NCBI GenBank assembly: GCA_016192145.1
Contig: JACPUT010000005.1
Span: forward strand, 62,001 to 126,000
From: Acidobacteriota bacterium
GTDB taxonomy: Bacteria > Acidobacteriota > Holophagae > Holophagales > Holophagaceae
Reading direction: 5' to 3'
Length of the DNA: 64,000 nt
Positions 1 to 64,000 of this stretch are shown here, one piece after another. The notes under the pieces are model-generated. The model was not told the DNA's origin. It saw only the letters and a list, made by a program, of their open reading frames with translations, and made no database searches. The translations under genes and the position numbers were made by a program. Every line of letters starts with the position of its first letter. Within the stretch, counting starts at the first letter, position 1.

Positions 1-1563
1 ATCGGGATAGCCATGGCCGTCCCAGCGCTCGTGGTGGTGCCGGATCACTCGCACCACGTCGAAGGGGAAGCGCAGATCCTTGAGGAAGATGGCGGCCAGA
101 TCCGGGTGCTGGCGAAGCTTCATCTTCTCCTCGGGAGTGAGCTGGGCCTTTTGCACGAGACCCGGATCCATCAGGAGCATGCCCACGTCGTGGAGGATGG
201 CCGCGATGGAGACGGCCTCCACGTCCTCCGAAGCCAGATCCAGCTTGAGGGCCACCTCCCGGGCCAGCCGGGCCGTGGCCACGCTGTGGCTGCGGAGGTC
301 CGGCAAGCGGCTTTCGGAGCTCTTGAGGATGCGGTGGCTCACGCTGAGGAAGGCCTGGTGATAGCGTTCGTGAAGCCGGGCCTCCTCCAGCTGCATGCCC
401 AGGATGCGGCCCATGCGCTGGATGATCTCCATCTCCGGCATGGAGAAGGGCTGATCCTCCTGCCGGAACACCATGAGCAGATCGTGGCCCGCGCTGGTCT
501 CGTTCATGAGCAGGGGCAGGTAGGTGGCGAAGGCGCCATCCAGCAGCGTTCCCTCGGGGATCTCGGCCTTGGCGACCACGCGCAGATCCTGCTCCCTCAC
601 GGTGGTGAGGTGGTAGGTCGCGTGGGCCATCACCTGCTGCTGAAGCGCCTCGCTGATCGGCAGGGGCGAGAAGCAGAGCAGCGGGCGGATCTCCTCGGGA
701 TCCTCCATCCAGAGCACCACGGCGGCCACGGGCACGATCTGGCTGATGAGGCTCGCCATTTCCCAGAAGTAGGCCCGCAGTTCGGGGCTCATCATGCCGC
801 GCTTGCGATGCTGGACCGGGGTGGGCCGGTTCGGCGCCATGATGCCCGATAGGGTTCGTTCGGCGGCCTCCCAGGGGAGGGCGCTGAAGCCCACCTGGGT
901 GTTTTCGTACCCGAAGAGCTTTTCGCCCACCGCCTGCCCCTGGGGGCCCACCTTGATGGAGGGGGTGTGGATCACGTCAGGCATGCCCGGGTAGGCCTCG
1001 GTGGTGGGGACCCATTTGGGCGCGTGCTCCGCGGGCGGCGGCGTCTGATTGATGAGTTCAGCCGCAGTGGGAAGGGGTTTGGCCTCCTTGGGCTTGGCGG
1101 GGCCGTAGACCCCGAACTCTTTCACGAGATCCACCAGCTCATGGCAGATGCGCAGCGTGGGAGCCTCGGCGCGTTCCAGATCGAAAGCATCCCCCCGGGT
1201 GGGATCCCGCTGGAGCAGCACGCCGATCTGGTCCCCCATCATGTAAACGGGGGTAATGAGGCAGCGGGGACGGTCCCCCAGGCCGAAGGTCGTCAATTCC
1301 AACGCATCGGCACTGTCGTTCACGGCGAAGCTGCGCTTCTCGCGAGCCACGCGCACCAGCAGGGGGTGCTGTTCCGGGAGTTCCTCCGGCGGCCGGGTGC
1401 CCCGGGGCCAGCCGTAGTGGCAGACCTCTTGGAACCCCATGGAGCCGGGTTTCCGCAGGTAGAGCACGCCCTTCGTGCTGCCGACTTCCTCCAGGCACCG
1501 ATAGATGGCCTGGGCGCAACGGGTGGCGAGGGCCTCGCCAAACAGGATGGGGGGTGGTGGCAT
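1..1563 (-). CDS. HD-GYP domain signalling protein (C-terminus beyond window)
   Basis: An open frame of 521 codons starts at ATG 1561-1563 and runs off the left edge, so the protein is incomplete here. The C-terminal part is an HD-GYP domain: the HD pair is in ILHDVG (about residues 456-461) and the diagnostic HHHERWDGHGYP sits at about 509-520. HD-GYP domains are typically cyclic-di-GMP phosphodiesterases, and the metal-binding residues visible here are intact. The first ~430 residues hold two GAF-like sensory regions (about 1-150 and 250-400) joined by a proline-rich linker; I assign GAF from overall pattern only. No transmembrane segment is apparent, so a cytoplasmic sensor-effector is likely. 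No strong ribosome-binding site is seen before the ATG. Confidence 0.85.
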   Translation of the reverse strand, partial: MPPPPILFGEALATRCAQAIYRCLEEVGSTKGVLYLRKPGSMGFQEVCHYGWPRGTRPPEELPEQHPLLVRVAREKRSFAVNDSADALELTTFGLGDRPRCLITPVYMMGDQIGVLLQRDPTRGDAFDLERAEAPTLRICHELVDLVKEFGVYGPAKPKEAKPLPTAAELINQTPPPAEHAPKWVPTTEAYPGMPDVIHTPSIKVGPQGQAVGEKLFGYENTQVGFSALPWEAAERTLSGIMAPNRPTPVQHRKRGMMSPELRAYFWEMASLISQIVPVAAVVLWMEDPEEIRPLLCFSPLPISEALQQQVMAHATYHLTTVREQDLRVVAKAEIPEGTLLDGAFATYLPLLMNETSAGHDLLMVFRQEDQPFSMPEMEIIQRMGRILGMQLEEARLHERYHQAFLSVSHRILKSSESRLPDLRSHSVATARLAREVALKLDLASEDVEAVSIAAILHDVGMLLMDPGLVQKAQLTPEEKMKLRQHPDLAAIFLKDLRFPFDVVRVIRHHHERWDGHGYPD

Positions 1564-1662
1564 GGTTGGTCAGCCTGGAAGGCCCAATGCTAGCCCAATC
1601 GCCCCAGGGATGTCACGCGAGGTTCATCGGGAATTTCCGATCTCACCTTAGCGCCATGGCCT

Positions 1663-2565
1663 TCAGGCCCACTTCCGTGGGGATTGCAGACTATCCACTC
1701 CCAGTTCCCGATCCAGCCAAAGGGTGAGCCCGGCCAGCTGGCGGCCATGGCCGCACTCGAAGGCCCGTCCCGCGAAGCCCCGCAGCCCCTTGACGGTGAG
1801 GGGCCAGTGGATCGTGGCCGAGATGCTCACGATGGCCTCCTCCCAGGCCTCGAAGCCATCCCGGATCTCGCGACCATCCAAGGGTGACACGAGCGGGAAG
1901 GCCGGATCCTGGGGAAGCACCTGTTCCAACCGATCCTTCACGTAGGGCAGCAGGGGCGCCATGAGGCCGCAGTGAAGGGGATGACGCACCGGCAGCAGGT
2001 CCGCCTTCAGGCAGTCCGGCTTCACCGCCGCCACGAAGGCCTCCAGGGCCGGAATGGGCCCCGACACCGTGCCCTGGGCCGTGCCATTCACATTGGAGAG
2101 TTCCAGCTCCGGGAAGGCCTCCAGGCGCCTGCGAATCTCCGGTTCCTTCATTCCGATGGCGTAGGCCATGCCCATGGTGCCCGGCCCGAAGCGGCGCTCG
2201 GCCTCATCCTCCGTGGCCCCGATGAGCGCCAGCGCGGCCTCCAGGGGCACCACCTCCGCCGCCACCAACGCGCTGAAGAACCCCATGCTGTGCCCCGTCG
2301 CCGCCGCTGGCAGGGGCATCCCCGCCGCCCGGTGTGCCCGGAACAATCCCACGCTGTGGCTCAGCACGGCGCAGGGCGCGTGCCGCTGGGATCGCAGCGC
2401 CTCCAGCGGTCCTTCCGCCATCCAGGTGCGCAGGGGATAGCCCGTGTGCGCTTCCGCCGCCACCATCGTCGCCACCCAAGCCGGATCCTCCGTCCACCCG
2501 GTGGACATGCCCACGGCCTCGGTCGCCTGACCGGGAAACAAGAGAAGGAAGGGCGCGTCGCTCAC
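1663..2565 (-). CDS. Malonyl-CoA:ACP transacylase-like acyltransferase (divergent FabD family)
   Basis: A 300-residue alpha/beta-hydrolase-type acyltransferase. The N-terminus has LLFPGQATEAVGM, the usual FabD opening. The nucleophile elbow is GHSMG with Ser about 93, and a candidate catalytic His lies in PVRHPLHCG. I chose GTG 2563-2565 because it places the FPGQ motif about eight residues in, as in FabD; an in-frame extension upstream would be translated from intergenic repeat. Two deviations are visible: the residue after the elbow is Phe rather than Glu, and the segment where FabD carries the carboxylate-binding Arg reads LALIGATEDEAE with no Arg. It may therefore use a non-malonyl acyl group. 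No fabH or fabG is adjacent; the upstream co-directional gene is a CoA-binding protein. Confidence 0.75.
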   Translation of the reverse strand: MSDAPFLLLFPGQATEAVGMSTGWTEDPAWVATMVAAEAHTGYPLRTWMAEGPLEALRSQRHAPCAVLSHSVGLFRAHRAAGMPLPAAATGHSMGFFSALVAAEVVPLEAALALIGATEDEAERRFGPGTMGMAYAIGMKEPEIRRRLEAFPELELSNVNGTAQGTVSGPIPALEAFVAAVKPDCLKADLLPVRHPLHCGLMAPLLPYVKDRLEQVLPQDPAFPLVSPLDGREIRDGFEAWEEAIVSISATIHWPLTVKGLRGFAGRAFECGHGRQLAGLTLWLDRELGVDSLQSPRKWA

Positions 2566-2605
2566 CCTTTGATGGTGACAAAGGGATGCCCCGGTCGGGT
2601 TGGAA

Positions 2606-2844
2606 AAGAAGAACGCGAAGGGCGCGAATGAAAGCGCGAAGAGCGCGAAGGGACCTCGACCCACTCGTCAGTCATCCCCTGTGGAAGCGGCGCCCGGCGG
2701 GCCTTCATGGGCCCGCTCAGCGCCGCTCCCCCAGGAAAGTCCAGCCAAGCTGGACCTTGGGCCGCAGGCCCGGATGACATTGCCCTTCAGCCTGAACAGA
2801 CATTCGCGCCCTTCGCGCTTTTCTTCGCGCTATTCGCGTTCCAA
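2606..2844. repeat. Nested palindromic element, copy 1
   Basis: The 310-bp gap 2566-2875 holds no gene. It contains a structured element: a left arm of GCGAA words (about 2606-2652), a GC-rich core palindrome (about 2673-2736) and an inverted right arm at 2803-2844. The right arm is identical over 42 bp to 4666-4707. In the core, a GCGGCGC/GGCGGGCC half pairs with GGCCCGC/GCGCCGC around a short TTCAT loop. Nothing resembling a transposase is nearby. Confidence 0.8.
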
Positions 2845-2875
2845 ATCCGTACCGCCCGACCAATTCCGCGAACGA

Positions 2876-3289
2876 TCAGTCCCACTCCCGGTATCCGATC
2901 ACCACCAGGATGCACGCCCCGTTGGCGATGACCTCCAGGCCCGCCGCCTCGGCTTCCCGCACCGCGGCCTGGCTCTCCGCGCCGGGCTGCATCCAAATGG
3001 ACTTCACGCCGGCGGCGATGGCCTCCTTCACCACCTGCTCCGTGATCTTCGGCGGCGTGATCACGCTGATGCCCGTCACCCGCTTGGGCAGGGCCGAAAG
3101 CGAGGGATAGGCCTTCAGTCCCTCGATCTCGTCCGCCCGGGGATTGATGGGGAACACCTCCATGCCGTGCTGTTGGTAGCAGCGCAGCACCTTGTTGCCG
3201 TACTTGTCGCGGTCGCTGCTAGCCCCCACCACGGCCCAGGGCCCGGCGGCGAGGAAGGCTTCGACCTTGGCTTGGATGGAGGTGGACAT
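2876..3289 (-). CDS. CoA-binding domain protein (YccU-like)
   Basis: A 137-residue stand-alone Rossmann-fold CoA-binding domain. It shows WAVVGASSDRDKYGNKV near the N-terminus, then VFPINPRADEIEGLKAYPSL, SVITPPK and the closing IANGACILVV. These match the small YccU/CoA_binding_2 family, whose members bind CoA-type nucleotides but whose cellular role is poorly defined. Start ATG 3287-3289 gives the family's usual length. It is transcribed leftward, toward the FabD-like gene, with the nested palindrome in between, and diverges from the kinase-like gene at 3335, only 45 bp away. Confidence 0.85.
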   Translation of the reverse strand: MSTSIQAKVEAFLAAGPWAVVGASSDRDKYGNKVLRCYQQHGMEVFPINPRADEIEGLKAYPSLSALPKRVTGISVITPPKITEQVVKEAIAAGVKSIWMQPGAESQAAVREAEAAGLEVIANGACILVVIGYREWD

Positions 3290-3334
3290 GCGGGGCTCCC
3301 GAAGGCCCCAGGATCCCATAAGCTGAAGAGGTCC

Positions 3335-4342
3335 ATGCACGTCTCCTCCACCGCCCAGCCCTGGCACCAGGTGCCCATCCATCTCCGGCGCTCCTACTGG
3401 GAGCTGGAGGAAGGTGAGCGCCACGCCCTCCGCGGTGCGATGGAACGGGAGGCTGAAGCGCTGGCCAACGATCTGGATGCCACCGAGGCCGCCTACGCCG
3501 CCCTCCCCGACACCCTCCGCGGCCGCCTCGTGAACGCCGACCTCATGGCCACCCTCCTGCCCACCCTCCGGGCCAACCCCACCCAGGGCTACGAGGCCCT
3601 CGAGGATCCCGGGGGCCACGCCGTGGTGCACCTCAACACCCTCGGCAAGCGCCTGCGGGACCGCGCCCTGCAGCTGGCGGGCTCCACCCCGGTGCTCATC
3701 CTCATGGGCGGCCAGGCCTCGGGCAAAACCACCGGCGCCTGGGCCCTGGGCCGCGCCTTCGGCGCCGTGTTCGATGCCCCCCACACGGATCCCGAGACCC
3801 TGGCCTTCCTCGTGCGACGCATCCGCGACGACTGGCCCTGGGCCCAGATCCACCTGGCCTACGCGGATCGCAGCCCCGAGAGCAGCCTCTACGCCATGCT
3901 CGATCGCTCCGAGCGGGAGGGCCGCTACGTCCCCCTGGATCGCATGGCCCGCACCCACGCCCGGGCCCCCCACACCTTCCTGGGCCTGGCCTCCCTCCAG
4001 GACGAAGGTCTCTGCCTCTACCACGTCCGCACCCGCTGGAACGCCACCCCCGTCGTCACCGAGGGGGAAGAAGCCGTGACCGGTGTCGCCGGCAGGCAAA
4101 AACCCGCCGAAAGCGCCGTTGCCTGGCGTCTCCAAACGGCGTACCTTGCTCATCTAAGGACAATCCCGCATGACCCATCAGCCAGGCACCCGCGAGACGT
4201 TCTCGCTGGCCTCAACCGAACCCTTGAGCCATGGCGACGGGCCGAAGCCCACCATCTCCTCCAGCGACTTTCTGAGAATGTGGCAGGAGGAAGTCCCCAA
4301 GGTCGTCCAGGCCCACAAGGATCACCACCGCCAAGTGCGTGA
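3335..4342 (+). CDS. Zeta-toxin-like P-loop kinase
   Basis: A 335-residue protein with an N-terminal helical region (residues 1-115) and a Walker A motif GGQASGKT at about 125-132 following the hydrophobic strand PVLILM. After the P-loop comes a region with AYADRSPESSLYAMLDRSEREGRYVPLDRMARTH, written here as separate parts of the lid-type segment seen in zeta toxin/kinase proteins. Such proteins phosphorylate UDP-sugars or other small substrates; the substrate here is unknown. ATG 3335-3337 follows GAAGAGG with good spacing. The last ~58 codons (from 4170) have poor GC3 while a different frame there has good GC3, so the true C-terminus may be shorter or frameshifted. No antitoxin of the epsilon type is recognisable. 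Confidence 0.6.
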   Translation: MHVSSTAQPWHQVPIHLRRSYWELEEGERHALRGAMEREAEALANDLDATEAAYAALPDTLRGRLVNADLMATLLPTLRANPTQGYEALEDPGGHAVVHLNTLGKRLRDRALQLAGSTPVLILMGGQASGKTTGAWALGRAFGAVFDAPHTDPETLAFLVRRIRDDWPWAQIHLAYADRSPESSLYAMLDRSEREGRYVPLDRMARTHARAPHTFLGLASLQDEGLCLYHVRTRWNATPVVTEGEEAVTGVAGRQKPAESAVAWRLQTAYLAHLRTIPHDPSARHPRDVLAGLNRTLEPWRRAEAHHLLQRLSENVAGGSPQGRPGPQGSPPPSA

Positions 4343-4361
4343 AGCCCTCGGCCTCGACTGA
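4170..4361 (+). CDS. Small 63-residue protein overlapping the kinase 3' end
   Basis: ATG 4170-4172 is preceded by AAGGA (4156-4160) and an in-frame TAA at 4155-4157. The frame encodes a hydrophilic, largely helical peptide ending in WQEEVPKVVQAHKDHHRQVR plus a short tail. Its third codon positions are almost all G or C, as in real genes of this window, whereas the overlapping kinase frame has AT-rich third positions. I do not recognise the family. It could be a translationally coupled partner of the kinase, or the genuine tail of the kinase after a frameshift. Confidence 0.5.
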   Translation: MTHQPGTRETFSLASTEPLSHGDGPKPTISSSDFLRMWQEEVPKVVQAHKDHHRQVREALGLD

Positions 4362-4382
4362 AGGTTTAGAGACCTCCCCTGA

Positions 4383-4410
4383 AATCAGGCCACCTCCGGG
4401 TGGCCTGATT
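4383..4410. terminator. Terminator-like hairpin after the 63-residue frame
   Basis: A perfect 12-bp stem (4383-4394 with 4399-4410) closes on a TCCG loop 22 bp after the stop codon. No T-run follows on either strand, so intrinsic termination is likely but not certain. Confidence 0.5.
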
Positions 4411-4445
4411 CGTGGTGGGGAAGCACCCGTGGACAATCGCCTTCC

Positions 4446-4707
4446 GAACGCGAAAAGCGCGAAGAAAAGCGCGAGGGGCGCGAATGGAGCCCGGTGCGGC
4501 CTGGGCTCTTCCCATGGCAAGCAAGACCTGAACTCAGAAGCCGCAGAAGAGAGCATCACCCAACCACCGGCCATCCCCTGTGAGGGCGGCGCAGGGTGGG
4601 CCCTCATAGGCCCGCCCAGCGCCGCCCTCACAGGGGATGGCCCTGCCCCGCAGCTCGAAGGAGCCTTCGCGCCCTTCGCGCTTTTCTTCGCGCTATTCGC
4701 GTTCCAA
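4446..4707. repeat. Nested palindromic element, copy 2
   Basis: The 673-bp gap 4362-5034 has no convincing gene. It contains the second nested palindrome. Outer arms are 4446-4484 and 4666-4707, inverted with about three mismatches over 39-40 bp. The core has a perfect 22-bp inverted repeat (4571-4592 with 4619-4640), extended inward by GGGTGGGCC/GGCCCGCCC to a loop of CTCATA. Core and right arm match copy 1 at 2606-2844. Confidence 0.85.
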
Positions 4708-4935
4708 CTCACCCCCGGTAGTGCGCCTCCAGGAACCCCAACCGATGCCGTTCGTGGGCCCCGTCATGTACTCCGCATGCTCACCGGGCTGGGGACGGCC
4801 TGAAGGTCGCAGGGGCATGGCTCACCTCCCCGCCATTGCGGCGCGGGCCGTCGCGGAAGCCAAGGCCCAAACGCCGGAGATGACGAAGTGTCAGCGCCGG
4901 CGCCAGGGTTTGAATCGAGCCATGGAAAAAGCAAA

Positions 4936-5009
4936 CCAGAGATGAACAGAGATGAACGGAGATGAGATGCTCGTTGCTTTTATCTCCGTTCATCTCTGTT
5001 CATCTCTGG
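4936..5009. repeat. ATGAACAG-type inverted repeat between convergent genes
   Basis: A perfect 28-bp inverted repeat: 4936-4963 pairs with 4982-5009 across an 18-nt loop. Each arm is itself built from reiterated GAGATGAAC words. A T-rich stretch follows on the + strand (5011-5026) and an A-rich one precedes the left arm, so it could end transcription from both sides. The same word family recurs at 23672-23760. Confidence 0.8.
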
Positions 5010-5034
5010 CTCGTTTTTGTTTTTCTCCCCGCCC

Positions 5035-8000
5035 TCACAGGCTCTGCAGCGCCCGCACCGTCAGCGAACTCCGTAGCGTATCCACGGCCTCACAGGCGGC
5101 CAGGGCCGCGTTCATGTTCGTCAGACAGGGGATCTTCAGCCGCAGGGATTCCCGGCGGATGGCGCCTTCGTCGAAGAATGCGTCACGGCCCAGGGGCGTG
5201 TTGATCACCCACTGGATCTCGCCGTTCTTCAGCAGGTCCACCGCGTGGGGCCGGCCCTCGTTCACCTTGAAGATGCGGCGCACCTTGTAGCCCACGGTCT
5301 CCAGATGCCGCGCCGTACCTTCCGTGGCGCAGAGGCCGAAGCCCATGGAGGTGAGCTTGCCCGCCAGCTCCTTGAGCTTCCCCTTGTCCGCGTCGTTCAC
5401 GCTGATGAACACGGTGCCGCTCAGGGGCAGCGGAATTCCCGCCGCCACCAACGCCTTGGCGTAGGCCTCGCCGAAGGTGTCGCCGATGCCCATCACCTCG
5501 CCCGTGCTCTTCATCTCGGGCCCGAGCACCGGATCCACACCGGGGAATTTCGCGAAGGGGAAGACCACGCCCTTCACGGCCACCGCCAGGGCCACCCCAT
5601 CCTGCACGTGCTGCTCGTCCAGCGTCTGCCCCAGGCCGATGCGGGCCGCGATGCCCGCCCAGTCCTGGCCCGTGGCCTTGCTGATGAAGGGCACCGTGCG
5701 GCTGGCGCGGGGGTTCGCCTCCAGGCAGTAGGGCACGCCATCCTTCACGGCCCACTGCAGGTTCATGAGGCCCCGCACGCCGATCTCCAGGGCCAGCTGG
5801 CGGCTCTGAGCCTTCACCGTCTCCAGCACCGAGGCCTCCACGCCCAGGGGCGGGAAGACGCCGAAGCTATCGCCGCTGTGGACGCCCGCCTCCTCGATGT
5901 GGGCCATGACGCCGGCGATGGCCACGCGGTGCCCATCGCAGACGAGGTCCACGTCCAGTTCCTGGGCGCCATCCAGGTAGCGGTCCAGCAACACGGGCTG
6001 ATCCTCGTTCACCGCCGCCGCCTCGCGGAGGTACTTCTCCAGCCCCTCGTCATCGAAGACCACGGCCATGCCGCGGCCGCCCAGCACGAAGCTGGGGCGC
6101 ACCATCACGGGGTAGTGGATGTCGTGGGCGATCGTGCGGGCCTGTTCCAGGCTGGAGGCCATGCCCCACTTGGCCACGGGGATGGCGAGCTTCTGGAGCA
6201 CCTGGCCAAAGCGCTCGCGATCCTCGGCGTCGTTGATGGCCTGCATGGGCGTGCCCAGCAGGGTGACGCCTTCCGCATCCAGTCGGCCCGCCAGCTTGAG
6301 CGGCGTTTGCCCGCCGAACTGGGCAAATACTCCGAGAAGCTTGCCGTTGGCGCCCTCACGGCGGATCACACTCTTCACGTGCTCGTGGGTGAGGGGCTCG
6401 AAGTAGAGGCGGTCGCTGGTGTCGAAGTCCGTGCTCACCGTCTCCGGGTTGCAGTTGATGAGGATGGCCTCCACCCCGCTGGCGCGGATGGCCTCCACCG
6501 CCTGCACGCAGCAGCAGTCGAACTCCACGCCCTGGCCGATGCGGTTGGGGCCGGAGCCCAGCACGATGGCCTTGGGACGGTCGGAAGGCGCGGCCTCGCT
6601 GGCGTCGCCGTATTCCCAGGTGCCGTAGAGGTAGGGCGTCTCCGCGACGAACTCCCCAGCGCAGGTGTCCACCCGCTTGTAGACCGGGTGGATGCCCAGG
6701 GCGTGGCGCCGCTTCTTCACCTCGAAGTCCGAGCCGCCGCAGAAGGTGGCGATCTGACCGTCGCTGAAGCCCGCGCGCTTGGCCTTCTCCAGCAGTTCCT
6801 CCGGCAGGCGATCCACGCTGAAGCCGCGCAGGCGGCCCTCGAGGATGACGATCTCCTCGATCTCGCGGAGGAACCAGGTGGTCACCTTCGTGAGGCGGTG
6901 CAGTTCCTCAACGGTGTGGCCCGCCTTGAGGGCGTGGTAGAGCCAGAAGAGGCGCTGGGGGCCCGGGATGAGCAGATGCTCCCGCAGGCGGCTCAGGTCC
7001 AGCTTGCCCTCCAGGGCGCCGGCGAGGCCGGGGTGGCCTTCTTCCAGGGAGCGCACGGCCTTCTGCAGCGACTCCTGGAAGGAGCGGCCGATGGCCATGA
7101 CCTCGCCCACGCTCTTCATCTGCGTGCCGAGCACCGCCTGGGCCGTGGGGAACTTCTCGAAGGTGAAGCGGGGGATCTTCACCACCACGTAGTCGAGCAC
7201 GGGTTCGAAGGCCGCCTTCGTCTTCTGCGTGATGGCGTTGGGCAGCTCCCAGAGGCGGTAGCCCAGGGCCAGCTTCGTGGCCACCCAGGCGATGGGGAAG
7301 CCCGTGGCCTTGGAGGCCAGCGCGGAGCTGCGGCTCACGCGGGGGTTCATCTCGATGACGATGATGCGGGCATCCTCGGGATTCAGCGCGAACTGCACGT
7401 TGCTGCCGCCCGTCTCCACTCCCACGCCGCGCATGATGGCCTTGGCGGCCTCGCGCATGCGCTGGTACTCGGGGTCGGTCAGCGTGAGGGCCGGCGCCAC
7501 GGTGATGCTGTCGCCCGTGTGCACGCCCATGGGGTCGATGTTCTCGATGGAGCAGATGACCTCGACGTTGTCGTCCAAATCCCGCACCACCTCCAGCTCG
7601 AACTCCTTCCAGCCGAGGATGCTCTCCTCGATGAGCAGCTGCCGCGTGGGCGAGAGGTCCAGGCCCCGGAGCACGATGGTCTCGAACTCCTCGACGTTGT
7701 AGGCGATGCCGCCGCCCGAGCCGCCCAGGGTGAAGGAGGGCCGGATGATGGCCGGGAAGCCCGTCACCTTCAGCAGCTCCCGCGCCTCTTCCAGGCTGTG
7801 GGCGAAGCCACCCCGGCAGGTCTCCAGGCCCAGCTCGTCCATGAGCTTCTTGAAGACCTCGCGATCCTCGCCCCGCTCGATGGCGTCCGGCTGCGCGCCG
7901 ATGAGCTGCACCCCGAGCCGCGCGAAGAGCCCCGACTTGTGGGCCTCCATGGCCAGGTTCAGCGCCGTCTGCCCGCCCACCGTGGGCAGCACCGCGTCGG

Positions 8001-8247
8001 GTTTCTCCACCTCGAGGATCTTCTCCAGCACCGCCAGCGTCAGCGGCTCGATGTACGTGCGATCCGCCCGCGCCGGATCCGTCATGATCGACGCCGGGTT
8101 CGAGTTCAGCAGGATCGTGCGGATCCCCTCCTCCCGCAGCGCCTTCAGCGCCTGGGTGCCGGAGTAGTCGAACTCGCAGGCCTGCCCGATCTGAATGGGC
8201 CCGCTGCCGAGGACGAGGACGGAGTGGATGTCAGAGCGCTTGGGCAT
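5035..8247 (-). CDS. carB: Carbamoyl-phosphate synthase large subunit
   Basis: A full-length 1070-residue CarB, which makes carbamoyl phosphate from ammonia, bicarbonate and two ATP for arginine and pyrimidine synthesis. It opens with [20 protein letters not shown] and repeats the same ATP-grasp motif in the second half ([20 protein letters not shown]), the known internal duplication. The carboxyphosphate half, oligomerisation region, carbamate half and C-terminal allosteric MGS-like domain (from about residue 930) are all present. It lies downstream of carA with a 100-bp gap that holds a GCGAA-family inverted repeat, an unusual interruption for this pair. Confidence 0.98.
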
Positions 8248-8260
8248 GGGAAACCTTTTT

Positions 8261-8347
8261 AACCGCGAATGACGCGAATGAACGCGAATGAGGACAAGGC
8301 AGCGAACGTCGGAATCCCATTCGCGTCAATTGGCGTCATTCGCGGTT
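8261..8347. repeat. GCGAATG inverted repeat between carA and carB
   Basis: Left arm 8261-8291 consists of three GCGAATGA-type words and right arm 8318-8347 is its approximate reverse complement. It fills nearly the whole carA-carB gap. The first transcribed arm ends directly at the carA stop codon. It belongs to the same word family as the arms of the nested palindromes. Confidence 0.8.
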
Positions 8348-9430
8348 TCACTGCTTGTGCTCCTGGAGCAGTTTTAGGAACTTCCCGAAGGCGCTGCGCG
8401 CATCGTGGGGCCCGGGCGAAGCCTCCGGGTGGTGCTGCAGCGAGAAAATGGGCAGCGTCCTATGCCGCAGCCCCTCCACCGTGTCATCGCTCAGGTGGCG
8501 GTGGGTGACCATGATCTCCGGCGGCAGGCTCTGCTCATCCACCGCGAAGCCGTGGTTCTGCGCCGTGATCTCGATGCGACCCGTCTCCAGATCCTGCACG
8601 GGCTGGTTGGCGCCACGGTGGCCGAACTTGAGCTTGAAGGTGGTGCCGCCGAAGGCGTGGCCCAGCAGCTGGTGGCCCAGGCAGATGCCGAAGATGGGGC
8701 GCTGGCCGATGAGCCTGCCCACCTCGGCCTGCATTCCAGGGAGGGCGCCGGGATCGCCGGGGCCGTTGCTCAGGAAGACGCCGTGGAAGCGGCTCGCCAA
8801 CAGCTCCGTGGCGGGCGTGTCCCAGGGGAACACCTCCAGGTGCAGGCCCGCGGCGCTGAGCTGATCCAGGATGCTCTGCTTGATGCCGCCATCGAGCACC
8901 GCCACGCGGTAGGCGGCGCCCTCCTTTACGATCTCGTAGCGATCCCTGCAACTCACCTCCGCGCAGAGGGCCTGCCCCGACATGTCCGGCAGGGCCTTGG
9001 CCTTGGCCACGCCCGCCTCCAGGCTGCCATCGCCTTCCGTCCAGATGATGCCGGGCTGGGAGCCCTGGTCCCGCAGGTGCTGAGTAAGCGCGCGGGTATC
9101 CAACTCCGTGAACACGGGGATGCGGTGCTTCTTCAGCCAACCGCCCAGCTCGCCCTCACTCAACACATGATCGGGCTGGGAGTTGAGGCGTCGGCACAAC
9201 AGGGCCGTGGCCCAGGGCTTGACGGCCTCATTGAGGTCCGCATGGATGCCGTAGATGCCCTGCTCCGGGAAGGTCATGGTGACCATCTGCCCCGCGAAGC
9301 TCGGATCCGTGAGGATCTCCTGGTAGCCCGCCATGGCCGTGGTGAACACCGCCTCGCCGCCGCCCCCGAAACCCAATGGCGCCCGCCCCCGGAAGATCGT
9401 GCCGTCCTTCAGGATCAAGTGCGCTCGCAT
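8348..9430 (-). CDS. carA: Carbamoyl-phosphate synthase small subunit
   Basis: A 360-residue glutamine amidotransferase subunit that hydrolyses glutamine and passes ammonia to CarB. The N-terminal small-subunit domain (AHLILKDGTIFRGRAPLGF, then EAVFTTAMAGYQEILTDPS) is followed by a class I GATase domain with the nucleophile in FGICLGHQ (Cys about 250) and the His/Glu pair in LQHHPEASPGPHD. ATG 9428-9430 was chosen because GGGGGAAG lies just upstream; 37 further in-frame codons upstream do not resemble CarA. The 5' side carries two terminator-like hairpins. Confidence 0.97.
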   Translation of the reverse strand: MRAHLILKDGTIFRGRAPLGFGGGGEAVFTTAMAGYQEILTDPSFAGQMVTMTFPEQGIYGIHADLNEAVKPWATALLCRRLNSQPDHVLSEGELGGWLKKHRIPVFTELDTRALTQHLRDQGSQPGIIWTEGDGSLEAGVAKAKALPDMSGQALCAEVSCRDRYEIVKEGAAYRVAVLDGGIKQSILDQLSAAGLHLEVFPWDTPATELLASRFHGVFLSNGPGDPGALPGMQAEVGRLIGQRPIFGICLGHQLLGHAFGGTTFKLKFGHRGANQPVQDLETGRIEITAQNHGFAVDEQSLPPEIMVTHRHLSDDTVEGLRHRTLPIFSLQHHPEASPGPHDARSAFGKFLKLLQEHKQ

Positions 9431-9504
9431 CGTTGCTTCCCCCTGGCAAGCCTTCGCAGGCCCCACTATGTCAACTCCTCGCGGAGTCCGGCATAAGGAT
9501 CCGT

Positions 9505-9538
9505 AAAAAAGCCACCCCGCACCGCGCGGGATGGCTTT
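9505..9538 (-). terminator. Intrinsic terminator-like hairpin upstream of carA
   Basis: Stem 9508-9520 with 9526-9538 (13 bp with one wobble), followed in the leftward direction by six T residues (9505-9510 on the complement). It is well formed as a leftward terminator but lies 75 bp before carA, after a second similar hairpin. Confidence 0.75.
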
Positions 9539-9549
9539 CAACGGCTCCT

Positions 9550-9580
9550 AAAAACCCCGCTTGGCCTTGGGCCAGCGGGG
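9550..9580 (-). terminator. Second intrinsic terminator-like hairpin upstream of carA
   Basis: Left arm 9555-9566 pairs with 9570-9580 with one bulge; the leftward transcript then reads five T residues (9550-9554 on the complement). Together with the next hairpin it either ends transcription from the hemerythrin-like gene or forms a carA leader. The rest of the 323-bp gap 9431-9753 shows no convincing gene. Confidence 0.7.
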
Positions 9581-9753
9581 CGGATCGATTGGGCGGTCCT
9601 TGGGGGGACCAAAGCGAGTTTATCGGAGGGTGGCACTTGAGAAACATCCTTTTTGTTTCAAGGCTTTTGCCGCATACTACTCCTTTGTTCCCAAGGTCGG
9701 CGAAGGTGGTTCCATCCCCCGCCCGAACCCCAGAAACGAATGCGGCGCCAAGG

Positions 9754-10173
9754 TTACTTTCCGGGCCTTTCCGCGGCGGGATACAGATGGGCTTCCTCCG
9801 CCTCGATGCGCATGCCCACGGCCGCGATCATCACCCTGGATTGGGCGATGAATCCATTCGGATCCTTCTGGATCGCTGATCCGCTGCGCCAAGTGGCGAG
9901 GTAGGCGCCAAAGGCCTCCCTGACTCCCCCCATGTCCTCGCTGTAGCGGTGGGCCAGCGCCGAAGCCTCCTCGCGGCCGCTGTTCAGCAGCGTCGGATAG
10001 AGCAACCGATCCTCCATGGCCAGGTGCACCGTGAGTTTGTCGGCCAGCTCGCCCAAGATCCGCCACGCCGGAATGCCATCCTTCGCCAGCTCCATCGGGT
10101 CGAGCAGCCTATCCAGCTCGCCTGCCAACACCCGCACCTCCTGGTGATGCTCCCGGTACCTCTGGGTATCCAT
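9754..10173 (-). CDS. Hemerythrin-like (HHE cation-binding) protein
   Basis: A 139-residue four-helix-bundle protein of the hemerythrin HHE type. Candidate metal ligands appear in REHHQEV near the start, in HLAMEDRLLYP in the middle, in ALAHRYSEDM and in AEEAHLYP at the C-terminus. Such proteins hold a di-iron centre and bind oxygen, nitric oxide or sense iron; the exact role here cannot be read from sequence. ATG 10171-10173 is preceded by GGAGCTTGC, better placed than the in-frame ATG nine codons upstream. It is divergent from tadA. Confidence 0.8.
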   Translation of the reverse strand: MDTQRYREHHQEVRVLAGELDRLLDPMELAKDGIPAWRILGELADKLTVHLAMEDRLLYPTLLNSGREEASALAHRYSEDMGGVREAFGAYLATWRSGSAIQKDPNGFIAQSRVMIAAVGMRIEAEEAHLYPAAERPGK

Positions 10174-10278
10174 GCAAGCTCCGATGGCCTTGACCTCCAT
10201 TCATCGGGAACCAAACCCGCCCGCATGATTCACAATCACCTCCAGCGCGTTGCCGCCCTGCCCTTCCGGACCCCGCCC

Positions 10279-10737
10279 ATGTGGACTCCCGACGATATCT
10301 ATTTCATGCGCCTCGCCCTCGAGGAGGCGGAGGCTTCCGAAAAGGCCGGCGAAGTACCCATCGGCGCCATCCTCGTGCTGGATGGCCGCATCGTGGGCCG
10401 GGGCCGAAACCTCCCCATCACCCAGCACGATCCTACGGCCCACGCCGAAATCCAGGCCCTGCGCAGCGCCGGCCAGTGGTTGCAGAACTACCGCCTCACG
10501 GACGCCACCCTCTACGTCACCCTCGAGCCCTGCCTCATGTGCTTCGGTGCCCTCACCCATGCCCGCGTAACCCGCGTCGTCTATGCCGCCAGCGATCCCA
10601 AGGTTGGCGTCTCCCAGCTGCAGGAAGCCCTCGCCCCCGCCAATCTGAACCACCGGATCTCCCTTGAGGGTGGGCTCCTCGCCGACGAGAGCCGCGCCCT
10701 CATCCAGGGCTTCTTCCACAGCCGGCGGGCCAAATAA
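10279..10737 (+). CDS. tadA: tRNA-specific adenosine deaminase
   Basis: A 152-residue zinc-dependent deaminase that converts the wobble adenosine of tRNA-Arg(ACG) to inosine. The zinc site is HAE (in TAHAEIQALR) and PCLMC (in LYVTLEPCLMCFGA), both intact, with Glu as the catalytic proton shuttle. The length fits TadA. ATG 10279 matches the family N-terminus; an in-frame ATG at about 10225 would add 18 residues and cannot be excluded because neither has a strong Shine-Dalgarno. Confidence 0.93.
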   Translation: MWTPDDIYFMRLALEEAEASEKAGEVPIGAILVLDGRIVGRGRNLPITQHDPTAHAEIQALRSAGQWLQNYRLTDATLYVTLEPCLMCFGALTHARVTRVVYAASDPKVGVSQLQEALAPANLNHRISLEGGLLADESRALIQGFFHSRRAK

Positions 10738-10766
10738 GCCCCATTTCTGGATAGACTGTTCGTTTC

Positions 10767-10854
10767 GGAGAGATGGCCGAGTGGTTGAAGGCACCTGACT
10801 CGAAATCAGACGTGGGGCAACTCACCGGGGGTTCGAATCCCTCTCTCTCCGCCA
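10767..10854 (+). tRNA. tRNA-Ser(CGA)
   Basis: An 88-nt class II tRNA. The acceptor stem pairs GGAGAGA with TCTCTCC, followed by discriminator G and an encoded CCA. The anticodon loop is CTCGAAA (anticodon CGA, reading UCG codons) and a long variable arm marks it as serine tRNA. The T-loop GGTTCGAATCC is intact. Confidence 0.97.
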
Positions 10855-10856
10855 AC

Positions 10857-10910
10857 AAAGCCGCTAAAACCCTGAAACCAGGAACTTTTAGCGGCTTTCA
10901 TTGTTTTTGA
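10857..10910 (+). terminator. Rho-independent terminator of tRNA-Ser(CGA)
   Basis: AAAGCCGCTAAAA and TTTTAGCGGCTTT form a perfect 13-bp stem immediately after the tRNA, followed by CATTGTTTTTG. A typical tRNA terminator. Confidence 0.9.
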
Positions 10911-11084
10911 ACCCTTCCCCCGCCTCCTTCCTCGAGCATGGATGGATGGGGGTCGCATTGGATTCCATTCATGGCATGCCCCCAAGCCATGGGTTGTCCA
11001 CGAGCCGATTGAAGGGTTCAGGCATTTCGCGTGGGCAACAGGAGGGTGGGCACCGCTTGGGCCTCGACCTCCCGGGTCCCGGCG

Positions 11085-11288
11085 TCACAGCCGTACGAAG
11101 GCAGGCACCGCCATGAGCGCGATTCCCACCAGGACGGTCAGAAGGGCGCCTTCAACGAAGTACGGGAAGACCATCAAGGCGACACCGCAAAGCAGCGGGA
11201 CGATCTTCTGTTGTTTCTTCCCGTAGATGAAGAACCCGGTTCCGATGGAGCCGAAGAGGATACCCCAGATGATGGTGGATGATTCCAT
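11085..11288 (-). CDS. Small integral membrane protein
   Basis: A 67-residue hydrophobic protein starting at ATG 11286-11288 with GAGGA nearby. Two or three membrane segments are apparent: STIIWGILFGSIGTGFFIYG, then IVPLLCGVALMVFPYFV, then ALLTVLVGIALMAVPAFV. The pattern recalls small uncharacterised 'amino acid transport-like' membrane proteins, but I assign no function. It reads away from the integron-type integrase at 11460, in the place where a first cassette would lie, but no attC site is recognisable beside it. The stretch 10911-11084 shows no gene. Confidence 0.6.
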   Translation of the reverse strand: MESSTIIWGILFGSIGTGFFIYGKKQQKIVPLLCGVALMVFPYFVEGALLTVLVGIALMAVPAFVRL

Positions 11289-11459
11289 GCCGTCCTCGCA
11301 GGGGAAGCGCGGGGAACCCAAGTTCCCCGCGGCTGATCCACCTGAACTGACTTTGGCAGAGTCGGAAGGCGGTAGGCATTGGTTTGGAGGGGTGTCCTCC
11401 GGTGAAAACGTCATCTCCAGGATCCAGCTCCGTCACATCGAGGGCCTAGATTCGAGCCC

Positions 11460-12449
11460 ATGTGCGAACCCCCGCCTTCTCCCGCCATGGAAGACGCCCT
11501 CGAAGACCTCCGCCGGGAACTCCGCCTCCGCCACCTGAGCTGGAAGACCGAGCGGGCCTACGTGGCGTGGGCGCAGCGGTTCATCCGCTACCACCAGGGA
11601 CGCCACCCCCGCGACCTGGGCCCGGCCGAGGTGAAGGCCTTCCTATCCCACCTCGCCCTGGATCGCCAGGTGGCTGCGGCCACGCAGAACAACGCGAAGG
11701 CTGCCCTTCGTTTTCTCTACCGATGGGCCTTGGGCGTGGACCTGCCCTGGCTGGAGGATATCGTCCACGCCAAGGTGCCGCGCCGGGTGCCGCGAGTGCT
11801 CACGGTGGAGGAGATCGCCCGGGTGATGGCCCGCGTCGAGGGGGCTCATGGGCTGGTGTTGAAGCTCCTCTATGGCGCTGGGCTCCGCCTCATGGAGGGC
11901 CTGCGATTGCGAGTGGAAGACGTGGACCTCGCCTCCGGCGAGATCTTCGTGCAGCAAGGCAAGGGGGGGAAGGACCGCATCACGATCCTTCCGAAGCGCC
12001 TCGTGGCGCCGCTGCGGGCCCACCTGGAGTGGGTCCGGGCCCAGCATGAGGCCGACCTCGCGGCCGGCCAGGGAGCCGTGGCCCCGCCGGACGCCCTGGG
12101 GCGCCGCTATCCGCACGGAGGGCGCGCGTGGGCTTGGCAATGGGTCTTCCCGGCCCAGACCTGTTCCCGGGATCCCAGATCCGGCGAGCTTCGGCGAACC
12201 CACCTCGGGCCTGAAAGCGTGCAACGGGCCATGCGGGTCGCGGTCCTCAAGGCGGGACTCGCCAAGCGGGCCTCGCCCCACATGCTGCGCCACTCCTTCG
12301 CCACCCACCTGCTCCAATCAGGGCAGGACATCCTCACGGTCCAGGAACTGCTGGGCCATGCGCGGATCGAAACGACCCTGATCTACATCCATCTGGTCAG
12401 CCGGGGCCGGAGGAATATCTCCAGCCCCCTGGATTGCCTCATCCCCTGA
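11460..12449 (+). CDS. intI: Integron-type tyrosine recombinase (IntI-like)
   Basis: A 329-residue tyrosine recombinase with all catalytic residues: Arg about 143 (GAGLRLMEGL), Lys about 171 (GKGGKDR), His-x-x-Arg at 274-277 (HMLRHSF), His about 300 (LLGHARIETT) and the nucleophile Tyr about 309 (LIYIHL). Between the Lys and the HxxR box it carries the extra segment characteristic of integron integrases, with ALGRRYPHGGRAWAWQWVF, RDPRSGELRR and THLGPESVQRAM, and it ends with a SPLD motif. IntI enzymes insert and excise gene cassettes at attI and attC. No cassette array is visible. The first in-frame ATG is used; an ATG nine codons later is also possible, and no clear ribosome-binding site decides. 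Confidence 0.92.
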   Translation: MCEPPPSPAMEDALEDLRRELRLRHLSWKTERAYVAWAQRFIRYHQGRHPRDLGPAEVKAFLSHLALDRQVAAATQNNAKAALRFLYRWALGVDLPWLEDIVHAKVPRRVPRVLTVEEIARVMARVEGAHGLVLKLLYGAGLRLMEGLRLRVEDVDLASGEIFVQQGKGGKDRITILPKRLVAPLRAHLEWVRAQHEADLAAGQGAVAPPDALGRRYPHGGRAWAWQWVFPAQTCSRDPRSGELRRTHLGPESVQRAMRVAVLKAGLAKRASPHMLRHSFATHLLQSGQDILTVQELLGHARIETTLIYIHLVSRGRRNISSPLDCLIP

Positions 12450-12561
12450 GCCCCGGCCAGCATTTCCCTGCCCATGCGCCCGCCGCCGATTTAGGATCAA
12501 TGAGGACGATTCCCCCCCGTGAGGCGCCCCGCGCCGCATCTCCCCGCATTACGGATCCTGC

Positions 12562-13317
12562 ATGCCCCAGCCCACCGATCAGGCGTTCCTCCCCTTTGAG
12601 GCCTCCGCGCCACCCCGCAACCCGCAGCCCAAAATGGCCTTTGTCCCCGAGACGAAGTTCGGGCTCTGGTTCCTCTCCACGGAGGTGTGGCGCATCCACG
12701 TGCTGGGTGTGGCCATGGATGATCTGCAGCGCCTGGCGCCGGATCTGCCCAAGGGCGGCGTGATCCTGGACCTCGGCACCGGCCAGGGGCACTCGCTGCT
12801 GGAGCTGGCGACCCGCTTCGAGCCGACGATGATCCACGCCGTGGATCCCGATCCCGACATCCCCGCCCGTTGCGCCGCCACGCGCGCCGCCTGCGCCGCT
12901 CCCGTGACCCTGCATCAGGCCCACGCGGAGCGCCTGCCCTTGGCGGACGCCTCGGTGGATCTCGTCCTCTGCCACCAGACGCTCCACCACATCGTGGGGC
13001 AGGAGGCCGCCCTCACCGAGATGTTCCGGGTGCTCAAGCCCGGCGGCCACTTGTTGCTGGCCGAGAGCACCAAGGCGTACATCCACAGCCCGATGATCCG
13101 CCTCCTCTTCCGCCACCCCATGCACGTGCAGCGCACGGCCCCGGAATACCTGCAGATGCTCCGCGAGGCGGGCTTCGAGGTGCGGGAGGATCGCGTCAGC
13201 ACCCCCTACCTCTGGTGGAGCCGCTGGGATGTGGGCGCCGTGGAGTGGTTCGGCTTCGGCGTGCCCAAGGAGCGGGAGGAGACGCTGCTCAACGCCGTGG
13301 TGCGCAAGCCGAGTTAA
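12562..13317 (+). CDS. Class I SAM-dependent methyltransferase
   Basis: A 251-residue protein with a Rossmann methyltransferase core of the Methyltransf_11 type. Motif I is VILDLGTGQGHSLLELA, an acidic residue ends the next strand (IHAVDPDPD), motif III-like LPLADASVDLVLCHQTLHH follows, and a GG-turn FRVLKPGGHLLLAES closes the core. The C-terminal part (APEYLQMLREAGFEV) resembles small-molecule methyltransferases. The substrate is unknown. It follows the integrase by 112 bp on the same strand. Confidence 0.85.
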   Translation: MPQPTDQAFLPFEASAPPRNPQPKMAFVPETKFGLWFLSTEVWRIHVLGVAMDDLQRLAPDLPKGGVILDLGTGQGHSLLELATRFEPTMIHAVDPDPDIPARCAATRAACAAPVTLHQAHAERLPLADASVDLVLCHQTLHHIVGQEAALTEMFRVLKPGGHLLLAESTKAYIHSPMIRLLFRHPMHVQRTAPEYLQMLREAGFEVREDRVSTPYLWWSRWDVGAVEWFGFGVPKEREETLLNAVVRKPS

Positions 13318-13351
13318 TAACAAGCTCACCACCAGAAGTTGGTTAGCCTTA

Positions 13352-14116
13352 TTACTTCTGAACCTTCGCGTCCTCGAGGATGACTTCGTAGGTGTAGCCC
13401 GATCCGAAGTCCTTGTTGAGGCGCAGGGTGCCACGCACGGTGATGATGTCGCCGGCCTTCACGGTTTCAGCGGTGGTGACGGTGAGATCGTGGGTCCGGG
13501 CCTTCTCGTCGCCGGTGCCATCCTGGAGGTGGGCCCAGTTCTTCTTGAGGATGTCGGGCAGGAACTTCACCACCTTGCCTCGGACGACGACGGTCTTGTC
13601 CTTCAGCGAGCTGCGCTGCGCGAACACTTCGCCGATGGTGCGGGCATCGGGGCCCGTGGCCTTCTCCACGTTCACGGGGCCCGCCTCCGCCACGGCGGGC
13701 AGGGCGCCCGCATGGGGATTGGCGGCGGGAGCGGAACCCGGCGCGCCGCCGGTTCCCAGGTTGCCGAAGTAAACCTGCGCGAAGGTGCGCTTGAGGCTCT
13801 TCGATTCGAAGTTGGTCATCTCGATCTGGGAGATGATGGTGGCCTCGGCCCCCACCTTCAGATCCGTGGTGGGCACGGCGGCCCACTTCTCACCGGCGGC
13901 CGTCTTGAGCTTGAGGTAGGTGTAGGGTTCGGCGTCCACCCGCTCCAGCACCTTGCCGGTGATGGTGTTGGCCTGGGGCGCCGCGGCCTCCATGCCCGCG
14001 GGAGCACCCTTCGCCTCCTCCGTGGGGGCGGCGACGTGGGGGGTCTTGGAACGGCAGCCGGTCACGGCCACCAGGGCGGCCAGGGCGAAGGGAAGGGCGA
14101 GGACGGAACGGCGCAT
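13352..14116 (-). CDS. Lipoprotein with two OB-fold-like regions
   Basis: A 254-residue predicted lipoprotein: signal peptide, lipobox VTGC with Cys about 20, then an Ala/Pro-rich linker. Two related beta-rich regions follow: ITGKVLERVDAEPYTYLKLK at 52-115 and GKVVKFLPDILKKNWAHLQDG at 160-250, the latter with ITVRGTLRLNKDFGSGYTY. The second pattern (VVVRGKVVKF...NWAHLQDGTG) is that of NrfJ/OB-fold-type periplasmic proteins. GGAGG lies upstream of ATG 14114-14116. It is convergent with the methyltransferase gene. Function unknown; likely anchored in an envelope membrane. Confidence 0.7.
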   Translation of the reverse strand: MRRSVLALPFALAALVAVTGCRSKTPHVAAPTEEAKGAPAGMEAAAPQANTITGKVLERVDAEPYTYLKLKTAAGEKWAAVPTTDLKVGAEATIISQIEMTNFESKSLKRTFAQVYFGNLGTGGAPGSAPAANPHAGALPAVAEAGPVNVEKATGPDARTIGEVFAQRSSLKDKTVVVRGKVVKFLPDILKKNWAHLQDGTGDEKARTHDLTVTTAETVKAGDIITVRGTLRLNKDFGSGYTYEVILEDAKVQK

Positions 14117-14254
14117 CGGTGAACCTCCAAGGCCTGGGCGGCTCGGCCCGTGACCTGGGGGTAGCCTACCGTCCCCAATTCCCGTGCGCCATCACACGGG
14201 TTTCCGGGCCCTGCAGTTGTGACTTCGGACAACCCGCCGGGAACAGAAAAGAAA

Positions 14255-14878
14255 TCAGACGGTGCCGAAGAGCCGATCCCCCGCATCCCCGAGTCCCGGC
14301 AGGATGTAGCCCTTTTCATTGAGCTGGCGATCGATGCACCCCAGCACGAGATCCACGTCCGGGTGGGACCGCTCCACGCGCGCCACGCCTTCCGGCGCCG
14401 CCAGCAAGCAGACCAGCGTGAGGTGCTTGGCCCCCGCGCCCTTCACCTCCGCCAGGGCCTCGCAGGCGCTCCCGCCCGTGGCGAGCATGGGATCCAGCAC
14501 GAAAACGGGCCGCGCCTCCAGCTCGGGCGGGAAGTTCTTGTAGTAGGGCACGGGTCGCAGCGTGGCGTGATCCCGGGCCATCCCCAGGTGCCCCACCTTG
14601 GCCGTGGGCAGCAGGCGCAGGAAGGCGGGCAGCAGGCCCAGCCCCGCCCGCAGGATGGGCACCAGCACGGGATCGCGCGGATCCATGCGGCGGCCCTCCA
14701 TGGCCTCCAGGGGCGTATCCACTGGCGTGGGCACCGTGGGAAGGTGGCGCGTGGCCTCCACGGCCAGCAGCAGGCCCAGTTCATCGAGCAGGTCCCGGAA
14801 GAGGGGCCGGGCCGTGCCCCGGTCCCGCAGGAGGGTGAGCTTGTGGTCCACGAGGGGGTGCTGAAGGACGCGGTGCAT
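14255..14878 (-). CDS. upp: Uracil phosphoribosyltransferase
   Basis: A 207-residue UPRTase that salvages uracil to UMP with PRPP. The PRPP loop is VFVLDPMLATGGSA (about 130-143) and the uracil-binding C-terminal stretch is GYILPGLGDAGDRLFGT; PILRAGLGL is also characteristic. Length and all motifs match bacterial Upp. It is an isolated gene between the lipoprotein and a divergent PLP decarboxylase. Confidence 0.96.
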   Translation of the reverse strand: MHRVLQHPLVDHKLTLLRDRGTARPLFRDLLDELGLLLAVEATRHLPTVPTPVDTPLEAMEGRRMDPRDPVLVPILRAGLGLLPAFLRLLPTAKVGHLGMARDHATLRPVPYYKNFPPELEARPVFVLDPMLATGGSACEALAEVKGAGAKHLTLVCLLAAPEGVARVERSHPDVDLVLGCIDRQLNEKGYILPGLGDAGDRLFGTV

Positions 14879-15027
14879 GGAACCTCCGGAGGACGGCCCC
14901 AGTGTGCCTGGATTGCCCCGGTCCGGCGGCGGGTTGTGCGCGAGGACGGGATGGACGCATCGGCAAAACCGCCCGCCCGGTCCTCCCGGCCGTGGGATGA
15001 TGGGCCGCCTCTGGAATAGGAAGGCCC

Positions 15028-16413
15028 ATGCACGAAGCCCTGCGTCTCGCGTACGAATCCTCCCTGGCCTTCCGGCGTGGCCTGCCCGATCGCCCGGTGG
15101 GCGCCCGGGCCACCTTGGCCTCGCTCCGGGCCACCCTGGGCGGGCCCCTGGGCGATGCCGGACAGCCGCCAGCGCAGGTGATCGCGGACCTCGTGCGGCA
15201 CGCGGATCCCGGCCTCATGGCCGAACCGGGCCCCCGCTACTTCGGCTTCGTCATCGGGGGCAGCTCCGATGCGGCCGTGGGCGCCGATTGGCTCAGCTCC
15301 GCCTGGGATCAGAACAGCGGCCTCTACGCCACCTCGCCGGCCCTGGCCGTGGTGGAGGAGACCTGCGCCCGGTGGCTGCTGGAGCTCCTGGGACTGCCCG
15401 AGCGCTGCGGCGTGGGCTTCGTCACGGGCTGCCAGATGGCCCACTTCACCTGCCTCGCCGCCGCGCGCCACGAGCTGCTGCGCCGCGCCGGATGGGACGT
15501 GGAGCAGGAGGGCCTCCAGGGGTCTCCCCGCCTGCACGTGGTGGTGGGCGACGAGGTGCACGTCACCGTGCCCCGGGCCTTGCGCTTCCTGGGCCTGGGC
15601 GCGGGCCGCATGGTGCGCGTGCCCGCCGACGCCCAGGGCCGCATGATCCCCTCGGAACTGGCGAAGACGCTGCAGCACCTCGATGGGCCCACCCTCGTCT
15701 GCGCCCAGGTGGGCAACGTGAACACCGGGGCCCTGGACGACGTGGATTCCATCGCCGACGCCTGCGCCCTGCGCAACGCCTGGCTCCACGTGGATGGCGC
15801 TTTCGGCCTCTGGGCCGCCGCCGTGCCCGGGATGCGCGGCGCATTGAAGGGCATCGAGCGGGCCGATTCCTGGGCCACGGACGCCCACAAGTGGCTCAAC
15901 GTGCCCTATGACTCGGGCCTCGCCATCGTGAAGGATGCCCGGGCCCACCGCGCCGCCATGACCGTGGCCGCCGCCTACCTCATCCAGCAGGAAGGCGACG
16001 CCGCGAGGGACGCCGTGGACTGGGTGCCCGAGTTCTCCCGCCGCGCCCGCGGTTTCCCCATCTACGCCCAGCTCCGCGCCCTGGGCCGCGACGGCGTCGC
16101 CGCCCTCATCGCCCGCAGTTGCGCCCTGGCCCGTCGCGCCGCCGAGGGCCTCGCCGCCATCCCTGGAGCCACCGTGCTTAACGAGGTGGCCCTGAACCAG
16201 GTGCTCGTGCGCTTCACGCCCCCCGATGGCGGCGACGCCGACGCCTTCACCAAGCGCGTGGTGGAAGGGGTGCAGGCCGAAGGCACCTGCTGGCTCTCCG
16301 GCAGCACCTGGCACGGCCTCGGCGTCATGCGCGTCTCCATCAGCGGGCAGGACACCACCGAAGACGACATCGACCGCAGCGTGGCGGCGATCCGGAAGGT
16401 CGTGGGGCACTGA
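15028..16413 (+). CDS. PLP-dependent decarboxylase (group II, aromatic-L-amino-acid/glutamate decarboxylase-like)
   Basis: A 461-residue fold-type I PLP enzyme. The cofactor lysine lies in WATDAHKWLNVPYDSG (HK motif), the PLP-stacking region is in GCQMAHFTCLAAARHELL, and the Asp contacting the pyridine nitrogen is in WLHVDGAFGLWA. HKWLNVPYDSG is typical of the pyridoxal-dependent decarboxylase family, which includes aromatic amino-acid, glutamate and 2,4-diaminobutyrate enzymes. The substrate is not readable from motifs alone. The gene is monocistronic, divergent from upp and convergent with copA. Confidence 0.85.
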   Translation: MHEALRLAYESSLAFRRGLPDRPVGARATLASLRATLGGPLGDAGQPPAQVIADLVRHADPGLMAEPGPRYFGFVIGGSSDAAVGADWLSSAWDQNSGLYATSPALAVVEETCARWLLELLGLPERCGVGFVTGCQMAHFTCLAAARHELLRRAGWDVEQEGLQGSPRLHVVVGDEVHVTVPRALRFLGLGAGRMVRVPADAQGRMIPSELAKTLQHLDGPTLVCAQVGNVNTGALDDVDSIADACALRNAWLHVDGAFGLWAAAVPGMRGALKGIERADSWATDAHKWLNVPYDSGLAIVKDARAHRAAMTVAAAYLIQQEGDAARDAVDWVPEFSRRARGFPIYAQLRALGRDGVAALIARSCALARRAAEGLAAIPGATVLNEVALNQVLVRFTPPDGGDADAFTKRVVEGVQAEGTCWLSGSTWHGLGVMRVSISGQDTTEDDIDRSVAAIRKVVGH

Positions 16414-16414
16414 A

Positions 16415-16541
16415 GATCGCGAATGGCGCGAATAGGGCGAATGACGCGAATAAAAACGGGAATGGTGTTCACCATCCAGGGTGGGGATTCATCCCCAACC
16501 CAAATTCGCGTTCATTCGCCCTATTCGCGTCATTCGCGATC
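16415..16541. repeat. GCGAATG inverted repeat between convergent genes
   Basis: Left arm 16415-16451 and right arm 16504-16541 are near-perfect reverse complements built from GCGAAT words, with a 52-nt central part. It fills the gap between the PLP decarboxylase and copA stop codons. Same word family as 8261-8347 and the nested palindromes. Confidence 0.85.
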
Positions 16542-16552
16542 CGCTTGATTCG

Positions 16553-18643
16553 TCAGACCCGCCGCAGCCTCAGCGCATTGAGCACCACGGTGAGCGAGCT
16601 GAGGCCCATGGCGGCGCCAGCCAGCATGGGGCCGCCGAAGCGCTCCAGCAGGCCGAAGGCGGCGAGGGGGACGAGGACGACGTTGTAGCCGAAGGCCCAC
16701 GCCAGGTTCTGGCGGATGACGTGGTGGAGCTTCACGGCGAGGCGCCGGGCCTCCAGGAGGGGGCGCAGGCCTTCGTGGCGCAGGTTCAGGGGGGCGCTGG
16801 CGGCGGCGGCTTCGAGGCCCGGGAGGCTGAGGCCCGCGTCGGCGGTGGCCAGGCCCGCGGCGTCGTTCACCCCGTCTCCGGCGAAGGCGACGATGCGGTG
16901 CTCCGCCTGCAGGGCCTGGATGCGCGCGGCCTTGTCGGCGGGGCGGGCGCCGCCCTGGGCGGAATCCAAGGGGAGGCCCGCCGCGAAGCGCGCCACGGCT
17001 TCGGGCCGGTCCCCGCTGAGGAGGTGCAGGCGCAGGCCCTCCGCCCGAAGGTCCGCTAGGACGGCGGGGGCCTCGGGGCGGGTGCCATCGGCCAGGAGAA
17101 AGAGCCCGAGCAGGGTGCCGCCTTCGGCGAGCCCCACGGCGAGGGCATCCTCCGGGGTATCAGGGAAGGTCAGACCCAGGAAGGTCGCGTTGCCCAGGCG
17201 CAGGGCGCGCCCCTCCACGGTGCCGCTGACACCGCCGCCGGGATGGGCCTGGAAGTCGGAGATGGCGGCTGGAATCCCGTCATGGGCCAGGCGCAAGGCC
17301 TTGGCGAGGGGGTGTTCCGAGTCCCGCTCCAGGGCCGAGGCCCACCGGCGCAGCTCGAGCTCAGAGCTGCCGCCGAAGGCGGTGACGCCGACCAGCTCGG
17401 GATGCCCCAGCGTGAGGGTGCCCGTCTTGTCGAGCACGAGATCCGTGGCCACGGCCAGGCGCTCCAGGGCGGCGGTATCCCGCACGAGCAGTCCTTGTCG
17501 CGCGGCCGTGCCCAGCGCGGTCGCGAGCGCCACGGGCGTGGCGAGGCCGAGAGCGCAGGGGCAGGCGATGACGAGCACCGTGACCGCGGGCCGCCAGGCC
17601 TCGCTGAGGTGCCCCGTGTGGAGCCACCAACCCGCCAGTGTGAGCACGGCCAGGGCGAGCATCGCCGGCACGAACACCTCGGAGATGCGATCCGCCAGGG
17701 CCTGCGCGGGGGCGTGGCTGCCTTTGGCTTCGGCCACCTGGGCCGCCAGCTGGGCCAGCCAGGTGCCCTGCCCCGCCCCGCGCACCTCCACATCGAGGCT
17801 TCCGCCGTGCACGAGGGCCCCGGCGAGGACGTCGTCCCCGGGCCCCTTGGGCACCGGCAAGGGCTCGCCCGTCAGGAGGGCTTCTTCGACCTCCGCGCGG
17901 CCCGTGATCACGCGGCCATCCACGGGGATCTTGGAGCCCGGGCGCACCCGGACCAGATCGCCCAGGCGCAGCTCCGCCACGGGCACTTCGGCTTCGGGGC
18001 CCGGTTCTAATCGCAGGGCCGTGGCGGGGGCCAGGGCCAGCAGCGCGCCGAGCCCTTCGGTGGCCCGGTGCTTGGCCCGGGCTTCCAGGGCCTTGCCCGT
18101 GAGCAGGAAGGCCGGCAGGCTGGCGGCGATCTCGAAGGAGGTGTGATGGGCCCCCGCCAGGGCTTCGGCGATGCCGGAGCCGTAGGCGGCCAGGGTGCCC
18201 AGGGCGATGAGCGTGTCCATGCTCGTCTCCCCCTTGAGCGCGAGCCGGAAGGCCCGGGCCAGAAAGCCCGCGCCGCAGCCGAAGGCCGCGCCCGCCGCCA
18301 GCAGGGCCTGCACCCAGGCGGGCAGGTGCAGGGGCACCCCGAGCATGGGCGCGATGAGGGGCAGTGCGAAGGCCCAGGCGAGGCCCACGCGGATCAGCGC
18401 GCCGCGCAGGAGGGCGGCTTCTTCCGCCGGCGAGGGCGTCAGCACCAGCTCGTAGCCCTTGGCCTTCACGGCCTCGGCGAGGGCCTGCGGAGTCACCTCC
18501 TCGAAGGTGACGGTGGCGCGTTCCCCGGCCAAATCCACGTGCACGGCCAGCACGCCGGGCACGGCGTTCAGGGCCTTCTCCACGCGGCGGACGCAGGACG
18601 CGCACGTCATGCCGCGAACGGCATAGCTCTGGAGGTCGGGCAT
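16553..18643 (-). CDS. copA: Copper-exporting P1B-type ATPase
   Basis: A 696-residue heavy-metal ATPase. It has one N-terminal HMA domain (GMTCASC, Cys 14 and 17), the actuator TGEPLP at about 258-263, the transmembrane metal motif CPC at 361-363 and the phosphorylation motif DKTGT at about 405-409; GDGVNDA lies in the hinge. CPC plus one HMA domain fits Cu(I) export from the cytoplasm (P1B-1). It is the distal gene of an apparent operon sigma factor-chaperone-copA: its start is 1 bp from the chaperone stop. That context supports copper over other metals. Confidence 0.93.
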
Positions 18644-18644
18644 C

Positions 18645-18851
18645 TCAGGCCTCGACGACGGTGGCGGGGAAGCCTTCGTCCTCCAGCCGGCGCAGGGCCT
18701 CCGGCAGGGTGGATGGATCCTTGAGGGAGACCGCCGCGCGCTTGGTGGCGAGATCCACCTCGCAGGCGCCCAGGTCCTGGAGGGCGGCCTTTACCGTCAT
18801 GGCGCAGTGGCCACAGGAGAGGTCGGGGATGGAGAGGGTCAGGGTGCTCAT
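18645..18851 (-). CDS. copZ: Heavy-metal-associated (copper chaperone) protein
   Basis: A 68-residue stand-alone HMA domain with the metal-binding motif [12 protein letters not shown] (Cys 13 and 16), length and fold typical of CopZ-like cytoplasmic Cu(I) carriers. The His in the CGHC loop is a common variation. It sits immediately upstream of copA and downstream of the ECF sigma gene, so it probably delivers copper to CopA. Confidence 0.85.
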
Positions 18852-18874
18852 GGGGGCTCCTCGAGGATCAGGCC

Positions 18875-19468
18875 TCAGGAAGAAGACGGATGGGGGTGGG
18901 AGGTCTTACAGCCGCCCCCGGATTTCGGTTGGCCGCACCGGCAGTCCAGGCAGCCGTGCTCGGTGCAGGTGCCACAGGTGGCCACGAGCCGCTCATGGAG
19001 GGCCTTGCGGGCCCGGTGCAGGCGCACGGAGGCGGCGTTGGCGGTGATGCCCAGGGCCTGGGCCGCCGCGGCCGGCGTGGCGCCGCCCAGATCCACCCGG
19101 GCGAGGATGTCGGCCTGGTCGGGGCTGAGGGTGGGCAGGAGCCCGTTTACACACTCGCAAAGACGGGCCTCCACCTCCGGGGGCAGCTCCGCTTCCGGCA
19201 GCTCCCAGGCGTGGGCCTCCAGGGCCCGGCCCTCGGCCGCGCGGCTGCGGGCGCGATCCACGAGGGCATTCCTCAGGAGGCGATAGAACCAGGCCACGAG
19301 TTTCTCGTCGTCTCGAAGCTGCTCGCCCCGCTCCAGGCTGCGGACGTAGGCCTCCTGCAGGATGTCCTCCGCCTCCGCCGCGCTGGCGGTGCGGGGGATG
19401 AGGAAGGCCAGGAAGCGGCGGTGTTCCGCCACGAGGCGTTCGACGACGTCGGAGGTCTCATTCGACAT
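18875..19468 (-). CDS. ECF sigma factor with cysteine-rich tail (CorE-like)
   Basis: A 197-residue RNA polymerase sigma factor. Region 2 covers about 10-75 (ILQEAYVRSLERG, then VAWFYRLLRNALVDRAR) and region 4 about 110-162 (TPAAAAQALGITANAASVRL). It also carries a CEC pair in the inter-domain linker (Cys 104, 106) and six more cysteines after region 4 (165, 168, 173, 176, 178, 187). That arrangement is known from the CorE/ECF44 group, which senses copper or other metals directly through the cysteine-rich tail without an anti-sigma factor. ATG 19466-19468 follows GGAG. Lying 23 bp before the chaperone and copA, it probably controls them. Confidence 0.85.
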   Translation of the reverse strand: MSNETSDVVERLVAEHRRFLAFLIPRTASAAEAEDILQEAYVRSLERGEQLRDDEKLVAWFYRLLRNALVDRARSRAAEGRALEAHAWELPEAELPPEVEARLCECVNGLLPTLSPDQADILARVDLGGATPAAAAQALGITANAASVRLHRARKALHERLVATCGTCTEHGCLDCRCGQPKSGGGCKTSHPHPSSS

Positions 19469-19481
19469 AACTCCAACTATC

Positions 19482-19502
19482 GCACCCTGCCCTGCAGGGT
19501 GC
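19482..19502. promoter_or_regulatory. Inverted repeat just upstream of the ECF sigma gene
   Basis: GCACCCTG (19482-19489) and CAGGGTGC (19495-19502) form a perfect 8-bp inverted repeat starting 13 bp before the sigma-factor start codon. It could be an operator or a leader hairpin near the ribosome-binding site. No promoter elements can be assigned with confidence in the 124-bp divergent gap. Confidence 0.3.
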
Positions 19503-19592
19503 TCCCCTTCGCTTCGCTCCGGGAGTCGGAGCCTCCATTCTGGATCCGGTTCTGCCGATGTTGGGCACACTGGTGGCAAACCCCGAGGCCCC

Positions 19593-20351
19593 ATGTTCAC
19601 CCGCGCCCTGCTCCGCACCCCCGGACCCGACTTCGCCGATGGCATCACCACCGCCGGCCTGGGCAAGCCCGATCATGCGCTGATGCTGGCGCAACATGCC
19701 GCCTACGCGAAGACCCTGCTGGGCCTCGGCCTGGCCATCGAGATCCTGCCGCCCCTGCCCGGCTTCCCCGACGCCTACTTCGTGGAGGACCTGGCCGTGG
19801 TCGTGCCCGAGGTGGCCGTCATCACGCGGCCCGGGGCCCTGGCCCGGCGCGGTGAAGCCCCCCACATCGAAGCGGCCCTCTCGAAGCATCGCCCCCTTGC
19901 CCACATCACCGAGCCCGGCACCCTGGATGGCGGCGACATCCTCATCGTGGACCGCACCGTCTTCATCGGCCTCTCGGATCGCACCAATGCCGAGGGGGCC
20001 CGCCAGCTGGCGGAGATCCTCGGGGCCCACGGATACGCCTCGCGCACGGTGCCCGTGGCCGAGGGCCTCCACCTCAAGAGCAGCGTCACCCACGTGGGCG
20101 GGAATGACCTCCTCGTGAGCACCGCCTTCGCCTGCCGTCCGGAATTCGAGGGCTTCACCTGTCATGTGATCGATGAGGACGAGACCTACGCCTGCAACAC
20201 CCTCCTCGTGAACGGCACCCTCATCACCCCCAAGGGCTTTCCCAAGACATTGGCGCGGCTGACAGCGCTCGGCAGACCCATCGTGGAACTCGACATGAGC
20301 GAGGGCCGCAAGATGGATGGCGGGCTCACCTGCATGTCGCTGCGGTTCTAG
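19593..20351 (+). CDS. Dimethylarginine dimethylaminohydrolase-like (DDAH) amidinohydrolase
   Basis: A 252-residue member of the amidinotransferase superfamily. Visible motifs are FVEDLAVVVPE, GTLDGGDIL, the catalytic His in EGLHLKSSVTHVGGNDLL and the nucleophile Cys about 247 in DGGLTCMSLRF at the C-terminus. These match DDAH, which hydrolyses methylated arginines to citrulline; some bacterial relatives act on other guanidino compounds. ATG 19593 gives the usual N-terminus. It is divergent from the ECF sigma gene and convergent, with a 4-bp overlap, with the DUF2238 gene. Confidence 0.87.
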   Translation: MFTRALLRTPGPDFADGITTAGLGKPDHALMLAQHAAYAKTLLGLGLAIEILPPLPGFPDAYFVEDLAVVVPEVAVITRPGALARRGEAPHIEAALSKHRPLAHITEPGTLDGGDILIVDRTVFIGLSDRTNAEGARQLAEILGAHGYASRTVPVAEGLHLKSSVTHVGGNDLLVSTAFACRPEFEGFTCHVIDEDETYACNTLLVNGTLITPKGFPKTLARLTALGRPIVELDMSEGRKMDGGLTCMSLRF

Positions 20352-20974
20352 GAAGCGGACTCCAGCTTCGCCATCAGGCGGTCGTGGAACCGCGAGAGCA
20401 GCAGCAGGGCCGTGGTCCCGCCCAGCAGCGCCATGAACATATCCGACTGGGTGTCCCAGGGATCCCCCTGGGTGCCCAGGAACTCGTCGGCGCCCTGACC
20501 CAACGCCAGGGCCGAGGCCCACTCGATGAGTTCGTAGAGGGCGCAGATGGCGAGCACCACGCAGATCACGAGGAAGGCCGCCATGGCCCCGCGCTTGAGG
20601 TGGCCCTTCCGCAGGAGCACCTCCCGGGCCAGGATGGCGGGCACGAAGCCCTGGGCGAAGTGGCCCAGCTTGTCGTAGGGGTTCCGCGCCGAGCCCAGCA
20701 CCTTCGCCATCCAGAATCCGAAGGGCACCCGCGCGTAGGTGTAGGCGCCGCCCGTCATGAGGATCACCGCGTGGAGGAAGATGAGGCCGTAGAGCAGCGT
20801 CGTAAGGGGGAAGCGCCGCCAGGTCATCGCCATCACGGGGAGGGCGATGAGGATCGGGAAGATCTCCAGGAACCAGGTGAGGCGGTCGTGGGGGTGGAGG
20901 CCCGACAGGGCCAGGAGGGCCAACAGGATGAAGCCACAGATGACCAAGGTCCTTGGTTGAGGTGTGGCGTCCAT
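20348..20974 (-). CDS. DUF2238 (YjdF-like) inner membrane protein
   Basis: A 208-residue polytopic membrane protein with about six hydrophobic segments. The YjdF/DUF2238 hallmarks ARNPYDKLGHFAQGFVPA, ALYELIEWASAL and LGTQGDPWDTQSDM are all present. The function of the family is not established; conserved acidic and His residues suggest a catalytic or ion-handling role. Its stop overlaps the DDAH-like gene on the opposite strand by 4 bp. Confidence 0.88.
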   Translation of the reverse strand: MDATPQPRTLVICGFILLALLALSGLHPHDRLTWFLEIFPILIALPVMAMTWRRFPLTTLLYGLIFLHAVILMTGGAYTYARVPFGFWMAKVLGSARNPYDKLGHFAQGFVPAILAREVLLRKGHLKRGAMAAFLVICVVLAICALYELIEWASALALGQGADEFLGTQGDPWDTQSDMFMALLGGTTALLLLSRFHDRLMAKLESAS

Positions 20975-21022
20975 GGTCCCTCCTGCGCCCCATCATGCCT
21001 GAGGCTGGGCCGGCAGCTTGGG

Positions 21023-21104
21023 TTCGAATCCCCCACCCTCCGCACCCCACATCGAAAACGCCCACCTTGCGGTGGGCGTTTTGACTGGCGGAGAGTGGGG
21101 GATT
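21023..21104. repeat. tRNA-Ser 3'-end-derived palindromic repeat, copy A
   Basis: 82 bp, 80 identical to 21232-21313. It contains a tRNA-like 3' end on the + strand (TTCGAATCCCCCACCCTCCGC), a terminator hairpin (CGCCCACC/GGTGGGCG) and the 3' 20 bases of the tRNA-Ser(GGA) gene on the - strand, with no tRNA body attached. The 320-bp gap 20975-21294 contains this copy, a 127-bp spacer and copy B; no gene is apparent. Confidence 0.85.
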
Positions 21105-21231
21105 CCCTCCAGGGCCACCCTGCGGGCATCCCTTCCGGCCGGCTGGCCGCTGCGCACGCCGGTTCGTCTGGGACGAACCGGTTCGGTCGCGCTCGCGACC
21201 TCACCTCCGGCTACCTGCGCGCGGCTCCGCA
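21105..21231. other. Spacer between tRNA-derived repeats, palindrome-rich
   Basis: 127 bp with no open frame of note. It holds a perfect 10-bp inverted repeat CCGGTTCGTC/GACGAACCGG (21159-21168 with 21172-21181) followed by GGTCGCGCTCGCGACC, another palindrome. The content looks like repeat-derived rather than coding sequence. Confidence 0.5.
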
Positions 21232-21313
21232 TTCGAATCCCCCACCCTCTGCACCCCACATCGAAAACGCCCACCTGGCGGTGGGCGTTTTGACTGGCGG
21301 AGAGTGGGGGATT
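21232..21313. repeat. tRNA-Ser 3'-end-derived palindromic repeat, copy B
   Basis: The same 82-bp unit as copy A. Its right end is the genuine 3' end (21295-21313) of tRNA-Ser(GGA), and its centre is that tRNA's terminator. The left end is an inverted, degenerate copy of a tRNA 3' end, so the whole unit folds on itself. Confidence 0.85.
21265..21291 (-). terminator. Rho-independent terminator of tRNA-Ser(GGA)
   Basis: On the - strand AAAACGCCCACC and GGTGGGCGTTTT form a near-perfect stem-loop ending in a T-run four bases after the encoded CCA. A second copy exists within repeat A. Confidence 0.88.
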
Positions 21314-21385
21314 CGAACCCCCGATAGGCTTTTGACCTATACACACTTTCCAGGCGTGCTCCTTAAACCACTCGGACAACTCTCC
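21295..21385 (-). tRNA. tRNA-Ser(GGA)
   Basis: A 91-nt class II tRNA on the - strand. Acceptor GGAGAGT pairs with ACTCTCC, with discriminator G and encoded CCA. The anticodon stem CACGC/GTGTG encloses the loop CTGGAAA, giving anticodon GGA (UCC/UCU codons). A long variable arm and the T-loop GGTTCGAATCC are present. Confidence 0.97.
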
Positions 21386-21498
21386 AGTGTTCGCGGTTGA
21401 ACGCGAACGGGCAGTCTAGCACGGAAGCGGGGGGGCACCAAGGCGGAAGGCCGGAAGCCATGCCTGACGCCGGATCGGGCCGGCCCTACACTTGTTCC

Positions 21499-22239
21499 AT
21501 GCGCCTCCACCTCTCCCGCTTCGTGTGCATGGATCCGGCCTCCAACCTGGCCCGCATGGAAGCGGAAGCCCGTGCGGCCGCCCAAGGCGGCGCGGACCTC
21601 GTGGTGTTCCCCGAAAGCTTCCTCCACGGCTACACCCGGGAACTGGATCCCACCTTGGCAAGGGCGGCGTTCCGTCGGGTCTCCGGGGATCATCCCGAAA
21701 CCGGCTTCGTCTTCGGCTCCTTCTCCGAGGACCGCCGCAATCGGATGACGGTGTGGCAAGGGGGCGCCGAGAAGGCCAGCTACGACAAGGTGCACCTCTT
21801 CGCCCCCAACGAGGAGGCCCGCCTTTGGGACCCCGGCGATCGCTACGTCACCGCGAGGCTGGGGGACTGGACCCTGGGCCTCCTGAACTGCAACGATCTC
21901 CGCTTCCCCGAGCAGGCCCGGGCCCTGGTCATGGAAGGCGGCGCCGATCTGCTGCTGGCCGTGGCCTGGTGGCCCTGGCGCCGGGACCACGTCATCTCCA
22001 CCCTGCTGCGGGCCCGGGCCATCGAAAATGCATGCTTCGCCGCCGTCTGCGCCATCAGCGCCTCCGAGTGGCCCGGTGAGGCCTTCGCCGGGGCCGGAAA
22101 CCATGTGTTCGACCCCTTGGGCGAGCCCCTGCGCTCACCGGACGACCACACCTACACCCTGGATCGAAGCCGCTTCGACGCCGTGATGGTGGATCCTCGA
22201 ACAACCTTCATGGATATCCGTACCGTCGACCGCTGTTAG
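21499..22239 (+). CDS. Carbon-nitrogen hydrolase (nitrilase superfamily)
   Basis: A 246-residue hydrolase with the Glu-Lys-Cys triad: Glu about 39 in VVFPESFLHGY, Lys about 97 in YDKVHLF and Cys about 131 in NCNDLRFPEQ. It is close in pattern to omega-amidase/carbamoylase-type members that cleave amide C-N bonds. The substrate cannot be inferred. The chosen ATG gives the standard N-terminus (RLHLSRFVCMDPASNLARM) but has no clear Shine-Dalgarno; a longer in-frame version is unlikely. Confidence 0.85.
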   Translation: MRLHLSRFVCMDPASNLARMEAEARAAAQGGADLVVFPESFLHGYTRELDPTLARAAFRRVSGDHPETGFVFGSFSEDRRNRMTVWQGGAEKASYDKVHLFAPNEEARLWDPGDRYVTARLGDWTLGLLNCNDLRFPEQARALVMEGGADLLLAVAWWPWRRDHVISTLLRARAIENACFAAVCAISASEWPGEAFAGAGNHVFDPLGEPLRSPDDHTYTLDRSRFDAVMVDPRTTFMDIRTVDRC

Positions 22240-22287
22240 GAGAGCGGAGGCCCGATGTGCCTTCGCGGGCCTCAAGGTGCCGCATCC

Positions 22288-22344
22288 AACGCGAAGCGCG
22301 CGAATGGATTCCGGTTTGCGGGGCGCTCAGCGCCCTTCGCGTTG
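22288..22344. repeat. Short GCGAA-family inverted repeat
   Basis: AACGCGAAGCGCGCGAATGG at 22289-22308 faces CGCCCTTCGCGTT at 22331-22343. It is a shorter, less regular member of the GCGAA family, lying between convergent genes. Confidence 0.6.
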
Positions 22345-22350
22345 AGCTAT

Positions 22351-22479
22351 TCAGTGGTGCACGCCAGGTTGGTATAGCAGGGCGAGCAGGATGCCCAGGA
22401 GCAGCGCCAGCCAGGCGAACAATTCCATGCGCAGGGGCTCGTGGATGTGCCCAAAGGGGTGGAGGTGGGGGAGCCGCAT
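22351..22479 (-). CDS. Small 42-residue membrane protein
   Basis: ATG 22477-22479 is preceded by GGGAGG at good spacing. The peptide has a His-rich start (LPHLHPFGHIHEP) and a single membrane segment ELFAWLALLLGILLALLY, ending in QPGVHH. Size, start signal and clear hydrophobic helix support expression. I do not recognise it; a small envelope or metal-related peptide is possible. The remaining gap to 22727 shows no other gene. Confidence 0.5.
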   Translation of the reverse strand: MRLPHLHPFGHIHEPLRMELFAWLALLLGILLALLYQPGVHH

Positions 22480-22727
22480 GGGAACCTCCCGAAAGTGAGG
22501 CACCCCCAATATCGTCCCAAGGGCCCCTCCCGCCGTGAAATCGATGTGACGGCCCGCCACTGACGGGTGAACGGCGTCCTTGGCTTCGACACCTGGACCG
22601 GGGGTTCCTTCAGCCCGGCCCATGTGACAAACCCCAGGCGATCGGAGCTCCGACGCCTGAACCCGAAAAGGCCGGGGTCGGGCCTCAGAAGTCCGGGATC
22701 GGGCCCCGCCTCATATAAACTGGCTGG

Positions 22728-23660
22728 ATGCCCCTTTCCTGGCCCTCGCCATCCCGCCTTGCCCTCGTCCTGGCCCTAGCCTGGGCCATCTATGTCCTCG
22801 TCTGGACCCCGGGGCCCCTCGGCCTCCGGTTCCTGGGCTTCTACCCCAAGGTGCTCGGTTCCAAGATCGTGGGTTGGGCCGCCAACCGGCGCATCCCCAA
22901 GGGTTGGAGGGAACCCATCCTGGGCCGCTTCGGCCGCCATTTCGGGGCGAATTTCGATGAGGCGGAACGACCCCTGGATCACTACGAATCCCTGCAGGCC
23001 TTCTTCACCCGCCGCCTCAAGCCCGGGCTCCGGCCCCAAGCGGAGCCCCAGCCTGGGTATCTCAACAGCCCCGTGGACGGCCGGATCATCGCGTCGGGGC
23101 GCATTGAAGCCGGCATGGCCCTCCAGGCCAAGGGCCTGCCCTACCGAATCACCGAGCTGCTCAAGCACGATCCGGATGCCAAGCGCTTCGAGGGAGGCCA
23201 TTTCCTCACCATCTACCTGGCCCCCAAGGACTATCACCGAATCCACGTTCCCATCCAGGGCCGGGTGACGGCCGTGGGCAGGGTGGATGGTGAGCTTTGG
23301 CCCGTGAATGACGCCAGCACGGGTAACGTGCCCCGCCTCTATGAACGGAACCGCCGGGCCACCTGGGTGGCCACGGGCACGGGCCCCGATGAGGGCCTCG
23401 AGGTGGCCGCCATCCTCGTGGGCGCCACCCACGTGGGCGGCGTCGTCATCGACGAGCGCTGGCTGGAGAACCAGGTCCTGCCGAAGGATGGCTCCCTGGT
23501 CGTGGACAACCTCGCCTGCGAGCCCGGGGATGACCTCGGTACCTTCGAGTTCGGCTCCACCGTGGTGTTGCTCATCGGCGGACCCAAGGCAGGCCAGTGG
23601 GTCGCAGAGCTTACGGAGGGCGACGTCAAGATGGGCCAGCGGCTGGGAGCTTGCCGGTGA
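22728..23660 (+). CDS. psd: Phosphatidylserine decarboxylase
   Basis: A 310-residue membrane-associated proenzyme that makes phosphatidylethanolamine. The autocleavage motif is FGST at about 275-278 (usually LGST), where Ser becomes the pyruvoyl group. The catalytic Asp is in NSPVDGRII and the His in YLAPKDYHRIHVP. A hydrophobic N-terminal helix (LALVLALAWAIYVLVW) anchors it. TATAAA lies just upstream but no matching -35 is clear. It is followed by an ATGAACAG-type repeat and scpB. Confidence 0.94.
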   Translation: MPLSWPSPSRLALVLALAWAIYVLVWTPGPLGLRFLGFYPKVLGSKIVGWAANRRIPKGWREPILGRFGRHFGANFDEAERPLDHYESLQAFFTRRLKPGLRPQAEPQPGYLNSPVDGRIIASGRIEAGMALQAKGLPYRITELLKHDPDAKRFEGGHFLTIYLAPKDYHRIHVPIQGRVTAVGRVDGELWPVNDASTGNVPRLYERNRRATWVATGTGPDEGLEVAAILVGATHVGGVVIDERWLENQVLPKDGSLVVDNLACEPGDDLGTFEFGSTVVLLIGGPKAGQWVAELTEGDVKMGQRLGACR

Positions 23661-23671
23661 GCCAGGCTTTT

Positions 23672-23758
23672 ATCACCGTTCATCACTGTTCATCACTGGT
23701 TGGCATTTTTTCACCGGTGAAAAGAAAACCGGTGATGAACAGTGATGAACAGAGATGA
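23672..23758. repeat. ATGAACAG-type inverted repeat between psd and scpB
   Basis: Left arm 23672-23700 (TCACCGTTCATCACTGTTCA and onward) is an imperfect reverse complement of the right arm at about 23728-23757. An inner palindrome TTTTCACCGGTGAAAA lies between them. Related in word content to 4936-5009. Confidence 0.75.
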
Positions 23759-23792
23759 AAAACGCGGCACCTTTTCTTTGAGGCAGGGCCGA

Positions 23793-24599
23793 ATGAGCAC
23801 ACCCGAACCCGAGCAGAACTTCCTGGATCCCTTGGATCCGGCGGAACCCAAGGTCTTCGAGGCCCCCCTGCTGGAGCAGGAGGAATCCTCCGAGATGGAG
23901 GGCTTCGACCCCTTCTGGGAAGAGGGCGGCGACCTGCCCGGCGCCCTGGAGGCCCTCTTCACGGCCGCCGGCGAGGTGCTGGACATCCCCAAGCTCCGCG
24001 AGCTCACGGGCTTCCCCGAGGGCGCCCTGCGACAGGCCATCGAGAAGCTGCAAGAGCGGCTGCAGCCACCCCGCGGCCTGCGCCTCATCGAAGTGGCCGG
24101 CGGCTGGCGCATGGCCACCTCCCCCCTCTACACGGAGCTCGTGAGCCGCATGGTCACCACCGTGCGCAGCGGCCGCCTCACCCCCGCCCAGCTGGAGGCG
24201 CTGAGCATCATCGCCTACCGCCAGCCCGTGACCTCGCCCGAGATCAACCAGATCCGCGGCGTCTCCAGCAGCGCCACGCAAATCAAGAGCCTGCTCGAGC
24301 GCGACCTCATCGTCACCGCCGGCCGCAAGCCCGTGGTGGGCCGCCCCATGATGTACGCCACCACCCAGGCCTTCCTCGTGCACTTCGGCCTCAAGAACCT
24401 CCACGACCTGCCCCAGCTCGCGGACTTCGGCGAAGGCAAGCTCGAAGCCCAGGCCCTGCTGGCGCTGGAGCCTCCGATGCCCGAGGACGGATTGTTCGGA
24501 GCGACGGCGGAATCCGAAGAGGTTTTGGAACAGGATGGACAGGATATCCAGGATGAAGGCGCCCCTTCGGAGGCCGAGCCCGAACCGGATCAGCCCTGA
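23793..24599 (+). CDS. scpB: Segregation and condensation protein B
   Basis: A 268-residue ScpB, the winged-helix kleisin partner of the SMC-ScpA complex in chromosome segregation. The core covers about 45-210 with ALEALFTAAGEVLDIPKL, LTPAQLEALSIIAYRQPVT and VVGRPMMYATTQAFLVHFGL. ATG 23793 gives a normal N-terminus plus an acidic extension. The last ~25 residues (EQDGQDIQDEG and on) are acidic and low-complexity and are encoded by one arm of an ATCCTGT-type inverted repeat. scpA is not adjacent. Confidence 0.93.
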   Translation: MSTPEPEQNFLDPLDPAEPKVFEAPLLEQEESSEMEGFDPFWEEGGDLPGALEALFTAAGEVLDIPKLRELTGFPEGALRQAIEKLQERLQPPRGLRLIEVAGGWRMATSPLYTELVSRMVTTVRSGRLTPAQLEALSIIAYRQPVTSPEINQIRGVSSSATQIKSLLERDLIVTAGRKPVVGRPMMYATTQAFLVHFGLKNLHDLPQLADFGEGKLEAQALLALEPPMPEDGLFGATAESEEVLEQDGQDIQDEGAPSEAEPEPDQP

Positions 24600-24657
24600 T
24601 CCCTCCCGCTTTTTCCTTTCATCCTGTTCATCGGTTTTTCATCCTGTCCATCCTGTT
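24529..24657. repeat. AGGATG/CATCCT inverted repeat overlapping scpB 3' end
   Basis: A perfect 17-bp inverted repeat: 24529-24545 (inside scpB) pairs with 24641-24657 (intergenic). Additional ATCCTGTTC and CATCCTG words lie around each arm. The left arm supplies codons of the ScpB C-terminal tail. Confidence 0.75.
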
Positions 24658-24675
24658 CCCACCCCGGCCCCGCTG

Positions 24676-25557
24676 ATGCCCAACTCTAAATTCAAAGGCT
24701 GGACCCGCCCCGGCCCCACGCCCCCCGGCGGCGTGGAGCTGGAGGAAGACGAGACCCTCGACTACCTCTGCGGCCACTACCGGATCTTCCAATACGCCAA
24801 GGGACACCGCTTCAGCGTGGACGACATCTTCCTGGGCTGGTTCGCCACCTGCTGGTGCCCCCGCATCGACCGGTACGCGGATCTCGGCAGCGGCATCGGC
24901 AGCGTGGGGATGACGGTGGCGTGGCGGGCCCCCGGCGCCCGAATCCATACGGTGGAAGCCCAGGACATCAGCGTGCGCCTCGCCCGCAAGAGCGTGGCCT
25001 ACAACGGGCTCGCGGATCGCTACACGATCCACGAGGGGGATCTTAGGAACAACGATCTCGCCGCCTTCGGGCCCTTCGACCTCGTCACGGGCTCACCGCC
25101 CTACTGGCCCGTGGGCAGCCGCGTGGAGGCCAACCACCCCCAGGCCATTCCGGCGCGCTTGGAAGTGCGCGGCGACATCGGCGACTACGCTCGGGCCGCC
25201 GCCCAGCTCCTGGCCCCCGGCGGCGTCTTCGCCTGCGTGTTCCCCACGGAGCAATCCGCCCGGGCCGAGGCGGCCTACCGCGACGCGGGCCTCACCCTGC
25301 TCCACGTGCAGGACGTGATCTTCAAGGAGGGCGAGGCCTACGGGGTGAGCTTCTTCGCGGGCAGCCGCAGCGTGGATCTGCCCGAGGCCGTGAACGCCAA
25401 TCCCGGCTTTCCCGTGGCCAGTGCCCCCATCACCATCCGCCGCAAGGACAACAGCGTGGATCCGGGCATCGCCGCCGTGCGCCTGGCCCTGGGCTTCCCC
25501 CCGGGGCTCATGCTGGAGGCGCCGGTGCCCCCGGAGAAGCGGTTCGGGAGCGCCTAG
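24676..25557 (+). CDS. tRNA1(Val) adenine-N6 methyltransferase-like protein (TrmN6 family)
   Basis: A 293-residue methyltransferase. The N-terminus has RIFQYAKGHRFSVDDIFLGW, the signature opening of TrmN6/YfiC. The SAM motif is YADLGSGIGSVGM and the catalytic box is GSPPYWP, where Ser replaces Asn of the usual NPPY but SPPY also occurs in amino-methyltransferases. The family methylates A37 of tRNA1(Val). It is translated from ATG 24676, downstream of scpB and the ATCCTGT repeat. Confidence 0.82.
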   Translation: MPNSKFKGWTRPGPTPPGGVELEEDETLDYLCGHYRIFQYAKGHRFSVDDIFLGWFATCWCPRIDRYADLGSGIGSVGMTVAWRAPGARIHTVEAQDISVRLARKSVAYNGLADRYTIHEGDLRNNDLAAFGPFDLVTGSPPYWPVGSRVEANHPQAIPARLEVRGDIGDYARAAAQLLAPGGVFACVFPTEQSARAEAAYRDAGLTLLHVQDVIFKEGEAYGVSFFAGSRSVDLPEAVNANPGFPVASAPITIRRKDNSVDPGIAAVRLALGFPPGLMLEAPVPPEKRFGSA

Positions 25558-25564
25558 CGCCTTC

Positions 25565-25580
25565 TGGCACGGCCCTCGCC
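25565..25580 (+). promoter_or_regulatory. Candidate sigma-54 promoter of motA-motB
   Basis: TGGCAC (25565-25570), five bases, then TCGCC; the invariant GG (25566-25567) and GC (25578-25579) have the canonical 10-base spacing. It lies about 50 bp before motA. Sigma-54 control of motor genes is common in flagellated bacteria. Confidence 0.5.
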
Positions 25581-25629
25581 AATTCATGGGGATTTTCTGC
25601 CCGTCCCGATAAGGGACCTGGAGTCTCCC

Positions 25630-26397
25630 ATGGATCGTGGAACCTGGATCGGCCTGCTTTTGGGCATCACCCTGCTGGGGGTCGCCATCGGCTTCGGGCC
25701 GACGCCCCGGATCTTCTTCCACCCGGCCAGCACCATGGTGGTGGTGGGAGGCATCATCGCCGCCACCTTCATCCGCTTTCCGCTGAGCCACGTGGCCGGG
25801 GCCTTCCCCATCGCCAGCCGAGCCTTCTTCACCCGGGTGCCGGAACCCCAGGAAGTGGTGCGTCAGATCGTGGGCCTGGCCCAGATCGCCAAGCGCGCGG
25901 GCACCAATAACCTGGAGAAGCAGGCGAACCTGGAAGGTTTCCTGGGCCAAGGGCTGAGGATGGTCGTGGACCGGATCGATCGGGAGCTGATCGAAGACCG
26001 CCTCCTGCGGGAGATCCAGTCCACTCAGGAGCGCCACTCCCAGGGGCAGGAGATCTTCCGCTTCATCGCCACGGCCGCCCCCAGCTTCGGCATGGTGGGC
26101 ACCCTCATCGGCATGGTGCAGCTCTTCGCCACCATGAAGGATCCCTCGGGCGTGGGCAATGCCATGGCCCTCTCCCTCCTCTCCACGCTCTATGGCGCGG
26201 TGATCGCCTACCTCTTCGCCATCCCCGTGGCGGGCAAGCTGGAGGTCCGGAGCCGCGAGGAGCTCCAGGTGAAACGGCTCATGCTCGAAGGCGTGATGGG
26301 CATCCAGGCGGAAATGAACCCCGCCCTCCTGGAGAGCCAGCTCAACGCCCACCTGGCCCCGCACAAGCAGGTGCGCCTCCACGCCGGCGCGAGGTAG
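25630..26397 (+). CDS. motA: Flagellar motor stator protein MotA
   Basis: A 255-residue MotA/PomA-type proton or sodium channel subunit. Four membrane segments are visible: at 8-25, 34-50, about 155-175 (TAAPSFGMVGTLIGMVQLF) and about 185-205 (ALLSTLYGAVIAYLFAIPVAG without the first residues). The cytoplasmic loop between the second and third carries the charged residues that contact FliG. It forms an operon with motB 3 bp downstream. A sigma-54-like promoter lies upstream and the start has GGAGTCTCCC before the ATG. Confidence 0.93.
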   Translation: MDRGTWIGLLLGITLLGVAIGFGPTPRIFFHPASTMVVVGGIIAATFIRFPLSHVAGAFPIASRAFFTRVPEPQEVVRQIVGLAQIAKRAGTNNLEKQANLEGFLGQGLRMVVDRIDRELIEDRLLREIQSTQERHSQGQEIFRFIATAAPSFGMVGTLIGMVQLFATMKDPSGVGNAMALSLLSTLYGAVIAYLFAIPVAGKLEVRSREELQVKRLMLEGVMGIQAEMNPALLESQLNAHLAPHKQVRLHAGAR

Positions 26398-26400
26398 GCC

Positions 26401-27078
26401 GTGACCCGCGCCCCTTCCAGCCGCTTCCTCCGCCGCAAGGATGACTTCGAGGGGCTCTGGCTCATCACCTTCGCGGATCTGATGGTGCAGCTCATGGCCT
26501 TCTTCGCCCTCGTCTACAGCTTTGGGGCGCAGGATCAGGCCAAGATGCAGCAGGTGCTGGAGAGCATGCGCAAGGCCCTGGGCGTGCAGGCGGAACCCGC
26601 CAACGGCATCCTGCCCGGCACGGGCGCCCTGGACCCCACCAAGGCTTCGGATCTGGAGAAGGCGCTCACCGAGGCCATGTCCCAGGAGGGGCCCGACAAG
26701 GGGGTGCGCATGCGCATCGTCACCTTCCGCGGCAGCCTCTCCTTCGAGAACGGAAGCGCCGTCATCGCCCCCGGCAGCGCCTTTCTTCTGGATCGCATCG
26801 CCAAACTCACAGGGGACTATCCCGGCTTCACCCTGATCTGCGAAGGCCATGCCGCCCCCGCCGAACGGGACCGGCTGAACGGCGGCGATGCCCTCTCCCT
26901 CAGCAGTGCCCGGGCGCAGAACGCCATGCGGGAGCTCCTCAAGCGCGGCGTGCCCGGCAGCATCATCGCCCTGGAAGCCCACGGCGACACCAAGGCCGAA
27001 GGGGACACCACCAGCCCCGAGGGAAAGGCGCTCCACCAGGAGGTGAAGTTCCGGTTCCAGCGGGTGGCGGAGCGGTAG
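26401..27078 (+). CDS. motB: Flagellar motor stator protein MotB
   Basis: A 225-residue stator subunit beginning at GTG 26401. A single N-terminal membrane helix carries the essential ion-binding Asp about 26 in FADLMVQLMAFFALVYSFG. The C-terminal OmpA-like domain binds peptidoglycan (SFENGSAVIAPGSAFLLDRI, then LICEGHAA and LSSARAQNAMRELLKRGV). It is coupled to motA. The stop codon TAG begins a GGAGGCTGGAG-type repeat. Confidence 0.93.
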   Translation: MTRAPSSRFLRRKDDFEGLWLITFADLMVQLMAFFALVYSFGAQDQAKMQQVLESMRKALGVQAEPANGILPGTGALDPTKASDLEKALTEAMSQEGPDKGVRMRIVTFRGSLSFENGSAVIAPGSAFLLDRIAKLTGDYPGFTLICEGHAAPAERDRLNGGDALSLSSARAQNAMRELLKRGVPGSIIALEAHGDTKAEGDTTSPEGKALHQEVKFRFQRVAER

Positions 27079-27206
27079 GCTGGAGGCCGGAGACTGCAGG
27101 CAAGAGGTTGGAATTCGGTGCGGCCGATCGGCCGCACCACCCATCAGTGAACGGGCGCCCCTTGGGGCGCCCGCACCGTTGGAGGCTCCAGCCTCCGGTC
27201 TACTCT
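27076..27206. repeat. GGCTGGAGGCCGGAG-type inverted repeat between motB and yebC
   Basis: Left part TAGGCTGGAGGCCGGAGACT starts at the motB stop codon, and right part GGAGGCTCCAGCCTCCGGTC (from about 27180) is an approximate reverse complement. The middle holds GGTGCGGCCGATCGGCCGCACC, written in two halves a perfect palindrome, and GGGCGCCCCTTGGGGCGCCC. The same word family is inserted in-frame in the pseudouridine synthase at 56989-57076. Confidence 0.75.
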
Positions 27207-27209
27207 GAC

Positions 27210-27938
27210 CTACTCTTCCTCGTCGTACTCGGCGTTGTGCCACACGTTCTGCACGTCGTCGTTGTCCTCGACGGTGTCCAGGAACTTGAGGAAGGACTTG
27301 AGCTTGTCGGGGCCCAGTTCCACGGAGGTGCTGGGGGCCATGATGATTTTGGCCTCGATGACGGGCAGGCCCGCCTTGTCCACGGCGGCCTTCACGGCCT
27401 CATAGGATTCAGGGGTGGTCTGGATGACCCAGGCGCCGCCCTCGTCCTTCACGTCGTCGGCGCCGGCTTCCAGGGCCACTTCCATGACCTTGTCCTCGGA
27501 GACCTCGGCGTCCACCACGATCTGGCCCTGCTTGGTGTAGAGGTAGGTGGCGCTGCCCACGGTGCCGAGCTCACCGTTGAACTTGGTGAAGTAGCTGCGG
27601 ATCTCGGGCGTGGTGCGGTTCTTGTTGTCCGTCATGGCCTCGATGATGATGGCCACGCCGCCGGGGAAGCGGCCTTCGTAGGTGATCTCCTCGTAGGTCA
27701 CGCCCTCGAGCTCGCCCGTGCCCTTCTTGATGGCCCGCTCCCAGTTGTCCTTGGGCATGTTGGCGCCCTTGGCCGTGTCCACCGCCAGGCGGAGACGGGG
27801 GTTCGTGCCCACATCACCCCCGCCCAGGCGGGCGGCCACGGTGATTTCCTTCAGGATGCGGGTGAAGATCTTGCCGCGCTTGGCGTCGGCAGCACCCTTC
27901 TTGTGCTTGATGGTGCTCCATTTGCTGTGTCCAGACAT
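27210..27938 (-). CDS. yebC: YebC/PmpR-family protein
   Basis: A 242-residue protein with the YebC N-terminal signature [20 protein letters not shown]. YebC-family proteins are reported as transcriptional regulators (PmpR) and, in some lineages, as factors that help ribosomes through polyproline stretches. The C-terminal acidic [18 protein letters not shown] tail is typical. AAGGAGAA precedes ATG 27936-27938. A perfect hairpin lies in its leader. Confidence 0.95.
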
Positions 27939-27973
27939 CGAGGCATTCTCCTTCGATCAATGGTTCCGGCTCG

Positions 27974-28009
27974 TTCAGCAATCGCACCGCAAGCGACGCG
28001 ATTGCTGAA
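27974..28009. promoter_or_regulatory. Leader hairpin upstream of yebC
   Basis: TTCAGCAATCGC (27974-27985) and GCGATTGCTGAA (27998-28009) form a perfect 12-bp stem with a 12-nt loop, 36-71 bp before the yebC start. No T-run follows leftward, so it is more likely a leader or operator structure than a terminator. Confidence 0.45.
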
Positions 28010-28013
28010 GGGT

Positions 28014-28032
28014 AAAAAGCATTTTTCAATGC
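28014..28032 (-). terminator. Terminator after the TPR protein gene
   Basis: On the - strand GCATT-GAAA-AATGC is followed by TTTTT (28014-28018 on the complement). A larger GC hairpin CAGCGGAA/TTCCGCTG precedes it. Together they end the 28072 gene before yebC. Confidence 0.7.
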
Positions 28033-28071
28033 AGCGGAATCGTCGCGCAGCGGCGGTTCCGCTGGGAGGGT

Positions 28072-28791
28072 TCAGCCGCGCAGGGCGCGGCGGGAGATGC
28101 GGGCGAAGGGAGGCGGCTCCTGCATGATCTTGGGCCGCTCCAGCAGGAACTGGTACCACTGCTCCCCGTAGACCTTCATCTTCATGGCCTTGCCGTTCTG
28201 GAGCAGGTTGCGGTTGGTGATGAGGCGCTCGTCGTCCTTGCAGACCTTGAGGCCCTTGTTGAGGGTCTCGATGGCCTGGTCGCGGTCGCCCATCTCCACG
28301 AGGAGGTAGGCGTACACGGCGTAGAGGAGGCTCTCCTTCTTGGCCGTCTTGAGGCAGAGTTCGAAGGTTTCCCGGGCGGCCTTCTTCTCCCCCCGCTGGT
28401 ACTGGAGGATGGCCAGCATGGCCTTGGCGATGTAGTGGTGCATGGAGGCGCTGCGGAGGAGGGGCTCGGCCTCATCCTTCTTCTGGCGCATGTACTGGAT
28501 CACGCCGATCTGTCCATCGATGCTCCCCTTCACGAGGAACTGGCGGGGACCCAGCTTGTAGCCCTCCTTCATGATCTCGATGGCGGGATCGAACTTCTGC
28601 TTCTTCAGCAGTTCACCCGCGCGGCCGAAGATCTCCTCCAGCTCCGACTGCACTTTGCGGCCCAGGTAGATGAAGAGGGCACCGCCGCCCACGATCCCGG
28701 AGGGGATGGTGAGCCACAGCGGCATGGTAAGCAGACGCCCGAGGATCGCCACGGCGATGGCCAATCCAAGGCTCAAAAGCAGGTTGATCAC
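28072..28791 (-). CDS. Membrane-anchored TPR-like protein
   Basis: A 239-residue protein with two N-terminal membrane segments (LLLSLGLAIAVAILGRLL and WLTIPSGIVGGGALFIYLG) and a cytoplasmic helical-repeat region from about residue 55. The repeats look like TPRs: AGELLKKQKFDPAIEIMKEG, AMLAILQYQRGEKKAARETF and AYLLVEMGDRDQAIETLNKG. It probably serves as a protein-interaction scaffold. No partner can be named; ybeY lies upstream on the same strand 129 bp away. Confidence 0.75.
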   Translation of the reverse strand: MINLLLSLGLAIAVAILGRLLTMPLWLTIPSGIVGGGALFIYLGRKVQSELEEIFGRAGELLKKQKFDPAIEIMKEGYKLGPRQFLVKGSIDGQIGVIQYMRQKKDEAEPLLRSASMHHYIAKAMLAILQYQRGEKKAARETFELCLKTAKKESLLYAVYAYLLVEMGDRDQAIETLNKGLKVCKDDERLITNRNLLQNGKAMKMKVYGEQWYQFLLERPKIMQEPPPFARISRRALRG

Positions 28792-28874
28792 GCAGACCCC
28801 TCGCAGGCCCCAAGTTCAGGCCAAGGAATCATTCTATCGAAGCCCAGGTCCCGCGTCAGTCACTTAGCATCCTG

Positions 28875-28903
28875 ACCACCGGTCCTCAGGGACCGGTGGC
28901 CTT
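28875..28903. terminator. Hairpin between ybeY and the TPR gene
   Basis: CCACCGGTCC and GGACCGGTGG form a perfect 10-bp stem with a CTCAG loop downstream of ybeY. There is no T-run, so it is a weak terminator candidate. Confidence 0.4.
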
Positions 28904-28920
28904 GATGGAGTGGGGGCCTT

Positions 28921-29661
28921 TCAGGCGATGATGCCGCTCCGGGTGGCCGTGGGCCGACGCTTGCGGACGGTGCGCTTGGCCGCGGGGGCCGCATCCTTGC
29001 GGGGGCGACCGGGGCCGCGCTTGGGCGTTTCCGCGAGGCGCACGGCGGCCTTCGCCTTGGGTCCGGTCTTGCGGGTCTTGTCGCGCTCTTTGCGCGTCTC
29101 CTCCCGGCGGGTGAGCGCGGCCGCGGCGCGGCCCGTGACGACGACGCGGCTGCCATCCTTCAGCTTCTTCACCTTGCTGCCCGGCTTGCGCCCGCGTTTG
29201 AGGTTCATGGGCAATGGTTCTTCGGAGAGGAAAGCTTTCTCGAGTTCTGCCTGCAGCGACATCATTTCGCCATTGTCCTTCTCATGATCATGGCCACAGA
29301 GGTGCAGGAACCCGTGAATGATCAGCGTCTCCACCTCGCGCCGACGGCTCACGCCTAGTTTTTTCGCCATCTTCTCCGCCACGGGAAGGCTGATGACGAT
29401 GTCGCCCAGGTGTGGGAATTCCCCCTCCCCAGGCTCGGTGGGGAAGCTCAGCACATCCGTGGTGGTGTTTTTTCCACGATGTTCGCGATTGAGCTTCCGC
29501 ATGCCGCGATCATCGACATAGGTGATGGACACGCCCATTGCTTTCGGCGCGAGCCGATCCCTGAGGTTTCTCAAGAGATCGCCGAGCGTTTGCTCCCCGG
29601 GCCCACGCAACTTGCTCCGGCTTGACCAATCGATCTCAAACGGCAGATGTCCCTGGTTCAT
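28921..29661 (-). CDS. ybeY: Endoribonuclease YbeY with AT-hook-like basic tail
   Basis: A 246-residue protein. Residues 1-155 are a standard YbeY, a metalloenzyme in 16S rRNA maturation and ribosome quality control, with zinc motif HGFLHLCGHDH and NREHRGKNTTTDVLSFP. Residues ~160-246 form an Arg/Lys/Ala-rich extension with RGRKPGS and KRGPGRPRKD, resembling AT-hooks. The tail keeps the high GC3 of the gene. ATG 29659-29661 follows AAGGAGG at ideal spacing, better than the upstream in-frame ATG. YbeY is normally ~150-170 residues. Confidence 0.92.
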   Translation of the reverse strand: MNQGHLPFEIDWSSRSKLRGPGEQTLGDLLRNLRDRLAPKAMGVSITYVDDRGMRKLNREHRGKNTTTDVLSFPTEPGEGEFPHLGDIVISLPVAEKMAKKLGVSRRREVETLIIHGFLHLCGHDHEKDNGEMMSLQAELEKAFLSEEPLPMNLKRGRKPGSKVKKLKDGSRVVVTGRAAAALTRREETRKERDKTRKTGPKAKAAVRLAETPKRGPGRPRKDAAPAAKRTVRKRRPTATRSGIIA

Positions 29662-29697
29662 CACGTCCTCCTTAACATTCATCTCGGTATGGGCTTA

Positions 29698-29724
29698 ATT
29701 TTAACTCCTCGTTTGCGTTGTCAA
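29698..29724 (-). promoter_or_regulatory. Candidate sigma-70 promoter of ybeY
   Basis: On the - strand TTGACA (29719-29724) and TAAAAT (29698-29703) are separated by 15 bp, slightly short. A start point near 29691 would give a leader of about 30 nt ahead of AAGGAGG. The 214-bp divergent region 29662-29875 is the most AT-rich stretch in the window and has no other gene. Confidence 0.5.
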
Positions 29725-29875
29725 CATCAGAAAAAAATTGATGACACTTTCTTTACCTTGATTTGCATATTTTTGTCATAGATCCCACGCAAAATCGCCC
29801 AAACACCTTGTTTTTCGTTCAATTTCGGTCACTTCAAAGAAGTTCAAGGCCAACTTCCGCCCTCACCTGCCGCCC

Positions 29876-30469
29876 ATGGGAGACTGGGGCATGGCCCTTC
29901 CCGCTTCCCTACGCCCCGCCCTGAACCAGTACCTGGACCTGCTCAACCGCTGGAACAACACCCATGCCCTCACGGCCCTGCCCCCGGCGGCCCGCCGGGA
30001 AGAGCTGCTGGAGGACGCGGCCCCCTTGCTCCCTTTCCTGGACGGGCTCCCTGCCGGAGCCCGCGTCGTCGATCTCGGAACCGGCATGGGCTGCCCGGCA
30101 ATCGTACTGGCCTTGGCGCGCCCCGATCTCGAAGTGGTGGGGATCGACTCCGCGGGCAAGAAAATGGCCTTCCTCCGCCAAGCCGCCCTGGAAATGGGGC
30201 TAAAAAACCTCAAGGCCCTCCATGGCCGCTTCGATCAACTCCCTCCCCAGGCAGGGGATCTGGGAGTCGCGAAGGCCCTCGCCCCCCTGGACCAGCTCCT
30301 GGGCTGGTGGGGTCGGCACGGCAAACCGGGGACGCCCTTCCTGGCCCTCAAGGGTTCCGGCTGGGAGGAGGAACCCAAGCGGGATGGCTGGTCCTACACT
30401 CCCCACCCTTACACCCTCCCCACAAGGGGGCGGCGCGTCCTCGTGGAAGCAGTTCCCAACTCCCGATGA
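29876..30469 (+). CDS. rsmG: 16S rRNA (guanine527-N7)-methyltransferase
   Basis: A 197-residue RsmG/GidB methyltransferase. The N-terminal helix YLDLLNRWNNTHALTAL matches the family opening, and the SAM site is VVDLGTGMGCPAIVLALARP followed by GIDSAGKKMAFLRQAALEMG. The C-terminal half is shorter than in E. coli. Start is ATG 29876 or ATG 29891, the latter with GGGAGA upstream; they differ by five residues. The stop codon lies inside the left arm of the following palindrome. Confidence 0.9.
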   Translation: MGDWGMALPASLRPALNQYLDLLNRWNNTHALTALPPAARREELLEDAAPLLPFLDGLPAGARVVDLGTGMGCPAIVLALARPDLEVVGIDSAGKKMAFLRQAALEMGLKNLKALHGRFDQLPPQAGDLGVAKALAPLDQLLGWWGRHGKPGTPFLALKGSGWEEEPKRDGWSYTPHPYTLPTRGRRVLVEAVPNSR

Positions 30470-30504
30470 AATAGGGCCCCGCGAGGGGCCCTATTTCATC
30501 GGGA
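30461..30504. terminator. Bidirectional terminator-like palindrome at the rsmG stop
   Basis: A perfect 20-bp stem (30461-30480 with 30485-30504) with a GCGA tetraloop. It spans the rsmG stop codon and separates convergent genes. It lacks a long T-run on either side. Confidence 0.7.
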
Positions 30505-30514
30505 GGCGAAAAGC

Positions 30515-31708
30515 TTAGCGAGTGACGGAATCCCCGATGCGGAGTTCCTCGGTGGTGCGGAGGACGCGGCAGGTGGCGGTGCGCTCGCCGAGGCGGACCA
30601 CGATCACCTGGCCCACGTAATGGGTGGTGCGTTGGGTCTCGGGCTTCTTGCCGGGTTTCACTTCGAAGTCGCGGATGCGCACGGAGAGGAGCACATCGCC
30701 CACGGTGAGGCCATCCCGCTCGCCCTTGTCGACGATGACCAGCTCGCCGGCACCCGCCTGCTCGTGGCCGTCGCGGGAGTAGATGACCGTGGCGGTGCCC
30801 CGGGGATCGAGCTTGACGGGATCCTGGGTGTCGGTACGGAGCTGCAGCACCATGTTGGCGGGCTCCTCGAAGCGGACGAGGTGGGAGCCGACTTCCAGGC
30901 CATCCATGGCGCGCTCGATGACGGCCACACTTCCCTTTTCATGACTGACGGTGACGCGGACCACGCCGATCTGCTGGATGATGTCGCCCATCGGCTTCTT
31001 GTCATCCTTGCTGGAGGGGAAGGGGTGCTTGAAGCCGCGGGCCAAGGTGCGGAGCACCACGAAGCGATCGCCGACCTTCACGCCTTGGTTGACGCCGCCA
31101 TTGAGGTAGATCTGCTCGCCTTCGCCCAGGATGTGGCGATCCTCGCGACGGTTGTCCACCAGCTCGAAGGCACCGAGCTTCTTGTAGTGGGCATCGGCCC
31201 CTTCGGTGGCCAGGTAGGGCAGCTGCACGAAGTCCTGGTAGCTGAAGGCAAGCTCGGGACGGCGGACGGCGCTGGGGTCGGCGTGGATGGCGCTGCGGTC
31301 AGGCTGGAGACCCGCCACTTCCTCGGGCAGGGATTTGTCCGTGGCCACGGCGCGGGCCTGATCGATGACGATGGGATCGCCAGGGTAGATCCAGTGCGGA
31401 TCCTTGACCCACTGGTTCAGCTCCCAGATCTGGGGCCAGGCGTAGGGATTGCCCAGGTACTTGTTGGCCAGGTCCCAGAGGGTGTCCCCCTTCTGGACCA
31501 TGTGCACCTTGGACCCTTCGGGGAGGTTGAGCTCCTTGGGGTACTCCCACTTGGACTGATGGGCCTCCACCTTCACGGCGGCCCCAGCCTGGGCGAGGGT
31601 TTCCTGGGCCGTCAAGGAATTGGCTCCCATGGCCCCGAGTAGGGCCAGGGCCGGAGTCAGGATCCGGGCACATAGCCCGGCAGGACGCTGGCGCTTGGGT
31701 TCGAGCAT
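30515..31708 (-). CDS. Secreted LysM-domain protein
   Basis: A 397-residue exported protein. After a signal peptide (ILTPALALLGAMGANSLTAQ) a LysM domain spans about 68-115: HMVQKGDTLWDLANKYLGNP, then WPQIWELNQ and WIYPGDPIVI, a form common in acidobacteria-like LysM proteins. LysM binds peptidoglycan. The rest (120-397) is beta-rich with VKVGDRFVVLRTLARG and VGDVLLSVRIRDF and is not assigned. ATG 31706-31708 follows GGGGGAA. It directly follows the PfkB kinase, 37 bp apart. Confidence 0.83.
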   Translation of the reverse strand: MLEPKRQRPAGLCARILTPALALLGAMGANSLTAQETLAQAGAAVKVEAHQSKWEYPKELNLPEGSKVHMVQKGDTLWDLANKYLGNPYAWPQIWELNQWVKDPHWIYPGDPIVIDQARAVATDKSLPEEVAGLQPDRSAIHADPSAVRRPELAFSYQDFVQLPYLATEGADAHYKKLGAFELVDNRREDRHILGEGEQIYLNGGVNQGVKVGDRFVVLRTLARGFKHPFPSSKDDKKPMGDIIQQIGVVRVTVSHEKGSVAVIERAMDGLEVGSHLVRFEEPANMVLQLRTDTQDPVKLDPRGTATVIYSRDGHEQAGAGELVIVDKGERDGLTVGDVLLSVRIRDFEVKPGKKPETQRTTHYVGQVIVVRLGERTATCRVLRTTEELRIGDSVTR

Positions 31709-31744
31709 CGGTTCCCCCACCAAGAGGTCTGGAAGTTGGTGCAA

Positions 31745-32656
31745 TTATAGAGCTTCGACGCGGATCATGTCGGAAAAACTCGCCATCCTCGCGTTCAGTT
31801 CTTCATTTGTCAAACTCTCCAGGCGCTCGGTACTGAATCGCTCCACCGTAAAACTCGCCATGACGGTGCCGGCAAGTGTCGCGTGTTTGAGCGCCGGAGC
31901 ATCCATACGCCCAAGCCGTGCCAATTGACCGAGAAATCCTCCGGCGAAGGTGTCGCCGGCCCCGGTGGGGTCGAAAACATCCTCGAGGGGAAAGGCCGGG
32001 GCCGCGAAGATGCCCTCCGGGGTGAAGAGGGCCACCCCGTACTCCCCCCGTTTGACGACGAGGGTGCTGGGGCCCATCTCCCGGACCCGCCGGTAGGCCT
32101 TCAGGAGACTGTGCTCCCGGGTGAGTTCCCGCACCTCGGCGTCGTTCACCAGGAGGATGTCCACCTCCTTGAGGATGTTGGCCAGGGGTTCCGAGGCCCC
32201 TCGGATCCAATAGTTCATGGTGTCCAGGGCGATCCACTTAGGCCGGGTCTTCATCTGCTTGACCACGTCCAGCTGGAGCGTGGGGTCGATGTTCCCCAGG
32301 AAGAGGTAGTCGCTTTCCCGGAAATCCTGGGGAAGGTCGGGCTTGAAGTCCGCGAAGACATTCAGGTGGGTCTCAAGGGTTTTCGCCTCATTGAGGTCCC
32401 AGCCGTAGGCACCCTTCCAATGAAAGCTCTTGCCCGCCTTCTGGACAAGGCCGGAGAGGTCGATGTCGCGATTCTCGAAGGAACGCATCTGTTCGGGACC
32501 GAAGTCCTCGCCCACCACTGCCACCACCCGCACGGGCACGAAGCGGCTCGCGCTCAGGGAAAAGTAGCTGGCGCTGCCCCCCAGGACGCGATCCCGCCGC
32601 CCGAAGGGCGTCTCCACGTCATCAAAGGCCACGCTTCCAACAACCAACAAGGTCAT
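31745..32656 (-). CDS. PfkB-family carbohydrate/nucleoside kinase
   Basis: A 303-residue ribokinase-fold sugar kinase. It begins TLLVVGSVAFDDVETPFGRR, has GGSASYFSLSASRF and ends its active site with VFDPTGAGDTFAGGFLG, where Asp of GAGD is the catalytic base. Comparable bacterial proteins are annotated as adenosine- or sugar-kinase-like; the substrate is unknown. ATG 32654-32656 has GGAGAAAAG upstream. It lies between the Smr-like gene and the LysM gene on the same strand. Confidence 0.88.
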   Translation of the reverse strand: MTLLVVGSVAFDDVETPFGRRDRVLGGSASYFSLSASRFVPVRVVAVVGEDFGPEQMRSFENRDIDLSGLVQKAGKSFHWKGAYGWDLNEAKTLETHLNVFADFKPDLPQDFRESDYLFLGNIDPTLQLDVVKQMKTRPKWIALDTMNYWIRGASEPLANILKEVDILLVNDAEVRELTREHSLLKAYRRVREMGPSTLVVKRGEYGVALFTPEGIFAAPAFPLEDVFDPTGAGDTFAGGFLGQLARLGRMDAPALKHATLAGTVMASFTVERFSTERLESLTNEELNARMASFSDMIRVEAL

Positions 32657-32720
32657 CTTTTCTCCAAACAGGGGAACCCGAACCCTATCGGGATCCTCAT
32701 CATCAAGGCAAATACCGGGA

Positions 32721-33464
32721 TCAGGGCAGGAGGTAGAGTACCCAGGCCTGAGTACCTCCCATGGGGACGGGAGCTTGAGCGAACCGGGTGACACCGGGGA
32801 GGCCTCCGGCCGTGACGAGCGCCAGGAAGCCCTCGTGAAGGTCCGGACTGGTGCCCAGGTTCACCAGCAGGCTGCGCCATCGGAGGTACTGGGCGTCAGC
32901 GATCCGGTCCTTCACTCGCTCCAGGGCATCCTGGAGGCTATGGCCCTTCAGATCGAGGCCGCCGTCCACCTCGATGGCCATCCCCGCCGCCAGCTGGATG
33001 CGCTGCGGCAGGCCGGGCCTCGCGATCCCGGGGGCCGGGGCTGCGACATCAGCCTCAGGCTCCGGTTCGGGAACCTCATCCGCCAGGGGGGCCGCGGGCG
33101 CCTGGGCCGGCTCCGGGGAAGCCGCCTTGACGGGCACCGGGGCCGAGGCCAGCGCGGCCGCGAGCAACGGATCCGAGCCCATGCGCTTGAGCCCCTTCAA
33201 TCCCGCAAGGGCGCCTTGGAAATCCTCAGGGGCTGGCTTCGGGGGCGCCTCGACCACGGGCGCAGGCCGCTCCTCCACCGGTCGAGCCGTTGGCGCGGGC
33301 GCGGCGGGCTTGCTGCGGCCCATCATGGCCAGAAAGAGGGCATCCTCTTCTTCGATGCTCCGGGGGGGAGCATCGAGGGGCTTGGGGATCACCTTCTTCG
33401 GGGGCGGCGCGGGCTCCTCGCGGAGTTGGGCCTTGAGCTTCGCCAAATCTTGTTTCCAGACCAT
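32721..33464 (-). CDS. Protein with degenerate Smr-like C-terminal domain
   Basis: A 247-residue protein. The N-terminal MVWKQDLAKLKAQLREEP is helical, the middle (20-155) is Pro/Ala/Glu-rich and disordered, and residues ~163-247 resemble an Smr domain: EVDGGLDLKGHSLQDALERV, then WRSLLVNLGTSPDLHEGF. In canonical Smr nuclease domains these positions read LDLHG and HGxG; here Lys replaces His in the first and the HGxG loop is absent. Nuclease activity is therefore doubtful. GAGG lies before ATG 33462-33464. Confidence 0.55.
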   Translation of the reverse strand: MVWKQDLAKLKAQLREEPAPPPKKVIPKPLDAPPRSIEEEDALFLAMMGRSKPAAPAPTARPVEERPAPVVEAPPKPAPEDFQGALAGLKGLKRMGSDPLLAAALASAPVPVKAASPEPAQAPAAPLADEVPEPEPEADVAAPAPGIARPGLPQRIQLAAGMAIEVDGGLDLKGHSLQDALERVKDRIADAQYLRWRSLLVNLGTSPDLHEGFLALVTAGGLPGVTRFAQAPVPMGGTQAWVLYLLP

Positions 33465-33597
33465 ATCCAACCTCGTCACCCTCCAGATTAGGCCAATCGT
33501 CGAGGTGTTGCATGCTTGCAACGCCTGAGGCGCCCTGCCCCGTTCCCCCATGGACGCTCTAGCAACTAAACCTATATTCGGATTGATCTTAAACCGG

Positions 33598-33613
33598 TGG
33601 CACCCTTTTGGCT
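33598..33613 (+). promoter_or_regulatory. Candidate sigma-54 promoter of the outer-membrane barrel gene
   Basis: TGGCAC (33598-33603), five bases, then TGGCT (33609-33613). GG and GC are spaced by 10 bases and nine of the ten scored positions match TGGCAC-N5-TTGCW. A start near 33624 would leave GGAGG and ATG 33642 intact. Confidence 0.55.
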
Positions 33614-33641
33614 TCGAAGGATGCGAACCCCTGGAGGCACC

Positions 33642-34313
33642 ATGCGTCGCTCTTTGCTCCCCCTGCTGGCTGTGGCCCTCGCCCTTCCGGCGCAGGCCCA
33701 ATCTCCCCACGTCGGCTTCGGCCTGACCATCACGGCTCCCACGGGGTCGTTCAACCAGACCAAATACCCCGCCTATGTCGCCAGCAACGGCGACCTCATC
33801 GGCACCCAAAACGCCGGCTACGACACCGGCCTTGGCGGGTACTTCACGCTCAGCTTCCCCGTGGATCGCTCCCTGGCCTTCCGCCTGAACCTCAGCGGGA
33901 ACTCCGAAGACGGAACCAACACCGCCCTGATCACCCCCACCGTGGGCTCCGCCTATTCCGATCGCCAGAACCTCCGCCACAGCATGTTCAGCATCGGCGG
34001 CGATGTGCAGATCTTCCTCCAAGGGGGCGCAATGCGCCACTCGGGCACCTACCTCGTGGGCGGAATCTCGGCGGATTTCGAGCGCTTCGACCAGGGCTAC
34101 GGGGACCTGAATGACTACTACTATTACAACAACTCCGATATCTCCACCGAACGCAAGTCCCGCATGGGTGGCACCTTCGGCTTCGGCCACAGCTTTGGCC
34201 GGGCCATCAAGTTCAATATGGAATTCACCTACCACACGAGCCTGACGGGCAAGGGGGAGATGGATCCCCCATCGGCCACCATGGCCCGGCTTGGCTTTGG
34301 CGTCGTCTTTTAG
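33642..34313 (+). CDS. Outer-membrane beta-barrel-like protein
   Basis: A 223-residue exported protein with a signal peptide ending in PAQAQ. The mature part alternates hydrophobic and polar residues in strands such as HVGFGLTITAPTGSF, LGGYFTLSFPVDRSLAFRLN, TYLVGGISADFERF and TMARLGFGVVF, with a C-terminal Phe as in outer-membrane barrels. Function unknown. ATG 33642 is set by TGGAGGCACC upstream and agrees with the sigma-54-like promoter. Confidence 0.75.
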   Translation: MRRSLLPLLAVALALPAQAQSPHVGFGLTITAPTGSFNQTKYPAYVASNGDLIGTQNAGYDTGLGGYFTLSFPVDRSLAFRLNLSGNSEDGTNTALITPTVGSAYSDRQNLRHSMFSIGGDVQIFLQGGAMRHSGTYLVGGISADFERFDQGYGDLNDYYYYNNSDISTERKSRMGGTFGFGHSFGRAIKFNMEFTYHTSLTGKGEMDPPSATMARLGFGVVF

Positions 34314-34322
34314 CTTCTCGAC

Positions 34323-34366
34323 TCCCAAGAAGAAGGGGGCCCGTACGGGCGCCCTTCTTCTTGGGA
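34323..34366. terminator. Bidirectional terminator between convergent genes
   Basis: A perfect 15-bp stem (34323-34337 with 34352-34366) encloses a second palindrome GCCCGTACGGGC. The arms are A/G- and T/C-rich, giving a TTCTTCTTGGGA end on both strands. Confidence 0.75.
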
Positions 34367-34374
34367 AGTGAAGG

Positions 34375-35241
34375 TCAGGCCTTCCTTGCCTTCTTCTTGG
34401 AGGGCTTGGGCTTCTCGGGTTCCTCGTCGCGGCCCATGAGGGCGTTCACGAGACGCTGGAGATCCTTGTTGCCGGCATCCAGGCGCTGGAGGCGGCGGGC
34501 GTAGGACAGGCGCTCCAGACGGGGACGGGTGTCATCGGCCTTCACCTGCTCCACCTTGGCCACCACGTAGGCCGCGGTGCCACCGGCCTCGGCGGTCTCG
34601 GCCTTCTCCTTCGCGAGGAAGGCCTGCCAGTCCTCCACGGATTTCGCGCAGGCGGCCTGATCCTGCTTGAGCAGCTCCAGGATGCCATCCATGGCCTTGA
34701 GGCTCTCTTCACTGTGCTTGATGGCCGCACGGTGCTCTTCCATGAAGGTGCGAAGCTGCTGCCGGAGCCGGATCTGCTCGGCCGTCAGGCCGGGGGCTTC
34801 TTCCAATTCCTTGGAGCGGGGTTCCTGCCTGCTCACCGCCTCCTGGGAAGCCTTGATGCGGGCCTGGTGATCCCCCCGAAGGCGATCGAAGGTGGCCTGA
34901 GCGGCGGTCAGGTTCTCCGTGGCCGTGGCCTTGGCCTTATCGAGGTGATCCAAGGCGTCTTCCCAGGCCCCCTCGCCCACGCAGGCCTTGGCGGCCAGTC
35001 CGCGCAGGGCCACGAGGGCGTGCATGTCGTTGTAGTTGGAGGGGTTCACGGCCTGCCCTTCACGGGCGAGGAGGCCCTCCGCGGCCTTGCGCACGGCGGA
35101 GGCCTCGCCTTGGCCGAGCATCGCCTCCCAGGGGCCCCGGTTCTCCTTGAAGCGGCTTTCGAGGGAGGCCACCACAGCAGGCTGCGCCAAGGCGGCCACT
35201 CCAAAGAAGACCGACGCGATCAGGGCGAGGGGTGCCCTCAT
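34375..35241 (-). CDS. Periplasmic coiled-coil protein
   Basis: A 288-residue exported protein (signal peptide LALIASVFFGVAALAQ). The mature part is almost entirely helical with heptad-like stretches, e.g. AATFDRLRG-type segments at 100-140 and LRQQLRTFMEEHRAAIKHSE at about 165-185. It ends in a Lys-rich tail KPKPSKKKARKA. I do not recognise the family. It starts 1 bp after the related upstream gene, so the pair is co-expressed. Confidence 0.65.
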   Translation of the reverse strand: MRAPLALIASVFFGVAALAQPAVVASLESRFKENRGPWEAMLGQGEASAVRKAAEGLLAREGQAVNPSNYNDMHALVALRGLAAKACVGEGAWEDALDHLDKAKATATENLTAAQATFDRLRGDHQARIKASQEAVSRQEPRSKELEEAPGLTAEQIRLRQQLRTFMEEHRAAIKHSEESLKAMDGILELLKQDQAACAKSVEDWQAFLAKEKAETAEAGGTAAYVVAKVEQVKADDTRPRLERLSYARRLQRLDAGNKDLQRLVNALMGRDEEPEKPKPSKKKARKA

Positions 35242-35242
35242 C

Positions 35243-36175
35243 TCAGGCCCCCTTCTTCCGGGTGCCGGACTTCTTGGCGGGCTTCGCGGGGGCCTCCACG
35301 GCCTTGCCCGTGAGGACGTCGATGCGGTGGGGGATGAGCTTGTTGGTGGGATCCAGGTAGGCGGCGCGGCGCAGCGCGATCAGGGCGTTCTTCATATCGG
35401 TGGGCTTCGTGCCCACGGTGTTGTACACGGCCTTGGCGAAGGTCACCTTGTTGCCCTTGAACTTCAGGAGTTCATCCTGCTCATCCTTGATCCGGTTCCC
35501 GATCTGCTCCAGCGGCTTGTCATAGCCCTTCACCTGATCGTTCAGGATGCGGAGGTTCTTGTCCACCTGGCCATGCACGATCTTGGCGTTGGTGATGTTG
35601 GATTTGAAGGTGCCCTCGTTGGCGAGGAGATCCGCCAGTTCCTGCTCCTCAGCGGGGGAGAACAGCTCCACGGCCTTCGCCTTGACCTTCGGATCCTTCC
35701 CCTTCGGGTCGGTGGCCAGCACGTCCTTGGCCTGCTGCTCCTTGCCCTTCAGTTCCTCGATCCGGGCCAACGCCTTGGTGGCGTCTTCGCTGGCCTTCGA
35801 CCAGACCTTCTTCACCGCCATGAAGGGGGTGATGGCTTCGGCTTGCATTTCCTTGGCCATGTCGCGGGCCTTCTCGGCCATCTCCTTGGCTTCCTCATAA
35901 CGGCCCGCTTCGCCCGCCGCGTCAAAGGCCAGGCTGTAAATCTCCAGGACGCCACCCCAGGCATCGAGGCTCTTCATGGCGGTCTGGGTGTTGGTCTTGT
36001 CGAAGGCCGGCTTCGTGGCGGGAAGCAGGGCCTTGGCCTTCTCCAGGGCGGCGAGGGGATCCTCGGCCATCAGCTTCCGGATCTCGGCGCGGGGCTCCGC
36101 AGGGGCCGGAGCAGGGGCTGGAGCCTGGGCCATGAGCGCAGGCGCCAGGAGGGAGAGGATCGCGGATCGGCGCAT
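35243..36175 (-). CDS. Periplasmic helical repeat protein, partner of the downstream coiled-coil protein
   Basis: A 310-residue exported protein: signal peptide, a Pro/Ala linker (APAPAPAPAEPRAE), then long helices rich in Lys and Glu such as EEAKEMAEKARDMAKEMQAE. The C-terminal ALIALRRAAYLDPTNKLIPH looks like a single TPR-like unit and the tail is basic (KPAKKSGTRKKGA). Like its downstream neighbour it is secreted, helical and Lys-tailed, so the two may act together. ATG 36173-36175 is preceded by GGAG; GTG two codons earlier is possible. Confidence 0.6.
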   Translation of the reverse strand: MRRSAILSLLAPALMAQAPAPAPAPAEPRAEIRKLMAEDPLAALEKAKALLPATKPAFDKTNTQTAMKSLDAWGGVLEIYSLAFDAAGEAGRYEEAKEMAEKARDMAKEMQAEAITPFMAVKKVWSKASEDATKALARIEELKGKEQQAKDVLATDPKGKDPKVKAKAVELFSPAEEQELADLLANEGTFKSNITNAKIVHGQVDKNLRILNDQVKGYDKPLEQIGNRIKDEQDELLKFKGNKVTFAKAVYNTVGTKPTDMKNALIALRRAAYLDPTNKLIPHRIDVLTGKAVEAPAKPAKKSGTRKKGA

Positions 36176-36264
36176 AGGCACTCCGTGGGAGAGGAAAAGA
36201 CTAGGTTATACGAGCCTCGGCCCCCGTGCAGGTCACACAGGGGCCGAGGGAATGAGTCAATGGA

Positions 36265-36729
36265 TCAGAAGGGGATGTCGTCGTCGGGAAAACCGCCGGC
36301 GGCAGCCGGGGGAGGCGTCATGCCCTCGTCATCGAAGGAGGAGCCACCGCCGCGGGAGCCGTAGGATTCACGGGCCCCACCGCCGCCGCCCTCGTCCATG
36401 CGCCCCAACATTTGGAAATTATCGCAACGGATATCCGTGGCGTACTTCTTCACACCAGCCTGATCCTGGTACTCCCGGTACTGGATCCGGCCTTCGATGA
36501 GCACCTGCTTGCCCTTGCGGAGGAACTTCTCCGCGATCTCGGCCTGCTTGCCCCAGACCACGATGTTGTGCCATTCCGTCTTGGACTGCTTGCCGCCGTC
36601 CTTGTCCTTCCAGGTTTCCGTCGTGGCCACCGAGAAGCGGGCCATGGGCTGGCCGCCGGGCGTCATCTTCAGTTCGGGGTCCTTCCCCAGATTGCCAATC
36701 AACAGCACTTTGTTCATCGATCCGGACAT
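36265..36729 (-). CDS. ssb: Single-stranded DNA-binding protein
   Basis: A 154-residue SSB. The OB fold spans about 5-110 (NKVLLIGNLGKDPELKMTPG, then FSVATTETWKDKDG and TEWHNIVVWGKQAEIAEKFL), followed by a Gly-rich linker and the conserved acidic tip DDDIPF, which recruits repair and replication proteins. Start ATG 36729 has GAGG upstream; ATG 36717 (NKVLL directly) is equally plausible. Confidence 0.96.
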   Translation of the reverse strand: MSGSMNKVLLIGNLGKDPELKMTPGGQPMARFSVATTETWKDKDGGKQSKTEWHNIVVWGKQAEIAEKFLRKGKQVLIEGRIQYREYQDQAGVKKYATDIRCDNFQMLGRMDEGGGGGARESYGSRGGGSSFDDEGMTPPPAAAGGFPDDDIPF

Positions 36730-36824
36730 GATCGGCCTCACAGTTCCCGGCGGAGCTCTCCGCCGTACCCAGTCCACAGACCATCTGTGCTGGTAGGGTG
36801 TTCATCATCCTCCCTGGGGGCCCC

Positions 36825-37562
36825 ATGTCAACCCTCCTCATCACCTGCCGCGATAAGAAGCGGGTTGCCCACTTTTACGTGCCAGCCCTCAAGGCCGCCG
36901 GGTGGCATGGCCGCATCGAGCTGGTCGCTCCCGGGGATCCCAAGCCTTCCCTGGAAGGCGTGGCCGGACTCCTCCTCTGCGGCGGCGCCGACATCCACCC
37001 CGATCGCTGGAACCCTGGTGAACCCGTGCACGAGAAGGCCGAGCCCGATCCCGAGCGGGATGCCGCCGAGATCCCCCTCATCCGGGCCGCCTGGGAGAAG
37101 AACCTCCCCATCCTGGGAATCTGCCGCGGCCACCAGATCCTCAACGTGGCCCTCGGGGGAAGCATGATCCAGGACATCCCGGATCACTTCGGCTGCGCCG
37201 CCGACAAGCACAGCCACGGCACCCCCGAGGTACCCGAGGTGCGCCATGACGTCTTCGTCACCCATGGCTCGCGGCTGGCGGATCTGCTGGGCAGCCACAA
37301 GGTGCCCGTGAACAGCCGGCACCACCAGGCGGTGAAGGAGGTCGCCCCGGAACTGCAGGCCACCGCCTACCACCCGGAAACCCTCAAGGAGGGGATCCCC
37401 CTCATCGAGGGCATCGAGGCCAAGGATCCCCACCGCTGGGTGGTGGGCGTGCAGTGGCATCCCGAAAACCTCGCCGTGATGCAGGGCCAGCCGGGCGATG
37501 CCTCCCGGGGCCTCTTCAGCGGCTTCATCCAGGCCGTCGAGGCCTACGCGGAACGCGCATGA
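36825..37562 (+). CDS. Gamma-glutamyl-GABA hydrolase-like class I glutamine amidotransferase
   Basis: A 245-residue PuuD-type peptidase C26 protein. The nucleophile is in ILGICRGHQILNVALGG, and the His-Glu pair is in VGVQWHPENL. SRHHQAVKEV is also characteristic. PuuD hydrolyses gamma-glutamyl-GABA in putrescine breakdown, but related enzymes act on other gamma-glutamyl amides and no puu genes are nearby. It overlaps the enoyl-CoA hydratase start by 4 bp (ATGA). Confidence 0.85.
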   Translation: MSTLLITCRDKKRVAHFYVPALKAAGWHGRIELVAPGDPKPSLEGVAGLLLCGGADIHPDRWNPGEPVHEKAEPDPERDAAEIPLIRAAWEKNLPILGICRGHQILNVALGGSMIQDIPDHFGCAADKHSHGTPEVPEVRHDVFVTHGSRLADLLGSHKVPVNSRHHQAVKEVAPELQATAYHPETLKEGIPLIEGIEAKDPHRWVVGVQWHPENLAVMQGQPGDASRGLFSGFIQAVEAYAERA

Positions 37563-38347
37563 GCGAGACCATCCGCTTCGAGGTCCGGGATCGCATCGCC
37601 ACCCTCACCCTCAACCGCCCGGACAAGCTCAACGCCCTCGTCCCCGAGATGGAAGCCGGCTTCCGCGAGGCCCTGCGCCGCAGCGCCGAGCCCGAGGTGA
37701 AGGCCCTCTTCCTCCGCGGGGAGGGTCGAGGCTTCTGCGCCGGCGGGGATCTGGGCTGGATCATGAAGGCCGTGGCCGAGGAGCGCTGGGCCGAGCTGAA
37801 CGGCCTCCTGCGCCTGGGCTCGGATGTGGCCCATGGGCTCGCCACCCTGCCCAAGCCCGTCATCGCCGTGCTGCAGGGGCCGTGCGCGGGGGCGGGCCTC
37901 AGTCTCGCCCTGAGCGCCGACCTGCGCATCGCCACCCCCGACGCCAAGCTCTCCATGGCCTTCATCAAGATCGCCCTCCACCCCGATTGGGGCGGCAGCG
38001 TGATGCTGCAACGCCTCGTGAATCCCGGCACCGCGGCGGAGCTGATGTTCGGCGGCGATGCCGTGGACGCTGAGCGCGCTCACGCCCTGGGCCTCGTCAA
38101 CCAGGTGGTGGATGCCGAGGTGCTGGAGGACGTGGTGAAGGTCACCGCCCGGCGCTTCGCCCACGGCCCCGCGGGTGCCTTCTCCCGCATCAAGCAGACC
38201 CTGCTGCGCAACTCGGGCTTCACCCCCGAGCTGCTGCGCCAGCGACTGGAAGCCGAGGGCGAGCAGATGAGTCAGGCCATCCGCACCCCGGATGCGGCCG
38301 AGGGCATGAGGGCCTTCCTTGAGAAGCGCGCGCCGAGGTTCGCGTGA
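37559..38347 (+). CDS. Enoyl-CoA hydratase/isomerase family protein
   Basis: A 262-residue crotonase-fold protein. The oxyanion-hole segments are GRGFCAGGDLGWI and PCAGAGLSLALSADLRIA. Of the two catalytic Glu of true hydratases, the first position reads as Gly/Ala-rich and the second falls at HPDWGG, where an Asp is seen, so hydration versus isomerase activity is uncertain. It is translationally coupled to its neighbours on both sides (ATGA and GTGA overlaps). Confidence 0.82.
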   Translation: MSETIRFEVRDRIATLTLNRPDKLNALVPEMEAGFREALRRSAEPEVKALFLRGEGRGFCAGGDLGWIMKAVAEERWAELNGLLRLGSDVAHGLATLPKPVIAVLQGPCAGAGLSLALSADLRIATPDAKLSMAFIKIALHPDWGGSVMLQRLVNPGTAAELMFGGDAVDAERAHALGLVNQVVDAEVLEDVVKVTARRFAHGPAGAFSRIKQTLLRNSGFTPELLRQRLEAEGEQMSQAIRTPDAAEGMRAFLEKRAPRFA

Positions 38348-38958
38348 GCGGAGCGGGGGCCTTCCTCGTTCCCAAGCATCGACTGGAAGCCCTGGCCGAT
38401 GGCGTCTTCGCCATCGCCATGACCATCCTCGTCCTGGAGGTGAAGGTCCCGGAGCTCCAGGACCACCGTTCGGCCCAAGAGCTGCTCGCCCACCTGCGGC
38501 ACTTGGTCCCCACCTTGCTGGCTTACCTCTTCAGCTTTCTCTTCCTGGGCCTCTTCTGGGTCTGGCACCACCGCCTGGCGTCAAAGCTGAGCCAGCTGGA
38601 CGTGCCCCTGCTCGGGCTGAACCTCGTCTTCCTCGCCCTGGTGAGCTTCTTCCCCTTCGCGGCCGGCGTGCTCGGGCGCTACCCCACCAACCCCGCCACC
38701 CTCATGGTCTACCTGCCGACCATCGGGCTCATCCTCCTCACCCAGTGGGGGACCCTGGAACTGGCCGTGGCGCGGGGGCGCGTGGAGGCCACCGCCCCGC
38801 CCGCAGAGGTGCTCGCCGCGCGCAAGCGCAACCTGAGGGCCTGCGGGATCTTCTTTCTGGCCGCCATCCCGAGCGCCCTGCGCGTGGGCCTCGCGCCCAC
38901 CGTGGCCACCCTTCTCCTGGGGATCGCCTTCCTCATCGCCCTCAAGCGGGCCCGCTGA
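38344..38958 (+). CDS. TMEM175-family potassium channel-like membrane protein
   Basis: A 204-residue polytopic protein with about six hydrophobic segments. The first carries RLEALADGVFAIAMTILVLE, the pore-lining FSDGVFAIAxT-type signature of bacterial TMEM175 (DUF1211) channels. One repeat per polypeptide is as expected in bacteria, where four subunits assemble. It starts at GTG overlapping the previous stop. Confidence 0.85.
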   Translation: MSGAGAFLVPKHRLEALADGVFAIAMTILVLEVKVPELQDHRSAQELLAHLRHLVPTLLAYLFSFLFLGLFWVWHHRLASKLSQLDVPLLGLNLVFLALVSFFPFAAGVLGRYPTNPATLMVYLPTIGLILLTQWGTLELAVARGRVEATAPPAEVLAARKRNLRACGIFFLAAIPSALRVGLAPTVATLLLGIAFLIALKRAR

Positions 38959-38973
38959 ACGGATCCGCGGGCT

Positions 38974-39705
38974 TCAGCAGGTCAAGTTCTCCATGACCCA
39001 CTCCCATCCCTCGGTGCCCCGCTCCCCCCAGGCGGTCTCGCCAAGGCCCTCCTGCAGCACCTGCACCCGCGCCAGCTGCCAGGGCCCGAGCGGCCGCACC
39101 ACCCCGATGCCGCAATAGCCGCAGGCCCGCTGGTTGAACGCGGCTTCCCCTCCGCAGCTGGGGCAGCGGATCTCCGCCGCGTGGATGGGCGCGCCCGTGG
39201 GCTGCAGCCACCACAGCTCCGTGAAGGGGGCGGGGGAAGTGGAGCCCGAGAGGGCCAGGTGGGAATGGAGGCTCCACTCAAAGGAGGCCCGGTGGCCGTG
39301 GATGCGGACCTGGGCCCAGTCCTGCCACTCGCCCAAGCCCACGAGGTGGACGGAATCCAGGTGCACCTCGTCCAACTGGAGGCTCACTCCCCGGGTGCGC
39401 CGGGTCCGCTCCCACCGCTGCCAGGCCTCCCAGAGGCCGTTGGAAACAAAGTGATCCAACAGCGGCCACTGCTGATTCTGGTGCACCCAGGCCAGCTGGG
39501 CGGGCCGGGGGCGCACCCAATCCAGCAACATGGCCACGGTCCAGCCGGGCGCCATCTCAGCCAGGCGGGAGGCCACGGAAGGATAGCTTTCGAAGTGGGG
39601 GACCAGGCTGCGCCCGCAATGGCTGCACCGGGCGGTGGCCAACCCCAGCAGGGGCTGCCCGCAATGGGGACACTCCCCGTGCGTCACCAGGGGGATAGGG
39701 GTCAT
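38974..39705 (-). CDS. Zinc-ribbon protein with Tim44/NTF2-like domain
   Basis: A 243-residue protein with two zinc ribbons: CPHCGQ...CSHCG at about 12-31 and CPSCGG...CGYCG at about 180-200. Between them, residues ~75-165 look like a Tim44-like/NTF2-like fold (WPLLDHFVSNGLWEAWQRWE, LDEVHLDSVHLVG, WAQVRIHGHRASFEW). Such proteins are usually envelope- or membrane-adjacent but no membrane segment is seen. Start ATG 39703-39705 overlaps the stop of the PH-domain gene (ATGA). Confidence 0.65.
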   Translation of the reverse strand: MTPIPLVTHGECPHCGQPLLGLATARCSHCGRSLVPHFESYPSVASRLAEMAPGWTVAMLLDWVRPRPAQLAWVHQNQQWPLLDHFVSNGLWEAWQRWERTRRTRGVSLQLDEVHLDSVHLVGLGEWQDWAQVRIHGHRASFEWSLHSHLALSGSTSPAPFTELWWLQPTGAPIHAAEIRCPSCGGEAAFNQRACGYCGIGVVRPLGPWQLARVQVLQEGLGETAWGERGTEGWEWVMENLTC

Positions 39706-40001
39706 CCCGAGTGACGGCTCTGAAAGGCCTCGATGAGTTCCTTGATGCGGCGGGCGTCCTGCTTCGTATGCCCATGGCTGCTCAGGGGATCGCTTCCTCC
39801 GGTGCTCTCGATGAGGATGTCAGCCCACAGCATGCCGGTGTCGATGCGCACGGAGGCCACGCGGGAGAGGTGGATGCTCATCTCGTTCACGGTGAACCAG
39901 GATCGCTTGCGACGGATCACGCTGTTCTCCGTCACTTCGATGGTGGTGCGCCAAAGGCGGTTGCCGGCGGTCCAACGGGAGGCGTGGAAGATCTCGCTCA
40001 T
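39702..40001 (-). CDS. PH-domain-like protein
   Basis: A 99-residue protein with the beta-strand pattern of small bacterial PH/YdbS-like domains: LWRTTIEVTENSVIRRKRSW, IHLSRVASVRIDTGMLWADI and a C-terminal helix RRIKELIEAFQSR. It probably mediates protein or membrane binding. It is coupled to the zinc-ribbon gene and divergent from hrpB, only 20 bp away. Confidence 0.7.
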   Translation of the reverse strand: MSEIFHASRWTAGNRLWRTTIEVTENSVIRRKRSWFTVNEMSIHLSRVASVRIDTGMLWADILIESTGGSDPLSSHGHTKQDARRIKELIEAFQSRHSG

Positions 40002-40021
40002 CCGGCCATCATAGATCCTCC

Positions 40022-42514
40022 ATGCCCCTTTCGCCCCTTCCCATCGATCCCCTGATGCCCGAGCTTGTCGCGAGCCTGCGCGCGCGGCCCAACCTCGTGC
40101 TGGAGGCCGACCCCGGCGCCGGGAAGACCACTCGCGTGCCCCGGGCCCTGCTGGATGCGGGGCTCTTGGACGCGGGTGAGTGCTGGGTGCTGGAGCCCCG
40201 CCGCATCGCGGCCCGCCTCGCCGCTGGGCGAGTGGCCGAGGAGCTGGGCGAGGCTGTGGGCCAGCGCGTGGGCTATGCCGTCCGCTTCGAGCAGAAGGTC
40301 TCCAAGGCCACGCGCATCCGCTTCGTCACCGAGGGCCTATTGCTGCGGCGCCTGGCCACCGACCCGGAACTCAAGGGCATCGCCGGGGTCGTCCTCGACG
40401 AATTCCACGAACGGAGCCTCCATACGGATTCGGCCCTGGCCCTGCTGCGCCGCCTTCAGTCCACGCGGCGCCAAGAGCTGCGCCTGGTCGTCATGAGCGC
40501 CACCCTGGATGCCGGCCCCGTGGCCGCCTTCCTGGACGCCCCCCGCCTGCGCAGCGAAGGCCGCGCCCACCCCGTGGAGCAGCGCCATGCCGCGCGCCCC
40601 GACGACCGGCCCCTGCCCGTGAAGGTGAAGGAGGCGCTGGAGGGCTTCCACCGGGAAGGCCTGCAGGGCGACGCCCTCGTATTCCTGCCCGGCGCCGGGG
40701 AGATCCGCGCGTGCCTCCGGGAGTGCGAGGCGCTGGGCCGCCGCGCGGGCTGGCGCCTGCTGCCTCTGCACGGCGAGCTCTCCTGGGAGGCCCAGGCGGA
40801 GGTGCTGGCCCCCCACCCGGAGCCCACCATCATATTCAGCACCAACGTGGCCGAGAGCAGCGTCACCCTGCCCCGGGTGCGCGTCGTCCTCGACAGCGGG
40901 CTCGCCCGCACCTCCACCTTCGATCCCTGGACGGGCCTCGGCGGCCTGCGCCTGGGCCGCATCAGCCAGGCCCGCTGCATCCAGCGAGCGGGCCGCGCGG
41001 GCCGCACGGCGCCGGGCATCTGCCTGCGCCTCTTCACGGAAGCGGAGTTCAGGGCCCGGGAGGCCTTCGACGCCCCGGAGATCCTGCGGGCCGACCTCGC
41101 GGAGCTGGCCCTGCAGCTCCATGCCCTGGGCGCGCGGGATGTGGCCTGGCTCGACGCGCCGCCCGCGCCGGCCATGGAAAGCGCCGAGTCGCTGCTGGCC
41201 CGCCTGGGGGCCTTCGATGCCGCTGGCATCCTCACCCCCTTGGGCCAGCGCCTCGTGCGGATGCCCCTGCACCCCCGCCTGGCGCGGCTGCTCACGGCCG
41301 CGGAGGACTCGGGCATCGGGGAATACGGCGCCCTCGCGGCGGCCCTCTTGGAAACGGGGGATCTGGAGGCCAAGCGGACGCTCGATCGACAAGAAGCCAC
41401 GGGCCCAGGCACTGAAGCCGATCTGCTCCTCAGGGTGGATGCCTACCGCGAAGCCGAGGCCGCCCACTTCGGCGCCGGCGCGATCCGCGCCGCGGGCCTC
41501 GATGCGGGCGCCCTGCACCGCGCCCGTCAGGCCTTCCAGTCCTATCGCCGCCTCATCACCCCTGCCCCGGAACCGGCCGATGCGGAAGCTCGCCTGCGCA
41601 AGGCCCTGCTCGCCGCCTTCCCCGACCGCCTGGCCCGGCGCGGTGAAGGGCGCAGCCTGCAGCTGCTCGAAGGTGGAGGCGCGGTGCTGGACGAGCGCAG
41701 CCGCATCCGGGGCGGCACCTTCGTCGTCGCATTGGAGGCGCTTGCCGAGGGCGCGAAGGTGAAGGTCACCGACGCCGCGATCGTAGATGCGGATTGGATC
41801 CTGGAGGCCTTTCCCGAGGATCTGAGTGAAGAACGCCAGCTCCGCTACGACGCGGCTCGCCGCCGTGTGGAGGCCGTGGAGCGGCTCAAGGTGCGGGAGC
41901 TGGTGCTCGACGAATCCAAGCGGGAAGCCGATCCCGCCCTGCCCGGGGTGGCGGAGGTGCTGGCTGAGGCGGCCCTGGGCGAACCGGTGCCGGAATCCTG
42001 GGTCGCGCTCCTTCATCGCCTGGCCTTCCTCCGTTCGCGCCGGCCGGAGTTGGGTCTCCCCGAGGACCTCCGGCGCCCGATGCTCGTCGCCGCCTGCGCG
42101 GGCCACTCCCGGCTCAGCGCGGCCCTGGGCCAGGATCCGGCCTGGCTCGTCCCCTCCGCCTTCGGCGAAGCCGTGGCCCAGGCCCTGCCCAAGGTGGCGC
42201 CCACCCACGCCGCGCTGCTCAAGCGGCGCCTCCAGGTGAACTACGACGGCGAGCGGCCCTGGATCGAGAGCCGCCTCCAGGATTTTCTCGGCCTCAAGGA
42301 GGGCCCCGCCGTGGATGAGGGGCGGTTGCCCCTCGTGCTCCACCTCCTGGCCCCCAACTACCGGGCCGTGCAGGTGACCACGGACCTCGCGGGGTTCTGG
42401 CAGCGGGCCTACCGGGAGGTGCGGGGGGAGCTGAGCCGCCGGTACCCCCGCCACTTCTGGCCCGAGCGGCCCGCGGAGGAGACGGAACCACCGGAATCTA
42501 AAGGACGACGCTGA
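40022..42514 (+). CDS. hrpB: ATP-dependent helicase HrpB
   Basis: An 830-residue DEAH-box helicase. Walker A is LEADPGAGKTTRVPRALL (about 27-44), the DEAH motif is variant DEFHERSL, SAT is in VVMSATLDAGPV, and motif VI is QRAGRAGRTAPG. The HrpB C-terminal domain follows, including YRAVQVTTDLAGFWQRAYRE and LSRRYPRHFWPERP. HrpB is usually non-essential; a role in RNA metabolism is presumed. It overlaps the convergent PhzF-like gene by 17 bp. Confidence 0.95.
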   Translation: MPLSPLPIDPLMPELVASLRARPNLVLEADPGAGKTTRVPRALLDAGLLDAGECWVLEPRRIAARLAAGRVAEELGEAVGQRVGYAVRFEQKVSKATRIRFVTEGLLLRRLATDPELKGIAGVVLDEFHERSLHTDSALALLRRLQSTRRQELRLVVMSATLDAGPVAAFLDAPRLRSEGRAHPVEQRHAARPDDRPLPVKVKEALEGFHREGLQGDALVFLPGAGEIRACLRECEALGRRAGWRLLPLHGELSWEAQAEVLAPHPEPTIIFSTNVAESSVTLPRVRVVLDSGLARTSTFDPWTGLGGLRLGRISQARCIQRAGRAGRTAPGICLRLFTEAEFRAREAFDAPEILRADLAELALQLHALGARDVAWLDAPPAPAMESAESLLARLGAFDAAGILTPLGQRLVRMPLHPRLARLLTAAEDSGIGEYGALAAALLETGDLEAKRTLDRQEATGPGTEADLLLRVDAYREAEAAHFGAGAIRAAGLDAGALHRARQAFQSYRRLITPAPEPADAEARLRKALLAAFPDRLARRGEGRSLQLLEGGGAVLDERSRIRGGTFVVALEALAEGAKVKVTDAAIVDADWILEAFPEDLSEERQLRYDAARRRVEAVERLKVRELVLDESKREADPALPGVAEVLAEAALGEPVPESWVALLHRLAFLRSRRPELGLPEDLRRPMLVAACAGHSRLSAALGQDPAWLVPSAFGEAVAQALPKVAPTHAALLKRRLQVNYDGERPWIESRLQDFLGLKEGPAVDEGRLPLVLHLLAPNYRAVQVTTDLAGFWQRAYREVRGELSRRYPRHFWPERPAEETEPPESKGRR

Positions 42515-43355
42515 AGGTTCGGGCCACGCGGGCTTCGCCCCCCACCCACACGCGATCTGGCTCCAGCTCCACGTGCAGCAGGCTCGGCGAGGGCGGCTCC
42601 ATGAGGCGGCCCTGCTCCAGCTGAAAGGCCGTTCCGGGCAGGCCCAGCCTCCGGGATAACCAATAACCCAGCGGCCCCGCCATCATGCCCGTGGCGGATT
42701 CCTCGGGGATGCCGAAGGCCGGGGCGAACATGCGGATGGCGGCCTGCCTCGCCTGCCCCGGCCGGGGCACGAACACGTAGGCGCCGACCACCTCAAGCGC
42801 GTCGCTGAGCGCCGATAGGGCCTCCATGTCGGGCGCGATCCGCGCCAAGGTGACCTCCTCCCCCAGCGGCACGAGCAGGGTGCCGTTGCCGTTGAGGGCC
42901 CGCTGAGGATGGAAGCCCGGAAGCAGGTCGCCCTCGCCGAGGCCCAGCGCCCTCATCAGCCCGGCCTCATCCCCGGGGCCCAGGTCTTCCAAGGTCGGTG
43001 CCACCTGCTCCAGGAAGACCCGCCCTTCCGCGAGTCGGATCCGGCGGGGGCCATCCACGGTCTCGTTGACCCGCTCCCCCTCCCCGAACCGGCCCGAGGC
43101 GAGCAACTGGGCGAAGGCTCCCACCGTGGCATGGCCGCAGTGGGGGATGGGGCGCGTGGGGGTGTAGATGTCCAGACGCACATCGGCCGAATTGGAACTG
43201 CACACGAAGGCCGTCTCCGAGAGCCCCGCCCCGGCCGCGATGGCCTGTCGCTGGGCCGGGGTGAAGCGATCCCCCTCCAGCACCACCCCAGCGGGATTCC
43301 CGCCTACCCCACCATCCACGAAGGCGTTCACCAGGGCGATCTCGACTTCGGCCAT
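42498..43355 (-). CDS. PhzF-family isomerase/epimerase-like protein
   Basis: A 285-residue protein with the diaminopimelate-epimerase-like fold of PhzF. Diagnostic motifs are LVNAFVDGGVGGNPAGVVL near the start, the catalytic Glu in GLSETAFV, PIPHCGHATVGAFAQL and RMFAPAFGIPEESATG. Family members isomerise small acids; most, like this one outside phenazine clusters, have unknown substrates. ATG 43353-43355 has GGAG upstream. It ends inside hrpB. Confidence 0.9.
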   Translation of the reverse strand: MAEVEIALVNAFVDGGVGGNPAGVVLEGDRFTPAQRQAIAAGAGLSETAFVCSSNSADVRLDIYTPTRPIPHCGHATVGAFAQLLASGRFGEGERVNETVDGPRRIRLAEGRVFLEQVAPTLEDLGPGDEAGLMRALGLGEGDLLPGFHPQRALNGNGTLLVPLGEEVTLARIAPDMEALSALSDALEVVGAYVFVPRPGQARQAAIRMFAPAFGIPEESATGMMAGPLGYWLSRRLGLPGTAFQLEQGRLMEPPSPSLLHVELEPDRVWVGGEARVARTFSVVL

Positions 43356-43490
43356 CTCCGCTCCTCGGGGAGGGTCCGTTATAGGCCCATCGGGAAGGCC
43401 CCGTCTACGCACCGGGAAGTGGGTACGGAAAAGCCCTGACACTTCGTCAGTAGCTTGGCCCGGAACCTCCGGGCGTGGCCCAATGGAGCC

Positions 43491-43979
43491 ATGGCCCTCA
43501 GCATCCGACCCATCCGACCCGAAGACGACCCCGCCGTGGCCCACGTGATCCGAACCGTGATGCCCGAGTTCGGGGCGGATGGCCCCGGCTTCGCCATCCA
43601 CGATCCCGAGGTGGACCACATGAGCCGGGCCTATTCGGGCCCCGGCAGCTGCTACGAGGTGCTGGTGGATGAGGCCGGCCGGGTGCTCGGCGGTGGGGGC
43701 ATCGCCCCATTGGAGGGTGGCCCCGAGGGCGTGTGCGAGCTGCGGAAGATGTACTTCCTGAAGGAGGCCCGGGGCGGAGGCATGGGCGCCACCCTGATCC
43801 GCCACCTCCTGGAGCGGGCCAAGTCCCTGGGCTATCGCACCTGCTACCTGGAGACCCTCACCGGCATGGAGGCCGCCCAGGCCCTCTACCGGAAGGTGGG
43901 GTTCAAGACCCTCTGCGCGCCCATGGGATCCACGGGTCACCATGGCTGCGACCGTTGGTTTTCTATGGATCTCCGATGA
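43491..43979 (+). CDS. GNAT-family N-acetyltransferase
   Basis: A 162-residue GNAT. The acetyl-CoA loop is CELRKMYFLKEARGGGMGATLIRHLLERA (read as two parts, with the RGGGMG pyrophosphate-binding turn) and the C-terminal AAQALYRKVGFKTL is also typical. The substrate is unknown. ATG 43491 is preceded by TGGAG. It overlaps acpS by 4 bp. Confidence 0.88.
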   Translation: MALSIRPIRPEDDPAVAHVIRTVMPEFGADGPGFAIHDPEVDHMSRAYSGPGSCYEVLVDEAGRVLGGGGIAPLEGGPEGVCELRKMYFLKEARGGGMGATLIRHLLERAKSLGYRTCYLETLTGMEAAQALYRKVGFKTLCAPMGSTGHHGCDRWFSMDLR

Positions 43980-44347
43980 TCCTCGGCCTGGGATCCGACC
44001 TCTGCCCCGCCAGCCGGTGGGAGCACCTGTTCGAGCGCTTCGGGCCCGAGAAGTGCTGCGCCCGGATCCTCCATGAGGAAGAGGCCGCCTACCTCCTAGC
44101 CGGCAACCGGGGCCGCCTGGCTGAGCGGCTGGCGGGCCGCTGGGCCCTGCGGGAGGCCTTCGGGAAGGCCCTGGGCGTGGGGCTGGATGGCTGGTCCTGG
44201 CGGCAGCTGAGGTACCGGGATGGCCGCCTCTCGGCCGAAGGAGCCCTGGCCGAACGGCTCAGTCAGGCAGGGGTCACCCGGCTCCACGCCACCGTGGCCC
44301 ATGACGGGGGCATGGCCTTGGCCGTGGTGATCCTGGAATCCGATTGA
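43976..44347 (+). CDS. acpS: Holo-[acyl-carrier-protein] synthase
   Basis: A 123-residue phosphopantetheinyl transferase that activates ACP. The magnesium/CoA motifs are LGLGSDLCPASRWE at the N-terminus and WALREAFGKALGVG at about 58-71, both conserved, and TVAHDGGMALAVVI closes the fold. The start ATGA overlaps the GNAT stop, implying coupling. It is shortened in the middle compared with E. coli AcpS but keeps the catalytic residues. Confidence 0.85.
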   Translation: MILGLGSDLCPASRWEHLFERFGPEKCCARILHEEEAAYLLAGNRGRLAERLAGRWALREAFGKALGVGLDGWSWRQLRYRDGRLSAEGALAERLSQAGVTRLHATVAHDGGMALAVVILESD

Positions 44348-44435
44348 GGGCATGCCCGGAAGGCGCTGGCAATTCCCAAACGGCCCCTAATTCAAGCCGG
44401 GGTTCCGGGTACCCGATGCGGCCCTCGGACCCAAC

Positions 44436-45290
44436 ATGAACCTAGTACCCGCCAAAATGCAGATGAGCCCCACGGAGTTCAAGCAACTCCGGGACTTCAT
44501 CTATGCCAAGAGCGGGATCTACTTCAACGAAAGCAAGCAGTACTTCCTGGAGAACCGCCTATCCCGCCGGGTCCAGGATCTGAACCTCAAGGCCTTCTCC
44601 GATTACGTGTCGATCCTCCAGAGCGCCAGGGGGCTTGAGGAGCTGAAGAAGCTCTTCGTGGAGATCACCACCAACGAGACCAGCTTTTGGCGCAACCCAC
44701 CCCAGATCGAGGCCTTCCAGAACACGGTGCTGCCGGATGCCGCGAAGCTGGCCCGGGAACGGGGCCAGACCCGACTCCGCATCTGGAGCGCGGCCTGCTC
44801 CAGCGGGGAGGAGCCCTATACCCTCGCCCTCGTGGTGCAGGACCTGAAGGACACGGTCTTGAAGGGCCTTACGGTGGAGATCCTCGGCACGGACATCAGC
44901 GAGAAGGTGCTCGCCCAGGCCCAGGATGGCATCTACGGCTCCTACACCCTCCGCAACCTGACGCCCCAGCAGCTCCAAAAGCATTTCCAGAGCCTGGGGG
45001 GCGACCTCTTCCAGGTGAAGCCGGAATTGCAGCGCCTCGTCCAGCTGAAGAACTTCAATCTGGTGGACTACAACGGCTACCGGATGCTCGGGAACTTCGA
45101 TGTGATCTTCTGCCGCAACGTGCTGATCTACTTCGACGATACGGTGAAGGCCTCCGTGCTCAAGGGATTCCACGGACAATTGCACCCGAAGGCCTACCTG
45201 ATGGTGGGCCACAGTGAGAGCATCCACGCCTACAACATCGGCTTCGAACTCTTGCATTTCAGCAAGGCCATGGGCTACCGAAAGAAGTAG
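44436..45290 (+). CDS. cheR: Chemotaxis protein methyltransferase CheR
   Basis: A 284-residue CheR that methylates glutamates of chemoreceptors using SAM. The N-terminal helical domain has FIYAKSGIYF and RLSRRVQDLN; the catalytic domain has TTNETSFWRNP, IWSAACSSGEEPYTLAL, ILGTDISEKVL and IFCRNVLIYFDD. All are intact. It leads a co-directional signalling cluster up to 54,337; no chemoreceptor, cheA or cheW is in the window. Confidence 0.95.
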   Translation: MNLVPAKMQMSPTEFKQLRDFIYAKSGIYFNESKQYFLENRLSRRVQDLNLKAFSDYVSILQSARGLEELKKLFVEITTNETSFWRNPPQIEAFQNTVLPDAAKLARERGQTRLRIWSAACSSGEEPYTLALVVQDLKDTVLKGLTVEILGTDISEKVLAQAQDGIYGSYTLRNLTPQQLQKHFQSLGGDLFQVKPELQRLVQLKNFNLVDYNGYRMLGNFDVIFCRNVLIYFDDTVKASVLKGFHGQLHPKAYLMVGHSESIHAYNIGFELLHFSKAMGYRKK

Positions 45291-45301
45291 GAGAGGAAAC
45301 C

Positions 45302-46150
45302 ATGCCGATCACCCCCGCCGAACTCATTGCGAACCTGGGCGACCTGCCACCCCTTCCCCAGGTGGCCGCCCAAGTGCTTCGCATCTCGGCTGATCCGGAT
45401 GCCACCGCCGAGGACCTGCGCAAGGTCATCAGCACCGATCAGGCCCTCACCAGCCAGATCCTGAAGATCTCCAACTCCGCCATGTTCGGCATGATGCGGG
45501 AGATCAAGACCCTCAGCCAGGCGATCATGACCCTGGGATTCAGCACCATCAAGAGCGTCGTCATCGCCTCCAGCGCCAAGAACCTGTATCAACGCGGCGC
45601 GGTGGGATTGCAGGAACGCCTCCTCTGGGAGCACGCCCTCGTCACGGCCCTGGCCTCCCGCGCCCTGGGCAAGCAGTTGAAGTTCCCCCGGGTGGAGGAG
45701 GCCTTCATCGGCGGCCTCATGCATGACATCGGCAAGAGCGTCATGGGCGTGAAGTTCCCCGAGCGCTATGGCGCCCTCATGCGGACGGTCTACAACGGCC
45801 AGGGGGATGCCCTCGATCTGGAACTGGAGACCTTCGGGTTCGACCACACCATGGTGGGCGAGGCCCTGCTGCGCAGCTGGAACCTGGCGCACAGCCTGGA
45901 AGAGGCCGTGCGTTGGCACCACCAGCCCACCGGCGCCTCGGACGCCAACAAGCCCATCGCCGCCATCATCGCCATCGGCAACCAGATGGCCCTGGACCGC
46001 AAGATCGGAATCGGCAGCCCTGAATCCCTGGCCGAGGCCACCACCCAGGCAAAGGAAATCCTAAAACTCACCGATGAATCCCTCGAGGGCTACCAGGCGG
46101 CCATCGCCGAGGCCCTCGAACAAGACAAGGCCATGATCTCGGAGTTCTGA
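45302..46150 (+). CDS. HDOD-domain signalling protein 1
   Basis: A 282-residue HDOD protein. The domain covers about 10-205 with LPPLPQVAAQVLRISADPDA, TSQILKISNSAMFGM and the HD-like GGLMHDIGKSVMGV. HDOD domains act as non-catalytic or regulatory relatives of HD hydrolases in bacterial signalling. A short helical C-terminal part follows. It lies between cheR and a second HDOD gene, with a 1-bp overlap with the latter (TGATG). Confidence 0.88.
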   Translation: MPITPAELIANLGDLPPLPQVAAQVLRISADPDATAEDLRKVISTDQALTSQILKISNSAMFGMMREIKTLSQAIMTLGFSTIKSVVIASSAKNLYQRGAVGLQERLLWEHALVTALASRALGKQLKFPRVEEAFIGGLMHDIGKSVMGVKFPERYGALMRTVYNGQGDALDLELETFGFDHTMVGEALLRSWNLAHSLEEAVRWHHQPTGASDANKPIAAIIAIGNQMALDRKIGIGSPESLAEATTQAKEILKLTDESLEGYQAAIAEALEQDKAMISEF

Positions 46151-47007
46151 TGCAAGTCACCGCCCAGGAACTGCGCCTCCGCGCCAAGAAGCTACCGAGC
46201 CTCCCCGCCTCGGTGCTGGCGCTGAATCAGGCCGTCCAGGACGAGCGCTGCACCGTGGATCGCCTGCTGGCCATCCTCCAGAAGGACCCGCCCCTTTCCG
46301 CCTCCCTGCTCCGGCTCGCCAACAGCGCCCTCTACGCCGGAGACGGCGAAGTGCGGGACCTCAAGACCGCCATCATGCGCCTGGGCTTCGACTCCGTGGC
46401 CAACCTCGGCACCGGCGCCGCCGTGATCCGGACCATGAAGGGTTCCGACCGCCTGGACCTCACGAAGCTCTGGCAGCACTCCGTCGCCGTGGGCCTCGTG
46501 GCCCGGGGCGTCGCCCGCCTCGTCAAGAAACATGGCGACGCCGAGACGGCCTTCCTCGGCGGTCTCCTGCACGACATCGGCAAGATCGCGCTGGACCAGT
46601 GCTTCCCCGAGGAGTACACCCCCGTGGTGCGCCGCATCCAGGAAGGCGTCCAGTCCGTGGAGGCCGAACGGGAACTGCTTGGCCTGGATCATGCCGAAGC
46701 CGGTTCCATCCTCGCCGCCCAGTGGGTGTTCCCGGAGGTGATCATCGCCATGATCCGGGATCACCACACCCCGCCGTCGGGGGAGTTCCTGCCCAACCTC
46801 ATCAACCTCAGCGATCTGCTCGTGCGGACCCGCATCCCCAACAGCCCCGCGGATGAGCACCTGATCGTGAACATCCACGAAGAGCCCACCTACCCGGCGG
46901 TCTTCGGCCACTTGAAGGAGGAGCCCGATTTCGAACGGCTCACCTTCCAGATCGATGACGAACTCGACCATGCCATGGCCTTCGTAGACCTGGCCTACCA
47001 GACCTAG
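46150..47007 (+). CDS. HDOD-domain signalling protein 2
   Basis: A 285-residue paralogue of the preceding protein, with LPSLPASVLALNQAVQDERC, LLRLANSALYAGDGEVRDLK and GGLLHDIGKIALDQC. The C-terminal ~70 residues differ from HDOD 1. Tandem HDOD genes inside a che operon suggest a role in chemotaxis output or motility control. Coupled upstream, and 10 bp before cheB. Confidence 0.88.
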   Translation: MQVTAQELRLRAKKLPSLPASVLALNQAVQDERCTVDRLLAILQKDPPLSASLLRLANSALYAGDGEVRDLKTAIMRLGFDSVANLGTGAAVIRTMKGSDRLDLTKLWQHSVAVGLVARGVARLVKKHGDAETAFLGGLLHDIGKIALDQCFPEEYTPVVRRIQEGVQSVEAERELLGLDHAEAGSILAAQWVFPEVIIAMIRDHHTPPSGEFLPNLINLSDLLVRTRIPNSPADEHLIVNIHEEPTYPAVFGHLKEEPDFERLTFQIDDELDHAMAFVDLAYQT

Positions 47008-47017
47008 GAGCAGAACC

Positions 47018-48118
47018 ATGGCGATCCGGGTGCTGGTGGTCGATGACAGTCCCTTCATGCGCAAGAGCCTCCAGAAGATGCTCGAGGGCGCGCCCGACAT
47101 CCAGGTCGTGGGCACCGCCCGCGACGGAATGGATGCCCTCGAGAAGATCGAGGAGCTGGATCCCGACCTCGTCACCCTCGATATCGAGATGCCGAGGATG
47201 GATGGCCTCACCGCGCTGAAGAAGATCATGGCCACGAGCCCCCGGGCCGTGTTGATGGTGAGCAGCCTGACCCAGGAGGGAGCCCAGGCCACGCTCGATG
47301 CCCTGAGCTTCGGCGCCCTGGACTTCATCCCCAAGGAATCCAGCTTCGCCACCATGAGCATCCTGAACATCCAGCAGGAGCTGCAGGAGAAGATCCGGCG
47401 CCTGGCCTCCACGCCGCGCTTCAAGCGGCCCCAGCTGGACCGGTCACCCCGACCCGGCGCGCCGATTTCCGCCATCCCCGTCGCACCGTCACCAGCGCCC
47501 AGGCCCGTGCCCCGCCCGGGCGGGCTGGAGCTCCCCGCATCCCCCATGGCCGAGCTCATCGTGCTGGGCAGCTCCACCGGGGGCCCCAAGGCCCTCCAGG
47601 AACTGCTTCCAGCCCTCCCTGGGAATCTGCCCGTGCCCTTGCTGATCGTCCAGCACATGCCCTCCACCTTCACCAAACCCTTCGCGGATCGCCTCAACGC
47701 CCTCTGCCAGGTGACGGTGAAGGAAGCCGAGCATGGTGAACCCATCAAGGCGGGCACCGTCTACATCGCGCGGGGGGGCATCCACATGCTCTACCGGCAG
47801 CGAGGCGCCCAGGCCGTCCTCGAGCTGAGCCTCGAGCCCACCGCTTCCATCCACCGACCCTCCGTGGACGTACTCTTCCAAAGCGTCCACGAACACTGCA
47901 ACAAGCAGGTGCTCGCCGTGATCCTCACCGGCATGGGCAATGACGGCGCGAAGGGCATGGAACTCCTCAAGCAGAAGGGCGCCCACACCCTCGCGGAGGC
48001 CGAGGAGACCTGCGTGGTCTACGGCATGCCCCGGGCCGCCGCCGAAAAGGGATGCGTCGACGTGGTTTCCCCCCTGCAGGACATCCCGGGCCACCTGAGG
48101 CGCCACTTTAGAGTTTGA
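47018..48118 (+). CDS. cheB: Chemotaxis glutamate methylesterase CheB
   Basis: A 366-residue CheB. The receiver domain (1-125) has the phosphoacceptor Asp about 55 in VTLDIEMPRMDG. After a Pro-rich linker (135-172) the esterase domain has the nucleophile in VLGSSTGGPK (Ser about 185), a His in LLIVQHMPSTFTKPFADRL and the Asp in LTGMGNDGAKGM. It removes CheR-added methyl groups. The linker is longer than in E. coli. Confidence 0.95.
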   Translation: MAIRVLVVDDSPFMRKSLQKMLEGAPDIQVVGTARDGMDALEKIEELDPDLVTLDIEMPRMDGLTALKKIMATSPRAVLMVSSLTQEGAQATLDALSFGALDFIPKESSFATMSILNIQQELQEKIRRLASTPRFKRPQLDRSPRPGAPISAIPVAPSPAPRPVPRPGGLELPASPMAELIVLGSSTGGPKALQELLPALPGNLPVPLLIVQHMPSTFTKPFADRLNALCQVTVKEAEHGEPIKAGTVYIARGGIHMLYRQRGAQAVLELSLEPTASIHRPSVDVLFQSVHEHCNKQVLAVILTGMGNDGAKGMELLKQKGAHTLAEAEETCVVYGMPRAAAEKGCVDVVSPLQDIPGHLRRHFRV

Positions 48119-48120
48119 TC

Positions 48121-49779
48121 ATGAGCGGCCCCCTTCCCCTGCAGGCCCAGGGCCCCCTGATCCTCGAGGCCCTCCGTTTGGTGGAAGGGGCCCCGGCCCT
48201 GGAGGCCACCCTCGCCGCCACTCCGGGGGCGGAGATCAAGGCCGTGCTGGCGGAGATCAGCAGCCAGGGCCTGCTCCTCCTGCTCGCGGATGGGCGCAGC
48301 TTCACCGCGGCGGGGAAGCTGCCCTACCCCACCGGGACGGAACTCACCTTCCGCGTTCAGCCCCAGGCCGATGGAACCCTCCAGCTCAAACCCCTGAGCG
48401 CGGATCCGCCGCCTCCTCCCGCCCTGCTGGCCCCCCTCGTCCAAGGTGAAGCCGCGTCGCTCCTCCAGCGCCTGGCGGCCGTGGATCTCCCCGGGGAGCT
48501 GATGCCCCTGAAGGCGCTCCTGGATCGCCTGCCTGTCGCCCCTCAGGCGCCTGCCGTCGCCCTTCCTCCCGCGCTCGCCCCCCTCACCGAAGCCCTCGGC
48601 CTCGCCCGGGGGGTTCCTGGGTTCCCGCCACCTCCATCCCCCACTCCCGGCAGCTCCGCGGCCCTTCCGGCCGAGGCCCTGCCTTCCCCCCCGCCCACGA
48701 CCCCCCCCACGGCCGCGAGCCTCACGACGGCGCTCGTGGCCCGGCGCGTTCCGCCCGGCCCCGCCGCGGCCTTGGCCACCCTCCTGCTCGGCGAACCCCG
48801 GCTTGAAGCGGCTCTGGAACCAGCCCCGGCACCCCGGGAGGCGGTGATGCGCCCCCTGGAGGGCCAAGCCCAGGGGGCCCCCGCATCCCTCCCGGCGCCC
48901 CTCGAAGGGAGGACCACCCAGCCCCCGCGAACCCCGAGCGCCTCCCCCCAGACGGCCCCGCCGGCCGAGACGGTCCTGGATCGCGCCTTGTTGAAGGCCT
49001 TCGGCCTGCCGGATCACCTCATCCAAGAACTCCTGCCCACCCAGGCGGAGGGCCGACCGGCCGCCACTCCGGCAGCCAGCGCCGCGGAAGCCAACGTCCG
49101 CCTGCGCCAGTTGCTCGAACGCCTCCCGCCCCCCCTCGCCCAGCGCGTGCTGGTGCTCCTCACCCTGCTTCCCCCCGCGGGCCACGGGCAGGTTCTGTCG
49201 AGCCAGGATCCCTTGGCCCAGCTGATCCGATCCCTCCTCCCCCAACTTCCGCACCCTCCCGCGGAATCCCCCCTGGCCCAGGCCTCGGCCCTCGTTCGGG
49301 AAGGCGCTGCCGCCCCCCTCTCCCCTTCGGAGCCGGCCACCTGGCTGCGCTGGATCAAGGAGGTGGCGTCGACGCTCTCCCGCCCCGAGGCCAGCCCCGC
49401 CGAGGCCCCCTTCCACCGGCTCCAGGCTCGCGAGGGCACCGCCCTCTTCGAAGTACCGCTGCCCTGGAGGCCCGATCCCGGCACCCTCGAACTCTGGGCG
49501 GAACGGGATGCCGCAGGGCCGGGTCGGGAGGAGGCGCATCGGGTGCTGCTGGCATTGAACCTCGGGCGGACCGGCGAATTGCGCGTGGCCCTGCAATCGG
49601 GGCCTGCCGGTATCCTGGCCCAGGTCGTGGCCTCCCCCGGAGTCAGCGCCCGGCTCGAGGCCCTCCTCCGGGAGGAACTGGGTGAGCCCGCCCCCTTCCC
49701 CTTGCAGGTTCGCGCCGCCCCCGACCTTCCGCCCCGCCCCCGGGCCCTCGCAGGCACGGGGCTGCAGGCCCTCGGTTGA
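48121..49779 (+). CDS. FliK-like (flagellar hook-length control) domain protein
   Basis: A 552-residue protein. The N-terminal ~100 residues have a small beta domain, the middle is long and rich in Pro, Ala and Leu, and the C-terminal part (about 430-515) resembles the FliK C-terminal domain: LELWAERDAAGPGREEAHRV, ALNLGRTGELRVALQSG. FliK measures the hook and switches export specificity. A Pro/Ala-rich middle is usual for it. ATG 48121 is used; an in-frame TTG at 48115 overlaps the cheB stop. Confidence 0.65.
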   Translation: MSGPLPLQAQGPLILEALRLVEGAPALEATLAATPGAEIKAVLAEISSQGLLLLLADGRSFTAAGKLPYPTGTELTFRVQPQADGTLQLKPLSADPPPPPALLAPLVQGEAASLLQRLAAVDLPGELMPLKALLDRLPVAPQAPAVALPPALAPLTEALGLARGVPGFPPPPSPTPGSSAALPAEALPSPPPTTPPTAASLTTALVARRVPPGPAAALATLLLGEPRLEAALEPAPAPREAVMRPLEGQAQGAPASLPAPLEGRTTQPPRTPSASPQTAPPAETVLDRALLKAFGLPDHLIQELLPTQAEGRPAATPAASAAEANVRLRQLLERLPPPLAQRVLVLLTLLPPAGHGQVLSSQDPLAQLIRSLLPQLPHPPAESPLAQASALVREGAAAPLSPSEPATWLRWIKEVASTLSRPEASPAEAPFHRLQAREGTALFEVPLPWRPDPGTLELWAERDAAGPGREEAHRVLLALNLGRTGELRVALQSGPAGILAQVVASPGVSARLEALLREELGEPAPFPLQVRAAPDLPPRPRALAGTGLQALG

Positions 49780-52430
49780 GTGTGAACCACCTGCGGGCCT
49801 ACCTCCCCGATCGGCGCCACGCCTGGATCCTGGCGGGGTATTTCATCGCCTTCTTCTCCCTGGAGGTGCTCACCCGGGGGTTCCGGCTGAGCCATGGGGT
49901 CAACCTCTGGTTCCCCGCGCCTTCCCTCTCCCTCGCCCTGGTGTTGGCCTTCGGGGAGCCGGTGCTCTGGGCGGTCTTCCTCGCCCACCTTCCCTACGGC
50001 CTGCTCTACCACTCACCAGGAATCAGCGCCACCGCCACGCTGCTCATGTGCCTCGCCCATGGATCCGCCTATGGAATCCCCGGGCTCATCGCCCGCCGCC
50101 TGGGCCTTCAGGGAAAGCTCGATCAACTCCGGAACCTCACGGGGTTCTTCATCCTGACGCTGGTCTCCTCGGGAATCCTCGCCCTCCTGATGACGTCGAT
50201 CCTGGGCGCGACCCTGTTCGGCCACCGCTCCTTCGGCTCGCTGTTCGCCGCATTGTGGCTGGGGGATGCGGTGGGGATCCTCTGCCTGGCCCCCTTCCTG
50301 CTCACCTGGGCCATTCCGGTGCTCCAGGATGCCCAGCTCGAACCGATCCACGACCTCAGTGCCGCCCGGGTCGTGGAAGCCCTCGTCCAGGGGCTCGTCC
50401 TCGCGGTGGCGTCGGCGATCATCATGTTCCGCCAGCAGGGGCAGGTGTTCCCCCTGAAGTACCTGGCCTTCCTGCCCCTGCTCTGGATCGCGTTGCGCTG
50501 GGGCGCCCGGGGGGCCGCGGCCGCGGCCATGGGCTACGGGCTGCTCACCATCTCGATCTTCCTGGCCCTGGACTTCCCCCAGGCCCTCCTGGGGGACCTC
50601 CAACGCTTCCTGATCGTCCTCATCCCCCTTACGCTGCTCCTCGGCACACTGACGGAAGTGCGGCGCCGGGCCGAACGGGCCCTGGCCAGCCAATCCGCTC
50701 GCCTCGCCTCCATCCTCCGAGCCACGGGGGCTTTCCCCTTTGAACTGGATCGCACCACGGGGAACACCCTCAGCATCGATGAACACCTCAGCCGCACCCT
50801 GGAATGGGAGCCCGCCGAGTGGAACGCCGCGCCCTACTGGGGCCACCTTCTCTCCCCGGGGGACCGGGATCGGTTCCGGACCTTCTGCGAGGGCAACCTC
50901 CAGGGCGCTTTGGAACTCCGGATCCGGATGGGCCAGGGCGGGGAGCGGTTCCTCCAGGTGGTGGCCGGGGCCCGGACCGGAAGCCGGGTTTCCGGGATCC
51001 TCGTCGATGTGCATGAGCGAAAGGAGGCCCAACGCCGCCTCGAAGCCAGCGAGGCCCTCTATCGGGCCACCGTGGAATCCCTGGACGAGGGCGTGGTGGT
51101 GCGGGACCTCGCGGGCCGGGTGCGCTCCATGAACGAGAGCGCCCGACGCATCCTCGGTGGCATGCCCTTGGGCGATTCTACGGCCCTCGAAGAAGTGGAA
51201 CCCCTGGACGAGGACGGCCGCCTGATCCCCTGGGAGGATCAGCCCCCCATGATCGCCCTGCGGAAGCGCATCGCCATCCACTCGGTGATGGGCCTGCGCC
51301 GGCGGGATGGCGAAATCCGCTGGATCACGGTGAGGAGCCGCCCCCTGTGGAACGGCACCGAATTGCAGGGGGTCGTATCCTCCACCCTCGATGTGACGGA
51401 GGAGCGGAACGCCCTCTCCCAGGTGAGGGATAGCGAGGCGAGGTACCGCCAGCTCGTGGAACAGAGCCTCATCCCCATGGCCATCCATCAGGACGGTCGG
51501 TTCGTCTACGTCAATGAGGCCACGGTCCACCTCTTCGGCGCCAAAGGGCCCGAGGAGCTGCTGAACCGCCCCATCCAGGATTGCATCCACCCGGAGGACC
51601 GGGCTGATTCCATGCGACGCTTGGAGTCCCTCGCCCGGGGCGAGGTCGATGTGCTGCCCATGACGGAACGTCGGATCCTGACCCTGGATGGCCGCGTGCT
51701 CATGGTGGACCTCCTCGTGATGGCCGCCCGCTACGGAGGGCACGCGGCCGTGCAGGTGATGGCGGTGGATATCACCGCCCGGAAAGCCATGGAGGCCGGT
51801 CTCCAGGAGGCCCTGAAGGAGAAAGACCTGACCATCCGGGAGATCCACCACCGGGTGAAGAACAACCTCCAGGTGGTCTCCAGCCTCCTGCGGCTCCAGG
51901 CCATCCACTCCGGAAACCCCGAGGTGATCCGGGCCCTCACGGAGGCCCAGGAGCGCATCCAGGCCATCGCCCTCATCCACGCCCGGCTCCATCAGGCCCC
52001 GACCCTGGCCCAGGCCGATTTGCGGGACTACCTCACGCGCCTGGTGGCCCAACTGGTGCGGTCCTATGCCACCGCCCCCAGCCTGGTCGATGCCACCGTG
52101 GAGGTCGCAGACCTGAGATTGGGCCCCGACGAACTCGTCCCCCTGGCGCTCGTCCTGCACGAGCTGATTCTCAATGCCCTCCGGCATGGGTTTGGCCCAG
52201 GCGAGGGTGGAGCCCTCCTGGTGGCCCTCGGCTCGGATGGCGAGGGCCGCATCACGCTCCGGGTGGAGGATGACGGCCATGGATTGCCCGAGGGCCTTGA
52301 CCCCGGCGAGGCCGGAAGCCTCGGATTCCAGCTGGTGAGGGCGCTGGCCGATCAGTTGAAAGGCACCTTCTCCGTGACCCGCCGCAAGGGGGCCGCCTTC
52401 CAGCTCACCTTCCACCCCCGATCCGCATGA
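49776..52430 (+). CDS. MASE1-PAS sensor histidine kinase (HisKA_2 type)
   Basis: An 884-residue kinase. Residues ~10-300 form a MASE1-like membrane sensor with about eight helices. Three PAS-like regions follow, at about 305-415, 420-545 and 550-670. The phosphoacceptor box is EIHHRVKNNLQVVSSLLRLQ (HisKA_2/HWE class), and the ATPase has ILNALRHGFGPGEGG and DDGHGLPEG. The start is TTG 49776, overlapping the preceding stop, or GTG 49782. It overlaps the next kinase by 4 bp, suggesting a joint pathway. Confidence 0.88.
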   Translation: MSVNHLRAYLPDRRHAWILAGYFIAFFSLEVLTRGFRLSHGVNLWFPAPSLSLALVLAFGEPVLWAVFLAHLPYGLLYHSPGISATATLLMCLAHGSAYGIPGLIARRLGLQGKLDQLRNLTGFFILTLVSSGILALLMTSILGATLFGHRSFGSLFAALWLGDAVGILCLAPFLLTWAIPVLQDAQLEPIHDLSAARVVEALVQGLVLAVASAIIMFRQQGQVFPLKYLAFLPLLWIALRWGARGAAAAAMGYGLLTISIFLALDFPQALLGDLQRFLIVLIPLTLLLGTLTEVRRRAERALASQSARLASILRATGAFPFELDRTTGNTLSIDEHLSRTLEWEPAEWNAAPYWGHLLSPGDRDRFRTFCEGNLQGALELRIRMGQGGERFLQVVAGARTGSRVSGILVDVHERKEAQRRLEASEALYRATVESLDEGVVVRDLAGRVRSMNESARRILGGMPLGDSTALEEVEPLDEDGRLIPWEDQPPMIALRKRIAIHSVMGLRRRDGEIRWITVRSRPLWNGTELQGVVSSTLDVTEERNALSQVRDSEARYRQLVEQSLIPMAIHQDGRFVYVNEATVHLFGAKGPEELLNRPIQDCIHPEDRADSMRRLESLARGEVDVLPMTERRILTLDGRVLMVDLLVMAARYGGHAAVQVMAVDITARKAMEAGLQEALKEKDLTIREIHHRVKNNLQVVSSLLRLQAIHSGNPEVIRALTEAQERIQAIALIHARLHQAPTLAQADLRDYLTRLVAQLVRSYATAPSLVDATVEVADLRLGPDELVPLALVLHELILNALRHGFGPGEGGALLVALGSDGEGRITLRVEDDGHGLPEGLDPGEAGSLGFQLVRALADQLKGTFSVTRRKGAAFQLTFHPRSA

Positions 52431-54337
52431 ACGGAAACATCCTCATCGTCGAAGATGAAACCATCGTCGCCCTGGACCTCAAGATGCGGGTACAGGGGTT
52501 GGGGTTCACCGTCATCGGCGTGGCCCACACGGGCGAGGATGCCATCCGCATGAACCGGGAGCTGAGCCCGGATCTCGTGCTCATGGACATCAACCTGGGC
52601 ACGGGCATCGATGGCATCGAGGCCGCCGTGCAGATCGGAGCCGCCAGCAACACCCCCATCGTGTTCATCACGGCCTACGCCGACCCCGAAACCCTCAGCC
52701 GGGCCCGCGCCGCGACCCCCTACGGCTACCTCGTGAAGCCCTTCGAGGAACTGGCCTTCCGCAGCACCATCGAGATGGCGCTCACCCGGCACCAGATGGA
52801 GCGGGATCTGCGGGCCCGGGAAGAGCGATTCCGGGCTCTGCTGGAGAACGGCCGCGACATCATCGCCATCCTGGATCCCGAAGGGAAGCTCGTCTACGAG
52901 AGCCCCAGCGCCGCTCGCAACCTGGGCTTCGACCCGGATGGGCACCTGGGCAAACCCATCCGGGACTACATCCACCCGGACGACCACGGCACCTTCGACG
53001 CCTCCCTGCGGGAGACCCTCTCCAACCCAGGCCACACCGCCTACGCGACGGTGCGGTACCAGGCCAAGGGGGGCGGCTGGCGCTGGCTGGAGACCGTGAG
53101 CCAGAACGCGCTGGATCTCCCCGGTGTCGCGGGCATCGTCATCAACGCCCGGGACGTCACCGAGCGGCTCCGCGCCGAAGAGGATCGGCACCGGCTGGAA
53201 ACCCAGATGCGGGAAGCGCAGAAGCTCGAGAGCCTCGGCATGCTGGCCGGGGGCATCGCCCACGACTTCAACAACCTCCTCATGGGCATCATGGGCAACG
53301 CGGGCCTCGCGCTGCTCCACCTCGAGGAAACCCACCCGGCCCACAAGCGGGTGAAGCAGATCGAGCTGGCCTCGCTCCGCGCCTCCGAACTCACGAACCA
53401 GATGCTCGCCTACAGCGGCAAGGGCCGGTTCCTCGTGCAGACCCTCGACCTCGCGCGCCTGCTGGAGGAGATGGCGTCCCTGCTCCAGACCGTGATCTCC
53501 AAGAAGTCGGTCCTGCGCATCGAGGCCATCCCCGGCCGGTCCCTGGTGGAAGCCGACGCCACGCAGATCCGCCAGGTGGTCATGAACCTCATCACCAACG
53601 CCTCGGATGCCCAGGGCGAACAGGGTGGCACCATCACCCTTCGGGCCGGCCTCAGGGAGACGGGGCCCGAGACGCCCTGCCTGGCTGGAACGCCCCCCAC
53701 CGGGCCCGCCGCCTTCCTGGAAGTCTCCGATCAGGGCGGGGGCATGGAGCCGGAAACCCTGGAGCGCATCTTCGATCCCTTCTTCACCACCAAGTTCACC
53801 GGCCGGGGCCTGGGCCTCTCGGCCGTGCTCGGCATCGTGCGCGGGCACCGGGGCGCCATCCAGGTGAAGAGCACCGTGGGCAAGGGCACGACCTTCCGCC
53901 TCCTCTTCCCCCTCTCCGAGCGCCGGGCGGAGGTCAGCCCCAACGAGCCGGCCCCCAGTGAGCTGCGCGGCGAGGGCCTCGTGCTGGTCGTCGATGATGA
54001 ACCGCAGGTCCGCCAGGTGGCCAGGGGGTCCCTCGACCACGCGGGTTTCGAGGTGATGGAGGCCGAGGATGGCCTCAAGGCCCTGGAGCTCTTCCAGGAG
54101 CATCGGGGGCGCATCCGCGCCATCCTGCTCGACCTCACCATGCCCCACATGGATGGCCATGAGGTGAAGCGCCGCCTCCGCAGCCTCGATCCCGACGTCC
54201 CCATCGTGCTCACCAGCGGCTACTCCGCCACCGAGGCCGAAGAGGAACTCCAGGGCCCGAAGGACCGTTTCATCCAGAAACCCTACCGCCCGAAGGATCT
54301 CATCGCGCTGGTGGTGGAAGCGGTGCGGAAGGCCTGA
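52427..54337 (+). CDS. REC-PAS-histidine kinase-REC hybrid protein
   Basis: A 636-residue hybrid. An N-terminal receiver (1-120; Asp about 54 in LVLMDINLGTGIDG), a PAS domain (about 130-245), a HisKA domain with His in GGIAHDFNNLLMGIMGNAGL, an HATPase (MNLITNASDA, DQGGGM, GRGLGL) and a C-terminal receiver (about 515-636; Asp in ILLDLTMPHMDGHE). The architecture is a phosphorelay hub; it probably receives phosphate from the upstream HisKA_2 kinase. It is the last gene of the signalling cluster. Confidence 0.9.
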   Translation: MNGNILIVEDETIVALDLKMRVQGLGFTVIGVAHTGEDAIRMNRELSPDLVLMDINLGTGIDGIEAAVQIGAASNTPIVFITAYADPETLSRARAATPYGYLVKPFEELAFRSTIEMALTRHQMERDLRAREERFRALLENGRDIIAILDPEGKLVYESPSAARNLGFDPDGHLGKPIRDYIHPDDHGTFDASLRETLSNPGHTAYATVRYQAKGGGWRWLETVSQNALDLPGVAGIVINARDVTERLRAEEDRHRLETQMREAQKLESLGMLAGGIAHDFNNLLMGIMGNAGLALLHLEETHPAHKRVKQIELASLRASELTNQMLAYSGKGRFLVQTLDLARLLEEMASLLQTVISKKSVLRIEAIPGRSLVEADATQIRQVVMNLITNASDAQGEQGGTITLRAGLRETGPETPCLAGTPPTGPAAFLEVSDQGGGMEPETLERIFDPFFTTKFTGRGLGLSAVLGIVRGHRGAIQVKSTVGKGTTFRLLFPLSERRAEVSPNEPAPSELRGEGLVLVVDDEPQVRQVARGSLDHAGFEVMEAEDGLKALELFQEHRGRIRAILLDLTMPHMDGHEVKRRLRSLDPDVPIVLTSGYSATEAEEELQGPKDRFIQKPYRPKDLIALVVEAVRKA

Positions 54338-54349
54338 GGACCATGCGCC

Positions 54350-55348
54350 CTATTCGCCCTTGGCCCGCAGCTTCTTGAGCAGCGCCGGCAACCGGTTCAC
54401 CGCGGCCTGAACCTCCATCCACTCCCGATGGGGGCGCGCGGGATAGCCCGTCACAAATGATCCGGGCGGCAGGCTCTTCGCCACGACGCTGTTGCCGCCG
54501 ACGACGCTCTTCTCGCCGATCTCGATGTGGCCGACCACGCCCACCTTGCCCGCCAGCGTGACGTAGCGGCCGATCTTGGTGGAGCCGCTGATGCCCGACT
54601 GGCTCACCAGGAGGCAGTGCTCCCCCACCTGGACGTTGTGGGCCACCTGCACCTGGTTGTCGATCTTCGTGCCGGAACCGATGCGCGTGGGGCCGAGGAC
54701 ACCGCGATCCACGGTGACGCAGGCGCCGATCTCCACCTCGTCGCCCACCTCCACCCAGCCCACCTGGGGCACCTTGCGGTGATGGCCATCCACGAGGACG
54801 TAGCCGTAGCCATCGCTGCCCAGCACCGAGTTGGCGTGCACGCTCACGTTGCGGCCCAGCTTCGTGCGCCGGTAGAGCACCACGCCGGGGAACAGCTCGC
54901 AATCCTCGCCCAGCACGCAGTCATCCCCGATGTGCACCCCGGGGTGGATCACGCAGCCCTGGGCGATCACGGTGCGGGCCCCCACCGTGGCACCGGGGGC
55001 GACGCGGACCCCGGGGCCGATCTGCGCCGAGGGATGGATGGGCGCCTCCGTCCAGGCGGGTTCCGGCTCCGGGTGGAGGATGCCGATGGCCTGGGCGAAG
55101 CACCAATAGGGGTTTTCCACCACGAGGGTGGGCTGGTCCCCCAGGTCCGCCTGGGGATCGGCCAGGATGAGGCCCGCCTTCGCCTCCCGGGCCTGGGCCG
55201 CATATTTCTTGTTGGCCAGGAAGCTCAGGGCCCCGGCCTGGGCCTCTTCGAGGGGCCGAACTTCGGAAAGCGGGCGATCCGGTGGACAATGGCGGAGGGC
55301 GCCTCCCAGCATCTCCGCCAGGGCCTTTGCCGTGATGGACTGGGACAT
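54350..55348 (-). CDS. lpxD: UDP-3-O-acyl-glucosamine N-acyltransferase
   Basis: A 332-residue LpxD, third enzyme of lipid A synthesis. The N-terminal uridine-binding domain has LSFLANKKYAAQAREAKAGL; the rest is a left-handed beta helix of hexapeptide repeats (IHPSAQIGPGVRVAPGATVG, IHPGVHIGDDCVLGEDCELF), with the catalytic His in VQVAHNVQVGEHCLL. ATG 55346-55348 has AGGAGG upstream. It is present without lpxA or lpxB nearby. It supports a lipid A-bearing outer membrane. Confidence 0.96.
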   Translation of the reverse strand: MSQSITAKALAEMLGGALRHCPPDRPLSEVRPLEEAQAGALSFLANKKYAAQAREAKAGLILADPQADLGDQPTLVVENPYWCFAQAIGILHPEPEPAWTEAPIHPSAQIGPGVRVAPGATVGARTVIAQGCVIHPGVHIGDDCVLGEDCELFPGVVLYRRTKLGRNVSVHANSVLGSDGYGYVLVDGHHRKVPQVGWVEVGDEVEIGACVTVDRGVLGPTRIGSGTKIDNQVQVAHNVQVGEHCLLVSQSGISGSTKIGRYVTLAGKVGVVGHIEIGEKSVVGGNSVVAKSLPPGSFVTGYPARPHREWMEVQAAVNRLPALLKKLRAKGE

Positions 55349-55382
55349 GCGCACCTCCTGAATGAACCCGAGACCTTTGAAT

Positions 55383-55832
55383 ATGGCACAGACCCACACC
55401 CTGGAGTCCCATGCGGACGAGCATGAACGGCGCCGCGAGCGCCGCTGGATGGCCTGGGGCCTCGGCATCATGGTCCTGGTCGCGGGTTACGGCATCTACG
55501 TGGCTCGCCAGCTGGCCGACCGGCCCATGGCGGACCCCGGGCCCTTGAGGGCGCATCCCCTTCCCGATGCGCTCAAGGCCGAGATCCTCGGGATGCTGGA
55601 CACCCAGCTCGTCGGCGCCCAATTGGTGGAAATCAACGAAGGCGGCCTGCGGGATTTCCGAATCAAAGGCACTCCCAGGGCCACCCTGGACAAGGCCTTC
55701 AAGGCCGCCTTCCGCCCCCTGGTCGTCAACGAACTCATGCCGCGGCTCCGTCCCTACGGCCACGTCATCAGCTTCGAGATCGCCAACATGGATTTTCCCC
55801 CGGCCCGCCTGCGGCCGCTCCCCCGCAAATAA
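55383..55832 (+). CDS. Small membrane-anchored protein of unknown function
   Basis: A 149-residue protein with one N-terminal membrane helix (WMAWGLGIMVLVAGYGIYVA) preceded by a highly charged cytoplasmic segment. The remaining ~100 residues are predicted to be outside the membrane (FRIKGTPRATLDKAFKAAFR, HVISFEIANMDFPPARLRPL). No known family is recognised. An in-frame ATG at 55362 is an alternative start. It is divergent from lpxD and 11 bp before lgt. Confidence 0.6.
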   Translation: MAQTHTLESHADEHERRRERRWMAWGLGIMVLVAGYGIYVARQLADRPMADPGPLRAHPLPDALKAEILGMLDTQLVGAQLVEINEGGLRDFRIKGTPRATLDKAFKAAFRPLVVNELMPRLRPYGHVISFEIANMDFPPARLRPLPRK

Positions 55833-55843
55833 GGCCGTCGACG

Positions 55844-56644
55844 ATGCACCCCTACCTCATTCAACTCGGGAACTTCCCCATCGGCACCTACGGACTGATG
55901 CTCGCCATCGGATTCTTCGCGGGCACGGCCCTGGCCAAGCGGCAGGGCAAGCTGGATGGCATCGGAGGGGAATTCATCCCCGACCTGGCGATCACCTTGC
56001 TCATGGCGGGCATCATCGGCGCCAAGGTGGTGCTGATCCTCGTGGAGATGATCAACGGCCGCATGACCTTCTCCGAGGTGTTCTCCCTCGCCACGCTAAG
56101 GGCGGGGGGTCACATCCACGGCGGCATCATCTTCGGCGCGGCAGCCTTCTTCTGGAAAGCGCGCAAGGCCGTGGGTCACACCGTGGCCCAGATCGGGGAT
56201 GCCCTCGTGCCCGGCGTGGCCCTGGGCCAGGCCATCGGCCGTATCGGCTGCTTTGCCGCGGGCTGCTGCTACGGCACCGTATGCAGCGCGCCCTGGTCCG
56301 TCACCTTTTCGGATCCGCACGCCCACGAGCTCAGCGGCACGCCCCTGGGCATCCCGCTCCACCCCGTGCAGCTCTACACCTTCGCCGCCAACCTGGCCGT
56401 GATGGGCCTGCTGCTCCTGACGCGCAGGAGGCGCCGCTTCACGGGCCAGATCACCGCCCTCTACTTCATCCTGGAAGGCGCGGCCCGCCTGACGGTGGAA
56501 ATTTGGCGCGGGGATCTCGACCGCGGCGCCTGGCTGGGCCTCGATTGGCTCAGCACGGGCCGCCTCACCGCCATGGCCTTCGTGGCCTTCGGCATCGCCC
56601 TCTGGATCTGGTGGTCCCGCACGAAAGAAGAGGTCCCCGTATGA
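55844..56644 (+). CDS. lgt: Prolipoprotein diacylglyceryl transferase
   Basis: A 266-residue inner-membrane enzyme that transfers diacylglycerol from phosphatidylglycerol to the lipobox cysteine. Signature motifs are GQAIGRIGCFAAGCCYGTVC, HIHGGIIFG and HPVQLYTF; the essential Arg/His residues in these are present. About seven membrane helices. It fits the lipoproteins seen here (13352, 63565). It is coupled (ATGA) to the pseudouridine synthase. Confidence 0.96.
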   Translation: MHPYLIQLGNFPIGTYGLMLAIGFFAGTALAKRQGKLDGIGGEFIPDLAITLLMAGIIGAKVVLILVEMINGRMTFSEVFSLATLRAGGHIHGGIIFGAAAFFWKARKAVGHTVAQIGDALVPGVALGQAIGRIGCFAAGCCYGTVCSAPWSVTFSDPHAHELSGTPLGIPLHPVQLYTFAANLAVMGLLLLTRRRRRFTGQITALYFILEGAARLTVEIWRGDLDRGAWLGLDWLSTGRLTAMAFVAFGIALWIWWSRTKEEVPV

Positions 56645-57666
56645 TCCGTCACGAACTGGATAGCCCCTCCCCCCGCCTGGACAAGTTCCTCGTGGAGGCC
56701 CACCCCGAAGTGGGCCGCGCCCGTTGGGACGCCTGGATCAAGGAGGGCCGCGTCCTCGTGAACGGCACCGCCGCCACCAAGGGCGGCCACAAGCTCAAGG
56801 TGGGCGACGCGGTGGAGACGGAGCTGCCCCCCATCACCCCGCCCGCCGCCGACCTCGTGGGCGAGATCATCGACCTGCCCACCCTCTTCGAAGACGGCCA
56901 GATCTGGATCGTGGATAAGCCCTCGGGCATGGTGGTGCACCCCGGCCCTGGCCACTCGGGCGGAACGCTGGTGAACGCCCTGCTGGGTAGGCTGCAGACC
57001 GGAGGCTGGAGACCGGAGGCCGGCGAAATCGATCCCCTCGCTGACCTCCAGCCTCCAGCCTCCAGCCTGCAGCCTGAAGAAGAGGAGGCCGCCATCGCCT
57101 GGCCTGGCCTCGTGCACCGCCTGGATCGCTTCACCACCGGCTGCGTGGCCCTGGGCAAGACCCGCGAGGCCCAGGAATCCCTCCAGTCCCAGTTCCAGCA
57201 CCGCACCGTGGAGAAGCGCTACCTGGCCATCGTGCGCCACAGCCCCAAGCTCCCGGAATTGGGCAGTCTCCTGGTGGATCAGCCCCTCGCCCGCCACCGC
57301 ACCGAGCGGCAGAAGATGGCCGTGGTCGCGGGCGGTCGCGCGAGCCAGACCCGCATCAAGGTGCTGGCCCGCACCAAGAACGCCGCCCTCGTGGAGTGCG
57401 AGCTGCTCACGGGGCGCACGCACCAGATCCGCGTTCACCTGGCCCACCTCCGCGCCCCCCTCATGGGCGATCCCCTCTACGGCGGCCCCAGCCGCTGGAT
57501 GGCCACGGATGGCCAGATGCTCGACCTGCCCCATCCCCTGCTCCACGCCTGGCGCTTGGGCCTCAAGCACCCCACCACCGGTGAGCCCCTCCTCGCCGAG
57601 GCCCCCATCCCCGCGCCCTTCCGGGAGGCCGCCGAACGACTGGGGCTGGCGGAGGGTCTGCCTTAG
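56641..57666 (+). CDS. RluD-family 23S rRNA pseudouridine synthase with in-frame repeat insertion
   Basis: A 341-residue pseudouridine synthase. An S4 domain (1-60: RLDKFLVEAHPEVGRARWDA) precedes the catalytic domain, with the catalytic Asp in LVHRLDRFTTG (family HRLDxxTSG) and GRTHQIRVHLAHLRAPLMGDPL near the end. RluD-type enzymes modify helix 69 of 23S rRNA; the exact site is not assigned. Residues ~117-146 (LQTGGWRPEAGEIDPLADLQ and on) are an insertion encoded by an inverted repeat between the VNALLG strand and the catalytic loop. It follows lgt with an ATGA overlap. Confidence 0.9.
   Translation: MIRHELDSPSPRLDKFLVEAHPEVGRARWDAWIKEGRVLVNGTAATKGGHKLKVGDAVETELPPITPPAADLVGEIIDLPTLFEDGQIWIVDKPSGMVVHPGPGHSGGTLVNALLGRLQTGGWRPEAGEIDPLADLQPPASSLQPEEEEAAIAWPGLVHRLDRFTTGCVALGKTREAQESLQSQFQHRTVEKRYLAIVRHSPKLPELGSLLVDQPLARHRTERQKMAVVAGGRASQTRIKVLARTKNAALVECELLTGRTHQIRVHLAHLRAPLMGDPLYGGPSRWMATDGQMLDLPHPLLHAWRLGLKHPTTGEPLLAEAPIPAPFREAAERLGLAEGLP
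56989..57076. repeat. In-frame GGAGGCTGGAG-type palindromic insertion in the pseudouridine synthase gene
   Basis: Left arm 56989-57022 (AGGCTGCAGACCGGAGGCTG and onward) faces the right arm 57041-57076 (GACCTCCAGCCTCCAGCCTC and onward). The ~88 bp are a multiple of three in effect, since the frame is kept. The same words, including GACCGGAGGCTGGAG, occur in the motB-yebC gap at 27076-27206. Confidence 0.8.
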
Positions 57667-57695
57667 CCTCATTTTCTAATTGATCGGGAGTTCCC

Positions 57696-58175
57696 GTGCC
57701 CTTCGCCTGGATGCACCTCAAGCCCCTCGCCGAAGCCCTCAAGGGGCGGGAATACATGCTCGGCATCGCCTTGGCGGGAATCGCCCTTCTCGTGCTGATC
57801 CTGATCCTCCTGGGGCGCCTGCCCCACTGGATGCGCGCCAAGCGCCATCCCACCCTCACCCCCTTCCAGCTGGAGGAGCTGCTGCAGGGCCCGCATCCCC
57901 TGGTGGTGGACCTCCGCGATCCCGAGGCCTTCCGCAAGGAGGGGCACATCCGGGGTGTGCTCCACATCCCCTTTTCTCAGCTGGAGAGCCGGGTGGAGGA
58001 GGTCTTCGCCGACGCCCGCCACCCCATGCCGCGCGCCATCGTGCTCGTGGACGAGCACGACTCCCAGGCCCACCAGGCCGCGGACCTGCTCAAGGCCCGC
58101 GGGGCCGACTGGCTCTACGTGCTCATGGATGGCTTCCATGGCTGGCGGAAGGGGCGGTTCCCCATCGTGAAGTAG
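57696..58175 (+). CDS. Membrane-anchored rhodanese-like protein lacking the catalytic cysteine
   Basis: A 159-residue protein with one membrane helix (YMLGIALAGIALLVLILILL) and a cytoplasmic or periplasmic rhodanese-like domain (about 50-159): TPFQLEELLQGPHPLVVDLR, DPEAFRKEGHIRGVLHIPFS and LYVLMDGFHGWRKGRFP. Where rhodaneses have the C-x-x-x-x-R active loop, this has IVLVDEHDSQAHQAA with no Cys. It is probably non-catalytic. GTG 57696 is preceded by GGGAGTTCCC. Confidence 0.75.
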   Translation: MPFAWMHLKPLAEALKGREYMLGIALAGIALLVLILILLGRLPHWMRAKRHPTLTPFQLEELLQGPHPLVVDLRDPEAFRKEGHIRGVLHIPFSQLESRVEEVFADARHPMPRAIVLVDEHDSQAHQAADLLKARGADWLYVLMDGFHGWRKGRFPIVK

Positions 58176-58193
58176 CGGAGGGACTTCCCCCCT

Positions 58194-59171
58194 TCAAGGC
58201 AACTTCGTCTTCGCATCCTCGTTCTGGAACTGGAGGGCCATCACCCACCAGCGAGTGCCATCGAACTGGAGCTGGAGGCTGTTGATGCCCCGCAGGGTCT
58301 CCTTCATCTCCGGGCCGAAGCGGGCTTCGTAGCGGGTCCACACGCCCGCCATGTTCCCCCACTGGGCGGTATCCCGCCGGGTTTCCTGTTCCACGAAGCC
58401 CTTCTCCCAGCTGGGCACCACGCGCTGGAGGAACTCCTCCACGCCGAAGCTGCGCACCCCCGGCGTGCCATCGGGCTTGTTGCCGGTGATGGTGAAGCGG
58501 CACTCCCGGTGGAAGAGCGCCCGGATCCGGGGCACGTCGCGCTTGCCCGCGGGGCCGGAGATGAAGCCATAGAGGCTCTTCACCAGGGCGTCGATAGTCC
58601 CTGCCTCGGCGACCGTGAGCGGGGTGCGGCTGGCGGGATCCAAATCACCGGGCAGGGGGCGATCTGGGGATTCGTCATCCCAGGCGCAGCCCGTCACCCA
58701 CCAGCGGTTCCCATCGAAGAGGAGCTGGAAGCTGTTCACGCCCCGCGCCTTGGGGCCGCCTTCCTTCTCCCAGCTCTCGTAGGCGCTCCACACCTGGGCG
58801 AGGTTGCCGAAGCGATCCACGCGGCGGCCGAGTTCCCGCTCGAAGAAGCCCCGCTGCTCCATGGCGGGGAAGGAGGTCTTGCAGTAACCCTCCACGTCCG
58901 TGTTCACGATCCGCACCTTGCCGTCCTGGGCCCGGTGCGGAAGGGCCAAGCGCGCACTGGGCAGGAAGAGGCTCCGCTGCAGCTGCCCATCCCGCTTCTG
59001 CCCCGCCGGCCCCGAGATGGAGGTGTAGAGCAGGGTGATGAAGGCGTCCAGATCCTTCAGATTGGGCGCAGCCGGTGCCTGGACGGAGGCGCCTGCCGCG
59101 GGGGCCTGCGCCTGCAGGGGGGCGACCTGGGGAACCACCAGGCAGAGGAGGGCGCATGGGGAGATTCGCAT
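58194..59171 (-). CDS. Secreted protein with two tandem NTF2-like domains
   Basis: A 325-residue exported protein (signal peptide CALLCLVVPQVAPLQAQ). The mature protein is an internal duplication: residues ~38-165 and ~190-320 share ITLLYTSISGPAGQKRDGQL / VKSLYGFISGPAGKRDVPRI, a WSAYESW / WTRYEAR segment and NSFQLLFDGNRWWVTG / NSLQLQFDGTRWWVMA. The helix-then-sheet pattern ending in RWWV is NTF2/SnoaL-like. Function unknown. It is convergent with the rhodanese-like gene. Confidence 0.7.
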   Translation of the reverse strand: MRISPCALLCLVVPQVAPLQAQAPAAGASVQAPAAPNLKDLDAFITLLYTSISGPAGQKRDGQLQRSLFLPSARLALPHRAQDGKVRIVNTDVEGYCKTSFPAMEQRGFFERELGRRVDRFGNLAQVWSAYESWEKEGGPKARGVNSFQLLFDGNRWWVTGCAWDDESPDRPLPGDLDPASRTPLTVAEAGTIDALVKSLYGFISGPAGKRDVPRIRALFHRECRFTITGNKPDGTPGVRSFGVEEFLQRVVPSWEKGFVEQETRRDTAQWGNMAGVWTRYEARFGPEMKETLRGINSLQLQFDGTRWWVMALQFQNEDAKTKLP

Positions 59172-59379
59172 GGGCCCAGCATGGTCCCCCTCTGCGCCCC
59201 AGGGGGCTCCCCCCGGGGCCAGTTGCCCCCTTCCTGGGGCAGAGCGCCCTGGCCAAGGATTGTGGTTGGTGATGCATCCAATAGGCTTAACAACAATTCA
59301 CAAACAACCTGAACGAATTGGCTGGAGACTGAACATTTCTTAACAACCGCCGTATGCCCTCGGTGCCCTGGAGTTGAAC

Positions 59380-62139
59380 ATGACCCCCGCGAAACCCCTG
59401 GCGTGGTTCCTCCTCGCCTCGAGCTGCCTCCCCGCCCTTGCCCAAACCTCAGCGGCCCTGCGCGTCCGGAGGGTGGGATCCGCCGGCCAGCCCCTGGCCA
59501 ACGCCCTCGTGACCGTCCACTCCATCGAGCGGGCGGAAAAGCGCACGGCGCGCACCGATGCCGCGGGCTGGGCGAGCTTCGCGGGAATGCTGCCCGGCCG
59601 GTACCGCATCGAAGGCCAGGAGATCGCCCTGAAGCCGGACTCCCGGATGGAGCTCGTGATCCGCCAGCAGGAGGCCGCCGCCGTGGTGGAGATCGAAGCG
59701 TCTCCCCTGCGCACGGAAACGTCCTCCGTGGGGGTGCAGGCGACCCTGCTCGCCTCCGATCTGGAACGCATCCCCTTCGCGCCCCACCGCTTCGCGGAGC
59801 AAAGCGCCGTGATGCCCGGCGTCTCGCCCAGCGGCAAGCCCGAGCCCGTGGTGCTCGGATCCATGCTGGATGGCAACAGCTTCCAGGTGGATGGCATGGC
59901 GACCAACCTCGCCTCCACCGGTCGCTTCGGCATGAACCTCAGCTCCGAAGTGCTGGAGAGCCAGACCGTCACCACCGGCGGCCACAAGGCCGAGGTGGGC
60001 TTCGCGCCGGGCGGGGTCTTCAACCTCGTCACCAAGACGGGCACCAACACCCTGAAGGGGAGCCTCTTCGCCAGCGCCATCGACCGGAGCCTCAACGCGA
60101 AGGTGGAGGATGGCAAGGCCAACAATCCGGAGGAGCGCGCCACCCACGCCCGGGAATGGGGAGTCACCGTGGGCGGGGCCTTCATCCCCGATCGCCTCTT
60201 CTTCTTCGGGGCCTTCAACCGCCAGCTCACCGACCAGGATTTCGACAACATCACCCCGCCCGGGGGCGCGCCCCATCGCCGCACCCTGGCCGAAGACCGC
60301 TCCTACCGCTTCTTCAAGCTCACCTGGCTGGCCACGGACAATCACCGCCTGGAGGTGGCCTGGTTCGGGGATCCCGTGGTGCAGCGCAACTTCGATGACC
60401 CCGCCAACGCCTCGCTCAAGGACGAGCAGCTCGGCAGCCGCACCCGCGGTGGCAACAGCTGGCTGGTGAAGCATGTGGGCGTGCTGGGCGCCAACCTCAC
60501 GTGGGAGAACACCCTGGGCCTGCACCGCACCGCCTTCCAGTGGTCCCCCGCCGTCCCCGAGGCGGGTCCCAACCGGGCCCAGTTGGACGCGCCCCTCCGG
60601 GAGAGCTTCGGCCGCTACGCGGAGGACCGCCTGGAGCGCGTCGAGAACCTGAGCCTGCGTTCGGAGTTCACCCTCTTCGCCGGCGGGCACCAGGTGAAGG
60701 TGGGCTTCCAGGGCCTGCGCTCCGACTTCACCACCGAATACCGACGCCCCAGCAGCGGGCTCGCCTTCCTGGATCGCGCCGCCGGTGGCAGCGGTCCCGC
60801 CGCCGGGGACATCACCGCCATCCGGGCGGGTCTCCTCGCCCTGAACGGCTCCGACTACGCCTATGCAAATGGGGATAGCCTCCTCACGGCGAGCCCGGTG
60901 AGCGGCCAGCTCGCGGGTGGCCGGGCGAGCTACCTCTACCAGCGCACCCTGGCCTCCCTGGCTTCCTACGGCGATCCCCTCCGGCAGCGCACCCTGGGGA
61001 TCTTCGCCCAGGACGACTGGCAGGTGGGCTTGGGCTGGACCCTCAACCTGGGCCTCCGGGTGGATCGCGCCGCCGTGGATGGCGAGGACGGGCGCGGCCT
61101 CTACCGCCAGACCCTGCTCAGCCCCCGCCTCGGGGTGAGCTGGGATCCCACCCGGGACGGCCGGAACCGGATCTTCGCTTACGCGGGACACATCTACAGC
61201 CCCCCCACGCCCGGCGCGCTGGCGGCCGCGGGCGCCACCAGCGGCGGCCCCGCCACCACGCGCCAGGTGTGGATCCCCACCCTGTCCGAGTGGCGCACCT
61301 GGCAGCAGACGGGCGTCCAGGGCGTGCGCAACGTCGCCATCGCCCCGGATCTGAAGGCCGCGCGCACCGACCTCTACCAGCTCGGTGCCGAGCGCCTCCA
61401 GCCCATCCCCGCCCTGGGCACCTGGATTCTCGAGGGGGTGCTCACCCTGAAGCGCACCCACGATCTCATCGACACCTACAACCCCGCCTGGGGCTACCTC
61501 CCCCAGTACGATGCCGCCGCCAACGCCACCGCGGGCAAGCGCTACGTGGGCAACCTGCCCGGCCTGGAACGCACCTTCAAGGGCCTCGATCTCTCGGCCC
61601 ACCGCCGCTTCGCGGGGGGGCACCTCTTCCAGATCAGTTACAGCCAGGGGGATCTCCGGGGCAACAGCCAGGTGGGCGGCGTGGCTTCCGCCACGGGCCG
61701 CAACACCGGCTTCGCGAGCATCCCCAGCCTTCGCCAGGACTATCGCCAAGCCGCATACGACGGCCCCCTCAACGAAAGCCTGAAGCACTCCTGGAAGGCC
61801 TACGGAAGCGCCGCCCTGCCCTTCGGGTTCGAACTCTCCGGCGTCGTCCTCCACCGGTCGGGCCTCCGCTACAGCGCCCTCGTCACCGCCAGCGGCGACG
61901 CCGTGCTGGCCCCCGGCGAAACCCGCGGCAACCGTGAACTCCCCAAGGTCACCACCGTGGACCTGAGCATCGCCAAGGTCTTCACCCTGCCCAAGAGCTC
62001 CCTGCGCACGGCCGTGGAAGTCTTCAACCTGCTCAACGCCCAGCCCATGATCTGGGTGAACAACGTGGGCGCCACCACCACCCCCGGCAACCACCTACAG
62101 CCGCGGGCCCTCCAGTTCTCGGCGCGGCTGACGTTTTGA
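59380..62139 (+). CDS. TonB-dependent receptor with carboxypeptidase-regulatory-like N-terminus
   Basis: A 919-residue outer-membrane protein. A signal peptide (LAWFLLASSCLPALAQ) is followed by a carboxypeptidase-regulatory/Cna-B-like domain (about 28-95), a plug region (about 100-230: SFQVDGMATNLASTGRFGMN, GFAPGGVFNLVTKTGTNTL) and a long beta-barrel. This is the acidobacterial 'Oar-like' TonB-dependent transporter type; the ligand is unknown. ATG 59380 has GGAG upstream, chosen over the in-frame TTG two codons earlier. The 208-bp upstream gap (59172-59379) has an AT-rich end but no clear promoter. Confidence 0.88.
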   Translation: MTPAKPLAWFLLASSCLPALAQTSAALRVRRVGSAGQPLANALVTVHSIERAEKRTARTDAAGWASFAGMLPGRYRIEGQEIALKPDSRMELVIRQQEAAAVVEIEASPLRTETSSVGVQATLLASDLERIPFAPHRFAEQSAVMPGVSPSGKPEPVVLGSMLDGNSFQVDGMATNLASTGRFGMNLSSEVLESQTVTTGGHKAEVGFAPGGVFNLVTKTGTNTLKGSLFASAIDRSLNAKVEDGKANNPEERATHAREWGVTVGGAFIPDRLFFFGAFNRQLTDQDFDNITPPGGAPHRRTLAEDRSYRFFKLTWLATDNHRLEVAWFGDPVVQRNFDDPANASLKDEQLGSRTRGGNSWLVKHVGVLGANLTWENTLGLHRTAFQWSPAVPEAGPNRAQLDAPLRESFGRYAEDRLERVENLSLRSEFTLFAGGHQVKVGFQGLRSDFTTEYRRPSSGLAFLDRAAGGSGPAAGDITAIRAGLLALNGSDYAYANGDSLLTASPVSGQLAGGRASYLYQRTLASLASYGDPLRQRTLGIFAQDDWQVGLGWTLNLGLRVDRAAVDGEDGRGLYRQTLLSPRLGVSWDPTRDGRNRIFAYAGHIYSPPTPGALAAAGATSGGPATTRQVWIPTLSEWRTWQQTGVQGVRNVAIAPDLKAARTDLYQLGAERLQPIPALGTWILEGVLTLKRTHDLIDTYNPAWGYLPQYDAAANATAGKRYVGNLPGLERTFKGLDLSAHRRFAGGHLFQISYSQGDLRGNSQVGGVASATGRNTGFASIPSLRQDYRQAAYDGPLNESLKHSWKAYGSAALPFGFELSGVVLHRSGLRYSALVTASGDAVLAPGETRGNRELPKVTTVDLSIAKVFTLPKSSLRTAVEVFNLLNAQPMIWVNNVGATTTPGNHLQPRALQFSARLTF

Positions 62140-62227
62140 GGTAATGGCCCTACGGGGAATCGCACGGCATGGAATCCAACCTTCATCCCGCACCGTCTTC
62201 CTCCTGGGTGGGCTCGCCGGATCTCGT

Positions 62228-63469
62228 TCAGGCCTTCCCAGGCTCCTCCGGCGGACCCCAGTGCCGATACCGGAGCAACAACAGGAGCCCCGGGATCGCG
62301 GCCACGACGCAGCAGAGGAAGTAGGCGCTCCAGCCGTCGTGGTCGCCCAGCTTCAAGCGGAGGCCCTCCGCCAGCCACCCTGTCGCGCCGGCGAAGAGGG
62401 TGCGCGGCAGGGCCATCAGGCTCGTGAAGAGGGCGTACTGGGTGGCCGTATAGGCCCGGTTGCAGCTCGCCCCGATGAGCACGGCGAAGCCCGCGCCGCC
62501 GGCGCCGTAGGCGAAGTTCTCCAGGGCATTGGCCGCGATGAACACGGGCAGGTTCGCACCCAGCCGGCTCACGGCCCAGAAGCCCAGGATGCTCCCGGCC
62601 TGCAGGAGCCCGAAGATCCAGAGGGCCCGTCGGAGGCTCACCTTCGCGAGCAGGGCGCCGCCCGCCAGGCCGCCGAGGATGATGGCCAGCATGGCCGTCG
62701 TCTTCTGCACGGTGCCGATCTGGGCCAGGGTGAATCCCGCGCCCCGCAGGAGGAAGGGCATGGTCATGGACTCCGCCAGCCAATCCCCCAGCTTGAAGAG
62801 CACCGCGAAGGACATGAGCTCCGCCATGCCGGGCCGGGGCAGGAGATCCCGCAGGGGCTCCATCACGGCAGCGGCCAGGGTGCGGGGAGCCGCACCCGTT
62901 TCATCCGTGTCCTGGGCCAGGAGCGTGCCCAGGATGCCGAGGAGGGTGAGGCCCGCCATGGCCAGGTAGGTGATCCGCCAACCGGATTTCTGGGCCAGGA
63001 TCAAGGCCCCCCCGCCGCTCACGAGCATCGCCACCCGGTAGGCCGCGATGTGCACGGAGGTGCCGAAGCCCAGCAGATGCCTGGGCAGGGCCTCCACGCG
63101 CCAGGCGTCCACGGCGATGTCGAAGGTCGAGGAGGTGATCGTCACGGCGATGGCGAGGAGCACCACGGGCACCAGGCCCAGGTGGGGGTCCCGCATCGCC
63201 AGCGCGGCGAGGGTCAGGGCCATGGCCACCTGCATGGCGAGCATCCAGCCGCGGCGACGCCCCAACATCGGAATGCCGTAGCGGTCCACCAGGGGCGCCC
63301 AGAACACCTTCAGAGAATAGGGCAGCGTCACGAAGCTGAAGGCCCCGATCACCTTGAGGTTCAGGCCCTCCGAGGTCATCCAGGCCTTGAGGGTGGAGCC
63401 GGTGAGGAAGAGGGGCAGGCCCGAGGCGAAGCCCAGGAGCACGAGAACCAGGAAGGTGCGCGGATTCAT
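62228..63469 (-). CDS. AmpG-like MFS permease
   Basis: A 413-residue twelve-helix transporter of the AmpG branch of the major facilitator superfamily. It opens with VLLGFASGLPLFLTGSTLKA and contains KVFWAPLVDRYGIPMLGRRR and FDIAVDAWRVE. AmpG imports anhydromuropeptides for cell-wall recycling. No amp or nag genes are nearby. ATG 63467-63469 is used rather than the GTG two codons upstream. Convergent with the TonB-dependent receptor. Confidence 0.85.
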   Translation of the reverse strand: MNPRTFLVLVLLGFASGLPLFLTGSTLKAWMTSEGLNLKVIGAFSFVTLPYSLKVFWAPLVDRYGIPMLGRRRGWMLAMQVAMALTLAALAMRDPHLGLVPVVLLAIAVTITSSTFDIAVDAWRVEALPRHLLGFGTSVHIAAYRVAMLVSGGGALILAQKSGWRITYLAMAGLTLLGILGTLLAQDTDETGAAPRTLAAAVMEPLRDLLPRPGMAELMSFAVLFKLGDWLAESMTMPFLLRGAGFTLAQIGTVQKTTAMLAIILGGLAGGALLAKVSLRRALWIFGLLQAGSILGFWAVSRLGANLPVFIAANALENFAYGAGGAGFAVLIGASCNRAYTATQYALFTSLMALPRTLFAGATGWLAEGLRLKLGDHDGWSAYFLCCVVAAIPGLLLLLRYRHWGPPEEPGKA

Positions 63470-63564
63470 CCCCACAGCCTAACCGTTAGGAGGGCATTCC
63501 CAGCCCCTCCCCCCCGCCGGAAGGCAATCGAGCCTACATTGGGGCGACTCCCCCGAGGCCGCCC

Positions 63565-64000
63565 ATGAATCGCTCCACCCCCGCCATTGCCTTCCCCTTC
63601 CCCCTCGCCCTCGCCCTCATCCTGGGCTGCCGCGCCTCCGAAGACGGACCCGCCACCTCCCCGGACGGCGGCATCCCCACCTGCACGCTCACGGCCCCTG
63701 CCCCCTTCGCCACGGGGCTCACGGGGGCCATCCTCCTGACGGCCACCGCCGCCGATGACGTGGGGGTGGCGGGCGTGGATTTCCAAGTCGATGGCGCCGA
63801 TCTGGCCACGGTGACGAGCGCTCCCTACCAGACCACCCTTCCCAACACCGCTGCCTACGCGAGTGGTCAGCACGTCTTCCGCGCCCGCAGCCGGGATGCC
63901 GCCGGGAATGCGAGCCCCTGGTCCCAGGCCGTCGTGAGCTTCGGAGGCGCAGTGGCCCTGCCCTCCGGCTTCAACCTCGGCTCCGTGACGACCAGCCTCA
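63565..64000 (+). CDS. Lipoprotein with Ig-like domain, partial (runs off the right edge)
   Basis: An open frame of 145 codons from ATG 63565 to the end of the window. A lipoprotein signal peptide ends in LILGC (Cys about 22). An Ig-like domain follows at about 38-128 (DDVGVAGVDFQVDGADLATV, then HVFRARSRDAAGNAS). The last residues LPSGFNLGSVTTSL resemble the opening of a PQQ-type sugar dehydrogenase/sorbosone dehydrogenase beta-propeller, so the missing part may be that enzyme; this is a guess from 14 residues. Confidence 0.65.
   Translation, partial: MNRSTPAIAFPFPLALALILGCRASEDGPATSPDGGIPTCTLTAPAPFATGLTGAILLTATAADDVGVAGVDFQVDGADLATVTSAPYQTTLPNTAAYASGQHVFRARSRDAAGNASPWSQAVVSFGGAVALPSGFNLGSVTTSL

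Follow-up and report, generated by a model that had tools for sequence, protein, structure and literature searches.

The two nested palindromes found at 2606-2844 and 4446-4707 of the window (the whole 64,000-nucleotide stretch of DNA that was analysed) are probably copies of a dispersed, modular, nested and non-autonomous family of MITE-like DNA elements of the Holophagaceae, moved in trans by a putative transposase. The copies are named E1 (copy 1) and E2 (copy 2). The main lines of evidence are multicopy dispersal, a covarying structure, outer repeats and target duplications in Geothrix, a site that is empty or filled depending on the species, and an intergenic bias. In the coverage of the literature achieved, which was partial, no description of the family was found, and the family is previously unnamed.

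Each copy is about 240-260 bp long and consists of word arms that enclose a GC-rich core (Table 1). Both nested palindromes had been recognized in a sequence-only reading and are present at the places given there; direct reading also confirmed a 42-bp identity between the right arms (2803-2844 and 4666-4707). Folded as single-stranded DNA, neither core was equalled by any of its 200 dinucleotide shuffles. The E1 core is not a simple hairpin: it is made of a closing stem (P0) and three hairpins, HP1, HP2 and HP3. E2 is devoid of HP1 and HP2, and its closing stem therefore continues into HP3 to form one long, near-perfect hairpin. Neither a transposase nor a plausible gene was found inside E1 or E2, in agreement with the first inspection. 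The core regions of the two copies are only about 74% alike, so that a recent duplication did not give rise to the pair.

Table 1. Features of E1 and E2 in the window.
Feature	Position	Strand	Evidence
E1 left word arm, GCGAA words	2611..2649	+	39 nt; inverted match to 2803-2841, 87% complementary (inverted-repeat comparison); belongs to the arm family, whose pattern occurs 27 times in the genome
E1 linker joining core and arm (GACGAGTGGGTCGAGGTCCC)	2650..2669	-	similar linker adjoins cores with other arm words
E1 core: closing stem and three hairpins	2670..2779	-	covariance model R1, 79 bits; ssDNA fold -46.5 kcal/mol, z -8.2; double changes in 32/35 family pairs
E1 HP3, long GC-rich hairpin	2678..2735	-	fold; double changes in 12/13 family pairs (helices 4 and 5)
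E1 HP2 (AAGGTCCAGC / GCTGGACTTT)	2736..2758	-	fold; double changes in 10/10 family pairs of the helix
E1 HP1, stem GGGCC/GGCCC, TGCG loop	2759..2771	-	fold of 2670-2779, minus strand
E1 right word arm	2803..2841	-	inverted match to left arm
E2 left word arm	4446..4484	+	39 nt; inverted match to 4666-4704, 95% complementary
E2 reduced core: closing stem joined to HP3, without HP1 and HP2	4569..4642	.	34-nt inverted repeat (4569-4602 / 4609-4642), 94%, loop 6 nt; ssDNA fold -48.1 kcal/mol, z -11.4; no R1 match
E2 right word arm	4666..4704	-	inverted match to left arm

The genes around the pair encode an acyl transferase (PF00698), a CoA-binding protein (CoA_binding_2, PF13380), a kinase with a weak match to Zeta_toxin (PF06414), a 63-aa ORF and CarB. 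Profile searches thus agree with the previous statement that the pair flanks CoA-binding, zeta-like kinase and 63-residue genes, with the reservation that the Zeta_toxin match is weak. The 63-aa ORF has no Pfam match, and its use as bait in named genomes turned up no counterpart; by tblastn, it is found in Geothrix at about 50% identity. This conserved ORF (4170-4361) and that of the kinase (3335-4342) overlap in different frames, and one of the two ends is probably mis-called or frameshifted.

No evidence was found for the earlier hint of a gene block bracketed by the two copies. E1 and E2 do flank a 1.6-kb block, and the gene order differs from that of Geothrix, where the kinase gene and the 63-aa ORF are on the opposite side of the CoA-binding gene. 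Taken together, these facts might evoke a composite element whose ends are E1 and E2 and which moves the CoA-binding/kinase block, or else a single segmental duplication. However, inversion between E1 and E2 does not account for the altered gene order, the two core regions are only about 74% alike, relatives carry the same genes reordered and without the pair, and many copies elsewhere are single. A composite transposon was rejected on the grounds of gene order and single copies, and we consider either version of this explanation extremely unlikely; as the origin of the pair, it is refuted by the copies found elsewhere.

Additional observations were made in the neighborhood (handles beginning with G, C and L denote genomes, contigs and loci). 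When window positions 2876-4361 were compared with L107, L108 and L112-L115, the kinase gene and the 63-aa ORF were found to have the same orientation as in genus g4 but to lie on the opposite side of the CoA-binding gene. A further word palindrome (CCAGAGATGAACAGAGATGAACGGAGAT) with 37-nt arms that are 92% complementary lies behind carB, at 4927-5018, and resembles one found at G060:C9:28128 (L117). In other species, the gap between the CoA-binding gene and carB contains CGCGAAA words (L107 of G066 and L110 of G034) or CAGATTACGC-like words (L109 of G001), or is nearly empty (L108 of G004). In G001, two ORFs that by eye resemble a nucleotidyltransferase/HEPN pair separate the CoA-binding and acyl transferase genes (L109, 1036-1713).

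The window belongs to a 3.8-Mb genome in 19 contigs (G000), and a BLAST search of that genome with E2 yielded 73 matches at E ≤ 10. About 40 reach 1e-4 or better, and some matches are a single place counted on both strands. Most matches involve the arm and are found as scattered inverted pairs with very different interior lengths. A degenerate arm pattern, CGCGAANRGCGCGAANAAAAGCGCGAA, was then searched allowing up to 2 mismatches, with the reversed pattern as control. Matches were detected in the window's genome (27), G060 (7), G066 (3), G099 (2) and G007 (1), and in none of the remaining family genomes, while the reversed control gave none in any genome. Extension of the search to 297 genomes of the phylum returned the same five genomes only, all of them Holophagaceae. 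Plasmids, phages and viral contigs gave no match to the queries used. The arm is therefore multicopy here and patchy in Geothrix.

The core is also dispersed. The core that E1 has in common with related copies is about 110 nt long and comprises P0, an HP1 whose loop reads C-TNCG-G, HP2 and the long HP3. In the RNAalifold structure of 11 such cores, 19 of 35 pairs showed double-sided change. The covariance model that was built detected 12 copies in the window's genome. Of 77 genomes of the family, 24 contain copies, for example G031 (24), G060 (20), G062 (19) and G066 (17); many sister species had none. With a stricter cut-off, core matches among the 297 phylum genomes were confined to the window's genus and genus g4, which we take to be Geothrix, and 285 of the 297 had no core. 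An exact core pattern searched in 84,980 named genomes was found in Geothrix only (G. fuzhouensis SG12, Geothrix sp. SG200 and G. paludis SG195). In an alignment of 73 distinct rows, 96.8% of cells were paired and 32 of the 35 pairs showed double changes, bearing in mind that rows fitted to the covariance model lean towards the model. None of 500 shuffles reached any of the measures, and slid controls paired at 41-49% only. Dispersal and covariation are thus at odds, on every point, with a pair of copies that arose by one duplication, without covariation and without copies in relatives.

Most of HP3 is gone in two copies of the window's genome (C6:256999 and C13:6077). As E2 is the one without HP1 and HP2, hairpin modules are thus lost independently of each other.

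In G031, a contig end is no more than about 160 bases away from many of the cores (C7, C12, C22, C23, C38, C43, C51 and C65), suggesting that the elements probably break short-read assemblies.

Covariation of this strength is unusual for the interior of a MITE and could reflect an RNA function. The core might be a functional structured RNA such as a 3'-UTR element, a sRNA or a regulatory domain, with arms that merely frame it. The HP1 loop, mostly C-UNCG-G, adds to the appeal of this possibility, as does an excess of G-U over A-C cells (59 to 31) that amounts to a weak bias in the wobble test; however, G-U makes up only 2.5% of cells and E1 folds about as well on one strand as on the other. 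Whole hairpins are lost in some copies, the distribution among sister species is patchy, and the copies have no neighboring gene in common. Furthermore, no Rfam match was obtained: at the gathering cut-off of Rfam 15, the window gave two tRNAs only and a sister copy gave nothing credible. In the gaps between tandem genes, 11 cores are in sense and 22 in antisense orientation. Altogether, these observations make a structured RNA an unlikely explanation. Either an RNA function or any DNA-level process that needs or regenerates palindromes can maintain covariation, and we favor the latter: it would be as DNA, single-stranded or cruciform, that the fold acts, and not as RNA.

Location of the copies, determined with a home-made codon-usage gene finder, points in the same direction. 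All 70 copies are intergenic: 20 in convergent, 41 in tandem and 8 in divergent gaps, with 1 at an edge. Element-free gaps at the same loci are distributed 17/61/32 (convergent/tandem/divergent), and the difference between convergent and divergent gaps has a p value of 0.0023, an optimistic figure given that copies are kin by descent and some loci overlap. The bias, taken with the core orientation in tandem gaps, is consistent with elements that insert and are then selected against where a promoter gap is hit, but not with a motif of mRNA.

In each arm a short word is repeated 2-4 times, and the opposite arm carries the array in inverted form. When the flanks of 39 cores were examined, inverted arms of differing words were found: GCGAAG, ACCAAGG and GGGATGAAG in the window's genome, ACGAAGG in G031, G062 and G084, GCGAAT in G071, and CGCAGA-type words in G063. 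The linker that adjoins the core (about GTGGGTCGAGCCCC) is similar in copies with different words. The median score of the match between left and right flanks was 32 within a copy, compared with 19 between copies and 15 in shuffled sequences; in a few copies, the two flanks matched little or not at all. A tentative speculation, to which we give rather limited credence, is that word arms are exchangeable specificity cassettes: copies may change their word as a unit, and the family would in this manner track changing binding or target sequences. The change may occur if a copy captures new arms, or if the core inserts into word palindromes that already exist. To our knowledge, such cassette-type change is an undescribed mode of repeat-element evolution.

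Further outer layers were seen in the window's genome, either GGCATGAAC..CCTTTTG ahead of ACCAAGG arms or a GATGCCCGCGAAGG motif beside other copies (loci L206, L208 and L211; L035, L037, L039, L041, L209 and L210).

Signs of mobility come from Geothrix, where many copies are enclosed by an outer inverted repeat, CCYGNTTATCGGCNNNNCTCAGCC, about 24 bp long. At ≤ 2 mismatches, this repeat occurs 47 times in G062, 43 in G031, 19 in G084 and 16 in G063, and once each in G000, G004, G021, G034 and G027. The 8-mers that flank the copy match at 7 or 8 positions in 9 of 20 Geothrix copies, against 0.26% of mismatched-combination controls, revealing 8-bp target duplications. Two more outer-repeat copies of G062, located inside another word repeat, were seen by eye to be flanked by TCCTGTTA or TAACAGGA. 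E1, E2 and the other copies of the window's genome have no outer repeat (a single match exists in that genome), and target duplications at their arm ends are not significant; their mobility is thus inferred from homology.

Comparison of orthologous sites provided additional evidence. An element with GCGAA arms lies directly behind a stop codon in G060 and G099, with a repeat of at most 2-3 bp at the site. The same site is empty in G066, whose flanks are 93-94% identical, and in several other species, and is occupied by a different word palindrome in G064 and G085. G066 could have lost the element secondarily; however, empty sites are widespread, and gain within the clade is therefore the simpler reading.

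The presence of different palindromes in one intergenic slot of different species, together with the stability of the hairpins and their position behind gene ends, might also be expected if palindromes were kept by selection as bidirectional terminators or as topological (gyrase/cruciform) sites. We deem this very unlikely: a terminator/promoter scan detected nothing within E1 or E2, including any terminator-like T tract, sister species have nothing in most of the orthologous slots, and a role of this kind needs neither a complex core nor target duplications.

Transposition by a RAYT (Y1) transposase, as in REP/BIME-type elements, is another scenario that a palindromic, multicopy and intergenic element, mostly located behind genes, brings to mind. 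Y1 transposition makes no target duplications, yet Geothrix copies have them. The elements span 95-350 bp instead of 20-40 bp, and a search for PF01797 that was positive in 5 of 14 control genomes gave 0 matches in the window's genome. The suggestion that the pair might be REP-like, at least in the strict RAYT sense, is accordingly not supported, and we regard this scenario as highly improbable.

The MITE-like option raised in the sequence-only reading is supported, as the family is dispersed and multicopy and its Geothrix members have terminal inverted repeats, 8-bp target duplications and an empty/filled site. A DDE-type transposase acting in trans would recognize the ends of the element and move it into intergenic DNA. 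Copies that land in genes or in promoter gaps would be lost, and survivors would be found mostly behind gene ends; hairpins would later be lost module by module, as E2 may illustrate. Both the transposase and its chemistry are putative, and the copies of the window would have used the same route. In a limited search of a set of outer-repeat loci, neither an autonomous element nor a transposase whose ends match came to light.

Like MITEs, the elements are shorter than 500 bp and have no coding capacity, with Geothrix copies mostly 270-350 bp long. Terminal inverted repeats are represented by the outer repeat in Geothrix, and only by word arms as inverted ends in the copies of the window. Target duplications are those of Geothrix, and are not significant in the window's genome. 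Hence, the MITE assignment is made at the family level, on size, outer repeats, duplications, position and fold (MITE features as described in PMC10969869 and PMC3049150), and the copies of the window show no significant duplication.

Among known prokaryotic MITEs, QMITE2 of Coxiella has 7-9 bp duplications, inverted repeats of 23-29 bp and a core of 113-145 bp (PMC10969869). Geothrix copies are similar to such MITEs in size, outer-repeat length, 8-bp duplications, intergenic position behind genes and a base-paired interior. Differences are the GC-rich, covarying three-hairpin core, the exchangeable word arms, the fact that no parent IS was found and, in the copies of the window, the lack of outer repeat and duplication. 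BOX elements of Streptococcus pneumoniae are also modular composites, intergenic, with predicted stem-loops and mutual insertion (PMC3049150). The likeness is in design only: BOX is a tandem A-B-C array, while inverted arms are nested around a core here, and a sequence relation is not expected. REP/BIME and GTAG/CGTC palindromes share with our family a palindromic, multicopy nature and a location mostly behind coding regions; those units are, however, 20-40 bp long and those of the GTAG type are tied to RAYT genes (PMC3733652), whereas the window's genome has no Y1 transposase. Geobacter multicopy nucleotide sequences comprise many families of palindromic or direct repeats in intergenic regions (PMC2700814, PMC2996986); they are likened here by description only.

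What began as an unexplained pair of palindromes is now a defined family, for which a working covariance model, terminal repeats, target duplications and a test by empty sites are available. Its nested, swappable design illustrates how small bacterial repeats may be built from parts, and the family shows how one intergenic gap holds different palindromes in different species. In practical terms, genomes of Geothrix and its relatives can be harder to assemble, to screen for RNA structures and to annotate with gene callers because of such copies.

Follow-up and report, generated by a model that had tools for sequence, protein, structure and literature searches.

What is the palindrome that lies in-frame inside a gene for an rRNA pseudouridine synthase, and how did it come to be there? 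The question arose in a 64,000-nucleotide stretch of DNA (positions 62,001 to 126,000 of contig JACPUT010000005.1, assembly GCA_016192145.1; hereafter the window) from an Acidobacteriota bacterium of the Holophagaceae. The open reading frame at 56641–57666 (+) belongs to the RluA/RluD family by its translation and profile matches (TIGR00005 at 256.9 bits, over cut-off, together with PF00849 and PF01479). Between its VNALLG and VHRLD segments, a palindrome at 56989–57075 is read in-frame as the peptide RLQTGGWRPEAGEIDPLADLQPPASSLQP. Its arms (56989–57026 and 57038–57075) are 38 nt long and 84% complementary, and the predicted RNA fold has an energy of –64.1 kcal/mol, where shuffled sequences average –41.0 (z = –6.09; none of 200 shuffles equalled it). 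The strength of the fold and the uninterrupted reading frame bear out the palindromic repeat that the original prediction had placed in this gene. Its build was only partly anticipated: the palindrome stands, but the underlying unit is a 7-nt tandem word laid out in two inverted arms, a point absent from the prediction. The left arm (56989–57024, +) comprises the units GGCTGCA, GACCGGA, GGCTGGA, GACCGGA, and GGCCGGC; the right arm (57045–57075, –) comprises GGCTGCA followed by three GGCTGGA units on the reverse strand; and the loop between them (57025–57044, +) is without the CGACCC core described below. A structure prediction for the RluD-type protein had a mean pLDDT of 48 and was left unused.

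A second element of the same make occupies 27078–27200 (no strand assigned) between convergent genes, and its first base is overlapped by the TAG stop codon of the left gene. It holds two extra GC-rich hairpins between its arms, which the RluD copy lacks. The sequence GACCGGAGGCTGGAG is common to both copies (56997–57011 on the + strand, 27186–27200 on the – strand), as is GGTAGGCTG, in agreement with the claim that one word family fills both the RluD hairpin and the 27-kb gap, named motB-yebC in that claim. Allowing at most one mismatch, GRCYGGAGRCYGGA occurs 12 times in the window versus 1.6 expected, a number reached in none of 100 shuffles. Lone heptamer-like matches at 21534–21547, 51878–51888, and 59320–59333 are possibly remnants.

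The words are not confined to the window. Across the 3.8-Mb genome, GGAGGCTGGAG has 57 + 53 copies (reversed control, 4 + 2), so the repeat does recur elsewhere, dispersed and in high copy, and three consecutive GRCYGGA units without mismatch are found 63 + 52 times (control, 0 + 0). In this family, the 7-nt word GRCYGSA is repeated in tandem along each of two inverted arms; its forms are GGCTGGA, GACTGGA, GACCGGA, and GGCCGGA, plus variants with C at position 6. Sampling 50 loci and the window yielded 50 GRCYGSA clusters, a count that includes two-unit in-gene matches regarded as chance (L089:1320, L099, and L103); 35 clusters have at least two exact units in both arms, and arrays range from 2 to 13 units. 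By eye, the copies fall into three anatomical classes, built around two GC-rich hairpins, around a CGACCCA...TGGGTCG core, or around a short loop; the RluD copy is of the short-loop class. Since 7 and 3 share no common factor, a stop-free heptamer array encodes one and the same cyclic heptapeptide whichever frame of a strand is read: GGCTGGA gives GWRLEAG, and its other strand SSLQPPA. The two arms of an element do not mirror each other as copies would: shuffled partners matched equally well in 1884 of 2000 trials in the outer register and in 394 of 2000 in the inner one, and mirror copying was rejected on this ground.

Does the hairpin represent an insertion into RluD? In 30 aligned relatives, the spacing from NALL to WPGLVHRLD is 25–37 residues (median 27), compared with 38 in the window protein, and none of the 30 has a heptamer-derived peptide at this linker. 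They do, however, carry a variable, acidic linker of 25–37 aa at the very site of the hairpin, so there is no clean empty site, and the net gain is about 11 codons above the median relative. The insertion claim thus holds in part: the peptide is private to this protein among the relatives compared, but a clean insert of 30 codons is not supported. The linkers of Escherichia coli RluD and of sphingomonad RluD, the latter from the four RluD loci that a scan of named genomes yielded, are much shorter; the segment is not conserved in these distant homologues. Taken together with the relatives, this suggests that the hairpin replaced part of a variable linker.

One member of the GRCYGSA family offered a clue to the origin of the others. 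At locus L070 (L070/L115), the arms stand far apart and enclose an open reading frame of 132 aa that matches TIGR02436 (110 bits) and PF05635 (102.8 bits) and is similar to PDB entry 2gsc. These profiles describe IVP, the four-helix-bundle protein of 23S rRNA intervening sequences (IVS); to our knowledge, IVP is not a known transposase. The source genome has only two PF05635 genes. Both sit inside inverted 7-nt arrays, and the word is not the same: the second gene is enclosed by AAGGACY. AAGGACY pairs number 40 + 48 genome-wide (control, 0 + 0), and this word also forms about 20 short two-armed hairpins. Of the two-armed hairpins, 16 of 20 AAGGACY members and 8 of 35 GRCYGSA members contain CGACCC or GGGTCG, which has a background of 0.07 per 100 bp in the sampled loci. 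In both IVP elements, CGACCC follows the 5' arm and precedes the start codon of the IVP gene. This shared motif ties the short hairpins of the genome to its IVP elements. Among the 15 other family IVP loci, CGACCC occurs within 200 nt upstream in one (L132); an alignment of ten sequences was chosen for holding the motif and hence is no test of it. The IVP open reading frame (PF05635/TIGR02436) is absent from both window copies. An insert in the genome's own 23S rRNA was also considered and dropped, as the draft assembly has no LSU rRNA match.

Both hairpin families have a marked position relative to genes, here called with a purpose-built simple caller. Among clusters outside genes, a neighboring stop codon is no more than 10 nt away for 37 of 43 of the GRCYGSA kind and 12 of 21 of the AAGGACY kind, and several clusters share bases with that codon; for GRCYGSA, the 7 clusters classed inside coding sequence include the chance-like L089:1320, L099, and L103, and the AAGGACY count leaves out second clusters in L214 and L216, which are of the other family. 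Between co-directional genes, the mean position on a stop-to-start scale is 0.215 for GRCYGSA (n = 24) and 0.192 for AAGGACY (n = 13), with none of 20,000 uniform draws as low. About 84% of the sampled DNA is coding, so heptamer clusters strongly avoid genes. Selection against damage to start regions may underlie the bias to the stop side. Short spacers between convergent genes were rejected as proof of targeting, because element-free convergent spacers are short too (median 15).

A few copies are nevertheless read within genes, and in unrelated proteins, as expected if the repeat can enter genes and be tolerated there. Besides the RluD-type gene, an IcmF-type mutase (L081, 191–3604, –) carries a single array at 3042–3069, which encodes LQPPASSLQP in the linker before the GTPase domain. 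At L090, one open frame (4071–5537, +) joins endonuclease III (Nth) to a TroA-like (helical backbone metal receptor) domain, with an element at 4739–4790 at the joint; this frame is possibly a gene fusion made by the heptamer element. At the same locus, a heptamer hairpin (9196–9247) extends the C-terminus of a glycosyltransferase (9163–10182, –).

We then asked how general the enclosure of IVP genes by heptamer arrays is. PF05635 was matched in 23 of 77 genomes of the family and in 151 of 396 genomes of the phylum (E 1e-20). Flanks were scored by the best inverted match above a shuffle null, and then by its period. Using the best-scoring loci, some of them close kin (L186, L190), and leaving cut flanks unscored (10 of 30 in the family, 5 of 29 in the phylum), inverted arms were found at 15 of 20 scored family loci (13 with period 7, one with period 8) and at 22 of 24 scored phylum loci (17 with period 7, two with period 8, one with period 9). 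They were also found at 11 of 20 plasmid loci, from 20 of the 28 records (8 with period 7, three with period 8–9), and at 6 of 11 loci on viral contigs, scanned with a single IVP protein (4 with period 7, one with period 8). In control windows, an inverted match exceeded the null in 22 of 307, and period 7 was seen in 2 of 307, both adjoining known elements. Arms did not exceed the null at 5 of the 20 loci scored in the family, at 2 of the 24 in the phylum, at 9 of the 20 on plasmids, and at 5 of the 11 on viral contigs. In the plasmid loci L227, L232, and L234, only the left flank carries a tandem array. At L229 (Azospirillum lipoferum), the IVP element, with 7-nt arms, lies inside an LSU (23S) rRNA gene. 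Separately, we noted arms of period 8 or 9 rather than 7 at L120, L191, L197, L203, L238, L239, L243, and L250. IVP genes were also seen between cas10 and a cmr3-type gene (L228, Picosynechococcus), between cas6 and cas4 (L225, Pseudanabaena), and, with strong 7-nt arms, between the beta and alpha genes of ribonucleotide reductase (L236, a Nostoc plasmid). One family genome (G054) has about ten divergent PF05635 matches, and the two of its loci that were read (L135 and L141) are without arms.

The arm words vary by genome (AGCTATC, AGTCTTC, AGTCCTC, AGTTGGC, GGCTTCT, and others), and short arrays go with them. Five family genomes whose IVP arms are of the AGCTATC type have 35, 66, 78, 83, and 154 RGCTRTC triples, whereas 55 of the remaining 72 have no AGCTATC-type arrays (Mann-Whitney p = 5.9e-6, and 1.6e-4 within genus g3, values that overstate independence because the compared genomes are related). 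The other 17 of the 72 carry AGCTATC-type arrays, up to 221 in G040, with no AGCTATC-armed IVP gene seen; the IVP locus of G040 is cut and shows AGCTGTT arrays. For these 17 genomes, the arrays may have been there before the gene or survived its loss, or the IVP gene may lie in missing sequence. G001 likewise has GRCYGSA arrays and no IVP match.

Collectively, our results make it probable that the RluD insert is a short, ORF-less derivative of a family of heptamer-armed repeats whose ORF-bearing parents carry an IVP gene; the source genome has such a parent with the same ends, as for a MITE, in the IVP element L070/L115. The short copies would have arisen by internal deletion of IVP elements and would owe their spread to mobility, perhaps helped by IVP in trans. 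Their settling at stop codons could mean either that insertion is least harmful there or that the element prefers such sites. RluD could accommodate its copy because a 7-nt array lacking stops leaves all frames open and because the linker at this site is variable. IVP resembles Avd, described in the available part of one source as the reverse-transcriptase partner in diversity-generating retroelements (PMC10053308); a match to the profile NF033474, at 19.7 bits, is under its cut-off. Given this likeness, an RNA or cDNA step in the spread is possible, but neither strand bias nor covariation backs an RNA stem. Arm mismatches have no strand bias (52 sense-wobble versus 58 antisense), and AAGGACY arms have almost no covariation (the covariation term is unfavorable, with double changes in 2 of 16 pairs), results on which RNA-level selection on the arms was rejected.

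A different reading is that the hairpins evolved in place and serve the host at 3' ends, as terminators or as structures that protect mRNA, with the RluD copy a stray and the IVP association hitch-hiking. The proximity of 37 of 43 and 12 of 21 extragenic elements to stop codons, the co-directional means of 0.215 and 0.192 that no uniform draw undercut, and the two extra GC-rich hairpins of many GRCYGSA copies all speak for it. Yet random insertion followed by selection sparing start regions could yield the same bias, some copies are read within coding frames, the words vary by genus and are missing from most family genomes, and the same arm type encloses IVP genes across phyla. We consider this reading unlikely, though it deserves more weight than the other three. 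Local slippage without mobility, with low-complexity coding drift making the RluD palindrome, would account for arrays of 2–13 units, for the variable linker at this site in relatives, and for arms that are not mirror copies, but it leaves unexplained why dozens of unlinked sites have a pair of inverted arms, why copies have the internal CGACCC motif in common, and why IVP genes are found inside the arms, so that we regard it as quite improbable.

Two further readings seem to us the least probable of all, and about equally so. Were the hairpin a functional part of RluD, under selection as a structured RNA or a protein loop, its strong predicted fold and preserved frame would follow, but none of 30 relatives has it and distant homologues lack the segment. 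Movement of REP/REPIN-type repeats by RAYT, a Y1 transposase, would fit palindromic, high-copy, inverted pairs with a variable spacer; here, however, the arms are 7-nt tandem arrays of variable unit number, and Y1_Tnp was unmatched in the source genome at E 1e-3, while a control found it in 5 of 14 genomes. A RAYT/REPIN origin was rejected for this lack of Y1_Tnp.

The derivation of short hairpins from IVP elements, together with the arms at IVP loci elsewhere, hints at a poorly recognized kind of mobile element. We tentatively advance a wider, joint proposal, which we rate as slightly short of an even prospect: IVP genes would define mobile elements that are widespread as a class and have, as their boundaries, inverted tandem arrays of a 7-nt (at times 8- or 9-nt) word specific to the lineage; 23S intervening sequences would be the members that landed in rRNA; and the class would have spawned ORF-less hairpins that reach gene ends, are absorbed into proteins, or join neighboring genes. 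Such absorption is conceivable since the frame in which a stop-free array is read makes no difference to its seven-residue peptide. If true, the orphan protein of 23S IVS, dispersed heptamer repeats, and in-frame palindromes gain one identity, it becomes possible to test how 23S intervening sequences spread, a long-standing question, and the elements are a source of new protein segments, for which luck of frame is needed only in a length divisible by three.

Parts of this picture have counterparts in known systems. Cyanobacterial STRR are likewise tandem heptamers, found also in rnpB and as extended RNA stems; we know of no link between them and IVP. REPIN and BIME sequences are mostly extragenic. 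They resemble the window family in their inverted pairs and high copy number, as far as the part of the account at hand goes (PMC3116915), but no RAYT-type transposase was found in this genome. Heptamers of the word TAACTGA in Beggiatoaceae are, in the portion of the report available, abundant intergenic direct repeats with one inverted case (PMC4679880), comparable to the window family as abundant intergenic 7-nt repeats; that text, however, mentions neither four helix nor S23 nor intervening sequence. In the literature covered, whose scope excluded subscription papers and most preprints, we recognized no paper that connects inverted arrays of heptamers to IVP genes located outside rRNA.

The 23S intervening sequences are closest to the IVP elements. 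Not all of them hold an S23p/IVP open reading frame. In Coxiella burnetii, the sections of the source at hand describe a 28-bp stem, excision by RNase III, and two to three tandem GACAGAT heptamers before the ORF, their number differing between strains (PMC4990558). The Coxiella IVS and the IVP elements reported here share terminal inverted repeats with an IVP ORF between, and terminal inverted repeats are also present in the window copies; the A. lipoferum element is itself a 23S IVS with 7-nt arms. However, those sections treat the heptamers as a 5' feature rather than as the unit that builds the stem (PMC4990558), and of the window copies one is in rluD and the other in a gap between genes, neither of them in rRNA; they are ORF-less and high-copy. 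Rickettsia palindromic elements, to which the original prediction had likened the RluD hairpin, are described in the accessible part of their report as 105–146 bp long with terminal inverted repeats, with in-frame palindromes in 19 Rickettsia frames (PMC2229807). The likeness is sound in that both are palindromic repeats that occur in intergenic DNA as well as, in-frame, within conserved protein genes, the present family being dispersed in many copies and in-frame in unrelated conserved proteins. What the parallel missed is what, by that partial description, sets this family apart from the Rickettsia elements: its 7-nt tandem unit, its bias toward stop codons, and its link to IVP.
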